From Chitinivibrionales bacterium (GTDB lineage: Bacteria; Fibrobacterota; Chitinivibrionia; Chitinivibrionales; WJKA01), in the NCBI GenBank assembly GCA_014728215.1, contig WJLZ01000092.1, positions 1-43,617 on the forward strand: a DNA stretch of 43,617 nt, in the 5' to 3' direction. Position 1 is the first letter of the stretch, and the number at the start of each line of letters is the position of its first letter. Below the pieces are notes generated by a model, which saw only the letters and a program-made list of their open reading frames with translations, searched no databases and was not told the DNA's origin. Shown in pieces: positions 1 to 43,617 of this stretch. The position numbers were made by a program, and so were the translations under genes.

Positions 1-774
1 ATAGCCGACAACGTTCTGAATTTTTTCGGCAAGCTTCTTAATGGTGACTTCCTGTCCCGAACCGATATTGACAATTTCGCTGTGGTTATAGTTTTGCATA
101 AGAAAAATGCAGGCGTCGGCACAATCATCCGAATAGAGAAATTCCCGGCGGGGTGAACCCGTTCCCCAGATCGTTACCGACGGTGTCTTGTTGACTTTAG
201 CTTCGTGAAAACGACGAAGCAGGCCGGGAAGGACATGGGAATTATCGGGGTGATAATTGTCCCCGGGGCCATAAAGATTTGTGGGCATTACACTGATAAA
301 ATTCGTTCCGTATTGACGATTATAGCTTTGACACATCACAATGCCGGCGATTTTTGCAAGGGCATAAGGAGCATTGGTCGGTTCCAGTACGCCGGTGAGA
401 AGCGCGCTTTCGGGCATGGGTTGCGGTGCAAATTTAGGGTAAATACACGATGACCCCAGAAAACAGAGCTTCTTTGCGTTGTATTTCCAGGAACAATTGA
501 CGATATTGTTCTGTATCTGAAGGTTGCTGTAGGCAAATTCGGCAGGAAAGGTATTGTTTGCAACGATACCACCCACCTTTGCAGCGGCCAGGAAAACATA
601 GTCGGGCCGCTCGGTATGGAACATGTGGTCTACTGCAGCCTGGTTGGTAAGTTCAAGCTCCTTGTGAGTCTTAAGAACAAGGCCGGTATATCCCCGAGTT
701 CTCAGCCGGCGTACGATAGCCGATCCAACCAGTCCACGGTGACCGGCAACATAAATAACGGCATTTTTTTCCAT
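1..774 (-). CDS. fcl: GDP-L-fucose synthase (partial, runs off left edge)
   Basis: The ATG at 774-772 opens a frame that stays open for 258 codons to base 1, so the 3' end lies outside the window. The N-terminus reads [19 protein letters not shown], the Gly-rich NAD(P)-binding motif of extended short-chain dehydrogenases. The catalytic set is visible: Ser in FLGSSCIYP and the Tyr/Lys pair in YALAKIAG. The segments [20 protein letters not shown] and [11 protein letters not shown] are typical of the GDP-fucose synthase (WcaG) group, which converts GDP-4-keto-6-deoxymannose to GDP-L-fucose in the cytoplasm. This implies fucose in a surface glycan and fits the polysaccharide genes at the far end of the window. 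It has its own upstream promoter-like sequence. A related epimerase/reductase of the same family cannot be fully excluded, but the motif match is strong. Confidence 0.92.
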
Positions 775-808
775 TGTTAGTCTTTCCGATACTCGTGATA
801 AATAAAGT

Positions 809-849
809 CAATACTTACGTATTGTACATTTATGAAATGGTTATATCAA
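809..849 (-). promoter_or_regulatory. Predicted promoter of the GDP-fucose synthase gene with overlapping palindrome
   Basis: Reading the minus strand, TTGATA (849-844) is followed after exactly 17 bp by TACAAT (826-821), a good sigma70-type pair placed 47 bp upstream of the fcl start codon. A perfect inverted repeat, CAATAC-4-GTATTG, at 809-824 overlaps the -10 box and could be an operator. The promoter is read directly from sequence; the operator role is inference. Confidence 0.5.
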
Positions 850-875
850 AAAAATATACATTCACAGGGGATTGC

Positions 876-2543
876 TTAGAGAAATGAGGCATTCAATCTG
901 ACCGATACGACCGGGCCTATCCGGTTACCCAGGGGATGTTTTTGTATTCTTTTGGGTACATCGAGATGGACGGGACCGGCTTCAACCATAACGGTGCTTT
1001 GTATATGGTCGGTCCAGATTGGAGATATAAAGGGGATTTTAAACATGAAATAAAGGTCTGTATGGGCGGGGGCGTTAAATGTCTCAAGGGAATGGTCGGG
1101 AAGATGTTTGTACCCGAGGGTCACCGGACCGACCGCCTGAAGTGACAGGGCTGCAACAATTGATTGGTTGTCTTGTTTACCAAGGGTGAGGTCCATACCG
1201 AGATTCCAGGGGACATTAAGCCGTTCTTTATCACCCGAAACAAAATAATGACCATTGGCCCACAGGTCCAGCGAGATCATGGGAAATGAAATATCATAAG
1301 AAATGGCGCCGCCGACCGATGAAATTTTGTCTTCGGAAGGCTCCTGACGGATGATCACCGGACTGCCTGAAGTGTCGAGTATCTCCCATAGCTGGTTCTG
1401 ATTGTAGTCATACCAGGCTTTGCATTCAAAGGGGAAGAGCAGGGTATCGGCATAGAAAAGCGAACCGTGGAAAGCGAGGCCGTGAAAGCCTGTATAGTGA
1501 TAACAGATTGTATCGGAGAATGCGGTAAACTCATAGTTTTCGTCTCTGGGGAAATAATCCCACAGAAAAGCTGTTTCGACTGTGAATCGAGGTGATAGTT
1601 GCGCGCCGCTTTTCACCTCAGCCTCAGGCTGTCCATTTTCATATATCCCTGCTTTGGCATTCCAGAAAAAGGGGTCCGCCGCGGTATCGGCAAAAGCTGC
1701 TTTGAGATTCGTTGCCGGAGTAAGGCGGGGTGTCGAATTGAAAGTTAATGAACCCACATACTCATCGGCAAAGGGCTGTTTCCATGCAGCAGATATGCGG
1801 GGATAAATAATTTCTTCGGGAGTCTGGTGGTCGTAATACCAGTTTTGAAAATCGGCGGCGATTGCAATGTCGGTACGGGCGAAATCAAAATCAAAGGAAA
1901 GGAAATGTTCGGTTGCGTATCCCGATCGATGGAGGGGAGTGAAATAGTAGGGGGTAGCGCCCCAGTAGCCGTACTTTTTCAGGCTCCCCTCGGCATACAG
2001 GGCTTGGCCGGCATACCGATAGGCGCCGGTAATATCTTTGACAAGACCTTCATCGTAATATTTCATCGGCTGCCCGTCGGAATCCGGATAGGCCCCCCAC
2101 AGGGAGTTGAACCGGTCGGAATACTGGTCGAAATAGCGATATCGGGCAAGCAGTGAAACCGGCGCCTTTGGAATATTCCAGCTAATTCCGATGTTATCGA
2201 AATGGTCCCGTTGAGGTCCGGTGAGATTGAGAAGGTTATCGCCGACTTCAGCGCCGACCCGCATCCAGAGTGAGACATGCGCCGAGGTGTCGTAGCGGGA
2301 GAAAAGAGTGCTTTCGCTCGATGATGAATCAAAGAGGGACCTGATGGAGCGTCGGTCAAAAACATCGGCATAAAGGACCGAATAGGCGTCGGGGGTGTTG
2401 AGCGGGAATTCATGGTTATAATGCACTTCATTAACACCGTCCAGCGGTATAACATATACAGGAGTATTATCGGCGGACGGAACCGTGATGAAAACAATTG
2501 CCGGATAAATGAAGGCGAAGATAGTTCGCAATGCAGTATTCAT
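876..2543 (-). CDS. Predicted outer-membrane beta-barrel protein, unknown function
   Basis: This 555-residue protein starts with a hydrophobic leader (roughly residues 5-24) ending near PSADN, so it should be exported. The rest has no transmembrane helix. It is full of short alternating, aromatic-rich stretches such as APVSLLARYRYFDQYSDRF and DIAIAADFQNWYYD, and it ends in a strand with a hydrophobic C-terminus (VVSVRLNASFL). This is the pattern of an outer-membrane beta-barrel or porin-like protein. I do not recognise a named family. The ATG lies 3 bp beyond the stop of the upstream gene, so the two are probably translationally coupled and work together. Confidence 0.75.
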   Translation of the reverse strand: MNTALRTIFAFIYPAIVFITVPSADNTPVYVIPLDGVNEVHYNHEFPLNTPDAYSVLYADVFDRRSIRSLFDSSSSESTLFSRYDTSAHVSLWMRVGAEVGDNLLNLTGPQRDHFDNIGISWNIPKAPVSLLARYRYFDQYSDRFNSLWGAYPDSDGQPMKYYDEGLVKDITGAYRYAGQALYAEGSLKKYGYWGATPYYFTPLHRSGYATEHFLSFDFDFARTDIAIAADFQNWYYDHQTPEEIIYPRISAAWKQPFADEYVGSLTFNSTPRLTPATNLKAAFADTAADPFFWNAKAGIYENGQPEAEVKSGAQLSPRFTVETAFLWDYFPRDENYEFTAFSDTICYHYTGFHGLAFHGSLFYADTLLFPFECKAWYDYNQNQLWEILDTSGSPVIIRQEPSEDKISSVGGAISYDISFPMISLDLWANGHYFVSGDKERLNVPWNLGMDLTLGKQDNQSIVAALSLQAVGPVTLGYKHLPDHSLETFNAPAHTDLYFMFKIPFISPIWTDHIQSTVMVEAGPVHLDVPKRIQKHPLGNRIGPVVSVRLNASFL

Positions 2544-2546
2544 AGA

Positions 2547-3203
2547 TCAGATGTGTACTCCCACGGTAAATGAAATACTCGTGTAGCTAAAAGGATGAGG
2601 AGAAGAAAAGATCCGGGTATAGCCCGCCGGCAGGGAGAACTCCAATTTGTTGAAACGGAACGAGGGTTCAATGCCAACCAGAGCACCGAATTCGCTTTCC
2701 CACGTTGCCATAAGATCGAGGTTGCGCACAATCGATTCATCGGAAATATGAATGGTGGTGGAGGTAACCCCGATGCGTGGTCGGAGCAAGACATTATTGG
2801 CGATTTTTATGGTGTAGCAGAGCGAAAGCGAGGGGTGAAAAATTGTATAGTCGAAGGATTCGATATTTTTCGATTTGATTTTTCCGGCTTCCAGGGCGAT
2901 TCTGAAAATGAAATTGTTTGTATAGGTCGGCAGGTCCACCAGGAGTCCGCCGGTGATATAAGGAGCCCACTCATGGGCAAGTTCACCCACGGGGTATCGA
3001 TAGGTTACCGCCGGTTTTAAGGCAATAATAAAGGGTCGGGCGTCTTCTGTAAGAGCATCAGCGGTGGTGTCCGGTTCACCAAAAAGGGAGCACACATATC
3101 CTGAAACAATACAGAAATAAAAAAGATAACACCAGGGAGAGAGTTTAACCGATAGGTGGTCGTTCACAACACGATACCGCCGTATGTTAAGGAATAAAAG
3201 CAC
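2547..3203 (-). CDS. Small predicted outer-membrane protein, unknown function
   Basis: About 218 residues. The longest frame starts at a GTG (3203), but a better signal peptide begins at an internal GTG near 3167: a short charged stretch with Lys, then WCYLFYFCIVSGYVCSLFG. The true start is therefore uncertain. The mature part has alternating beta-strand patterns and ends in SYTSISFTVGVHI, like an 8- to 10-strand outer-membrane barrel. It is the first gene of a two-gene unit with the larger barrel protein. No specific family was recognised. A role as an accessory barrel is possible but not shown. Confidence 0.65.
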   Translation of the reverse strand: MLLFLNIRRYRVVNDHLSVKLSPWCYLFYFCIVSGYVCSLFGEPDTTADALTEDARPFIIALKPAVTYRYPVGELAHEWAPYITGGLLVDLPTYTNNFIFRIALEAGKIKSKNIESFDYTIFHPSLSLCYTIKIANNVLLRPRIGVTSTTIHISDESIVRNLDLMATWESEFGALVGIEPSFRFNKLEFSLPAGYTRIFSSPHPFSYTSISFTVGVHI

Positions 3204-3244
3204 CTTATGGGCATAAAAACTATTTTAGATATAATCAATATATA

Positions 3245-3273
3245 TTGTGACATTTATCGGCACGAATGATATT
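3245..3273 (+). promoter_or_regulatory. Weak predicted promoter upstream of the Wzi-like gene
   Basis: TTGTGA (3245-3250), a 17-bp spacer, then GATATT (3268-3273), lies within the 102-bp divergent gap ahead of the start at 3306. The gap must hold promoters for both directions; this is the best plus-strand candidate. Confidence 0.3.
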
Positions 3274-3305
3274 CTTATTGAGAACAAGCAAAGTTGGAGA
3301 AGACC

Positions 3306-4838
3306 ATGAAAAATGCGGTAATAATTATTTGTCTTTTTTTAGTCATACTACCATTCAGCGGAGAAAGTGTGCAGCTCGAAAACTGGCGTCTTCCCTGGTA
3401 TAAAATTGCTCAGGAACTGGGAGAGCTTCAGCAATCGCCCAGCGGTATGTTCTGGGACGACCTGACCTGGGTATCGCCTTCTTTTGCTCCCGGTTTGTGG
3501 CCCGATACGCAGGCTTACAAAAAAGACCACTGGACCCTGGAGCCGTCCGCGTCGCTTTCGGCAAACAATGTGGAGTATGTCGACGGGAACAATTATTTCT
3601 GGACCTTTGATATTCTCAACGATATCAAATACAAGAGGTTTACTGCACGGCAAACACTTGATGTCGATTCCCGGTACAGTAATGATCCGACCTATTATTG
3701 GAAAGATGACCGGATTGCCGCAGGGCGGATCGAGGAGGCCTATTTGCAGTACACCGGCAAATATGGAATGTTCAGGTTTGGAAGGCTCAAAAGAAACTGG
3801 GGGCCCTTTGTGGATCGGAGTCTGCTCCTTTCCAACAATGCCCATTCCTTTGACGCCTTCGAGTGGCAGATTTTCTCGAGCATTTTTGAGTTCAGACACA
3901 TGTTCGCTTCCTTTGTCTACCCGTGGAACCATTTTTATTCGGTCGATTTTGATAACTACAATCCCGCGGCAACACCGGAATACAATCGATATTTCAGCGC
4001 CCATTCACTCAATTTCATGATCGGCGAGTGGGCGACGTTGGGAATCACCGAAACGATCATCTTTTCACGGAGGAACCAGTTTCCCGATTTGCAATATCTC
4101 AATCCCTTTTCTATTTACACCGTTACCAATACCAATATGGAAGGGAGCGGTAATCTGATCGTGGGACTTCAGTGGAAAGTCCATCCCTTTACCAAAAAGG
4201 TGTCCCTTCTCGGGCAGGTGGCTTTCGACGACATTCAGGTGGATAACGAGGGCGCCGGCGATCAGGAGCCGACCCACTGGGGGATCGATGTCGCCGGGCA
4301 CTGGCACAATCCTTTGCCGGTCCGGGCGGCCCAGGCGTTGTCCCTCGAGTACTCCTACGGCTCCCGGTGGCTGTATACGGTGGCCGATGCCAATGCCAAT
4401 CAGGGAGAGCGGTATATCTATATGGGAAAGAGCCTCGGGCGACCGACGATCGACGGCGATCTGCTCGGCCTGTCATTCACGCTGGTTCCCGAAAACTACT
4501 GGGCGGCAACCCTGGGCATTCGATATGAACGCCGGGGGCTCAACACGCCCAAATCCCGGTGGTCGGAGTATGAGGGATACGACTCCACGAGCAATGTGCT
4601 GAATTACCGTCCCGAACCGCCCCTTTCCACACGCGACAATCTGGACCGTATTCTTACCCTTTCTCTCGATGCCCGGGGTTATTTTCGTGATTTTGCCGAC
4701 ATACGACTCGGATTTGCCAATAAATTAATTCAGAAAACCGAAAAGGGGATAAAGGGTGATTTTGAATATGAGCCGGAAGTACATGTTACCATTACCGCTC
4801 ATTATTCCAATTTTTTTCTTTCGTTACCCGATAAATAA
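3306..4838 (+). CDS. Wzi-like capsule assembly outer-membrane protein
   Basis: A 510-residue exported protein. The frame can be extended to a TTG at 3294, but the ATG at 3306 has a clear Shine-Dalgarno (GGAG at 3296-3299) and directly starts a signal peptide, KNAVIIICLFLVILPFSG. The centre carries the pattern seen in the capsule-assembly Wzi family: FRFGRLKRNWGPFVDRSLLLS, split as FRFGRLKRNWGP and SLLLSNNAHSFDAFEW. It is followed by beta-strand-rich sequence to the C-terminus. Wzi proteins are outer-membrane barrels that help attach capsular or exopolysaccharide at the cell surface. The gene stands alone here, about 32 kb from the export genes, but would act with them. The family call is moderately sure; the exact glycan is unknown. 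Confidence 0.72.
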   Translation: MKNAVIIICLFLVILPFSGESVQLENWRLPWYKIAQELGELQQSPSGMFWDDLTWVSPSFAPGLWPDTQAYKKDHWTLEPSASLSANNVEYVDGNNYFWTFDILNDIKYKRFTARQTLDVDSRYSNDPTYYWKDDRIAAGRIEEAYLQYTGKYGMFRFGRLKRNWGPFVDRSLLLSNNAHSFDAFEWQIFSSIFEFRHMFASFVYPWNHFYSVDFDNYNPAATPEYNRYFSAHSLNFMIGEWATLGITETIIFSRRNQFPDLQYLNPFSIYTVTNTNMEGSGNLIVGLQWKVHPFTKKVSLLGQVAFDDIQVDNEGAGDQEPTHWGIDVAGHWHNPLPVRAAQALSLEYSYGSRWLYTVADANANQGERYIYMGKSLGRPTIDGDLLGLSFTLVPENYWAATLGIRYERRGLNTPKSRWSEYEGYDSTSNVLNYRPEPPLSTRDNLDRILTLSLDARGYFRDFADIRLGFANKLIQKTEKGIKGDFEYEPEVHVTITAHYSNFFLSLPDK

Positions 4839-4952
4839 CCGAAATTTAGATGCAAAGGATCATAAAGAGTTATATTTTATTATAAGCACTTGTAAGCAAA
4901 AGCACTACGAGTATATCGACCATCCGCGCAAAGCCTTTTTGTGCCCAGTGTA

Positions 4953-4974
4953 TTAACGCTTAGAGGGGCGTTAA
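4953..4974. repeat. Perfect 7-bp inverted repeat upstream of the PBP gene
   Basis: TTAACGC at 4953-4959 and GCGTTAA at 4968-4974 flank an 8-nt loop. There is no following T-tract, so it is not a convincing terminator. It lies 84 bp before the PBP start and might be a protein-binding site. Confidence 0.4.
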
Positions 4975-5057
4975 AATCCAACAATATTAATTTTAAAAAT
5001 ACACAATGGTTTAATCGTTTCAGAAAACTATTTAATTGAAAGCTGTTCCGGCATATC

Positions 5058-7313
5058 ATGCAAAAATTTCAGAATCCTCGAAAGTTTTTCGGTCCCAGGG
5101 AGCCAGCCTCACCACCTCCCGAGTCGGATAATAAAGTGAGGGGAAAGCTCTTTTTTATCATTGTAATAGCTTTTCTGGTGAGTGTCGTGTCTCTTGGCAC
5201 TGGCGGTATGTGGTTCCTTTACCGGATGTACCAGACCCTACCAACGCTTGAGCAGATGGAAAATATCGAACCTTCGCTGGTTTCCAAAGTCCTTGCCCGG
5301 GACAGTTCGGTTATTCACGAATTCAGTATCGAGCGGCGATTCTGGATGCCGCTTGAGAAGATACCGCAGAATCTTCAGGATGCGGTTGTGGCTATCGAAG
5401 ACCGTCGGTTCTATTCACATTGGGGCATCGATATCAAACGAATAGTCAGTGCTGTTATGGTTGATGTCCTTCGCCGGAAATTTGCCCAGGGAGCATCCAC
5501 GATAACCCAGCAGCTGGCCCGTAACCTTTATCTTACCTCCCGGCGTTCGCTTATTCGGAAGGTCCGTGAGGCAATTACCGCCGTTCAAATCGAAAATTAT
5601 TATACCAAGCCCGAAATCCTGGAACTTTATCTTAATCAGGTCTATCTTGGCGCCGGCGTGTATGGAGTCGAAGCTGCTGCGCAACAGTATTTCAGTAAGA
5701 CAGTGTCGGATTTGACGCTTAATGAATGCGCGGTGTTGGCGGGAACAATTCAGCTTCCCGAGTACTACCGTCCCGACAAGGAAAAAAATCTGAAGCGAAT
5801 TACGATACGGAGAAATTCCGTTTTACGGGCAATGAGAAAAATGGGTTTTATCGAAAAAGATGCTGCTGTGGCAACAATCGAGGATACCATTCCCAGTGAT
5901 CCCCAGAAGCGCTCATCGAAAGTAGCTCCCTATTTTGTTGAAATGGTCAGGAAAAGAGTGATTCGTGAATATGGCGAAGATCTTCTGTACAACGGTGGGC
6001 TAACTATTCATACTACCCTCGATCCTATGGGGCAGGACTCCCTGGAAGTATCAGCAAAACGTCATCTGGCAACACTGCAGAAGCGGCTCAATCGGATGTT
6101 TCTTGACAGTTCGAGGGCATACAAGAAACTGGGAATTTCCTACCGTGATTTTCTGGATAATTTCGATTCGCTCTACGCAGCACATAAAGAAGAATTCAAA
6201 GACTTGCCGGATTCGGCAAAACTTCGGCTCGCCCAGACAGCGGTTATTGCACTTGATGTTGAAACCGGGGCGATTTTGGCGTTGAAAGGCGGACGGAGCT
6301 TTAATGAAACCAAGTTTAACCGGGTTACTCAGTCGCTTCGACAGCCGGGGTCCGCATTCAAGCCCTTTGTTTATACTGCAGCTTTGAGTAACGGCTATAC
6401 TGCAGCCTCTGTTGTACTCGACCAACCTATCACGCTCGAAACTTCCGAAGGAGACTGGCGGCCCGAGAATTATGATAAGGAATTTCTGGGGCCGATAACG
6501 GTCAGAGAGGCGCTCCGCAAGTCGGTTAATTTAGTGGCCATTCAGGTTTTTAACGATATAGGCCCCCAAACAGTGATCGAGTGCGCACGGCGCATGGGAC
6601 TTAAACATAATATGCAGCCGGTTCCCTCACTTGCTATTGGGTCCTGTGAAGTGACTCCCATTGAAATAACCGCAGCCTATGCGGTCTACCCTCATCTGGG
6701 GAAATGGGTAAAACCCTTTTGTATCGAAAAAATAGTCGACAAAAACGGCAAAGTCCTCCAGGAACATGTTGCCGAAGCCCATCAGATAATTTCTCCCCAG
6801 CTCGCCTTTGTGATGAGCGATCTTTTACGTGAAGTTGTGCAGCGGGGAACAGGTGCTTCAATACCTCGTCGTGGATTTAATCGTACAGCCGGGGGAAAGA
6901 CCGGGACCACCAACGATTACTCCGATGCCTGGTTTGTGGGATTTACTCCTCAGATCGCCTGTGGCGTATGGGTTGGTGTTGATGAACGGCGGACAATGGG
7001 ATATGTCACCGGCGCCAAAGGCGCAATACCGATCTGGGTTCCCACCATGATGGGGCTTCATGAATCATTACCGGCAAAAGGATTTTCACGACCGCCAGGA
7101 GTAGTAACCGCAAAAATATGTAATAAGTCGCACAAACGTGCCGGTCGGTATTGCTCGGATATTTCCACCGAATATTTTATCGCAGGGAATCTTCCGGAAC
7201 AATGTGATATCCATGTTCTAAGGAAGCCCGGCCAGCGACGTCCCGGACAGGACATGTTCGGCACTCCTCGCCGGCGCAGTACCGAAAAGAAGAAGCGGCC
7301 ACTGATGTTTTAG
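5058..7313 (+). CDS. mrcA: Penicillin-binding protein 1A (bifunctional glycosyltransferase/transpeptidase)
   Basis: A 751-residue class A PBP, normal length for the family. A short cytoplasmic head is followed by one membrane anchor (about residues 31-55). The GT51 transglycosylase domain has its catalytic Glu in AIEDRRFYSHWG (Glu114) plus the GASTITQQLARNLYL motif. The transpeptidase domain has SxxK in PGSAFKPF (Ser432/Lys435), SxN in RKSVNLVA (Ser489) and KTG in GGKTGTTNDYSDAWF (Lys614). It polymerises glycan strands and cross-links peptides in the periplasm. It is monocistronic and convergent with the next gene, with only 4 bp between stops and no room for a separate terminator. The Shine-Dalgarno is weak. 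Confidence 0.96.
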   Translation: MQKFQNPRKFFGPREPASPPPESDNKVRGKLFFIIVIAFLVSVVSLGTGGMWFLYRMYQTLPTLEQMENIEPSLVSKVLARDSSVIHEFSIERRFWMPLEKIPQNLQDAVVAIEDRRFYSHWGIDIKRIVSAVMVDVLRRKFAQGASTITQQLARNLYLTSRRSLIRKVREAITAVQIENYYTKPEILELYLNQVYLGAGVYGVEAAAQQYFSKTVSDLTLNECAVLAGTIQLPEYYRPDKEKNLKRITIRRNSVLRAMRKMGFIEKDAAVATIEDTIPSDPQKRSSKVAPYFVEMVRKRVIREYGEDLLYNGGLTIHTTLDPMGQDSLEVSAKRHLATLQKRLNRMFLDSSRAYKKLGISYRDFLDNFDSLYAAHKEEFKDLPDSAKLRLAQTAVIALDVETGAILALKGGRSFNETKFNRVTQSLRQPGSAFKPFVYTAALSNGYTAASVVLDQPITLETSEGDWRPENYDKEFLGPITVREALRKSVNLVAIQVFNDIGPQTVIECARRMGLKHNMQPVPSLAIGSCEVTPIEITAAYAVYPHLGKWVKPFCIEKIVDKNGKVLQEHVAEAHQIISPQLAFVMSDLLREVVQRGTGASIPRRGFNRTAGGKTGTTNDYSDAWFVGFTPQIACGVWVGVDERRTMGYVTGAKGAIPIWVPTMMGLHESLPAKGFSRPPGVVTAKICNKSHKRAGRYCSDISTEYFIAGNLPEQCDIHVLRKPGQRRPGQDMFGTPRRRSTEKKKRPLMF

Positions 7314-7317
7314 AAAT

Positions 7318-8547
7318 TTACTCGGCCTCTTCCTCTTTTTCCAGGACCTTCTCCGGAGGAGCTTCATCAGGACAGCCATCATTATCCATGTAGCCATTTT
7401 TTGTTTCAGGTTTCCCCGGGCATTTATCCGAGCCTGTGCATATTTGAGAGAACCTGGATCCCCTGTTCTGTTCCGATACCCATGAGTCGCATACGCCATC
7501 ATTGTCATTGTCCGGGTCAGGACAGCCATCCCGGTCTTGAAACCCATCATTATCCTCGGGTTTATGACTGCACTCATCATCGGCGTCATAAATGCCGTCA
7601 AGATCATTATCGTAATCGGGACAACCATCCCAATCTTCAAATTCATCGATATCTTCTCTCAGATCAGGACATTTATCTTCATTATCGGCAATTTTGTCCC
7701 CGTCCGAATCGATATATATCTCTTTCCGGTCGGCATCGCTCATGAGGCCGATATCGGCGCCGTCTTTGCCGACACCTTTCATAGGGGTAGTGACACTCTG
7801 GAGATAATTATAGGTATCCATATTCGATGCAAGGAATTGAGGGTCGCGATATTTATTTGATTTGTCAATAACTGCATAGTGACTGTGCTGCTGACGGTTG
7901 CCAAAAAAATTATTATAAATAATTCTCGACCGCTTTGAGTCCATATCCACATATATTCCATAAAGCTTGTTGCCGAACAGAATGTTGTTTTGTACCAATA
8001 CCGCGCTTTTCCGGGCAAGGACAAGACCTGAGTATCCATTTTCGGCAATGATGTTATGCTCGATGGCGATATTGGTTCCATGGGCCACGAGTTCACAATA
8101 AATGCCGGTCCATTTATTGCGGGAAATAATATTGTTGCGGATTTCGGGAAGCGATATCAGGCAATGGATTCCGGTGTGATTGTTTCTGATAATATTATGC
8201 TCGACAACCGTGTTGGTGTTTTCGCACAGAATGCCGGTACGACCTTTTTCTATTGTAAAATGGCGGATTGAAGAGTAGTTGACCCCTTTTACCACCGGAC
8301 GGGACCATTTTGCTCTGATGATGGTTTTTTCCCTGTCCTGACCCACGAGTGTTACGTATTCTTTCAACACTATGTTTTCTTTATAGATTCCGTTGAGGAC
8401 ATAAACGGTATCGCCGTCTTCGGCTTTATCAATTGCTCTTTGGATTGTGGGGGCATCCTTTGGCACGATTATCTTTCTTCCGGTATTAGCAGAAACCGCC
8501 CACAGGATGCAGATTAAAATCAGACCAGAAAAATGTCCTTTTTTCAT
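7318..8547 (-). CDS. Secreted parallel beta-helix protein with C-terminal thrombospondin type 3 repeats
   Basis: 409 residues with a signal peptide (KKGHFSGLILICILWAVSANTG). The part up to about residue 230 is a NosD/pectate-lyase-like right-handed beta-helix: IQRAIDKAEDGDTVYVLNGIY, then repeated coils such as VVEHNIIRNNHTGIHC, EIRNNIISRNKWTGIYC and IAIEHNIIAENGYSGLVL. From about residue 275 it switches to acidic calcium-binding repeats of the thrombospondin-3 type (DSDGDKIADNEDKCP, DNDLDGIYDADDECS, DNDNDGVCDSW), ending in a Glu-rich tail. Beta-helices often bind or modify polysaccharides. The repeats usually form a stiff Ca-loaded linker at the cell surface. No catalytic residues can be assigned, so function is open; a carbohydrate-associated surface protein is likely. 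The Shine-Dalgarno is AGAGG, 8 bp upstream of the ATG. Confidence 0.82.
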   Translation of the reverse strand: MKKGHFSGLILICILWAVSANTGRKIIVPKDAPTIQRAIDKAEDGDTVYVLNGIYKENIVLKEYVTLVGQDREKTIIRAKWSRPVVKGVNYSSIRHFTIEKGRTGILCENTNTVVEHNIIRNNHTGIHCLISLPEIRNNIISRNKWTGIYCELVAHGTNIAIEHNIIAENGYSGLVLARKSAVLVQNNILFGNKLYGIYVDMDSKRSRIIYNNFFGNRQQHSHYAVIDKSNKYRDPQFLASNMDTYNYLQSVTTPMKGVGKDGADIGLMSDADRKEIYIDSDGDKIADNEDKCPDLREDIDEFEDWDGCPDYDNDLDGIYDADDECSHKPEDNDGFQDRDGCPDPDNDNDGVCDSWVSEQNRGSRFSQICTGSDKCPGKPETKNGYMDNDGCPDEAPPEKVLEKEEEAE

Positions 8548-8844
8548 TGATGACCTCTCATTTCACTTAAACGTTTGTTCACTGCATTCCGGTGAAACGC
8601 CGTATAACAGGATAATAACAATCTTTCTAATAATATGGCTCTATCAGGTAAATTAACTTATAGAGATGATTTTTCACAAAAAGATTTTTTCGCTACCGGG
8701 TCCGCATTGCTTCCCTTAGCCGAATGACCTATTTTATCATTGGTGCAAAAGAATCCCGTTCCCATAATCATAGTACCATATTCAACAGTCGAAAAACAGG
8801 GATAAATGGTTTAATCTTTTTGAGAAGAAAAGGCGGATTTTATA
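8548..8844. other. Divergent intergenic region
   Basis: This gap separates the beta-helix gene from uronate isomerase. Apart from one promoter-like pair toward uxaC and a 12-mer shared with the region upstream of the PBP gene, I see no gene, strong hairpin or riboswitch in it. Confidence 0.5.
8740..8768 (+). promoter_or_regulatory. Predicted promoter upstream of uronate isomerase
   Basis: TTGGTG (8740-8745), a 17-bp spacer and CATAAT (8763-8768) precede the start codon by 76 bp. The -10 matches consensus in 5 of 6 positions; the -35 is poor. Confidence 0.33.
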
Positions 8845-10263
8845 ATGAGCGACAGTTTTAGAGACAGCAATTTTTTGTTGCAGAACAAAACAGCAATTGA
8901 GCTGTACCATACTCATGCATCGGACCTGCCAATTATCGATTATCACAGTCACCTGCCGCCGGATCAGATAGCAGAAGATAAAAAGTTTTCAAATCTTACA
9001 GAAATTTGGCTCTATGGCGACCATTATAAATGGCGTCAGATGAGAACGAATGGTATCGATGAACGATTTTGTACCGGTGATGCTTCTGATTGGGAGAAGT
9101 TTGAAGCCTGGGCAAAAACAGTGCCCGCAACCATAAAAAATCCCCTTTATCATTGGACCCATCTCGAGCTGAAACACCCTTTCGGTATTGCAGACAGGCT
9201 CCTGAATGCCGAGACGGCAAAGGATATCTGGGAAGAATGTAACGAAAAGCTTGCTTCCGATGAATTTTCCGCGCGTGGAATATTGAAACAAATGAATGTT
9301 GAAGTGCTCTGCACGACTGACGATCCTAGCGATTCGCTGGAACATCACAAAAAAATAAAAGAAGATAAGTCCTTTAATATCAAAGTGTTTCCTACATTTC
9401 GTCCCGACAAAGCCATGGCTGTCGAGAATCCGCAAAATTTTAATGCATGGGTTGATCGACTGGCACAAAGCGCTGATATGGAAATATCCACCTATTCCGA
9501 TTTGGTAGATTTAATAAGAAAACGGCACGATTTTTTCCATTCGCTGGGATGCAGATTGTCCGATCATGGCTTGGAGACTGCTTATGCAGAAGATTACACC
9601 GATTCTGAGGTAGAAAAGATTTTCTCCAAAATTCGAGGCGGTAAGACATTGGAATCAGATGAAATAGCAAAGTTCAAGTCTGCCATGTTGTATGAGTTCG
9701 GGATTATGGATTTTGAGAAAGGCTGGACACAGCAATTACATCTCGGTGCACTTCGGAATAACAATACACGGCTCTTCAAAGCACTTGGGCCGGATACCGG
9801 TTTCGATTCGATTGGTGACTTTGAAATTGCCCGTCCCCTTTCACGCTTTCTCGACCGGCTGGATAAAGAAAACAAACTTCCAAAAACGATTTTGTATAAT
9901 CTCAATCCTCGAGATAATGAATTGATTGCAACGATGATCGGAAACTTTCAGGACGGCTCAGTTCCGGGAAAGATGCAATTTGGGAGCGGTTGGTGGTTTC
10001 TCGATCAGAAGTCGGGAATTGAGGCTCACATTGATACCCTTTCAAATCTGAGCTTATTGAGTCGGTTTGTAGGCATGCTGACCGATTCACGGAGTTTTCT
10101 TTCATTTCCTCGACATGAATATTTCAGGCGAATCGTATGTAATATTCTGGGTACCGATATTGAAAACGGATTACTGCCCCGGGATATGTATCTGATTGGA
10201 AATTTAGTCAAGGATGTTTGTTATCGGAATGCGCGTTCTTATTTCGGTTTTCCAATTGCATAA
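8845..10263 (+). CDS. uxaC: Uronate (glucuronate/galacturonate) isomerase
   Basis: 472 residues, the usual length of UxaC. The N-terminus matches the family closely: a Phe-Leu-Leu-rich start, then DLPIIDYHSHLPPDQIAED with the metal-binding His34-x-His36 of the amidohydrolase fold. Further on come WLYGDHYKWRQMRTNGI, LEVLCTTDDPSDSLEHH-like sequence (here VEVLCTTDDPSDSLEHH), PTFRPDKAM and GWWFLDQKSGIEAHIDTL. The enzyme interconverts D-glucuronate with D-fructuronate, and D-galacturonate with D-tagaturonate. This is the first step in using pectin- or glucuronoxylan-derived sugars in the cytoplasm. No other uronate genes are adjacent, so its partners must lie elsewhere. Confidence 0.96.
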   Translation: MSDSFRDSNFLLQNKTAIELYHTHASDLPIIDYHSHLPPDQIAEDKKFSNLTEIWLYGDHYKWRQMRTNGIDERFCTGDASDWEKFEAWAKTVPATIKNPLYHWTHLELKHPFGIADRLLNAETAKDIWEECNEKLASDEFSARGILKQMNVEVLCTTDDPSDSLEHHKKIKEDKSFNIKVFPTFRPDKAMAVENPQNFNAWVDRLAQSADMEISTYSDLVDLIRKRHDFFHSLGCRLSDHGLETAYAEDYTDSEVEKIFSKIRGGKTLESDEIAKFKSAMLYEFGIMDFEKGWTQQLHLGALRNNNTRLFKALGPDTGFDSIGDFEIARPLSRFLDRLDKENKLPKTILYNLNPRDNELIATMIGNFQDGSVPGKMQFGSGWWFLDQKSGIEAHIDTLSNLSLLSRFVGMLTDSRSFLSFPRHEYFRRIVCNILGTDIENGLLPRDMYLIGNLVKDVCYRNARSYFGFPIA

Positions 10264-10382
10264 CTGAAATATTGCACACTAAGACCGGGAGTTAAAGATA
10301 TTTGTTTTTTCCCCTGTTACCTATTGCATAATATAGAGAAGAGGGGTATATTTACCACTATGATGGATTAAGGTGGAGTAGG

Positions 10383-10402
10383 TTGCTTAAGCGCTTGAGC
10401 AA
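10383..10402. repeat. 20-bp near-perfect palindrome upstream of the PAS/SpoIIE gene
   Basis: TTGCTTAAGC is directly followed by GCTTGAGCAA, an inverted repeat with a single G/T mismatch and no loop. It sits 42 bp before the start codon at 10445. The dyad geometry is that of a dimeric-repressor site; its partner is unknown. Confidence 0.5.
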
Positions 10403-10444
10403 GGTGCTCTACTTTGTCAAATATTAAAAAAGAGAGAAGCATAT

Positions 10445-13051
10445 ATGGCACAAAGCCCTGATCAGGTGCATGATGATAGTGATCAGTTGCGCGGGAGAAT
10501 AGCTGAACTCGAAAAGAAAGTCGAAAAGCTTCAGGCGGAAAACGAAACTTTCGTTAAAGAAAGTCGTTTATTTCATGCGGTAATGAATAACATTCCTGAT
10601 GCGGTCTTTTTTAAGGACCGGGATGGACGGTTTATTCGGGTCAACAATGCATGGGCTTCGAAACGGGAAGGACTCACGCCGGAGCAGGCTATAGGCGCAA
10701 CCGTTTTTGATTATTTTCCCGAGGAAAACGCACGCCGGATTCATGATGACGATGAAGACATTGTAAAAAGAGGCAAGCTTTTTGTCGGTTTGATCGAGAA
10801 TCTGGGTGATGAGGAAAACCCGGAATGGGTATCCACAACCAAGTTGCCACTTCGGGATGAAAACAACAATGTTATCGGTACATTTGGTATCTCAAGAGAT
10901 ATTACGGAACTCAAAAAAGCCGAAGATGCTATTGAAAAGGAACGGAACCTTCTTTACACTCTCATCGATAATCTTCCTGATACGATTTTTTTCAAAGACA
11001 GAGAGAGCCAGTTTATAATTAACAATAAGGCGCATATGGAATTGCTCGGGGTAAGCAAGCAGTCCGAATGTGTCGGAAAGACCGATTTTGAGTTTTTCCC
11101 CGGGGAACTTGCAGCTCGGTATTTTGCCGATGAGCAGGTTGTCTTGCAGACCGGACGGCCCATTGTGAACCGGCAGGAACCCAAACGCACTCATGAAGGT
11201 TCGGAAGGATGGTTATCGACTAATAAAGTGGCGGTCAAGGACAATGACGGCAATATTATTGGACTGGTGGGGATCAGCCGCGATATTACTGAACATCGGA
11301 GAATCGAACAGGCTCTGGAAAAAGAACGGACCCTTCTGCGAACACTGATCGACAATATGCCCGACTTTATCTTTATTAAAGATAAAGAAAGCCGTTTTAT
11401 TGTCAACAATAAAGCTCATCTCAAGGTGCTCGGAGCTTCGGGTCAGGATGAAGTTCTGGGTAAAACCGATTTTGATATTTTTCCTAAAGAACTTGCAACC
11501 CGGTATTTTTCCGATGAACAGGTGGTGATTCAGACCGGAAGGTCGATTATTGATAGAGAGGAGCCTGCCCGGCTTGGAGAACAAACGCTTACCTGGCTGT
11601 CCACCACAAAAGTGCCACTCTATGATACAAAAAAACAGATTGTGGGACTGGTTGGCATAAGCAGGGATATTACCGAACGAAAGCAATTTGAAGAAGCGCT
11701 TCAGAAGGCGGTTGAAGAGCGGACTGCCGATCTTAAAGATGCCAATGAACGTCTTGAATTACGTCTTGCACAGCTCAGGTTTCTCAATACCTCATCCTAT
11801 GAGCTTGCCCAGTTCATCCAGCTTAGTGAGCTTGGCCTGGCAGTGATAAATGCATTTATGTCCCGTTTTCCGGACGCTGAAGCAAGCCTGTGTATACGGC
11901 AAAACAAAGTATTTAAGTATCTCAACGGGGCGAATGTTTTTAAAAGTCCGGGGCAGCGAAAAGCTTCAGAAAAAGCACTTATTCCCTTTCAAAAAACCGA
12001 ATTGCACAGTCCCTTTTGTGTTGAAGAATGGTCTCAGGAAGAGCATATTTCTCAGCTTGCCTGGCCCGAGGAATTAAAACGATTTCCATGTTATCTGGCC
12101 ATTCCGCTTCTGACCGACAACAGAGCGCTGGGAATTATTCAGATCTTTACGGAAAAAAAATTCCTGAGTATTTTCGAACGTGAAAAGCCTGTTTTGACTA
12201 CTCTTGCTGCCCAGGCAGCCGTCTGCCTGAGCAACGCAATTCATTACAAGGAGTTGGGAGAGCGTGCCCGGCTTCAGGGTGAACTCGATGCCGCCCGGTC
12301 GATACAACAGCGGTTTACCCCCCACGAGAAGCCTTCAATACCTCACGTCGATATCAAAGGTGTTTATTACCCTGCCTATGAAGTAGGCGGCGATTACCTC
12401 GATTATTTTCCAAACGAAAACGGCGACTGGGTAGTTGTTATTGCCGATGTCTGCGGAAAGGGTATTCCGGCCGCACTTTTTATGACAATGCTCCGGAGTG
12501 CTTTCCGGGCTGTGGCAAAAAATGTCAGTTCCGCCAAAACACTTTTGTGCCTGGTGAATGAAGCAATGATGGCTAATCTGGACGATAAATCTTTTGTTAC
12601 CGCTCTTTGCTTTATAATCAGTAAAGACGGTTCCAGTATGAGTTATGCCCGGGCAGGACATCCGATGCTCCTGAAATTGCGCGGCAAGGGTGAGGAGCCT
12701 GATGTAATTAAAAGTAATGGCCTGGCTCTTGGCTTGCTCTCCGATCCGGAAACGTTTGCATCGATGATCGATGAGATCACCATGCCTCTGAATGAGGGCA
12801 GCAGATTTCTGATTTATACCGATGGGCTTACTGAAGCTACCGATCCGGTGAAGAACAGCTATGGATCGCAACGTCTTCATAGTCTTCTTGCAGAAGATGG
12901 AGATCTGGGACCTGATAAGCTGATCGAAAAAATCATGGAAGACGTCAGCAATTTTACTCAGGACAGTCCGTATCACGATGATCTCACGATCCTTGCCATG
13001 AAGGTCGATGGACGCAGGGAGAAGGCGGAACTGAATCAAAACGGTTCTTAA
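10445..13051 (+). CDS. Three-PAS, GAF, SpoIIE-type PP2C phosphatase signalling protein
   Basis: 868 residues with no membrane segment, so cytoplasmic. The order is: an N-terminal coiled coil (about 12-45); PAS1 (about 45-160); PAS2 (about 170-285) and PAS3 (about 295-410), each ending in GISRDITE; a short coiled coil; a GAF-like domain (about 445-605); and a SpoIIE-like PP2C phosphatase (about 630-855). The phosphatase has the metal-site motifs VGGDYLDYF and ADVCGKGIPAALFM, then AGHPMLLKLRG, YTDGLTEATDP and YHDDLTILAMKV. Such proteins sense a signal through PAS/GAF and dephosphorylate a STAS anti-anti-sigma factor. PAS2 and PAS3 are close copies. The Shine-Dalgarno is AGAGAAG. It appears monocistronic. 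Confidence 0.93.
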   Translation: MAQSPDQVHDDSDQLRGRIAELEKKVEKLQAENETFVKESRLFHAVMNNIPDAVFFKDRDGRFIRVNNAWASKREGLTPEQAIGATVFDYFPEENARRIHDDDEDIVKRGKLFVGLIENLGDEENPEWVSTTKLPLRDENNNVIGTFGISRDITELKKAEDAIEKERNLLYTLIDNLPDTIFFKDRESQFIINNKAHMELLGVSKQSECVGKTDFEFFPGELAARYFADEQVVLQTGRPIVNRQEPKRTHEGSEGWLSTNKVAVKDNDGNIIGLVGISRDITEHRRIEQALEKERTLLRTLIDNMPDFIFIKDKESRFIVNNKAHLKVLGASGQDEVLGKTDFDIFPKELATRYFSDEQVVIQTGRSIIDREEPARLGEQTLTWLSTTKVPLYDTKKQIVGLVGISRDITERKQFEEALQKAVEERTADLKDANERLELRLAQLRFLNTSSYELAQFIQLSELGLAVINAFMSRFPDAEASLCIRQNKVFKYLNGANVFKSPGQRKASEKALIPFQKTELHSPFCVEEWSQEEHISQLAWPEELKRFPCYLAIPLLTDNRALGIIQIFTEKKFLSIFEREKPVLTTLAAQAAVCLSNAIHYKELGERARLQGELDAARSIQQRFTPHEKPSIPHVDIKGVYYPAYEVGGDYLDYFPNENGDWVVVIADVCGKGIPAALFMTMLRSAFRAVAKNVSSAKTLLCLVNEAMMANLDDKSFVTALCFIISKDGSSMSYARAGHPMLLKLRGKGEEPDVIKSNGLALGLLSDPETFASMIDEITMPLNEGSRFLIYTDGLTEATDPVKNSYGSQRLHSLLAEDGDLGPDKLIEKIMEDVSNFTQDSPYHDDLTILAMKVDGRREKAELNQNGS

Positions 13052-13116
13052 ATAGGTAGCTGATTCGGGAAGCGAATATTACAACGATTGAGGATTTTTA
13101 AAAAATAAAAAAAAAG

Positions 13117-13145
13117 TTGCAAAGTATTGAGCAATATCGTATCTT
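13117..13145 (+). promoter_or_regulatory. Predicted promoter of the ilv operon leader
   Basis: TTGCAA (13117-13122), a 17-bp spacer, then TATCTT (13140-13145), ends 22 bp before the leader-peptide ATG. An AT-rich tract (13095-13115) just upstream could act as an UP element. The leader RBS AAGGAAAGG follows at 13153-13161. Confidence 0.5.
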
Positions 13146-13167
13146 ATAAGCCAAGGAAAGGTACATA

Positions 13168-13269
13168 ATGTTTACAAACAACACGCAGCTCCTCAATACC
13201 ATTCTCAACATAAGTCTAGTGGGCCTTGTGGTGGTTATTGTGAATTCCAAAGGAGGAGCGGTGCTGTAA
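13168..13269 (+). CDS. Branched-chain amino acid leader peptide (attenuator peptide)
   Basis: A 33-codon ORF with a strong Shine-Dalgarno (AGGAAAGG, 6 bp before the ATG). Fifteen of its 33 residues are Leu, Val or Ile, including the run LVGLVVVIV at residues 17-25. That is exactly the codon type whose supply the downstream operon controls, and the composition resembles the enterobacterial IlvL/IvbL leaders. It ends 24 bp before a strong intrinsic terminator that precedes ilvB. The expected role is regulatory: ribosome stalling at Val/Leu/Ile codons when charged tRNA is low would let transcription continue. The peptide itself probably has no further function. Confidence 0.85.
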   Translation: MFTNNTQLLNTILNISLVGLVVVIVNSKGGAVL

Positions 13270-13328
13270 TTATTGACGAACATAAGAAATTTCAAAGCCC
13301 GCTCCTCAAAAAGGAGCGGGCTTTTTTT
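13188..13328 (+). promoter_or_regulatory. Transcription attenuator of the ilv-leu operon (segments 1-4)
   Basis: Four alternating complementary segments are visible. Segment 1, GCTCCTC (13188-13194), lies in the leader's Leu8-Leu9 codons. Segment 2, GAGGAGCGG (13253-13261), lies at the leader's 3' end. Segment 3, CCGCTCCTC (13299-13307), is the terminator's left arm, and segment 4, AGGAGCGGG (13312-13320), its right arm. Segments 2:3 form a perfect 9-bp antiterminator, 3:4 the terminator, and 1:2 a 7-bp pairing. A ribosome stalled in the LVGLVVVIV codons would leave segment 2 free to pair with 3; a ribosome reaching the stop codon would cover segment 2 and allow termination. Confidence 0.82.
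13294..13328 (+). terminator. Rho-independent terminator in the ilv leader
   Basis: A perfect 13-bp stem (13294-13306 with 13312-13324), a 5-nt loop (CAAAA) and a run of seven T (13322-13328). The stem core is GC-rich (GCCCGCTCCT). It lies 123 bp upstream of the ilvB start. Confidence 0.95.
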
Positions 13329-13440
13329 ATTATTTCCCTTCTTTCTTGATTCAACAGGAAAGAATCTGGTATTTTATCACCTTTCGTTTCAGCAAAACTA
13401 TTATATAATTATGCAACGGAATGCTGGAAGAAAGAAACGT

Positions 13441-13453
13441 GGAGGTTATTTTG
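13441..13453 (+). promoter_or_regulatory. Ribosome binding site that points to a TTG start for ilvB
   Basis: GGAGG at 13441-13445 lies 5 bp before a TTG at 13451. The alternative ATG at 13421 lacks a usable Shine-Dalgarno, having only GGA directly against it. Confidence 0.65.
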
Positions 13454-15178
13454 AAGAAAAAAGGTGCTGAAATTGTTGTTGATGCTTTGCTTCAGGAGAA
13501 GGTTGACGTCATTTTCGGATATCCCGGCGGTGTTGTTATTCCTATTTTCGATGTGCTCTACGATACCAAAGGGCTTGAAGTGGTCCTTACTCGTCATGAA
13601 CAGGCTGCGGCTCATGCGGCCGATGGGTACGCGCGGGTTACCGGCAAAGTCGGTGTTTGTCTTGCGACCTCAGGGCCCGGTGCTACCAATCTGGTCACCG
13701 GTATAGCGACTGCCTATCTGGATTCGATACCGATTGTTGCCATTACCGGTCAGGTTGCCACACCGATTCTGGGAACCGATGCTTTCCAGGAGGCTGATAT
13801 CGTTGGCATTACCCGGCCGATTACCAAACATAATTTTCTTGTAAAAGATGTCCAGGAGCTTCCTTCAATGCTCAAGCAGGCATTTCATATCGCCCGTACG
13901 GGAAGACCCGGACCGGTTTTAATTGATATACCCAAGGATGTTTCTCTGGGGGTTCTCAGTAATTACGAGTATCCCAAAGACGTTGCGATTAGAAGTTATA
14001 AGCCCAATGTTGTCGGCCATGTTCGTCAGATACGCAAGGCGGCCGAGGCGATCAAAAGTGCAAAGGAGCCCTTGATCTATGCCGGTGGCGGCGTTATACT
14101 CTCCGATGCACATAAGGAGCTTCTGGAGCTTGCGGAAAAAACCTCCATTCCGGTAACCACCACGCTGATGGGGCTTGGCGGTTTCCCGGGCGATCATCCG
14201 CTCTTCATCGGTATGCCGGGAATGCACGGTTCAAAGGCGGCGAACTATGCCTTGCAGCAAACCGACCTGATAATTTCTGTTGGAGCTCGTTTTGACGATC
14301 GTGTTACGGGAATGGTTGATAAATTCGCTCCAAATGCCCGGATTATTCATATGGATATCGATCCTGCGGCAATATCGAAGATTATCAAGGTTGATATTCC
14401 CGTCGTTGGTGATGCTAAAAATATTTTAGCTGCATTAAATAAACTCGTTGCGGCTCGAAAACCCGATGAATGGAACAAGCAGATAGAGAAGTGGAAAGGC
14501 AAACGTATGTTTTCTTATACAAGTTCAAAGGCCGAAATTAAACCACAGGCCGTTATTGAAGCCGTCTATAAGGAAACAAAGGGGAACGCCATAATAACTA
14601 CCGAGGTAGGTCAGAATCAGATGTGGGCCGCCCAGTTTTACAAGTTCAACAAACCGCGAACCCTGGTTACTTCTGGGGGACTGGGAACAATGGGATTCGG
14701 GATGCCTGCTGCAATGGGAGCGGCAATGGCCAACCCGGGCGTACCGGTAATCGATATTGCAGGTGATGGATCGATTCAAATGAATATCCAGGAGCTGGCG
14801 ACCATATCATTGAATGATATTCCGGTAAAGATCGTGATTCTTAATAATGGCTATCTGGGTATGGTCCGTCAATGGCAGGAACTCTTTTTTGACAAGAGGT
14901 ACAGTTCAACCTGTCTGCGCAAAGGCAGCGGCCGGTGTAAAAAATGTGTTGGGCCGCAGAAATGCAAGCTGGCGTATATTCCCGATTTTATTGCCCTGGC
15001 CGAGAGCTATGATGTCCCGGCATTCCGGGCTGAAAAACCCGAGGAGATGATTCCTGTTTTACGCAAGGGAATGAAAATCAAGGGGCCGGCATTGATGGAA
15101 TTTGTTGTTTCGGAAGAAGAAAATGTTTTTCCCATGGTTCCCGCTGGGAAGCCAATCGACCATATTCTGGAAGGATGA
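13451..15178 (+). CDS. ilvB: Acetolactate synthase, large (catalytic) subunit
   Basis: 575 residues from the TTG start; an ATG at 13421 would add 10 residues but has no good RBS. From KKKGAEIVVDALLQEKVDVI the sequence matches acetohydroxyacid synthases: the TPP-activating Glu50 in VVLTRHEQAAAHAADGYAR, the FAD-region segments, and the TPP/Mg site from GDGSIQMN (438) to ILNNGYLGMVRQWQELFF. It condenses two pyruvates, or pyruvate and 2-oxobutyrate, as the first common step to Val, Leu and Ile. It is odd in one respect: right after FDKRYSS there is an insertion with four cysteines spaced CX7CX2CX5C (Cys488, 496, 499, 505) before the usual PDFIALAESYDVPAFR. It is followed after 5 bp by ilvN and controlled by the leader attenuator. 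Confidence 0.96.
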   Translation: MKKKGAEIVVDALLQEKVDVIFGYPGGVVIPIFDVLYDTKGLEVVLTRHEQAAAHAADGYARVTGKVGVCLATSGPGATNLVTGIATAYLDSIPIVAITGQVATPILGTDAFQEADIVGITRPITKHNFLVKDVQELPSMLKQAFHIARTGRPGPVLIDIPKDVSLGVLSNYEYPKDVAIRSYKPNVVGHVRQIRKAAEAIKSAKEPLIYAGGGVILSDAHKELLELAEKTSIPVTTTLMGLGGFPGDHPLFIGMPGMHGSKAANYALQQTDLIISVGARFDDRVTGMVDKFAPNARIIHMDIDPAAISKIIKVDIPVVGDAKNILAALNKLVAARKPDEWNKQIEKWKGKRMFSYTSSKAEIKPQAVIEAVYKETKGNAIITTEVGQNQMWAAQFYKFNKPRTLVTSGGLGTMGFGMPAAMGAAMANPGVPVIDIAGDGSIQMNIQELATISLNDIPVKIVILNNGYLGMVRQWQELFFDKRYSSTCLRKGSGRCKKCVGPQKCKLAYIPDFIALAESYDVPAFRAEKPEEMIPVLRKGMKIKGPALMEFVVSEEENVFPMVPAGKPIDHILEG

Positions 15179-15183
15179 AAGCT

Positions 15184-15663
15184 ATGAGTACGCATACGAT
15201 ATCAGTCCTTGTCGAGAACCGTCACGGTGCGCTTTCACGTATTGCCGGTCTTTTCTCAAGCAGGGGATATAATATTACAAGCCTGAATGTTGCCGAGACG
15301 GAAGACCGGTCTGTTTCCAGGATGACGATCGTTGTAAGTGGTGATGAAAGTATACTTGAGCAGGTAATCAAACAGTTGAATCGCCTTATCGATATTGTCA
15401 AGGTTGTCGATTTTGCCGGCGACAGGACAATCGATCGGGAACTGTTGCTTGTTCGGGTGGATACGAGTAAATCGACCCGGCATGAAGTCATCGAGCTTGC
15501 CGATATTTTTGGAGCAAAAATAGCCGGCGTGTCCGCCCGGTCGCTGACCATTGAGCTAACTAATGAGAGCAGGATGATCGATGATTTTATCGATCTGATA
15601 AAGCCTTACGGCATAAAAGAACTGGCGCGTACCGGGAAAATAGCCATGGCGCGCATCAAATAA
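15184..15663 (+). CDS. ilvN: Acetolactate synthase, small (regulatory) subunit
   Basis: 159 residues from the ATG at 15184, which has GGAAGG 9 bp upstream. The overlapping ATG at 15175 sits directly against that site and is less likely. An N-terminal ACT domain (HTISVLVENRHGALSRIAGL, then FSSRGYNITSLNV) binds the feedback effector, usually valine. The C-terminal half (LLLVRVDTSKSTRHEVIEL, then AGVSARSLTIELT) matches the IlvH/IlvN family. It binds the catalytic subunit, raises activity and confers end-product inhibition. It lies directly after ilvB. Confidence 0.96.
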   Translation: MSTHTISVLVENRHGALSRIAGLFSSRGYNITSLNVAETEDRSVSRMTIVVSGDESILEQVIKQLNRLIDIVKVVDFAGDRTIDRELLLVRVDTSKSTRHEVIELADIFGAKIAGVSARSLTIELTNESRMIDDFIDLIKPYGIKELARTGKIAMARIK

Positions 15664-15720
15664 TAAGTGAAAAATAATTGCATGTGAATTTTTAACCAAT
15701 TTTTCGAAGGAGCGGATCTA

Positions 15721-16821
15721 ATGGCACGAATCAGTTTCGGGGGTGTAAAAGAGGATGTTGTCATGCGCAAAGAGTTTTCCCTTGCAAAGGCAAGAAAAGT
15801 CTTGAAAAAGGAGACCATAGCGATTATCGGCTATGGCGTGCAGGGACCGGCGCAGGCGCTGAATTTAAAAGACAACGGCATTAACGTGATAATCGGCCAG
15901 GCCAAATCATTTAAAAACGATTGGGACCGCGCACGTAAAGACGGATGGGTGCCGGGGAAAACACTTTTTGATATCGAAGAAGCCGTCGAACGGGGAACAA
16001 TTATTCAATTTCTTGTTTCCGATGCTGCTCAACGAAAGATATGGCCTCAGATTAAAAAGAAACTGAAACCGGGAGATGCGCTTTATTTTTCGCACGGTTT
16101 CTCGATTGTATACCGGGATCAGACTAAAGTAATTCCGCCCGAAGATGTGGATGTTATCATGGTTGCTCCCAAGGGAAGCGGCACATCGGTGAGAAGAAAC
16201 TTTCTTAGCGGTGCCGGAATTAATTCGAGCTATGCGGTCTTCCAGGATGCAACGGGTCGCGCCGAAGAACGGTGTCTTGCGGTCGGTATCGGTATCGGGT
16301 CAGGATATCTATTTCCAACCACCTTCGAGAGTGAGGTGTACAGCGACCTGACCGGTGAGCGTGGAGTGCTCATGGGAGCCCTGGCCGGTGTTATGGAAGC
16401 CCAGTATGATGTTCTCCGGAAAAACGGCCATAGTCCATCGGAGGCATTCAATGAGACGGTTGAAGAATTGACACAGAGCCTGATTCGACTTGTTGATGAA
16501 AACGGAATGGACTGGATGTATTCGAACTGTTCCGCCACTGCCCAACGCGGTGCGTTGGACTGGAAACCGAAATTCAAAAAAGCGGTTTTGCCGGTGTTCA
16601 AAGACCTTTATAAATCAGTTACGTCGGGTAAGGAAACTCGCCGGGTCATTACCGCATGCGGAAAGAAGAACTATCAGGAGCTTCTGGGAAAGGAGCTTGC
16701 AAAGATCGGTAATTCCGAGATGTGGCAGGCCGGTGCCGCAGTCCGTGCGCTTCGTCCGAAAGAGAAAGCCAAGACGGTTACCAAAGCAACCAAGGGTGTT
16801 GCCGGTAGAAAAAGCAATTAA
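15721..16821 (+). CDS. ilvC: Ketol-acid reductoisomerase (NADP+)
   Basis: 366 residues. The Rossmann motif IAIIGYGVQGPAQALNLKDNG is seen near residue 33 (as IIGYGVQGPAQALNLKDNG), followed by SHGFSIVY, APKGSGTSVRR and the Mg-binding region DLTGERGVLMGALAGVMEAQYD, read as two parts around Glu. ETVEELTQSLIRL and the conserved Ser in YSNCSATAQRGALDW complete the active site. It isomerises and reduces acetolactate and acetohydroxybutyrate. The longer, Bacteroidetes/plant-like version of the sequence and a Lys/Ala-rich basic tail (KEKAKTVTKATKGVAGRK) distinguish it from the short class I enzymes of about 330 residues. Strong RBS (AAGGAG). It lies 57 bp after ilvN in the same operon. Confidence 0.95.
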   Translation: MARISFGGVKEDVVMRKEFSLAKARKVLKKETIAIIGYGVQGPAQALNLKDNGINVIIGQAKSFKNDWDRARKDGWVPGKTLFDIEEAVERGTIIQFLVSDAAQRKIWPQIKKKLKPGDALYFSHGFSIVYRDQTKVIPPEDVDVIMVAPKGSGTSVRRNFLSGAGINSSYAVFQDATGRAEERCLAVGIGIGSGYLFPTTFESEVYSDLTGERGVLMGALAGVMEAQYDVLRKNGHSPSEAFNETVEELTQSLIRLVDENGMDWMYSNCSATAQRGALDWKPKFKKAVLPVFKDLYKSVTSGKETRRVITACGKKNYQELLGKELAKIGNSEMWQAGAAVRALRPKEKAKTVTKATKGVAGRKSN

Positions 16822-16843
16822 CAGCAATAAGCGGGTTGAAAGC

Positions 16844-18382
16844 ATGAAAAACAAAGTATATATATTCGATACGACCTTGCGTGACGGCGAGCAGGCGCTT
16901 CCGTCAAGCCTGTCGGTCGAACAGAAAATCAGAATAGCCCGTCAACTGGCGCGATTGAAGGTGGATATAATCGAGGCAGGTTTCCCCATATCTTCGCCGG
17001 GAGATTATGAATCGGTCCATACGATTGCGAAAACGGTGAAGGGGCCTGTTATTTGCGGTCTCGCCAGAGCCGTGCAGAAAGACATCGAGGCGTGCGCCAG
17101 GGCAATAAAGCCGGCGCAGCGCCGCCGTATTCATACTTTTGTCGGTACATCGGCAATCCATGCCAAAGGGCAACTCCGAAAATCCGAAGAAGAAATAATC
17201 GACATGGTCAAACGCAGCGTTAAACTGGCTCGCCGGTTGTGTGATGATGTCGAGTTTTCTCCTATGGATGCCGGGCGGACCGATCGTGATTTCCTTTGTC
17301 GAGTCGTTGAACTGGCTATTGCATGCGGTGCAGAAACCATAAATATACCCGATACGGTCGGGTATACACCGCCTGAAGAATTTGCCGGTATTATCGAGAT
17401 GCTCGTTAATCGGGTGCCCAATGTCGACAAAGCGATACTCTCGGTCCATTGTCATAATGATCTTGGTATGTCGACGGCGAATTCATTGACTGCGGTTGCT
17501 CACGGCGCCCGGCAGATCGAGTGTTCGATCAACGGTATCGGCGAACGAGCGGGAAACACTGCGCTCGAAGAGGTTGTGATGGCTTTAAAAGTACGAAAAG
17601 ATCTTTTTAAGGTCCACACGGATATCGATACCAGAGAAATCATGCGGACAAGTAAACTGGTGCGGGAAATATGCAATATGCCTGTCCAGCCAAACAAGGC
17701 GGTTGTCGGCAGCAATGCATTTTCCCATTCGTCAGGTATTCACCAGGATGGTGTCCTGAAATCGAAAAAAACCTATGAAATCATGACGCCTCGATCGATC
17801 GGATTACAGGAAAACCGTATGAATCTGACCAGTCGCTCGGGAAGCCATATGGTTAAGGCGCGGCTTCTCAAGCTGGGATACAATGATTCCGAAATCGATA
17901 TGGAACAGTTTTATAAACAGTTTGTTGCCCTTGCCGATAAAAAAGGCACTGTTTATGACGATGATCTTATTGCTTTGATGGAATCAAGGGATAGCAGCGA
18001 TCTGGAAGACGAGTATCGCCTTGAATACCTGAATGTTTCCAGCGGGAGAGGGGTAATTCCTACGGCAACGGTCAGGATTATCGCCCAGGATAAAGTATTT
18101 CAGGAAGCAGGATGCGGCGATGGGGCCGTTGATGCCGCCACCAATGCAATCGATCGGGTCGTGGGATATAAAATCAATGTTGAAGAGTTCCATCTCGATG
18201 CAGTTACCCAGGGACGAGAGGCGCTTGGACGGGTTCGTATTATCGGAAAGGCAAAAGAGGGAATCTTTACCGGCACCGGAACGAGCACCGATATCGTTGA
18301 GGCGTCGGCCTTCGCGTATATGGATATTGTCAATAAAATCACCCGTATGAAAAAATTCGGCAAGAAAGCTATCGGCCGATAA
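16844..18382 (+). CDS. leuA: 2-isopropylmalate synthase
   Basis: 512 residues from the ATG at 16844; longer open sequence upstream overlaps ilvC and is not real. The N-terminal TIM barrel starts with VYIFDTTLRDGEQALPSSLS and has GFPISSPGDYESV, DDVEFSPMDAGRTD, the metal-binding LSVHCHNDLGMSTANSL and NGIGERAGNTALEEV. SGIHQDGVLKSKKTYEIM marks the linker, and the C-terminal leucine-sensing domain follows (ATVRIIAQDKVFQEAGCGDG; GIFTGTGTSTDIVEASA). It closely parallels the E. coli-type LeuA along its whole length. It condenses 2-oxoisovalerate with acetyl-CoA, the committed leucine step, and is feedback inhibited by leucine in characterised relatives. It lies 22 bp after ilvC. Confidence 0.95.
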   Translation: MKNKVYIFDTTLRDGEQALPSSLSVEQKIRIARQLARLKVDIIEAGFPISSPGDYESVHTIAKTVKGPVICGLARAVQKDIEACARAIKPAQRRRIHTFVGTSAIHAKGQLRKSEEEIIDMVKRSVKLARRLCDDVEFSPMDAGRTDRDFLCRVVELAIACGAETINIPDTVGYTPPEEFAGIIEMLVNRVPNVDKAILSVHCHNDLGMSTANSLTAVAHGARQIECSINGIGERAGNTALEEVVMALKVRKDLFKVHTDIDTREIMRTSKLVREICNMPVQPNKAVVGSNAFSHSSGIHQDGVLKSKKTYEIMTPRSIGLQENRMNLTSRSGSHMVKARLLKLGYNDSEIDMEQFYKQFVALADKKGTVYDDDLIALMESRDSSDLEDEYRLEYLNVSSGRGVIPTATVRIIAQDKVFQEAGCGDGAVDAATNAIDRVVGYKINVEEFHLDAVTQGREALGRVRIIGKAKEGIFTGTGTSTDIVEASAFAYMDIVNKITRMKKFGKKAIGR

Positions 18383-18416
18383 CAACATACGAACCGGCAT
18401 GTGAAAAGGAGTCAGG

Positions 18417-19439
18417 ATGAAACATCCATACACCTTATCGAAAGAAAAGACAGGATTGCTTGTTGTTGATGTGCAGGAGAAGTTTGCACCTGTCATTCCC
18501 GATTTTGATGAAATGGTGCATAATATTGTTAAGCTGATTCTGACATTTCAGATGTTTAAAATGCCGGTGATGGTCACCGAGCAATATCCCAAAGGATTAG
18601 GAAATACCCTCGAAAAGATCAGGGGGCAGTTTACCTTTCTTGAGGTTGTTGAAAAGCTTGAGATGGCCTGTACCGACAATACCCATTTCTGGGCACAGCT
18701 GAATCCGCTGGAACTTGATACGATTGTTGTGTGCGGGGTCGAGACTCATGTATGCATTAATCAGACAGTACTGGGTCTTTTACAGAATGAATATACGGTG
18801 CATTGTGTTGCCGATGCGGTTGGCGCACGCAATGAATTCGATCATCAAATCGGTTTTCAGAAAATGGTTCATGCAGGGGCAATCCCAACGACAACGGAGA
18901 TCTGCCTGTTCGAGCTTGCGCAGAAAGGCGGAACGCAGAGCTTTAAATATATCCAGAAAATGGTGAAATCAAAGCTGAAAAAAAGCCTGCCCTCAGAGTC
19001 CAAAAAAGCCGAACCAGAGGATATCACGGCATTGGCACAAGAAGCCGAATCGTTACTCGCGGCTTCAGAAGAGCCCGAAACGGCAGCTCCTTCCACTGAA
19101 AAAGTTGCAGAAGAACGTGGTACAGTCGAAGTGCAGGAGGATGGACGTGTCGATGGGGCTGAAGATGAGAAAGAAACACCGGAACCTGCTTCAGTCGATA
19201 GTTCATTGGGAGAATTCGAAAGTGATGAAAAACCTCAGGATTCCCAAACCGGTGGTTCGGAAGAGGCATCGGAAGAGGTCCTTGACAGTGTGCCGGAAGA
19301 AGAGGTGCGTGAGGTTTCTGAAGCCAAAACTTCCGAAAATGCCGAGTCAGCCGGAGCAGATGAGAACGGACCCGAGGAGCCTGAGATCAGCGACAGCGAT
19401 ATTAACGATCTTCTCGGGAGCGAAGACGAAATTAAATAG
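18417..19439 (+). CDS. Isochorismatase-fold hydrolase with long acidic C-terminal tail
   Basis: 340 residues in two parts. Residues 1 to about 190 form a cysteine-hydrolase (isochorismatase-like, ISOC1/2 group) domain: TGLLVVDVQEKFAPVI with catalytic Asp18, VTEQYPKGLGNTLEKI, the Lys in VVEKLEMAC, and the nucleophile region VVCGVETHVCINQTVLGLL. From about residue 190 a basic stretch (KMVKSKLKKSLP) turns into about 150 residues of Glu/Asp/Ser-rich low-complexity sequence ending EISDSDINDLLGSEDEIK. The substrate is unknown; family members include isochorismatases, nicotinamidases and many uncharacterised hydrolases. It sits between leuA and leuB (34 bp after leuA, strong AAAAGGAG site), so it is co-transcribed with leucine synthesis. 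The reason is not clear. Confidence 0.85.
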   Translation: MKHPYTLSKEKTGLLVVDVQEKFAPVIPDFDEMVHNIVKLILTFQMFKMPVMVTEQYPKGLGNTLEKIRGQFTFLEVVEKLEMACTDNTHFWAQLNPLELDTIVVCGVETHVCINQTVLGLLQNEYTVHCVADAVGARNEFDHQIGFQKMVHAGAIPTTTEICLFELAQKGGTQSFKYIQKMVKSKLKKSLPSESKKAEPEDITALAQEAESLLAASEEPETAAPSTEKVAEERGTVEVQEDGRVDGAEDEKETPEPASVDSSLGEFESDEKPQDSQTGGSEEASEEVLDSVPEEEVREVSEAKTSENAESAGADENGPEEPEISDSDINDLLGSEDEIK

Positions 19440-19487
19440 GGTAATTATGCGTGTGTGGCATGACTTTCCAGGTCAAAACCATACAGT

Positions 19488-19517
19488 TTGACGGTAATAA
19501 AAAGATAAGCATATTAA
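19488..19517 (+). promoter_or_regulatory. Predicted internal promoter before leuB
   Basis: TTGACG (19488-19493) and TATTAA (19512-19517) are 18 bp apart in the 103-bp gap, the largest in the operon. The -35 box is part of an inverted repeat, GTCAAA (19472-19477) with TTTGAC (19487-19492). It would let leuB-cimA-ilvE be expressed apart from ilvBNC. Confidence 0.45.
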
Positions 19518-19542
19518 TAGTATCTATAAGAAAGGAGCAGCT

Positions 19543-20607
19543 TTGGCTAAATCATATTCTATCGCATTAATTGGCGGCGATGGTACCGGACCGGAAGTGT
19601 TGCGTGAAGGAGTAAAGGTTTTAAATGCTGCAGCGGATAAGTTCGGTTTTAAGGTTGCTTATGAGGATTTTGATTTTGGCGGCGAACGCTATAAGAAAAC
19701 CGGAGAGACATTGCCCGATTCGGCGATTGAAGATCTTCGGAAATTCGATTCGATTTTTCTGGGCGCCATCGGTCATCCCGATGTTAAACCGGGTATTCTG
19801 GAATTGGGAATACTCTTGAAACTCAGGTTTGCATTCGATCAATATATCAATTTGCGTCCTGTAAAACTCTATCCCAATGTGGCGACGCCTCTGAAAGATA
19901 AGGGCCCCGATGAAATCGATTTTGTGGTAGTCAGAGAAAATACCGGCGGTATTTATACCGGTATGGGCGGGGTTGTCATGAAAGGAACCGATCAGGAGAT
20001 TGCGACTCAGCTGATGTGCTATTCCCGCCCGGTTGCCGAGCGGTGTGTCCGTTATGCCTACGATCTTACCCGCAAACGGAACAAAAAGAAAATGTTGACA
20101 CTGGTTCACAAGTGCAATGTCTTGACCAATGTTGGCGATTTATGGGTGAGGACGCATGAGGAAGTTGGAAGGGCCGATTATCCCGATATCAAACAGGATT
20201 ATAACCATGTCGATGCATGTACGATGTGGATGGTGAAGAGCCCGGAGTATTACGATGTAATTGTGACGGCCAATTTGTTTGGTGATATCATTACCGATCT
20301 CGGTGCAATGATTCAGGGAGGCATGGGAATTGCCGCCGGAGGAAATATTAATCCCGAGGGGGTATCGATGTTCGAGCCGATTGGCGGAAGCGCACCTAAA
20401 TATACCGGGAAAAACATTATTAATCCCCTTGCCTGTATTTGCGCCGGTGGTATGCTGTGCGATGCAATCGGTGAGGAAGATGCCGGGAAAGCTATCGATA
20501 ATGCCGTTTCTGCAGCAATGGCTTCGGGGAAAATAAAAGATCTTTCGGCTGGCAAAATGGGGATGAGTACCACTGAAGTCGGTGATTTTGTAGCATCACT
20601 GGTTTAA
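19543..20607 (+). CDS. leuB: 3-isopropylmalate dehydrogenase
   Basis: 354 residues, starting at TTG (19543) with GGAG 5 bp before it. The fold is a beta-decarboxylating dehydrogenase: IALIGGDGTGPEVLREG at the N-terminus, LGAIGHPDVKPGILE, LKLRFAFDQYINLRPVKLYP with substrate-binding arginines, VVRENTGGIYTGMGG, and the metal-binding Asp residues in ANLFGDIITDLGAMIQGG and nearby. The NLRPVKLYP and absence of isocitrate-specific features favour isopropylmalate over isocitrate or tartrate as substrate. It oxidises and decarboxylates 3-isopropylmalate, and could also act on erythro-3-methylmalate in the citramalate route to isoleucine. Its neighbours leuA and cimA fit both roles. Confidence 0.9.
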   Translation: MAKSYSIALIGGDGTGPEVLREGVKVLNAAADKFGFKVAYEDFDFGGERYKKTGETLPDSAIEDLRKFDSIFLGAIGHPDVKPGILELGILLKLRFAFDQYINLRPVKLYPNVATPLKDKGPDEIDFVVVRENTGGIYTGMGGVVMKGTDQEIATQLMCYSRPVAERCVRYAYDLTRKRNKKKMLTLVHKCNVLTNVGDLWVRTHEEVGRADYPDIKQDYNHVDACTMWMVKSPEYYDVIVTANLFGDIITDLGAMIQGGMGIAAGGNINPEGVSMFEPIGGSAPKYTGKNIINPLACICAGGMLCDAIGEEDAGKAIDNAVSAAMASGKIKDLSAGKMGMSTTEVGDFVASLV

Positions 20608-20624
20608 AAAAGAAACGATCAGTA

Positions 20625-22226
20625 ATGAAGAACAACAAAAAATCATCAGTCAAAGTTTACGATACCACGTTAAGAGACGGGAATCAATCTGTCGGTATCT
20701 CATTGTCTATTGCAGACAAGATAAAGATAGCTCATCGTCTCAGCGATCTGGGTGTCCATTATATCGAGGGCGGCTGGCCGACATCGTCGTCATCGCCCGA
20801 TTATGAGTTTTTTCAAAAGGTTGCATCGACACCGCTCTCTTCACGGGTTGCAGTATTCGGCAGTACACGCCGGAAAGGCGTCACCTGCGCAAAGGATCCA
20901 CTTTGTAAATTGTTGGTAAAAAGCGGCGTCAAAACTGCGACTATTTTCGGAAAATCCTGGGACCTCCATGTCAAAGAAATTATCAGGACATCGCTGTCGG
21001 AGAACCTTGCCATGATTTCGGAAACGGTCTCCTATTTAAAGCGGTATATGGATGAGGTTTTCTTTGATGCTGAACATTTCTTCGACGGCTACCGGCACAA
21101 TCCGCAGTATGCCCTTAAAAGCCTGATTGCTGCTCAAGAAGCCGGTGCGGATTGCCTGGTGCTCTGCGACACCAACGGTGGAATGCTCCCCGGAGAATTT
21201 CTTGATATTTATCGGGAAGTCAGGGAGCAGGTGACGGCGTCCCTTGGGATCCATACCCATAATGATTCGGGATGTGCCGATGCTAATACATTTCTTGCCG
21301 TACGGGAAGGTGCTGTCCAGATTCAGGGAACGATCAACGGGTTGGGTGAACGGTGCGGCAATGCCAATCTCTGTACCATCCTTCCCGGGCTCCAGCTGAA
21401 GTACGGCCATAACCTTGTTTCCGAAGGGCAGATGAGGCTCCTCACCGAAACATCGGTGTATGTAAGCGAAATTGCCAATGTGTCGCACAACATGCGACAA
21501 CCCTATGTTGGCGAGTCCGCGTTTTCTCATAAAGCGGGAACACATGCCGATGGAGTACGGAAAGTTAATCGTTCCTTTGAACACCTATCGCCCGAATCGA
21601 TCGGCAATTACCGTCACTTCGTCGTTTCCGATCAGGCAGGCACGGGAACCGTTTTGGAAAAGCTCAAGGATATATTACCGGATCTTGATAAAAAGGATCC
21701 CCTGGTAAAGAACTTGCTGAAGCGTATCCTTGATATGGAAGCTTCCGGATATCAGTTTGAAGCCGCTGATGGTTCCTTTGAGTTGATAGTTCAGGAGATG
21801 CTCGGAGAGTTCAGAGATGCATTCAAGCTCAAAGGATTCAGGGTCATTGAAGAGAAACGGGAAAATGGTGACGTTTTTTCCGAAGCGACGATCAAACTGC
21901 AAAAGGGTGATGATTTCGAACATACTGCCGCTGAAGGAGACGGTCCGGTTAATGCGCTGGACAATGCACTCCGTAAGGCTTTGATGAAATTCTATCCGAG
22001 TTTAAAGGATGTCAAACTTGAGGATTTCAAGGTTCGCGTACTGGATGAAAAGGAAGGGACTGCTGCCAGAGTCAGGGTGCTCATCGAATCCTCTGATGGA
22101 AAAAACCGGTGGGGAACAATCGGTGTGTCGACGAATATAATCGAAGCCGCGTGGTTAGCTCTCATAGACAGTCTCGAATACAAACTTATGAAAGATTCCA
22201 AAGGGATTTTGAATATACGGCAGTAA
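20625..22226 (+). CDS. cimA: (R)-citramalate synthase
   Basis: 533 residues, similar in design to LeuA but of the CimA type: VKVYDTTLRDGNQSVGISLS, YIEGGWPTSSSSPDYEFF, DEVFFDAEHFFDGYRHNP, DCLVLCDTNGGMLPGEF, the metal-site LGIHTHNDSGCADANTF, and GERCGNANLCTILPGLQLK. A C-terminal allosteric domain follows (about 400-525). GGWPxSSPxD and the EHFFDGY segment are diagnostic for the citramalate synthase branch. It condenses pyruvate and acetyl-CoA to citramalate, giving 2-oxobutyrate for isoleucine without threonine. The regulatory domain probably senses isoleucine. It lies 17 bp after leuB. Confidence 0.93.
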   Translation: MKNNKKSSVKVYDTTLRDGNQSVGISLSIADKIKIAHRLSDLGVHYIEGGWPTSSSSPDYEFFQKVASTPLSSRVAVFGSTRRKGVTCAKDPLCKLLVKSGVKTATIFGKSWDLHVKEIIRTSLSENLAMISETVSYLKRYMDEVFFDAEHFFDGYRHNPQYALKSLIAAQEAGADCLVLCDTNGGMLPGEFLDIYREVREQVTASLGIHTHNDSGCADANTFLAVREGAVQIQGTINGLGERCGNANLCTILPGLQLKYGHNLVSEGQMRLLTETSVYVSEIANVSHNMRQPYVGESAFSHKAGTHADGVRKVNRSFEHLSPESIGNYRHFVVSDQAGTGTVLEKLKDILPDLDKKDPLVKNLLKRILDMEASGYQFEAADGSFELIVQEMLGEFRDAFKLKGFRVIEEKRENGDVFSEATIKLQKGDDFEHTAAEGDGPVNALDNALRKALMKFYPSLKDVKLEDFKVRVLDEKEGTAARVRVLIESSDGKNRWGTIGVSTNIIEAAWLALIDSLEYKLMKDSKGILNIRQ

Positions 22227-22249
22227 GATAAAAAGAAATGAGGTATAAA

Positions 22250-23266
22250 ATGGCGCCTTCAATAGACTGGCAAAGTTTGGGCTTTCAGTACTTGCCTACC
22301 AACGCACATGTTAAATCTGAATTTAAAAACGGTTCCTGGTCGGATATTGAGGTATGCACCGGAACATCACTGCAGCTTCATATAGGAGCAACCTGTCTTC
22401 ATTATGGTCAAGCATGTTTCGAAGGGCTTAAAGCGTTCAGACAGAAGGATGGTGCCATTGCGATGTTCAGACCGGATGCAAATGCCCACCGGCTTGCCAG
22501 TTCCGCACAGCGCCTTGTTATGGCGCCACCACCAGTCGAGTTATTTATTGAGGCGTGCAAGAAAGCTATCAATCAGAATATCGAATTTGTCCCTCCCTAC
22601 GGCACCGGCGCCAGTTTGTATATCAGGCCGCTTCTCATCGGGACATCCCCACGGGTTGGACTCCGTCCCGCCGAGGAATATGCACTGATTGTTCTGGTCA
22701 CCCCGGTAGGGCCCTATTACAAAAACGGCTTTTTCCCGGTTAAAGCATATGTTCAGGAAGAGTATGACCGGGCGGCGCCAAAAGGGGTTGGCAATGTAAA
22801 AGCCGCAGGTAATTATGCTGCCGGACTTTACAGCGATCTTCTGACTAAAAAAAAGGGATATCCGATTGCCTTGTATTCCGATTCGGCCCAGCATCGATTT
22901 ATCGATGAATTCGGTACGTCGAACTTTTTCGGTATCACTGCCGATAACAAGTACGTTACTCCGGATTCCAAATCGATCCTGCCGAGTATTACAAACGACA
23001 GTCTCCAGCAGCTTTCCCGGGATTTCGGTATGGCCGTTGAACGACGGAAAATACCCATGGAGGAACTCAGCATGTTCACAGAGGTCGGGGCGTGTGGTAC
23101 TGCCGCAGTTATAACACCTATTCATTCCGTTACTTACAACGAAACGATCTATACCTATGGTAAGGAAAATGAAGCAGGACCGACATTGACCAGACTGTAT
23201 AAAGAAATCCAGGGCATTCAATACGGTGAAAAAGAAGACCGCCATAATTGGATGTTGGCGGCATAA
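22250..23266 (+). CDS. ilvE: Branched-chain amino acid aminotransferase
   Basis: 338 residues from the ATG at 22250, which has TGAGG 6 bp upstream; the ATG at 22238 overlaps that site and is less likely. This is the fold-type IV PLP enzyme, BCAT type II group: HYGQACFEGLKAFRQKDG, YIRPLLIGTSPRVGLRPA, the PLP lysine in GVGNVKAAGNYAAGL (Lys184), DEFGTSNFFGI and EVGACGTAAVITPI. It transfers an amino group from glutamate to the 2-oxo acids to give Val, Leu and Ile, the final step for all three. It lies 23 bp after cimA and is the last gene of the operon, followed by a terminator-like hairpin. Confidence 0.95.
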   Translation: MAPSIDWQSLGFQYLPTNAHVKSEFKNGSWSDIEVCTGTSLQLHIGATCLHYGQACFEGLKAFRQKDGAIAMFRPDANAHRLASSAQRLVMAPPPVELFIEACKKAINQNIEFVPPYGTGASLYIRPLLIGTSPRVGLRPAEEYALIVLVTPVGPYYKNGFFPVKAYVQEEYDRAAPKGVGNVKAAGNYAAGLYSDLLTKKKGYPIALYSDSAQHRFIDEFGTSNFFGITADNKYVTPDSKSILPSITNDSLQQLSRDFGMAVERRKIPMEELSMFTEVGACGTAAVITPIHSVTYNETIYTYGKENEAGPTLTRLYKEIQGIQYGEKEDRHNWMLAA

Positions 23267-23302
23267 AATAAAGTCCGGATATTCTTGAAGTCAAGGGTAA
23301 TA

Positions 23303-23330
23303 AAAGGCGGGGTTGCACCACTCTGCCTTT
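23303..23330 (+). terminator. Terminator-like hairpin after ilvE
   Basis: AAAGGCGGGG (23303-23312) and CTCTGCCTTT (23321-23330) pair over 10 bp with two G-U pairs, around an 8-nt loop. The T-tract is short, so strength is uncertain. It fits the end of the ilv-leu operon. Confidence 0.5.
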
Positions 23331-23357
23331 GCTCTTATACGAACAAACGTGATTCCC

Positions 23358-23687
23358 ATGCAGATTCAATCATACTCAAAATACGATTATCAGGTTCTCC
23401 GCATACCCGAAGACCTTACCACTGAAACGGATTTATCTGAAATTCAACAAATTATCGAAGAGTACCCTTCACTGAAGAACGTTGCATTGTGGTTTACTCA
23501 GAATTCCTGTCTATATACCGAATCGATTTTCATTTTAACTCATTGCTACCGACTCCTTGCAGAGCGGGGAGGAGAGCTTGCTCTGATTAAACCGAATGCA
23601 ATAATTCTTTCGGCCTTACAAACTGTGGGGCTGACACATTTGATTTCTGTTTATAATTCTGAAGAGGAGCTTCGGAAAGAAGATTGA
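23358..23687 (+). CDS. STAS-domain protein (anti-sigma factor antagonist-like)
   Basis: 109 residues from the ATG at 23358; the frame opens further up at a TTG (23313) that lies inside the ilvE hairpin, so it is not used. The pattern of a short STAS domain is clear in the second half: LKNVALWFTQNSCLYTESIF, then ILTHCYRLLAERGGELALI, NAIILSALQTVGLTHLISVY and EEEL. In SpoIIAA/RsbV relatives such domains bind anti-sigma kinases and are switched by serine phosphorylation. Here the position I align with the phosphoserine appears to be Glu or Thr (YTES). A partner could be the SpoIIE-type phosphatase at 10445. No strong RBS is seen. Confidence 0.7.
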   Translation: MQIQSYSKYDYQVLRIPEDLTTETDLSEIQQIIEEYPSLKNVALWFTQNSCLYTESIFILTHCYRLLAERGGELALIKPNAIILSALQTVGLTHLISVYNSEEELRKED

Positions 23688-23747
23688 AGAGTATTGCAGG
23701 AAGGTCGGGAAAGGGGTCTTGATAAAGGGCTGAAATCTGTTTTCGTG

Positions 23748-24236
23748 CTATTTGCCGCAGCATTTCTTATGTTTTTTTCCGCTTCCACAACTACAGGGAT
23801 CGTTCCGTCCTACTTTAGGGCTTTCTCTGACATACTGTTCTGAAGGAACAATCGTGCCGTCCTTGTAAAGCCATTTTTCGTTATCCTTTACAAATTCTGC
23901 ACGTTCATGAATATATTTCCGCTCATTATTTTCACTGAAACGGGCTACAAACTCGACAATACCTTGAGTATCCTTTGGCCCGCCTTTCTCTGTCGATTTG
24001 ATTTCCAGTCCCAGCCATTGTGACTTCTCAGACCATCGCCGGATAGCCTGCTCATCAAAGTTTTGCTTTTCTTTTGGATGAATCGAATCGACAATAAACT
24101 GGATTTTGCCTTGTACATATGCACTATAACGGGCCCGCATAACCTGCTCGGCGGTATCCCCGTTCTGCTCGCCATGTATGATCTGTTTGCAGCATTCGTC
24201 GTATGTTTTGTTTGAACCACAGGGGCAGTTTTCCAT
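23748..24236 (-). CDS. ychJ: YchJ-like SEC-C motif protein (UPF0225 family)
   Basis: 162 residues with zinc-binding SEC-C motifs at both ends: [13 protein letters not shown] (about 4-16) and [15 protein letters not shown] (about 146-160). Between them is the NTF2-like middle domain with [33 protein letters not shown] and VEFVARF. This is the arrangement of E. coli YchJ. The function is not established; SEC-C motifs bind zinc and often mark proteins that contact the translocase or other macromolecules. It is encoded just downstream of a tRNA terminator on the same strand and convergent with the STAS gene. Confidence 0.92.
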
Positions 24237-24255
24237 AGAAATCCTTTGAACAATG

Positions 24256-24296
24256 AATAAAAGTGCCCCAAAATCCGATTTACCGATTTCAGGGCA
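24256..24296 (-). terminator. Rho-independent terminator after the tRNA-Arg gene
   Basis: On the minus strand a 12-bp stem, with several G-U pairs, forms between 24296-24285 and 24275-24264, followed by CTTTTATT. It separates the tRNA transcript from the ychJ-like gene. Confidence 0.65.
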
Positions 24297-24304
24297 ATTT
24301 TATA

Positions 24305-24378
24305 TACGGCCATAGGGAGTCGAACCCCAAACCTCCTGATCCGTAGTCAGGTGCTCTATCCAATTGAGCTATGGCCGC
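24305..24378 (-). tRNA. tRNA-Arg (anticodon ACG)
   Basis: A full 74-nt cloverleaf on the minus strand. The acceptor stem GCGGCCA pairs with TGGCCGT (last pair G-U), the D-arm is GCTC/GAGC, and the anticodon loop CTACGGA is closed by CTGA/TCAG-type pairing. The T-arm TGGGG-TTCGACT-CCCTA includes one G-U pair. The anticodon ACG is read as ICG after deamination and serves CGU, CGC and CGA. CCA is not encoded. Confidence 0.96.
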
Positions 24379-24395
24379 AGAATTATTGAGGTACT

Positions 24396-24424
24396 AAAAT
24401 AAATCTATAGCATCTCGTAGTCAA
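24396..24424 (-). promoter_or_regulatory. Promoter of the tRNA-Arg gene
   Basis: On the minus strand TTGACT (24424-24419) and TATTTT (24401-24396) are separated by exactly 17 bp, with the -10 box ending 17 bp upstream of the tRNA 5' end. A GC-rich stretch between box and gene, expected of stringently controlled stable-RNA promoters, is not obvious. Confidence 0.6.
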
Positions 24425-24707
24425 CGTATTGAGCCTTATCCAGGCTCTTAAAAAAAGGAAAAACCGAAAGTGATTTTCCCCCACAACCGTCCTGAAAGGT
24501 GTGGTCAGCACTTTATAACGGGGATTTTCTTTTCGCATTACCCTTATTTACGGCAATTATTGTCAAGGAAAAAATTAATCCTTTGTGACCGTGATCATTG
24601 ACATATTTACCGCTCTACCGTATGATTTGACTAGGTTGTTGATCAGTTTTTTAGGCAGGTTAGTGGATAACTTAAAATACGAATAATCAATAAGTTGCAA
24701 CAAAAAT

Positions 24708-24750
24708 ACCATATGGAGGCCCATGGGCACAAAAGGGTACTCTATATGGT
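24708..24750. repeat. Nested inverted repeats, candidate operator of the envelope-machine operon
   Basis: ACCATATGGAG (24708-24718) and CTCTATATGGT (24740-24750) are inverted copies matching at 10 of 11 positions. Inside them lies the perfect 10-bp palindrome GCCCATGGGC (24719-24728). The block is about 100 bp upstream of the HTH gene and 35 bp upstream of a TATAAT. Confidence 0.5.
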
Positions 24751-24784
24751 GTTGTTGTGAGTAAATAAATATTAATGATATCAA

Positions 24785-24790
24785 TATAAT
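24785..24790 (+). promoter_or_regulatory. Consensus -10 box upstream of the HTH gene
   Basis: A perfect TATAAT lies 63 bp before the start codon in an AT-rich stretch. No convincing -35 box sits at 16-18 bp (TAAATA at 17 bp); TTGTGA at 24755-24760 is too far. The missing -35 would suit an activator-dependent promoter. Confidence 0.4.
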
Positions 24791-24852
24791 TTGCTGCAAG
24801 TGCGATTAGAATGATCAAAGATACTGCTTACAATTTTGCAGGAGGTGGCAGA

Positions 24853-25119
24853 ATGACGACCTTTTACACGACGGGCCAGATAGCGAAACAGCTGCGCATA
24901 TCTGTTTCTACGCTTAAGCGCTGGCTCAATAATCCCGGATTACCGATTTCAGATCGACGAAATCATACAGGATGGCGTCTGTTTTCCCCGGGCGATTTGC
25001 AGATGCTCCAGAAGCATAAAAAGGAACTTAAGCGAAACGGTAAGAAATTTAATACCGCATTGCTTGTTCCTGCTGCCGAGAACAGTGATGATGGTTCCGC
25101 GAACAATTCGGAAAGATAG
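24853..25119 (+). CDS. Small MerR-type helix-turn-helix DNA-binding protein
   Basis: 88 residues from the ATG at 24853, which has AGGAGG 7 bp upstream; an ATG at 24811 extends the frame but lacks an RBS. The N-terminal 55 residues are a MerR/excisionase-type winged HTH: FYTTGQIAKQLRISVSTLKR, then WLNNPGLPISDRR, the wing NHTGWRLFSPGDLQML. There is no effector or dimerisation domain of normal MerR length; the tail is short and polar. It precedes the outer-membrane protein gene by 22 bp and is likely the first gene of the envelope-machine operon and its regulator. It may bind the nested palindromes upstream. Confidence 0.8.
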   Translation: MTTFYTTGQIAKQLRISVSTLKRWLNNPGLPISDRRNHTGWRLFSPGDLQMLQKHKKELKRNGKKFNTALLVPAAENSDDGSANNSER

Positions 25120-25141
25120 ACTGGATGATAATAGATTGCAT

Positions 25142-26275
25142 ATGAGCATTCTCAGAAAAGTCATTTATCCAATTCTGATCATTGCCCTATCGGTTGCGGG
25201 GCAGGCAACCATGGCGGTCAAGCGGGGGCGTAATGAAGGCACGCTTTCGATTCCCGCTGCTAATGTTACGGGCAACGGCAATATTACCGCATTTATTCAG
25301 AGCAGTATTCTGTATGGATCGGACGGTTTTCGATTTGAGCCGGAAATTGGCGGTCAGATCGGGATCGGCGGGATATTGCAGTTTTCCGGACTGATGGTCC
25401 CTGTCGGCGATAAAGGACTCGGTCCCATAGAAGCTCATCTGCAGGCAACGGTTCCCGGTAATGATAAATTGCGCTTTGTTAACGTAGCACTTCTGGCTGA
25501 TCTTTTTCTAGCCACCTCAATCGATACGATCAGCCTGACTGCAGACTCCAGCAAACCCGATTATCATCCCCACCTTTTTCCATCCCTGCTGGTTGATATC
25601 GACTGGCTTTCACGATGGAAAACACTGCCGCTTAAATCATATCTGGCATTCAGTTTTTCCGATGATCCCCAGCTGTTGCATAAATACCATCAAATAGGTA
25701 TGCTGTGGGGAGTGGAGTGGAAAATGTATAAGCATAGTCTTTTTGTAAATGGCGGATTAGGTCTTTATAAGGAGAAAGGACATCGATTGAACAATAATAA
25801 AGGAGATGATCGATACGAGCAAATATATTCCTGGCTTGAACCCGGCGGGCGGTATCGTTTTTTACATCGATTCAGCATTGTAGGCGGATTCAGGTTTACC
25901 TTTTTCCAGAAAGTAAAAAAGCATGACGGATTAAAGCCCGGTCTTTTGGGGTTATCGATCAAGCTTGAGGCCCCGGTTTATTTCAGGGAAACTAATACCG
26001 AAGCTATACGGACTCTTGTTTTTATGGAAGAACAAAAAGAAGAGTCGCAGGATGCTTTGGCAAAGAACATAAAGGAAGAAAAAGATTATCTCAAGGGATT
26101 CAGTTTTGAAACAGGCACTATGTTTGAAGGCAAGGAATCGTTCGAGTATAAGAAGGAACAGAATGAGCTTATAAAACAGCGCAAAGCAATCCAGAAAAAA
26201 ATGGCCGAAATAGAAGCAATTCTGCATGAAATCGAACTCGAGGACAATAAGAGCGGGGAAAACAAAGATGAATAA
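25142..26275 (+). CDS. Outer-membrane barrel protein with charged coiled-coil tail, paralogue A
   Basis: 377 residues from the ATG at 25142; the frame is open further upstream but overlaps the HTH gene, while this ATG begins a clean signal peptide (SILRKVIYPILIIALSVAG to TMA). The mature protein starts VKRGRNEGTLSIPAANVTGN and is beta-strand-rich (EPEIGGQIGIGGILQFSGL; SIVGGFRFTFFQK), as expected of an outer-membrane barrel. From about residue 305 it becomes a highly charged helix ending in KKMAEIEAILHEIELEDNK. The next protein has the same design and a related mature N-terminus. Paired barrels occur in the Myxococcus Glt system (GltA/GltB), but direct homology is not shown here. Confidence 0.72.
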   Translation: MSILRKVIYPILIIALSVAGQATMAVKRGRNEGTLSIPAANVTGNGNITAFIQSSILYGSDGFRFEPEIGGQIGIGGILQFSGLMVPVGDKGLGPIEAHLQATVPGNDKLRFVNVALLADLFLATSIDTISLTADSSKPDYHPHLFPSLLVDIDWLSRWKTLPLKSYLAFSFSDDPQLLHKYHQIGMLWGVEWKMYKHSLFVNGGLGLYKEKGHRLNNNKGDDRYEQIYSWLEPGGRYRFLHRFSIVGGFRFTFFQKVKKHDGLKPGLLGLSIKLEAPVYFRETNTEAIRTLVFMEEQKEESQDALAKNIKEEKDYLKGFSFETGTMFEGKESFEYKKEQNELIKQRKAIQKKMAEIEAILHEIELEDNKSGENKDE

Positions 26276-27548
26276 GAGAAGCCGCGACATTTTATTCCCC
26301 GCACCTGCAGGTACCATTATAATGCTGCTGGCTTTTTGTATGTCGCTTCCGGCTATGCAAGGACAGCAGAAACGTTCGAGGGCTGAGGGAATGTACCAGT
26401 GTGTAAGCGCAAATACGACAGGTCGTCTGAACTGGTGGATAACCGGCCGAGCCATAGGATTTCTCTGGGATAATCCGGATGAAAACGGGAGCCCTAACTT
26501 TTATCCCTTCCCCGAGATTCAATCAGAATTTGGCCTTATTAATTTTGCATCGATCGGTTTTGAAATGAGGCCGGTCTCTTATCCCGAACCTGTAAAGAAA
26601 CCGCTGGTGGAAAGGCTTCAAATGGGGAATATGGGGGCGAGTGCCAAGTTCACAATGCCAAATAACAAGGATATGCGATACCATGGCCTGGGCATTCAGG
26701 TTAAATACTTTTACAATTTCATTAACCGTTTTGCATCGATTGCAGGCTATCGAATGGATAACGGAACGGGGTTTTGTGCCGAAGGTTTTATGCATGGTGA
26801 ACACAATCTTGAAATGAAATTGCTTTACGACAGAGATTATCTGGCCCGTTACAGTATGCTTCCATTTAAAATTATGGTAAATCTTGGTTTGCGAATGCCG
26901 TTCGATGATCAGTTTTTACCCTATTCCCAGTACCTGTTTGATATAGGTATTATATATGCGGGGTTAAATGCCGACGTTTTCTGTGAATTTTCATACGAGG
27001 GATTTGTTAATAATTCTTTTAAACCCAAGAAGTTTGATATTAATTGGGCATCTGGATATCGGGTATCTGAAGTCGCTTTTTCGGAGAATCCCATGTATTT
27101 AACATTGGGAGGAAGAATCAGATATGACAATGGTATGGTTCTCTATGCAGCGGTGCCGCTGCTTTTAAGTTCTAATCAGGGTTCGGATATCACCTATAAA
27201 GGAGATTGGCAGCGATTACACAATGATTTTCCCGACGAAAAGGTACGAGGTATCAAGGATCCTTTCGACCCCTGGTATGCAAAATGGAAAATTGTGGCTC
27301 AGCTCTCTTTCCCGATTATGTACCGTCAAACGGGCGCTGAGATGAGAAGAAGGTTTTTGCTGCTCAAGAATAGAAAGGGTGGTAGAAAAATTGATATTGA
27401 TGAACGTTTGAAAATGCTTGAAAACAGCAAGAAATCCGATCGGAAAAAAGAAGAAGAGACTGAAGATGAAGAGAGGAAGAAGAAAAAACGGTTGGAAGAA
27501 ATTCAACGGCGAAAAAATGAAATTTTAAAAGAGAAGGAAGCAGAATAA
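26268..27548 (+). CDS. Outer-membrane barrel protein with charged coiled-coil tail, paralogue B
   Basis: 426 residues from the ATG at 26268, overlapping the previous stop by 8 bp, so translation is probably coupled. A signal peptide (PAGTIIMLLAFCMSLPAMQG) leads to a mature N-terminus KRSRAEGMYQCVSANTTG that mirrors KRGRNEGTLSIPAANVTG in the upstream gene. The body is a run of aromatic beta strands (SIAGYRMDNGTGFCAEGF; YLTLGGRIRYDNGMVLYAAV). The last 60 residues, rich in Lys, Arg and Glu, form a strong predicted coiled coil. The two barrels are probably duplicates that act together at the outer membrane, with the tails reaching into the periplasm to meet the TPR proteins. Confidence 0.72.
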   Translation: MNKRSRDILFPAPAGTIIMLLAFCMSLPAMQGQQKRSRAEGMYQCVSANTTGRLNWWITGRAIGFLWDNPDENGSPNFYPFPEIQSEFGLINFASIGFEMRPVSYPEPVKKPLVERLQMGNMGASAKFTMPNNKDMRYHGLGIQVKYFYNFINRFASIAGYRMDNGTGFCAEGFMHGEHNLEMKLLYDRDYLARYSMLPFKIMVNLGLRMPFDDQFLPYSQYLFDIGIIYAGLNADVFCEFSYEGFVNNSFKPKKFDINWASGYRVSEVAFSENPMYLTLGGRIRYDNGMVLYAAVPLLLSSNQGSDITYKGDWQRLHNDFPDEKVRGIKDPFDPWYAKWKIVAQLSFPIMYRQTGAEMRRRFLLLKNRKGGRKIDIDERLKMLENSKKSDRKKEEETEDEERKKKKRLEEIQRRKNEILKEKEAE

Positions 27549-27626
27549 CGTTGTGGAGAACAAGACGACATTCATGTATTGGGAATTTTTGTCTGTACAA
27601 CCGAATGCAGGGAATATAACGGAATC

Positions 27627-30600
27627 GTGAAGCACCGTACTTTGGCATATCTGTTTCGCTCTATTGCATTCATTGCGATAGTAAGCATGCTATTGCCTGA
27701 TGTTGCAGCCGGGGAAGCTCAGACCGACGAATGGCGTGTACGACAAAACCTCGCATCCCGTCTTGAAGCCGAATGGTATAAAATCGGTATTCTTAACAGA
27801 GAATTGTCGAATGTAAGGGATGTGCTCGGTGATATTCGCAGTTTGCAATTATTCCCTTTACAGGTGACAGGATTAAATGAGGAAACGTTGATCGTATTTG
27901 ACGAGAAAATAGAGCAAGTCGAAGAGGAATATGAAAGTATCCACAAAGAGGTTGAGGCACTACGGGCGCCACTTGCCGATGCTATTGCGATACTGCGTGA
28001 GATGGTTGTTGGACAACCTGTGCCGGAAATGTTTGAGGCTCTCAAGGAGGGGGATTTTGAACGAATAAATAAAATGCTGGAAATAAAGCATCGTATCGAT
28101 GGAATCTGGTTCAAAACCGGGGAGCTTTTAGATTATGCCATGGAGCAAATGGATATCCCGGTTGTAAAAATGCACAAGTCCCGGGGTATCAAAGGTGAAT
28201 TCATGGAGATAATAAGAGCAAATCTCGGATTGCAGTCACAGGAATACTATTCGGAGCTGAATATAATTAAAGACACATTGTTTAACCGCGGCACAAAGCA
28301 GCAGGTTGATGAAATGTTCCTTATAGAGATCCATCAAATAAAGAGATACCTCGAAAATAATAAGGCATATATTGCGGTAAACAAATTGCCGGTTTTATTG
28401 AACCGATATAAAAGTAAAGAAGCTGTCGATGAACTGACACTTCTCCTTTCCCGTTCCTATTTTGCAACTGGTCAGTATATTAAAGCGATCAGTACGACCC
28501 AAACGCTCCCGTCAAATACCATGTACAAGGCCGCTCGGGTTCTGTATACAGTACAGAGCAAGTATGCATTACAGCGATATAATGAAATAATGGAATGGGC
28601 ATCCTCATTCGATTTTTTGACCTTAACGGGAAGGAACAGGAATACTGTTCTCTGGCTAACAATGGAAAGCGGATTGAAATCCGACGGCCCTTTCGATGCT
28701 GCCCGGCTTGCTGCACTGGCGGCTCAGGATGCTCCTGGAATGTTTCATGTTATGCATACCCTGGCACGTTCATTTATTAAAGCCGGCGACTACAAGACGG
28801 CCTTATCGGTACTTGAACGAGGTATACGATTCAAACCCCTCAATGAATCGGATGAAAAGGCTTATGACCGGATGCTTATTTCTATTGCTCAGGTCAATTA
28901 TGAAACAGGTAACTATGACAAGGCGTTGTCATTGTATTTCGATCTTCTTGAAAAGGAAGAAAATTATGAAAAATGTCTTTTCGGTATGACCTGGTGCTAC
29001 ATAGAACTCGAAAAATATGGCAAAGCGGAAACAAGCTTACGAAAATTGATAAACCAGAGCCCTGATAATCCCAATGCTGTGGAGGCGATCCTTATTCTTG
29101 CCGAACGTTATGTCAATAAGGCAGAGTATGAGTGGAAAAAATTGCAGTACCTTGATAAGCAGGAGAGAAATCTGGGCCGGCTGCATGAAGATCTGCAAAG
29201 AAAAATGGTTAGAGCAAATGGCGGTGGGGCAAAGAAAGAGCGGTTAGCCGATGCTGTAAAAGAAACTCGACATATGCTCAACGAGATACGAAGTGCGCCA
29301 AAAGAAAGTATTGAAGAGATAGCGTCACACTATAAAAATGCCCTGGCAATATGTTCAATGGTAGAGCATTACTATACAACCGGAACTTTCCAGGAGGCTA
29401 CTTTTTCGGTTCGTCGTGAAAAATTACTTCACCAGCTCGTTTCTCTGATGCTGGCGGTAAAAGAAAAAAGCACCAATGCAATCGAAAAAAAGAAAGCATA
29501 TATGTATGCAAAGCGGGATGTGGAAAAAATAAAATCGCTGGTTACAGAGAGTTCCTATTTATCTGCGGAAACGCAAATCGACCGCTATCGATGGGAATTA
29601 GAAAGTCTCGAGTGGAAAAAGGAAAAGGTAAAATATGCAGAAAAGCAGTTGGAAAAACGGCCCGATAAAAAAGACCGTATCGCAGTAGCGGAATATAAGC
29701 GGAAAAAGATTCGTTACGGCACAATGATGGATTCCCTGGTGAGTCATGAAGAATATCTGAATGAAAAACGGTATAAAGAAATAAGAGATATCTGTTTATC
29801 GGTGCTGACTCTTCCGCTCAACAGCAGCGATGAAGCCTATATCAGATATCATCTGGGTGAGCAGTATTATAGTTATGAAAATCGTCAATTTTCAGAATTA
29901 TACCGGGAATATGAAAGGCAGGCACTTGCCTATGACAGCCTTCTTGCTTTGTTCCGCAAGGGAGAGATTCTGGAAAAGCCGGTAGAACCCTTACCGCCCG
30001 ATGCCCATTATCATAGCGCAAGTATAGAGCAATTTAAAATGGTAATTGATAATTATCCTGATGACCCGTTAATTCCCGCCGTAAAATACAGTCTTGCCTG
30101 GTGCTATAACGATATGGGCATCTATGATAAAGCTCTTGACCAGATGGAGTCTGTTGCCATGGAATATGCCCAAAGCAGGTATGCTCCTCAGGCATGGATG
30201 TATATCGGTGAGCATGCGTTTGATAACGCCCAATTGAAAAAGGCTACTGAAGCATACAAGCAGGTTATGAATTATCCTGAGAGTAGATGGTTTGATGAGG
30301 CGTTGTATAAATATGCTTGGTCGCAATATCGCCAATCAAATCCCGAAAAGGCGATTAGTTCCTTTCTGGCCCTGGTTGATCTGGGAAAGAGAACCGAAAG
30401 CGGAAAATCGATTCTTGAGAAAGAATCCATGGATTACATCGCCATCAGTTTCAGTGAAGCGGATATTACCGGAGAAAAAGGACTCGAGCGCGCCGCAAAA
30501 TTTATTGAACGGTTCGGCAACAATGCCCAAGGCAGAGATATTCTTCATCGATTGGCAAGTGTCTATAAAGACCAGGGCCGCCATGACATGGCTGAGAAGG

Positions 30601-31121
30601 CATACCGGACAGTAATGACCATGTTTCCGAACCATCCTTCCAGTCCGGTCGTCGAAAAGGAACTTCTTGCGGTGCTTGAAAATAAAAAGAGCACATCGCA
30701 AATCAACCGGATGAAAGTGGATTATTTCAAGCAATACAATAGGAATGGAACCTGGGCGGCAATACAGAACGATCAGGAAGCAATTGCCAGAGGGGATAGT
30801 CTTGCCCGTGAAGTTCTCTATGATGCTGCCATAAGCCGGCATCAGATGGCGTTGCAAAACAATGATGCGGCAACCTACCATGATGCTATGGAATCCTATG
30901 ATGCCTTTATCCGGAATTATCCCCAGTCTCCTCGAGCCAATGAATGCCATTACAATTATGCTGAGATCATGTTTTCCCTGGGTGATTATCTGAACGCGGC
31001 GGAAGAATATATGGCCGTATCACGGAGATATCCGAACAGTAAATATAAAGAAACTGCGGCATGGAATGCGATTGTTGCATCACAAAATCTGTTGCGGTTA
31101 GAGCAGGAGCGGTTGAAGTGA
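27627..31121 (+). CDS. Giant exported TPR-repeat protein
   Basis: 1164 residues from a GTG at 27627; the frame opens at a TTG at 27579, but the GTG starts directly at a signal peptide (KHRTLAYLFRSIAFIAIVSM, LLPDVAAG). Only a weak RBS precedes it. The N-terminal third contains long helices (LIVFDEKIEQVEEEYESIHK). Many tetratricopeptide-like helix pairs follow, for example SIAQVNYETGNYDKALSLYF, AVKYSLAWCYNDMGIYDKAL, APQAWMYIGEHAFDNAQLKK, ALYKYAWSQYRQSNPEKAI and ECHYNYAEIMFSLGDYLNAA. Long charged helices lie between the TPR blocks (about 515-760). No catalytic motif is seen. A periplasmic scaffold linking inner and outer membrane parts is likely. GltD/GltE of Myxococcus and YbgF/CpoB of Tol-Pal are functional analogies. 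Confidence 0.8.
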   Translation: MKHRTLAYLFRSIAFIAIVSMLLPDVAAGEAQTDEWRVRQNLASRLEAEWYKIGILNRELSNVRDVLGDIRSLQLFPLQVTGLNEETLIVFDEKIEQVEEEYESIHKEVEALRAPLADAIAILREMVVGQPVPEMFEALKEGDFERINKMLEIKHRIDGIWFKTGELLDYAMEQMDIPVVKMHKSRGIKGEFMEIIRANLGLQSQEYYSELNIIKDTLFNRGTKQQVDEMFLIEIHQIKRYLENNKAYIAVNKLPVLLNRYKSKEAVDELTLLLSRSYFATGQYIKAISTTQTLPSNTMYKAARVLYTVQSKYALQRYNEIMEWASSFDFLTLTGRNRNTVLWLTMESGLKSDGPFDAARLAALAAQDAPGMFHVMHTLARSFIKAGDYKTALSVLERGIRFKPLNESDEKAYDRMLISIAQVNYETGNYDKALSLYFDLLEKEENYEKCLFGMTWCYIELEKYGKAETSLRKLINQSPDNPNAVEAILILAERYVNKAEYEWKKLQYLDKQERNLGRLHEDLQRKMVRANGGGAKKERLADAVKETRHMLNEIRSAPKESIEEIASHYKNALAICSMVEHYYTTGTFQEATFSVRREKLLHQLVSLMLAVKEKSTNAIEKKKAYMYAKRDVEKIKSLVTESSYLSAETQIDRYRWELESLEWKKEKVKYAEKQLEKRPDKKDRIAVAEYKRKKIRYGTMMDSLVSHEEYLNEKRYKEIRDICLSVLTLPLNSSDEAYIRYHLGEQYYSYENRQFSELYREYERQALAYDSLLALFRKGEILEKPVEPLPPDAHYHSASIEQFKMVIDNYPDDPLIPAVKYSLAWCYNDMGIYDKALDQMESVAMEYAQSRYAPQAWMYIGEHAFDNAQLKKATEAYKQVMNYPESRWFDEALYKYAWSQYRQSNPEKAISSFLALVDLGKRTESGKSILEKESMDYIAISFSEADITGEKGLERAAKFIERFGNNAQGRDILHRLASVYKDQGRHDMAEKAYRTVMTMFPNHPSSPVVEKELLAVLENKKSTSQINRMKVDYFKQYNRNGTWAAIQNDQEAIARGDSLAREVLYDAAISRHQMALQNNDAATYHDAMESYDAFIRNYPQSPRANECHYNYAEIMFSLGDYLNAAEEYMAVSRRYPNSKYKETAAWNAIVASQNLLRLEQERLK

Positions 31122-34114
31122 TCCGGTGTGTCGGTATAATCCTTTGTTTGTACACTTTCAGTATGATAGGGGGGTGTGCTTCGTCGATGAAGGGAAAAGA
31201 TTCCGGCCAGGAAGTTGACAGGAGGATGGCTGCACATACAGACAGCGTTGCTCAAGACATTTCGGACAGCTCAAAACAGAGCGGATACAAAGCCGGTGAT
31301 GAGAAGGATTCTCTGGGACAACCGGGACTTACGAACGCATCACAGTTGATGATCAAGGCCTGTGATAATTACCTTGCTGTTAATCACGATAATCAGAAAA
31401 TTCCGGAGGTGCTCGGTCTAAAAGCCTCGGTTCTCTACAACAATAAATTGTTTTCGGAAAGCAGAAAATATTACAAAGAACTGCTTGATAAATATCCCGA
31501 GAGTCATGAAGTGGTTAATGCGGTGAGAATGATTGCCCAGGCCTATTATGAAGAGAAGCAATTTGATAAAGCACAGGTATGGTATCGCAAGTTGAAGGAC
31601 ATTGCCGGTGAAGGAGGCGACAAGGAGGAGGCGGTTGCCAGAATAGCAGAATCGATTTTCCGCATGGCCGAGTCCTACGAAAAGCAACAGAATTACAAGA
31701 AAGCTGCAGAACAGTACGAACGTGTGGCAATGGAATATCCGGATTCAAAAATTGCGGATATAGCACTTTTCAATGCAGGGCTATCATACGAGAAAGAGAC
31801 AGAATGGTCGCACGCCGCATTGATGTACCAGCGTCTTTCACAAAAATATGGATCGTCACGACTATTACCAAAGGCCAAGTTTAGGTCTGCAAAGTGTTAT
31901 GAAAAACTTATGCAGTGGGAAAACGCCGGGGAGATGTACCTTCGGGTAGTGGCGGGCCATCCGACATCGGAAATGGCGCCGGCTGCGTTGTATAATGCCG
32001 GATTCAGCTTTGAAAATGCAAACAAGCTTCCGGAAGCTGCCGCTACATTCGAAAAAATGGCCCAATTGTTCCCGAAGTCCGAAGATGCTGCCGATGTTCT
32101 CTTTCGTGCGGGTGAAATTTACGGCAAACTGAAGGACTGGGAAAGTGTCACTCGTGTCAACCAGGAATTTTCGAAGCGATTCGGTAATGATGTCGATCGG
32201 ATTGTACAGGCCCAATGTATGGTGGGTGTCGCTCTCTATATGCAGGAAAAAGAAAGGGAAGCGGTGGAGCAGCTCAAAAAGGCGGTAACCACATTTGACC
32301 GTTTGAGGAATCCAAGCACGGTTAATAAATACTATGCCGCTAAAGCCCAGTTCACTCTGGCGGAAATATATCACGAGAATATGAAAAAGGTCGCCCTTTC
32401 CTTTCCTGAAAGTCTGTACCGCAAACAGATAAGATCGAAATCCCGTTTTCTCGATGAAGCTATTACCGGATATTCAAAAACAATTCAGTATAAAATATTT
32501 GAATGGACAACACGCTCAATTTTTCAGATAGGGCAGGTATACGAAGATTTTGCCATAGGAGTGATGAAACAAAAACGGCCGGAGAATATGTCGATGGATG
32601 AGCGGTTTGCCCTTGAACTGGGAATTGCCAGAGCAATCGATGAAAATTTTGTGGAGAATGCCCTTCACTATCACGAGGAAAATGTAAAGCTGGGAGTAAA
32701 AGAAAAAAATGAAGATAAATACATACTTGCTTCACGAAAAAAGTTGACTTTCCTTCCCCTATCTGCAGGAAAAAATTATCTCCACCTTACCGAGATACTC
32801 GGTAAAATAGAAAAATCACAGAATCTTACCGGTTTCGCACTTATTGCCCGGAAACTCGAAACCCTCCAGAAAATTGCTCCTTTCCAGGAACGGGCAATCG
32901 ATCTTTTTCTGAAAAGTCTTGAAATGGGAAGCAAGTATCATGAAGCCGATAAATTTTATCATGAAGCCGCCACCCTGATAACAAAGGTAGCTTATACCGT
33001 TGGCGAAACCTATGCTGAAGTAACAAAAATTGCCCGCGAAGCTCCCGTCCCACAATCCTTTGATGCCTATGAAAAGTTTGTTTACAAGACAAAGCTACTC
33101 AAGCAGATCGAATCCTACGAAGATCAGGCATTGAACAATTTTCTCAAAGTTCTTAAAATCGCCGATGCTTATGAACTTGAAGATAACTACATTAAAAAAA
33201 GCAGGGAGGACATTGCCAGAGTCATTTTTACCCGGGGGCGATGTTATGATCTGCTTTTTCTGCAATCCTTTAATAATCCTCCCTATCCTGCTGATGCCGA
33301 TGAGGTTGAAAAGGAAGAATACAAGGTTCAATTTGAAGAAGTGGGCCTTCGATTTCAGGAACAGGCCCTGGAAATATACAAAACTGTACTTGATTATGCC
33401 GAAAAGAATTTTGCATCGGGAAAGTATGTTGTCGATGCCTATGTCAGATTATACCAGAATTATCCTGAGGATTATGGGGTGAAAAGAGAGAAAGTCGCGA
33501 CAAAACATATTACCTCCGGGCCTCAGTGGAAGTGTTTAGTCGATTCAATCGAGGGATGGCGGCTCCTGGATACAAAAGACAACGACTGGTTGAAAGTCCA
33601 GAAAACATCACTACCTGATTCGATCGTTGTGTCCGGCTTCCCTGCAGATGTGCCTCCTCCAATGTGGATCGGAAAGGGAGACCCTGATGAAAGGGGTACC
33701 TATAAGCCGGCATCCCAGCTTTATTTGCGCAGGAAATTTTATGTCAGGGAGCCTGTTCATGAGGCTACTTTGTATGCGGCGGGGATCGGCCCTTTTGACA
33801 TCTATTTTAATGAAAATAAACTGCCGGTCGATTCTTCACAGACTGTTTCATTTGAAAAGGCACGGAAGTATACGGTTACGGGGATGGTCAGGGAGGGAAA
33901 AAATGTTTTTGCCGTTCATGCCGAAAAGCAGTCGAATACAATGTATGGGTTCATACCCTATCTTGAAGTAAATGTAACCGATCATGAATATATTCCTCTT
34001 CCACCTGGAACCAATGAACCATTGGATCCGGAGAAAATTAAAGAAAGTGTGTATATATTCGATTTTATTGAAAATTTTTCACCCGAAAAAGAAAAGGATT
34101 CCACGGATCAGTAA
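31118..34114 (+). CDS. Giant TPR lipoprotein with C-terminal jelly-roll-like domain
   Basis: 998 residues from a GTG at 31118 that overlaps the preceding stop by 4 bp (GTGA) and has AGGAG 8 bp upstream. A short lipoprotein signal ends at the lipobox MIGGC (Cys20), so the protein should be lipid-anchored. TPR repeats fill about residues 75-380 (VLYNNKLFSESRKYYKELL; MAESYEKQQNYKKAAEQYER; ALFNAGLSYEKETEWSHAAL; ALYNAGFSFENANKLPEAAA). Long helical repeats run to about 790. At about 800-960 the character changes to a beta-sandwich pattern, with GWRLLDTKDNDWLKV, PPPMWIGKGD, QLYLRRKFYV, ATLYAAGIGPFDIYFNENKL and VTGMVREGKNVFAVHAE. This resembles galactose-binding/rhamnosidase N-terminal domains. It could bind a glycan or partner protein. 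Confidence 0.8.
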   Translation: MIRCVGIILCLYTFSMIGGCASSMKGKDSGQEVDRRMAAHTDSVAQDISDSSKQSGYKAGDEKDSLGQPGLTNASQLMIKACDNYLAVNHDNQKIPEVLGLKASVLYNNKLFSESRKYYKELLDKYPESHEVVNAVRMIAQAYYEEKQFDKAQVWYRKLKDIAGEGGDKEEAVARIAESIFRMAESYEKQQNYKKAAEQYERVAMEYPDSKIADIALFNAGLSYEKETEWSHAALMYQRLSQKYGSSRLLPKAKFRSAKCYEKLMQWENAGEMYLRVVAGHPTSEMAPAALYNAGFSFENANKLPEAAATFEKMAQLFPKSEDAADVLFRAGEIYGKLKDWESVTRVNQEFSKRFGNDVDRIVQAQCMVGVALYMQEKEREAVEQLKKAVTTFDRLRNPSTVNKYYAAKAQFTLAEIYHENMKKVALSFPESLYRKQIRSKSRFLDEAITGYSKTIQYKIFEWTTRSIFQIGQVYEDFAIGVMKQKRPENMSMDERFALELGIARAIDENFVENALHYHEENVKLGVKEKNEDKYILASRKKLTFLPLSAGKNYLHLTEILGKIEKSQNLTGFALIARKLETLQKIAPFQERAIDLFLKSLEMGSKYHEADKFYHEAATLITKVAYTVGETYAEVTKIAREAPVPQSFDAYEKFVYKTKLLKQIESYEDQALNNFLKVLKIADAYELEDNYIKKSREDIARVIFTRGRCYDLLFLQSFNNPPYPADADEVEKEEYKVQFEEVGLRFQEQALEIYKTVLDYAEKNFASGKYVVDAYVRLYQNYPEDYGVKREKVATKHITSGPQWKCLVDSIEGWRLLDTKDNDWLKVQKTSLPDSIVVSGFPADVPPPMWIGKGDPDERGTYKPASQLYLRRKFYVREPVHEATLYAAGIGPFDIYFNENKLPVDSSQTVSFEKARKYTVTGMVREGKNVFAVHAEKQSNTMYGFIPYLEVNVTDHEYIPLPPGTNEPLDPEKIKESVYIFDFIENFSPEKEKDSTDQ

Positions 34115-34401
34115 TGAGACCAATTTATTTATTTGCACTGGCATTTTTGCTGTTTGGGATCTTTAATCCGGGATCTGCTCAGGAAGAAGAGCGTTCCCGC
34201 TCGGAAACAGGTTACCGGATTGATGCTCCCGGGACGATTACTTTTACTGTTGGGGTAAAAATCAAAGGAAAAGTGGAAAAACCTCAAGTGGTCATATTTT
34301 TACCGAAAGAAAAACCTCACTATCGTGAGGTTGATTTTGAGCGGTCCTTTAAGAAAGAACTCATGGAATCACTTCCCTTTGAACCGGTGGAAGTACCCTG
34401 A
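34114..34401 (+). CDS. Small secreted protein, unknown
   Basis: 95 residues; the ATG shares one base with the preceding stop (TAATG), so it is coupled to the TPR lipoprotein. A clear signal peptide (RPIYLFALAFLLFGIFNPGSA) with cleavage after GSAQ leaves about 72 residues. These contain the beta-rich piece TITFTVGVKIKGKVEKPQVV followed by IFLPKEKPHYREVDFERSF and a Pro-rich end. No family was recognised. Its place between the TPR lipoprotein and the ExbB/ExbD genes argues for a periplasmic part of the same machine. Confidence 0.75.
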   Translation: MRPIYLFALAFLLFGIFNPGSAQEEERSRSETGYRIDAPGTITFTVGVKIKGKVEKPQVVIFLPKEKPHYREVDFERSFKKELMESLPFEPVEVP

Positions 34402-34543
34402 TAATTATCGAGAGCAAAACTGTGTGTGAAACGATGGTGCTGTTTAATTCGTTGATATACATAATAGTTGAATTATTGCGTACAATAGAATACCATTAAT
34501 AGAGGTATTTTTCACTAAGAGCGGCACCATTCAAGGAGGCGTC

Positions 34544-35176
34544 ATGGAAGTCATTGCCAGATTTTTTCAAGAAGGCGGGATGTGGATGTACTTGCTGGCA
34601 GGGGTATCTGCATTTGCACTGGCAATTATATTCGAACGGCTTTACTACTATTATATCCATTGCCGGGTAAATGCAAAGATGCTTTTGACCCAGGTTACGA
34701 GAATGGTCCGTAACGGCGAGCTCGAAAAAGCCCGTCAACTTTGCGCAAAGATGAAAAATCCATTGGCAGTTATACTGGAAAGCGCATTGTGGCATTTTCA
34801 GCAGCAGGAGCCGGATCAGGAGATACAGAACGCCGTTGATGAAATCGCTCTCCGGGAACTCCCCCGAATCAACCGGCGGACCCATTATCTCTCCCTTTTT
34901 GCAAACATTTCGACACTCATGGGGTTACTGGGAACAATCTTTGGTTTGCAGCAGGCATTCGGTGCCCTGGCAACAGCGGATCCCTCACAAAAGGCTACTG
35001 TTCTGGCACAGGGTATTGCAATGGCGATGAATACTACGGCGATGGGACTTATGGTTGCCATTCCCTGTATGATTATGTTCTCGATTTTAGGCTCAAAGTC
35101 AAACGGGATTATTGAAGAAATAGACGAGAGTTCAGTCCGGATTCTGAACTTTCTCTTTGCTCAACGCCGTCATTAA
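34544..35176 (+). CDS. MotA/TolQ/ExbB proton channel family protein
   Basis: 210 residues with AAGGAGG before the ATG. Three membrane segments are seen: about 13-35 (MYLLAGVSAFALAIIFERL), about 115-140 (LFANISTLMGLLGTIFGLQQ) and about 158-185 (MNTTAMGLMVAIPCMIMFSI). A cytoplasmic loop between the first two carries RNGELEKARQLCAKMKNPLA. The Thr/Gly motifs in the last two helices are the conserved channel signatures of TolQ, ExbB and AglR. It forms the stator pore that uses the proton gradient across the inner membrane. It is followed by two ExbD-type partners and an AgmX/TonB-like protein with 18 bp or less between genes. Confidence 0.93.
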   Translation: MEVIARFFQEGGMWMYLLAGVSAFALAIIFERLYYYYIHCRVNAKMLLTQVTRMVRNGELEKARQLCAKMKNPLAVILESALWHFQQQEPDQEIQNAVDEIALRELPRINRRTHYLSLFANISTLMGLLGTIFGLQQAFGALATADPSQKATVLAQGIAMAMNTTAMGLMVAIPCMIMFSILGSKSNGIIEEIDESSVRILNFLFAQRRH

Positions 35177-35194
35177 TATAATGGGAATATATCG

Positions 35195-35701
35195 ATGGAT
35201 AACGATATGCAGCAGAAAAAAGCATTCCCTGCCACGCGGCGGGTAGAGAAAGCGGTCGGAAACGATACCGAAATGATCGAACTGGATGTTACGCCGGTCA
35301 TGAATCTCTTCATGGTTCTGATTCCCTTTCTCGTTTCCATGGCGGTATTTACCCAGATAGCAATTATTGATTTTTCTCTCCCTCCCTCTACATCGGAAGA
35401 AAGCGACCAACAGAGTAATCAGGAAATTAAAGAGCTGGATATATCGATTGTGGTTACGGAAAAAGGGTTCAGGATTGTAGGCACCGGTAAGAAACTCGAC
35501 CTGGTGCCCCGCGTCAGGGGGCAGTATCAGTTTCAGCAGCTGAGGGTAATGTTGAAGGCGATTAAATTTGAATACCCCTCACAGAAAAGCGTGGTTTTGG
35601 TATTGGATTCGGACATTCTTTATGATGACATTATAAAATTCATGGATGTATGCCGGGAATCGCAATTTCCCGACATCGGCCTGTCTGGAGAGATCGGATG
35701 A
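35195..35701 (+). CDS. ExbD/TolR family protein 1 (Asn in place of the conserved Asp)
   Basis: 168 residues with one N-terminal membrane helix (about 33-56: TPVMNLFMVLIPFLVSMAVF) and a periplasmic domain ending in a TolR-like fold (KSVVLVLDSDILYDDIIKFM). In ExbD, TolR and AglQ the helix begins with a conserved Pro-x-x-Asp whose Asp carries the proton. Here the same position reads Asn37 (codon AAT at 35303-35305). This protein therefore may not conduct protons itself. The following gene encodes a second family member that keeps the Asp, and the two genes overlap by 4 bp. A mixed ExbD dimer in one stator is likely. Confidence 0.9.
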   Translation: MDNDMQQKKAFPATRRVEKAVGNDTEMIELDVTPVMNLFMVLIPFLVSMAVFTQIAIIDFSLPPSTSEESDQQSNQEIKELDISIVVTEKGFRIVGTGKKLDLVPRVRGQYQFQQLRVMLKAIKFEYPSQKSVVLVLDSDILYDDIIKFMDVCRESQFPDIGLSGEIG

Positions 35702-36216
35702 GTTTTCCTGTATCCAAATCGGGCCAGAAACATCCGGGGCTGGCCAGAACAAAAAAGAAGATGAAAGGGATCAAGCCCCAGTTGACATCACTTATCGATG
35801 TCATGACCATTCTTCTGGTATATCTTTTGAAAAGTTTTTCGGCTGAAGGAGAGATTATTACTCTATCGAAAAATCTCGAACTGCCGGAATCATCCGCCCA
35901 TAAACGTCCTGAGCTGAATGTCGTAATTATGGTAAACAATAAGTACATTCTTGCCGAAGATGCTCAGCTTGCCGACGTGGACCAGGTGCTCAGTACAAAC
36001 GATCTTATTATACCCCAGCTCGAGGAATGGCTGCGTCGGCGAAGGCAGACAACTGAAAAGATCGAGCAGTATTCGACAAAAACGAAGTTTACCGGTGACG
36101 TAACCATTCAGGGAGATAAGCGAATTCGTTTCAGGCTGTTAAAAAAGATAATGTACACCTGCGGACAGCAGGGATATACCAATTTCTCGTTGGCTGTCAG
36201 AAGGAAAGAGGAGTAA
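35698..36216 (+). CDS. ExbD/TolR family protein 2 (conserved Asp present)
   Basis: 172 residues from the ATG at 35698, which overlaps the stop of the first exbD gene (ATGA); the longer open frame from 35650 lies within that gene. A basic head (RTKKKMKGIKPQ) is followed by the membrane helix LTSLIDVMTILLVYLLKSF with the proton-carrying Asp34. The periplasmic domain (about 55-172) is longer than usual because of a charged helix around EEWLRRRRQTTEKIEQY. It ends MYTCGQQGYTNFSLAVRRKEE, matching the TolR fold. Together with the ExbB-like protein it should form the stator. Confidence 0.93.
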   Translation: MSFPVSKSGQKHPGLARTKKKMKGIKPQLTSLIDVMTILLVYLLKSFSAEGEIITLSKNLELPESSAHKRPELNVVIMVNNKYILAEDAQLADVDQVLSTNDLIIPQLEEWLRRRRQTTEKIEQYSTKTKFTGDVTIQGDKRIRFRLLKKIMYTCGQQGYTNFSLAVRRKEE

Positions 36217-36219
36217 GTC

Positions 36220-37257
36220 GTGGACCGTCAGCCCAATGTTGTCGTCATGAGTGCAGGCTCGATGGCGATAGATCAATCGTTGGTAAAGCAGGTTCGCGGA
36301 ACGCTGTGGAGTAAGATTGATTTCCGCTTTTTTATAGTTGCGATTATATCACTTCTTATTCACGGTATTCTGGTGTATGTTCTTGACCAGAAGGAAATTC
36401 AGGCTGAAGCCCGGGTAGAAATCGAAAAGATACCCGATCGTTTTGTGAAATTGATTATAGAGAAGCCGTTACCCAAGGAGGCGACGACGGCGAAGCCGGC
36501 TATTCAGGAAACGAAAGCTGCCGAGGAGGCACAACCCGATGAGAATATTCCGGAAAAGAGCACAACACCGGCAGAAAAAAAAGCAGCCCGGGTTGCCGCA
36601 AAAAAACAGGTCGCTCGCCGTGCTGCGCAGGTGGAGAAAAAGATTCGAACAGTGGGTGTACTGGGTATGCTCACCGGCGTTGGTGGAAAAGGACCGGCCG
36701 TAGTCGATGCCTTACAGGGAACAAGGAAAGAAAGAAATCAGGATCTGGATAAAGCGCTCGAAAGCATGACCGGCCTCAAACGGGCTTCAAATGTGGATGT
36801 GCTCGATAAGAAACTGGTTAAAAGTAAGGATGTCGCCATTGCTCATAAGGAAGATATCGGAGATCTGGTGGCAAGCATTGGAATGGCAAAAACCACAGAA
36901 TTGACAAAGAAAGGTAATTTCATAATTCAGCGTCCGGAAAGTATTGAAGGTGCGGCATCATCAAATGCCAAGCGTGACAACGGTGCGATAAACAGAGTCG
37001 TGGGGTCACATAAGACCAGTATCCGCATGAGTTATGAAAAGTACTTGAAGAGGAATCCGGGACTCGCCGGAAAAATAACTGTCCGGTTCACTATTGCTGC
37101 TGCTGGAAGAATTATCGAAGTACAAATTCTCGAAAATACGACCGGCAGCAAGGATCTGGCGCGGGATATTTCAAGAAAAATGAAAATGTGGAGATTCGAT
37201 CCTATTTCCGATGGGGATGTCACGGTGACCTATCCCTTTGTTTTCAGTCCCGCATAA
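36220..37257 (+). CDS. TonB-like protein with AgmX/PglI-type C-terminal domain
   Basis: 345 residues, starting at GTG (36220) with GAGGAG upstream and only 3 bp after the exbD gene. The N-terminus is cytoplasmic, one membrane helix spans about 37-55 (FFIVAIISLLIHGILVYVL), and a Lys/Ala/Glu-rich periplasmic stretch follows. The C-terminal domain (about 255-345) reads INRVVGSHKTSIRMSYEKYL, RNPGLAGKITVRFTIAAAG, RIIEVQILENTTGS and MWRFDPISDGDVTVTYPFVF. This is the pattern of the AgmX/PglI C-terminal (TonB family) domain known from Myxococcus gliding proteins. It would carry force or conformational change from the ExbB/ExbD stator to outer-membrane parts. Confidence 0.9.
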   Translation: MDRQPNVVVMSAGSMAIDQSLVKQVRGTLWSKIDFRFFIVAIISLLIHGILVYVLDQKEIQAEARVEIEKIPDRFVKLIIEKPLPKEATTAKPAIQETKAAEEAQPDENIPEKSTTPAEKKAARVAAKKQVARRAAQVEKKIRTVGVLGMLTGVGGKGPAVVDALQGTRKERNQDLDKALESMTGLKRASNVDVLDKKLVKSKDVAIAHKEDIGDLVASIGMAKTTELTKKGNFIIQRPESIEGAASSNAKRDNGAINRVVGSHKTSIRMSYEKYLKRNPGLAGKITVRFTIAAAGRIIEVQILENTTGSKDLARDISRKMKMWRFDPISDGDVTVTYPFVFSPA

Positions 37258-37292
37258 CCATGCAGTCTGCCACTGCATCCTGATGAGGTGTT

Positions 37293-38186
37293 ATGAAAAT
37301 AAAAACGTTTCCTCTTATTCTACTGATTGCGACCAGTTTTTTGTACGGCTCGATTATTAAAGTCGGTGATGTTTTAGAAATATCAGTTCCTGGCAGTGAA
37401 GAGTTTTCCGGTCAATATGTCGTTATGGATGACGGGACTATCGATTACCCCCTTTTAGTCGATCAGCCGATAATAAATATCAGTACACTCGAATTGATGA
37501 ATGAATTAACTATTCGTCTGGCAAAATATGTTGACAATCCGCTTGTTTCAATACAGATAGTCGAAAATCCCGATATTAGGGTAACTGTCCTTGGCCAGAT
37601 CGGATCGCCGGGGCCGCTTGCTACCTATCAAGGGGTATCGCTTCAGGAAGTTATTGTCCAGGCAGGGGGACCGACCAAATATGCAGATCTTAAAAAGATC
37701 AAGATTGTCAGAAAAGACGGTTCCGATAACGAAGCAATATTCTTCAATCTGGAAGAATTCCTCGATAAGGGTAATGTATCCGAATTACCACGGATTCTCA
37801 ATGAGGATAGGATTTTACTTCTTACAAAGGAGCGCTCGACAAAAGTAAAGGTGATCGGCGCAGTCAGAAAGCCGGGGTTTTTTGAACTGCAGGAAGATGT
37901 CAATCTATTTGAAATCGTCTACCTTGCAGGCGGTCCTTCGGAAAAAGCCGACCTCTCACGGGTACGGAGGCTGTTCAAGCATGATGGAAAAACCATGGAG
38001 GAAGTGGTCGATCTCAAGGGGTATATAGATAAAGGAGCCATGGATGATATCCCGATGGTTGCCGAGAGCGATGTTATTATCGTTTATGCAAAATGGTTTG
38101 ACTGGCGCACCCTATTGACAATTCTCAATAATACACTTTTGTTTATTGTAACGGTTCAGACATTCAGTGGAGTTTTCAATAAGTGA
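37293..38186 (+). CDS. Polysaccharide export protein, Wza-like (SLBB domains)
   Basis: 297 residues. A signal peptide (KIKTFPLILLIATSFLYGS) leads straight into the poly-export domain: IIKVGDVLEISVPGSEEFSG, VMDDGTIDYPLL. Two SLBB domains follow: RVTVLGQIGSPGPLATYQGV with LQEVIVQAGGPT, and KVKVIGAVRKPGFFELQEDV with YLAGGPSEKADLSRV. The C-terminal helix (about 273-293: LLTILNNTLLFIVTVQTF) matches the part of Wza that forms the outer-membrane helical barrel. It lacks the lipid-anchor Cys of E. coli Wza and is shorter (297 against about 379). It exports a capsule or exopolysaccharide. It overlaps the tyrosine kinase gene by 4 bp. Confidence 0.9.
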   Translation: MKIKTFPLILLIATSFLYGSIIKVGDVLEISVPGSEEFSGQYVVMDDGTIDYPLLVDQPIINISTLELMNELTIRLAKYVDNPLVSIQIVENPDIRVTVLGQIGSPGPLATYQGVSLQEVIVQAGGPTKYADLKKIKIVRKDGSDNEAIFFNLEEFLDKGNVSELPRILNEDRILLLTKERSTKVKVIGAVRKPGFFELQEDVNLFEIVYLAGGPSEKADLSRVRRLFKHDGKTMEEVVDLKGYIDKGAMDDIPMVAESDVIIVYAKWFDWRTLLTILNNTLLFIVTVQTFSGVFNK

Positions 38187-40360
38187 AAAATCCCGTTTCT
38201 ACAAATATAGCCAGCTTCAAATCAGGGGCCCATCTAAAGGATTATCTGGCACTTCTGGTCCGAAGAAAATGGATAATACTTGTGGCTTTTTTTTCTGTCG
38301 CCCTTTCTGCTGCCTGGTACGTTTCTAGAATTGAAGATATTTTTCAGTCAAATTCGACGCTGGTTATTGAAGAAAATAATACATTGATAAGCCAGGCAAT
38401 GAATTTCGGGAGCGGACGGTCCTTGAGTTTCTATCAGGGGATTCTCAACAGTCGTACATATCTTGAAATGGTACTCGACAGCATAGGATTTGATGTCTTT
38501 AATTCGGTATTCAATCAAATATCCAAAGATCGGGCACTCGAATATATTCAGAACAATATTACTTTGCGTAAAACATCCTATACTTCCTTTTACTCATTCA
38601 CGGCACGGGCAAAAACAAAGGAACTGGCGTATTTTATCGCCGGTATCGGCACAGACATTTTCAGGCAGCAGTGTCTGGAGGTTGCTACCGAAGAAGCCCG
38701 GCGCACAGTGGTGGAGATCGATAAACAGCTTGACATTGTCAAAAAGAATCTTGAAAAGTCCGAGCATGAATACCGGGCATTTAAAGAAAAAACCGGAGAG
38801 ATTCTTGAAGGTGCCACACCGGAACTCCGGACCTTGCAAAATGCCTATGCCGATAAACTTGCCCAGCTGGGGCTGAAAGAAGCCGATTTGGATGCGGAGA
38901 AAAAGCAATTGAGACGCCTGGAGGCAAAAATCGCTCCTAAGGAGTCCAAGCGCTCGCCGGAATATCTGAAGCTACGCTCGAAACTGAGTGAACTTGAAAA
39001 AGAAAAAATGAGGCTGGAAAATCTTGGTATTCGGCTCTCGGGGATCTCAACTATCGACCGGGAGATTAACGAAGTGGTAAAGCAGCTTCTGCAATATAAA
39101 AAACCTGAAGGTGCACCAAGGGTCAATGCCCGAATGATCCGTTCGTGGCAAGAATTGCGGAAATCGGTTCTGAATAAAGAAGCGGATCTCGATCTATTCA
39201 AGCGTAAACTGGAATCGTATAAGAATGCTATCGATAATTACAAAAAAGGAAACCCGAATATTTTAAACAAATCGCTGGAGCTTCAAAGGCTCAGGCTGAC
39301 AAAACAAAACTACGGACGTATTTACGATTTCCTTATAAAAAAAGCGGAAGAAGAACGGCTTAAAAGCGCATCGGGAACCGCAGGGATAAAAATTGTCGAT
39401 GCTCCCCGGATGCCCGAACGTCCCATACCCAAAAATGAAAAGCGGTATTATATCCTGGGGGTTATCCTGGGGCTTTCACTCGGTTTGGGATTGGCATTTT
39501 TTGTCGAATATAACGATACAACTATCAAATCCAATGACGATGTCGAGCGGTATCTGGGAATTTCGGTATTAGGCACGATCCCTCATATCACCTATTCAAA
39601 AAGAAATGAGAAGGAAATCAAACGCCGGTCATCAAAAAAGCAAACAAAGGTGTCGGTTACCCAGTATCCCAAACAGCTTCTCAATTTTTCCGGTGATGAA
39701 TCGATTATTACCGAGGCATATCGCTCTCTCAGAACAAATTTGTCTTTTGTAAGTCCCGATAAGCCCCTTCAAACCGTTCTGCTCACTTCAGCCGGTCCTT
39801 CAGAAGGGAAATCATTGACTATTACAAATCTGGCCATGGCAAATGCACAGCTTGGAAGAAAAACACTTCTTATCGATACCGATCTGCGCCGCCCAATACT
39901 GCACCATCTTTTCAACATGAGACGTGAACCCGGATTTACCGAACTTTTCGCAGAGCATTTTGACTATGATGCTGTTGTACGCACCACCGATAAAGAAAAT
40001 CTCTTTGTATGTACCGCCGGGCTTTTTTCACCGAATCCGGCGGAATTGATCGGCTCCCAGCGGATGATTCAGCATATCGAATATTTCAAGAAGCATTTCG
40101 ACATCATATTTTTCGATACGCCGCCTGTGGTCGCCGTCACCGACGCATCCTTACTGAGTACCAAAGTAGATGCTTCACTACTCGTGGTAAAATCACATCA
40201 TACCGATAGAGAAATCGCCTCCAGAGCAGTACAGAATCTGAGAAACGTAGGCGCAAAAATTGTTGGTGCGGTACTCAACGATATCGACCTCGCTCATCGG
40301 TATTCTTCATACGGCTATTATAAATATTATTATCATTACTACAAATCCAAAACCGATTGA
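38183..40360 (+). CDS. Polysaccharide co-polymerase/tyrosine autokinase, Wzc-like
   Basis: 725 residues, starting at GTG (38183) overlapping the wza-like stop. The N-terminal Wzz domain has one membrane helix (about 30-50: KWIILVAFFSVALSAAWYV), a long periplasmic coiled coil (about 165-360) and a second helix near 425-445 (YILGVILGLSLGLGLAFFV). The cytoplasmic kinase domain has Walker A in SAGPSEGKSLTITNLA, Walker A' in LLIDTDLRRP and Walker B in IIFFDTPPVVAV. The C-terminus is a tyrosine cluster (YSSYGYYKYYYHYY, nine Tyr), the autophosphorylation tail. Such proteins control chain length and, through cycles of phosphorylation, polymer export with Wza. Confidence 0.94.
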   Translation: MKNPVSTNIASFKSGAHLKDYLALLVRRKWIILVAFFSVALSAAWYVSRIEDIFQSNSTLVIEENNTLISQAMNFGSGRSLSFYQGILNSRTYLEMVLDSIGFDVFNSVFNQISKDRALEYIQNNITLRKTSYTSFYSFTARAKTKELAYFIAGIGTDIFRQQCLEVATEEARRTVVEIDKQLDIVKKNLEKSEHEYRAFKEKTGEILEGATPELRTLQNAYADKLAQLGLKEADLDAEKKQLRRLEAKIAPKESKRSPEYLKLRSKLSELEKEKMRLENLGIRLSGISTIDREINEVVKQLLQYKKPEGAPRVNARMIRSWQELRKSVLNKEADLDLFKRKLESYKNAIDNYKKGNPNILNKSLELQRLRLTKQNYGRIYDFLIKKAEEERLKSASGTAGIKIVDAPRMPERPIPKNEKRYYILGVILGLSLGLGLAFFVEYNDTTIKSNDDVERYLGISVLGTIPHITYSKRNEKEIKRRSSKKQTKVSVTQYPKQLLNFSGDESIITEAYRSLRTNLSFVSPDKPLQTVLLTSAGPSEGKSLTITNLAMANAQLGRKTLLIDTDLRRPILHHLFNMRREPGFTELFAEHFDYDAVVRTTDKENLFVCTAGLFSPNPAELIGSQRMIQHIEYFKKHFDIIFFDTPPVVAVTDASLLSTKVDASLLVVKSHHTDREIASRAVQNLRNVGAKIVGAVLNDIDLAHRYSSYGYYKYYYHYYKSKTD

Positions 40361-40368
40361 TCGAGATC

Positions 40369-41208
40369 ATGGGATCACCAGACAAACGAGCTTTCTCCAG
40401 TGCAAAGCATCGGCATGGAGAATGGAATACTCGAATTTCTAATACGAAAAATGTATTCCTTCGACTGGTGTGGAACCTTATTTCCTTTAAACGGCGTGGA
40501 GTCGATAATGTTGGGAAAGTCGCATCGGAAAACAGCCTCATTCTTGATCTTGGTTCCGGTAATGGCGCTTATGCATACTGGTTGCTTGGAAGAAAAAAAT
40601 GTATTATTGTAACACTTGACTGGTCATTTGATGCATTGCGGGATTGCCGGAACATGTTCCGGGTATGTGCAGATATGACCACGCTTCCCTTTAAACAAAA
40701 TGTTTTCGATCATCTGTATTCTATCGATGCCCTCGGGCATGTTGACAATCCCGGGATGGTGCTTGATGAAGCCGGGCGGGTGGTCAAACCGGGAGGGCAT
40801 CTCTTTATGCACAGTGAATGTGCAGATTACCGTGATCGATGGCCTGATAAAAGCCTTATCAAACTTCACGGAAAAGACCTCCTTGCACTGCAGGACGGTC
40901 ACTTTTGTCTCCGCCATTCCCATGAACTGTATAGAGAGTACAAAAAACGATTTTTGCTCTATTCATTTTTCAGCCCCGCGGGAATTGCAGGATGGCTCCT
41001 GGGATATCCCGAAAAATATTATCCTGTATTTAAAAAAAGCAGATGGCATTGCGCTGCGATAATAACATTGTTGTTTGCTTCAATAAAAAGACTTCCATTA
41101 CTTGGCGGGATACTCCGAGTTATTAATGCAGTATCCAATCGGTGCGAACTTGTTCTGGGACTGAAGGGTGGCGGTTCCTGCTTCGCACAGATGAAAAAGG
41201 CGGAATGA
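40369..41208 (+). CDS. Class I SAM-dependent methyltransferase
   Basis: 279 residues from the ATG at 40369; a TTG at 40357 overlapping the previous stop is an alternative. Motif I is NSLILDLGSGNGAYAYWLLG (Asp60, GSGNG), followed by IVTLDWS, the mid-domain CADMTTLPFKQNVFDHLYSI and DALGHVDNPGMVLDEAGRVV, and KPGGHLFMHSE, all typical of the Methyltransf_11 type. A hydrophobic patch (IITLLFASIKRLPLLGGIL) near the end could associate with the membrane. It sits among glycan export and glycosyltransferase genes, so it may methylate a sugar or a lipid-linked intermediate. The substrate is not known. Confidence 0.88.
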   Translation: MGSPDKRAFSSAKHRHGEWNTRISNTKNVFLRLVWNLISFKRRGVDNVGKVASENSLILDLGSGNGAYAYWLLGRKKCIIVTLDWSFDALRDCRNMFRVCADMTTLPFKQNVFDHLYSIDALGHVDNPGMVLDEAGRVVKPGGHLFMHSECADYRDRWPDKSLIKLHGKDLLALQDGHFCLRHSHELYREYKKRFLLYSFFSPAGIAGWLLGYPEKYYPVFKKSRWHCAAIITLLFASIKRLPLLGGILRVINAVSNRCELVLGLKGGGSCFAQMKKAE

Positions 41209-41217
41209 AAAAATACA

Positions 41218-42150
41218 ATGCATTACCATGCGGATCGATTTCAAAAGGGAAACAATTATTCGGAAAGCGGTGTAGTTCCGGAGATGTCGGTAATTATTCC
41301 TACCTATAGGCGAAAAAGGCAGGTAACCGAACTTATCGACCGGCTCCTGAGTGACTTTCCCGAAAAGTGCGAGCTCATTATCGTGCAGCAGGATGAAAAC
41401 ACATTGGATGTGAGCGATAAAAGAGTTAAGCTTCTCGTTCAAAAAGAACCAAGTCTTCCCCGGGCCCGAAACAGGGGTATACATGCGTCAAAGGGAAAGG
41501 TGGTTCTGTTTTTTGATGATGATTGTGTCCCTTCGGCCGGATGTGTAAGCAGGCATATGGAATTGCATGAATGTTTTCCCCGGTATTCGGTGATTGCAGG
41601 CCAGGTTCGTGATGCAAACAATCGTGGTACCAGAGAGCGGGTTGTTGAATTTGATCCGGCAACCCTTACCTATATTTGCGATTATGCACTCTGCCGGGAT
41701 GAAGAAATTACCGGGTTTCCGGGAGGACATGCATCCATTAAGCGCTCGGCATTCAGGTCGGTGCTGTTCGATTCGTGGTTCAGGGGAAACGCGCATTTTG
41801 AAGAGATCGATTTTGCGCTTCGATTGAAAAGAAAGGGTGGTAAAATATTCTTTACGTCATCCATGCATATCGACCATTTTCTCGAAAAAACAGGGGGGTG
41901 CCGTTCCGAAAAGAGCAGTGCCGAATTTTACTTCAATCAGTTTTACAACCGGGCGCTCTGTTTTGCAAAGAATGTCTCTTTGAAAGCGGTTGCCGGGTTT
42001 CTGAATAAACAGAAATATGACCTGGAATACTTTTCACGAAAGCGGAATTCGCACAGCAAATCGATTGTAGCAGCCGGATTGACCGGGTTGGCCACAGGCT
42101 TGAGTGCAGGGACGGTTCGACGAAACGTTGGGCCGATAACGATGAAATGA
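41218..42150 (+). CDS. Glycosyltransferase family 2
   Basis: 310 residues of GT-A fold: EMSVIIPTYRRKRQVTELID at about residue 22, EPSLPRARNRGIHASKGKVV, the metal/nucleotide motif LFFDDDCVPSAGCV (Asp100-102), GFPGGHASIKRSAF and the acceptor-side FEEIDFALRLKRKGG. These mark an inverting GT2 that adds a sugar to a growing glycan on the cytoplasmic side. It starts 9 bp after the methyltransferase. The C-terminal region (LKAVAGFLNKQKY and after) has no clear membrane helix. An ATG at residue 23 is a possible but less likely start. Donor and acceptor are unknown. Confidence 0.92.
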   Translation: MHYHADRFQKGNNYSESGVVPEMSVIIPTYRRKRQVTELIDRLLSDFPEKCELIIVQQDENTLDVSDKRVKLLVQKEPSLPRARNRGIHASKGKVVLFFDDDCVPSAGCVSRHMELHECFPRYSVIAGQVRDANNRGTRERVVEFDPATLTYICDYALCRDEEITGFPGGHASIKRSAFRSVLFDSWFRGNAHFEEIDFALRLKRKGGKIFFTSSMHIDHFLEKTGGCRSEKSSAEFYFNQFYNRALCFAKNVSLKAVAGFLNKQKYDLEYFSRKRNSHSKSIVAAGLTGLATGLSAGTVRRNVGPITMK

Positions 42151-42178
42151 TGGGTTATATCAGCGGAGCGCATGATAT

Positions 42179-43279
42179 ATGAAAGTTGGATGGGTATTTC
42201 CGAAAAATAAACGATGTGGAATTTCATTTTATTCCCATAAGTATATTGATGTGCTGGAAGGTCTGGTTGATGTCGTGGCTGTTGATATCAGTGAGATACC
42301 GGCTGATCAAAATTGTTTCTCGCTCCTTAATAGTTGCGACATTGTGCACATCCAGTATGAGACATCATTATTTGTGCGGGGTAAAGATGTTAAATATGAC
42401 GAAGTTTGCTCAAGGATTACTGTGCCGGTCGTTGTTACACTGCATGAGATATACCGTCGTTTCCCCGGAGTTTTCCCCCGTGAAGAGTTGCAGGGGAATT
42501 GGATTATAAAGTGGTTGAAACAGTTGTTGTATGATTATCGGCACCCTTTGCAAACCGCCTTCCGGGAACACCGGGCTGCAAATTTTTATGCCCGTTCTCT
42601 TCTGGTACATTCTCGTTTTCAAAAGGAGATACTTATCGAAAAAGGTGCAGGCGCACATCTGATACGAGTAATCCCCTACCCGGTTCAACAGCAAATACAG
42701 AGGGGAATATTTTCCTGCGACAAATCCGGACCTTTGCGTCTGGTCTCAACCGGTTTTATCAATCCGAATTTTAATTATGAGCTTCTGTTCAAGGTCCTCG
42801 AAGGCCTGGGTGAGAAATGGACTTTTACCTGGATCGGGGGAGTTCGGAGAGAAGAAGATCGGGGGTTACTTGAGCATTTGAACTCGGAAATAGCGTGCCG
42901 TCACTGGCAAGATCAATTTACTGTCACCGGCTGGATTTCAGATGAAGAACGGGACCGTCTCATGAAAGAGGCGCATATCTACTGTGCATTTTTCAAGACC
43001 AGAAGTTCCTCGGAAAGCCTGGCCACGGCCATTGGCATGAAGAAAATGATTATTGCCGTCAGGCTTGAGTTTATTGAAGAGATCATCCAACGATATCCCC
43101 TTTGCGTAGTGGTGAATAACGACAGCAATGAGATTATTAAGGAGATTAAACATGTTGTTGTCGATAGAGACTTTCGTGAAGAAAAATTTGAAGCGTTGAA
43201 TGAATACAACAAAGCGTTCAGTTATCCATCGATGGCGAGAACACTTGTTTCACATTATGAAAGCATAATAGGATCATGA
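42179..43279 (+). CDS. Glycosyltransferase, GT4-like (GT-B fold)
   Basis: 366 residues. The N-terminal part KVGWVFPKNKRCGISFYSHK carries the acceptor-side glycine/serine pattern of GT-B enzymes that read GIxxYS. IVHIQYETSLF and VVVTLHEIYRRF, then LLVHSRFQKEIL and HLIRVIPYPVQQQ, are typical GT4 features. The C-terminal donor half has LRLVSTGFINPNFNYELLFK, TFTWIGGVRREED, FTVTGWISDEERDRLM and FKTRSSSESLATAIGM, in which the Glu matches the EX7E region. A retaining transferase adding one sugar to the surface polysaccharide is likely. GGAG lies about 10 bp before the ATG. Confidence 0.88.
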   Translation: MKVGWVFPKNKRCGISFYSHKYIDVLEGLVDVVAVDISEIPADQNCFSLLNSCDIVHIQYETSLFVRGKDVKYDEVCSRITVPVVVTLHEIYRRFPGVFPREELQGNWIIKWLKQLLYDYRHPLQTAFREHRAANFYARSLLVHSRFQKEILIEKGAGAHLIRVIPYPVQQQIQRGIFSCDKSGPLRLVSTGFINPNFNYELLFKVLEGLGEKWTFTWIGGVRREEDRGLLEHLNSEIACRHWQDQFTVTGWISDEERDRLMKEAHIYCAFFKTRSSSESLATAIGMKKMIIAVRLEFIEEIIQRYPLCVVVNNDSNEIIKEIKHVVVDRDFREEKFEALNEYNKAFSYPSMARTLVSHYESIIGS

Positions 43280-43617
43280 GGATTTTATGGGATTTCCGTC
43301 TGTTCTCCTATGGTTACGGCCAACGGGGAGTTGGACAATATGTACTCCGGTCTGCCCGGGCGATATTCGATGAGATACCGGATATATCGCTTTATATCTG
43401 GGGAGATATCGATAAAGTACCGGAACCATTACGATCCATTCCCTGCACCTGGATTCCCTGTCGAAAGGGAGGCTGGAAATCAGATCTTTTCACAATACCT
43501 TTCCTTATGAGGGGCCATAAAGTCGACCTATTTCATTACTGGATCGCACTGGGGCCGCTGTACCACATTGGTTTGGGGGGATTGCATCAGGCTCCTTTCC
43601 TTGCAACAGTGTACGAT
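43276..43617 (+). CDS. Glycosyltransferase, GT4-like (partial, cut by right edge)
   Basis: The ATG at 43276 overlaps the previous stop (ATGA) and the frame stays open for 114 codons to the window end. The N-terminus ILWDFRLFSYGYGQRGVGQY contains the RGVGQY motif typical of GT4 acceptor-side loops, and VDLFHYWIALGPLY resembles the next GT-B strand. Only about a third of a normal protein is visible, so the family call rests on the N-terminal motif and on its place in a glycosyltransferase series. Confidence 0.75.
   Translation, partial: MRILWDFRLFSYGYGQRGVGQYVLRSARAIFDEIPDISLYIWGDIDKVPEPLRSIPCTWIPCRKGGWKSDLFTIPFLMRGHKVDLFHYWIALGPLYHIGLGGLHQAPFLATVYD

Follow-up and report, generated by a model that had tools for sequence, protein, structure and literature searches.

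An Agl/Glt-type envelope motor locus in which an ExbD lacking the proton-carrying Asp adjoins an ExbD that retains it

Models of the 5:2 motors MotAB, ExbBD and TolQR assume that two equivalent Asp residues in the axle take turns. A locus in the window, the whole stretch of 43,617 nucleotides analysed here, encodes an ExbB-like protein followed by two ExbD-like proteins (D1 and D2), of which only D2 keeps the proton-carrying Asp, and this raises the question of how such a pair may drive a motor. The original prediction, made from the DNA letters, was that Asn37 of D1 and Asp34 of D2 form an asymmetric stator with one proton path per dimer, or that D1 is a structural subunit.

The locus and its Agl/Glt ancestry

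The genes lie on the + strand in the following order:

27579..31121, + strand: TPR protein 1, 1180 aa, matched to TPR families
31061..34114, + strand: TPR protein 2, 1017 aa, matched to TPR families; an upstream partner conserved in relatives
34114..34401, + strand: 95-aa open reading frame with a signal-peptide-like start, between TPR protein 2 and ExbB
34544..35176, + strand: ExbB/AglR-like ring subunit, 210 aa (PF01618, 2.9e-27; alignment to E. coli ExbB and TolQ)
35195..35701, + strand: ExbD1 of the AglQ lineage, 168 aa, without the proton-carrying Asp (PF02472, E = 1.6e-14)
35698..36216, + strand: ExbD2 of the AglS lineage, 172 aa, with the proton-carrying Asp34 (PF02472, E = 1.8e-14)
36220..37257, + strand: GltG/TonB-like transducer with one N-terminal transmembrane (TM) helix and a TonB-type C-terminal domain (TonB_C, 1.4e-5)
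37293..38186, + strand: Wza-like polysaccharide export protein with SLBB (PF10531 and PF02563; synteny)
38183..40360, + strand: Wzc-like polysaccharide co-polymerase/tyrosine kinase (TIGR01007, 1.5e-56; synteny)

The D2 frame opens with the ATG at 35698, so that its first 4 bases are shared with the 3' end of D1. The 95-aa open reading frame matched no family in a Pfam scan, and synteny shows it in the majority of Fibrobacterota loci, where it likewise separates the TPR protein from ExbB. The wza-like and wzc-like genes directly 3' of the motor operon are conserved in Fibrobacterota by synteny, and none was seen downstream of the motor in the KSB1 and Calditrichota loci. A gene for a STAS-domain protein of about 105 aa lies between D1 and D2 in most orthologues (ten loci; PF01740, 9.7e-13 in the one that was scanned) and is absent from the window and two other loci; its product is possibly a regulator of the motor.

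A phylogenetic tree, in which the Myxococcus AglQ and AglS sequences were assigned by homology and not by name, divides the paired ExbDs into two separate old clades, and the Myxococcota pair contributes one subunit to each. The D1 proteins, including those with Asp, cluster together (SH-aLRT 83), as do the D2 proteins (98), and the non-acidic D1 proteins form a single group within the D1 clade (SH-aLRT 83-98). Since D1 groups with the AglQ type and D2 with the AglS type, D1 is of AglQ descent and D2 of AglS descent, and the gene order of ExbB followed by these two ExbDs is that of aglRQS. The transducer matches the AgmX/PglI C-terminal domain model above its cut-off (NF033768, 7.6e-26) and the GltG model over its C-terminal half only and below the curated cut-off (NF033760, 1.7e-28). 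The two large TPR proteins, which matched TPR families, are candidates for the place of GltD, GltE and GltC. A core complex of GltD/E/G/C and AglR/Q/S has been reported in proteobacteria and Fibrobacter, and the GltG match together with the operon of the window fits that description (PMC3169522). Homology and gene order assign the locus to this Agl/Glt core complex, from which it departs in having Asn37 and Met160 where AglQ has Asp and AglR has Glu. The operon FSU_2400-2403 of F. succinogenes, with the order ExbB–ExbD–ExbD–TonB, is found at higher abundance on cellulose (PMC6851124), and by gene order it is likely to be a triad of the Gly type described below.

The closest known system is AglR–AglQ–AglS of M. 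xanthus, which has an ExbB gene and a pair of ExbD genes arranged as in the window, and likewise TPR partners and a transducer of the GltG type. Asp has been described in AglQ as well as in AglS, and whether they form homodimers or heterodimers was a stated unknown in a 2022 review (PMC9389320). The M. xanthus motor also moves spore-coat polysaccharide, and this AglRQS–Nfs machine, with the Wza homologue ExoA, resembles the window in that a motor of this type acts on exported surface polysaccharide (PMC3858216). In the window, however, the motor genes and the putative polysaccharide export genes form one neighbourhood. The search of solved structures returned none of an AglRQS-type motor. To our knowledge, the lineage of the window does not sporulate.

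Loss of the acid in D1

Asn37 of D1 is encoded by AAT at 35303-35305, within TPVMNLFMVLIPFL, and Asp34 of D2 by GAT at 35797-35799, within LTSLIDVMTILL. In a phmmer comparison with solved ExbD structures, ELDVTPVMN of D1 and DINVTPFID of E. coli ExbD align without a gap, Asn37 falling opposite Asp25, in agreement with the original reading of the two sites. Both D1 and D2 score above the PF02472 cut-off, and D1 has the single N-terminal TM helix and the periplasmic fold of the family; what it lacks is the proton-carrying Asp. In the AF2 model of D1, the helix spans residues 33-57 (mean pLDDT 80), and the predicted periplasmic part matches TolR 5by4 and ExbD 8pek/8vgc.

The Asn is conserved in relatives, as the original prediction had proposed to check. 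Across 61 genomes of the Fibrobacterota, the phylum of the window, every orthologous D1 (48-81% identical) carries Asn and every accompanying D2 carries Asp, so that relatives with Asp in D1, which might have refuted the prediction, are not found among the orthologues. A paralogous ExbB–D1–D2 system elsewhere in the same genome has the identical Asn/Asp split. A DNA pattern that permits either Asn or Asp at the D1 site gave 41 matches in 27 genomes when 168 genomes of the phylum were searched, all of them with Asn codons. The codon itself is AAT in 10 and AAC in 10 of 20 orthologues of the window system, and the fixed residue with a drifting codon suggests purifying selection on Asn. Another acid at or near the site, the second possible refutation, is likewise absent: none of the 130 non-acidic D1 proteins of the survey described next has Asp or Glu at positions 32-50, and a misalignment masking another acid is thus ruled out by the alignments and this helix scan.

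For the wider survey, a D2 alignment was searched against 84,980 genomes, the adjoining D1 being read afterwards, and further loci were read that had been fetched from 97 Myxococcota genomes, 79 genomes of the KSB1/Calditrichota group and Fibrobacter genomes. It comprises 163 distinct ExbB–D1–D2 triads, some of them reached through the D2 search, which takes no account of the D1 sequence. No match to gammaproteobacterial or Geobacter members of the core complex was found among plasmids. Residue states were counted with trimmed models, and Pro44, considered below, from alignment columns. A survey bias towards Asn is countered by the D2-first search and by the Asn-or-Asp pattern.

The D2 site is Asp in all 163 triads. 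D1 is non-acidic in 130 of them (Asn 111, Gly 14, Cys 2, Ser 2 and Ala 1), which belong to Fibrobacterota, Calditrichota and KSB1, and has Asp in the remaining 33, all of the Myxococcota AglQ type. The best 80 loci of the D2 search come from Fibrobacterota, Calditrichota, KSB1, Myxococcota and other bacteria, and among these 80 a D1 Asp is confined to Myxococcota/deltaproteobacterial loci, barring one extra ExbD downstream. At the level of sequence, therefore, loss of the D1 acid with retention of the D2 Asp spans at least three phylum-level groups, and the asymmetry is established and holds across phyla. The deepest conserved feature is the loss of the acid and not Asn as such, since Gly, Ser, Ala or Cys occupies the site in Fibrobacter and other lineages; a requirement for Asn itself everywhere is thereby ruled out. 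All 14 Gly-bearing D1 proteins are from Fibrobacter, where the D1 homologues are about 300 aa long and Gly takes the place of the Asp within LLPAMGLFTILIPMLL.

A non-acidic ExbD always adjoins an Asp-bearing ExbD wherever the contig is long enough, and every stand-alone ExbD that was examined has Asp. Together with the spread over several phyla, these observations strongly support the functional asymmetry that the original prediction had claimed for the pair, of which only one subunit could carry a proton; the arrangement of the two subunits is a separate matter, considered below.

Changes in the ring subunit and in the D1 helix

In the structure of ExbB–ExbD, two ExbB threonines flank the ExbD Asp (PMC6778125). 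Alignment places Thr131 and Thr165 of the window ExbB on Thr148 and Thr181 of E. coli ExbB, and equivalents of these two residues are kept in 158 of 159 ExbB proteins. Alignment to E. coli ExbB and TolQ places Met160 (35021-35023) at the position of Glu176, which varies with the D1 state: the equivalent is Glu in 33 of 33 Asp-type triads and in 4 of 126 non-acid triads, having been lost in the other 122. D1 itself has Pro44 (35324-35326), seven residues past Asn37, and Pro occupies this position in 120 of the 130 non-acidic D1 proteins and in 0 of the 33 with Asp. Thus, the Myxococcota-type triads differ from the window in all three respects, with Asp in D1, Glu in ExbB and no Pro44. E. coli ExbB–ExbD and TolQ–TolR share with the window their folds, the ring of Thr148 and Thr181 and the Asp of D2, but have a single ExbD type, a homodimer with two identical Asp residues, and Glu176 in ExbB.

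The Glu is also missing from about a quarter of the single-ExbD systems seen, which retain the Asp, and so its loss is not specific to loss of the D1 acid and is weakened as a strict marker of it. Moreover, the acid loss goes back in effect to a single origin on the tree, and hence the changes in ExbB and at Pro44 may partly reflect shared descent.

Tandem ExbB–ExbB–ExbD systems were also observed at six loci, where the residue corresponding to Glu176 is kept in one ExbB and replaced by Ile, Val or Leu in its partner; judging from these residues, the two may form a mixed ring and so another type of asymmetric stator.

One proton carrier or two

The reading best supported by these data, and one that we consider rather more probable than its competitors taken together, is a heterodimeric stator ExbB5–D1–D2 with one proton carrier. 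The locus would encode a proton-driven envelope motor of the 5:2 type in the Agl/Glt lineage, with ExbB as the equivalent of AglR and the TonB-like protein as that of GltG. Five ExbB subunits, a number taken from the ExbBD and TolQR structures, would encircle one D1 and one D2 helix. Asp34 of D2 would be the only proton carrier, binding and releasing its proton against the retained threonine ring of ExbB, and Asn37 of D1 would be a permanent mimic of a protonated Asp that keeps the packing of the axle and exchanges no proton. If the ring rotates past this axle, each turn would consume about half the protons of a two-Asp motor. The motor would most likely pull or move envelope or polysaccharide components through the GltG-like transducer and the TPR partners, beside the Wza/Wzc pathway.

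The D28N substitution in aglQ abolishes proton conductance, motility and sporulation in M. xanthus (PMC3858216), bearing out for AglQ the claim that Asp to Asn inactivates the subunit. This is also a counterpoint to the single-carrier reading, because Asp28 of AglQ is essential despite the Asp of AglS, and one Asp is insufficient in the ancestral type. The single-carrier form must therefore have adapted, and two candidates for co-adaptations to a single-carrier cycle are the disappearance of the Glu from ExbB and the appearance of Pro44 in D1.

The main alternative, to which we give a clearly smaller but appreciable chance, is that a D2 homodimer forms a classical two-Asp axle and that D1 is an accessory outside the pore, acting in assembly, regulation or peptidoglycan contact. 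D2 alone has everything that a classical ExbD needs, and the drift of site 37 to Gly, Ser, Ala or Cys in some lineages is as expected of a residue freed from proton duty. However, conservation in D1 is higher in the TM helix than in the periplasmic domain (major-residue frequency 0.74 versus 0.47 in the Asn-type set), a pattern that fits packing of D1 within the ring, and Asn37, Phe45, Leu46 and Phe52 are invariant in 40 Asn-type D1 sequences. It would also be odd for the pore residue of ExbB at position 176 to change with the state of a D1 lying outside the pore, and AglQ, the D1 orthologue in M. xanthus, has an essential channel Asp. In addition, ExbB and D1 are fused in one open reading frame of 432-450 aa, followed by D2, at ten loci, one of them in the genome of the window, suggesting that D1 is tied to the ring. 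A separate ExbB gene lies just upstream of most of these fusions, and the ring there may consist of four free ExbB subunits and one ExbB–D1 together with one D2.

An arrangement with two kinds of ring, in which ExbB5:D2(2) motors coexist with passive ExbB5:D1(2) rings that give the GltG/TPR complex a bearing or an anchor, is improbable. D1 is predicted to retain the complete ExbD architecture and could homodimerise, and the question of homodimers or heterodimers left open for AglQ and AglS (PMC9389320) would accommodate it. The window system has, however, a single ExbB gene per triad, D1 was never found without D2 at the loci examined, and the coordinated change in ExbB, being of one type, fits a uniform population of rings.

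It is more improbable still that D1 carries ions by other means, through a shifted carboxylate, a GldL-like carboxylate in ExbB or Asn-based handling of Na+. In the 5:2 motor GldL–GldM the surroundings of the axle helices are not equivalent, and motors of this type place the key carboxylate, a Glu of GldL, in the ring subunit; GldM is a homodimer, however, and the proteins are not homologous to those of the window at the sequence level. The D1 helix has no acid, and no replacement carboxylate was found in TM2 or TM3 of ExbB, where the acid is lost and not gained. Finally, a lone or neutral loss, a decaying gene or a sequencing error in the window genome can be dismissed, given the Asn in all orthologues and in the paralogous system, the non-acidic D1 proteins in several phyla and the drift between synonymous codons where the residue itself stays fixed.

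The putative motor would thus be of a known kind, the Agl-type 5:2 motor, and its variant with an Asp-less D1 and an Asp-bearing D2 appears to be new, as no earlier report of such a pair was found in the open-access literature. Whether the loci together represent a widespread Agl-type subfamily is an evenly poised question: its members would have an obligate ExbB5–D1–D2 axle with a single carrier and half the usual protons per turn, and its signature would be a D1 that has lost its Asp and acquired a helix-kinking Pro, together with an ExbB that has lost its Glu. A natural axle helix without Asp makes it directly testable whether the axle is a heterodimer and whether one carrier is enough. The changes at ExbB Glu176 and D1 Pro44 are candidate second-site changes that may permit a motor to run on one Asp, whereas D28N alone in AglQ is lethal to the M. 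xanthus motor.
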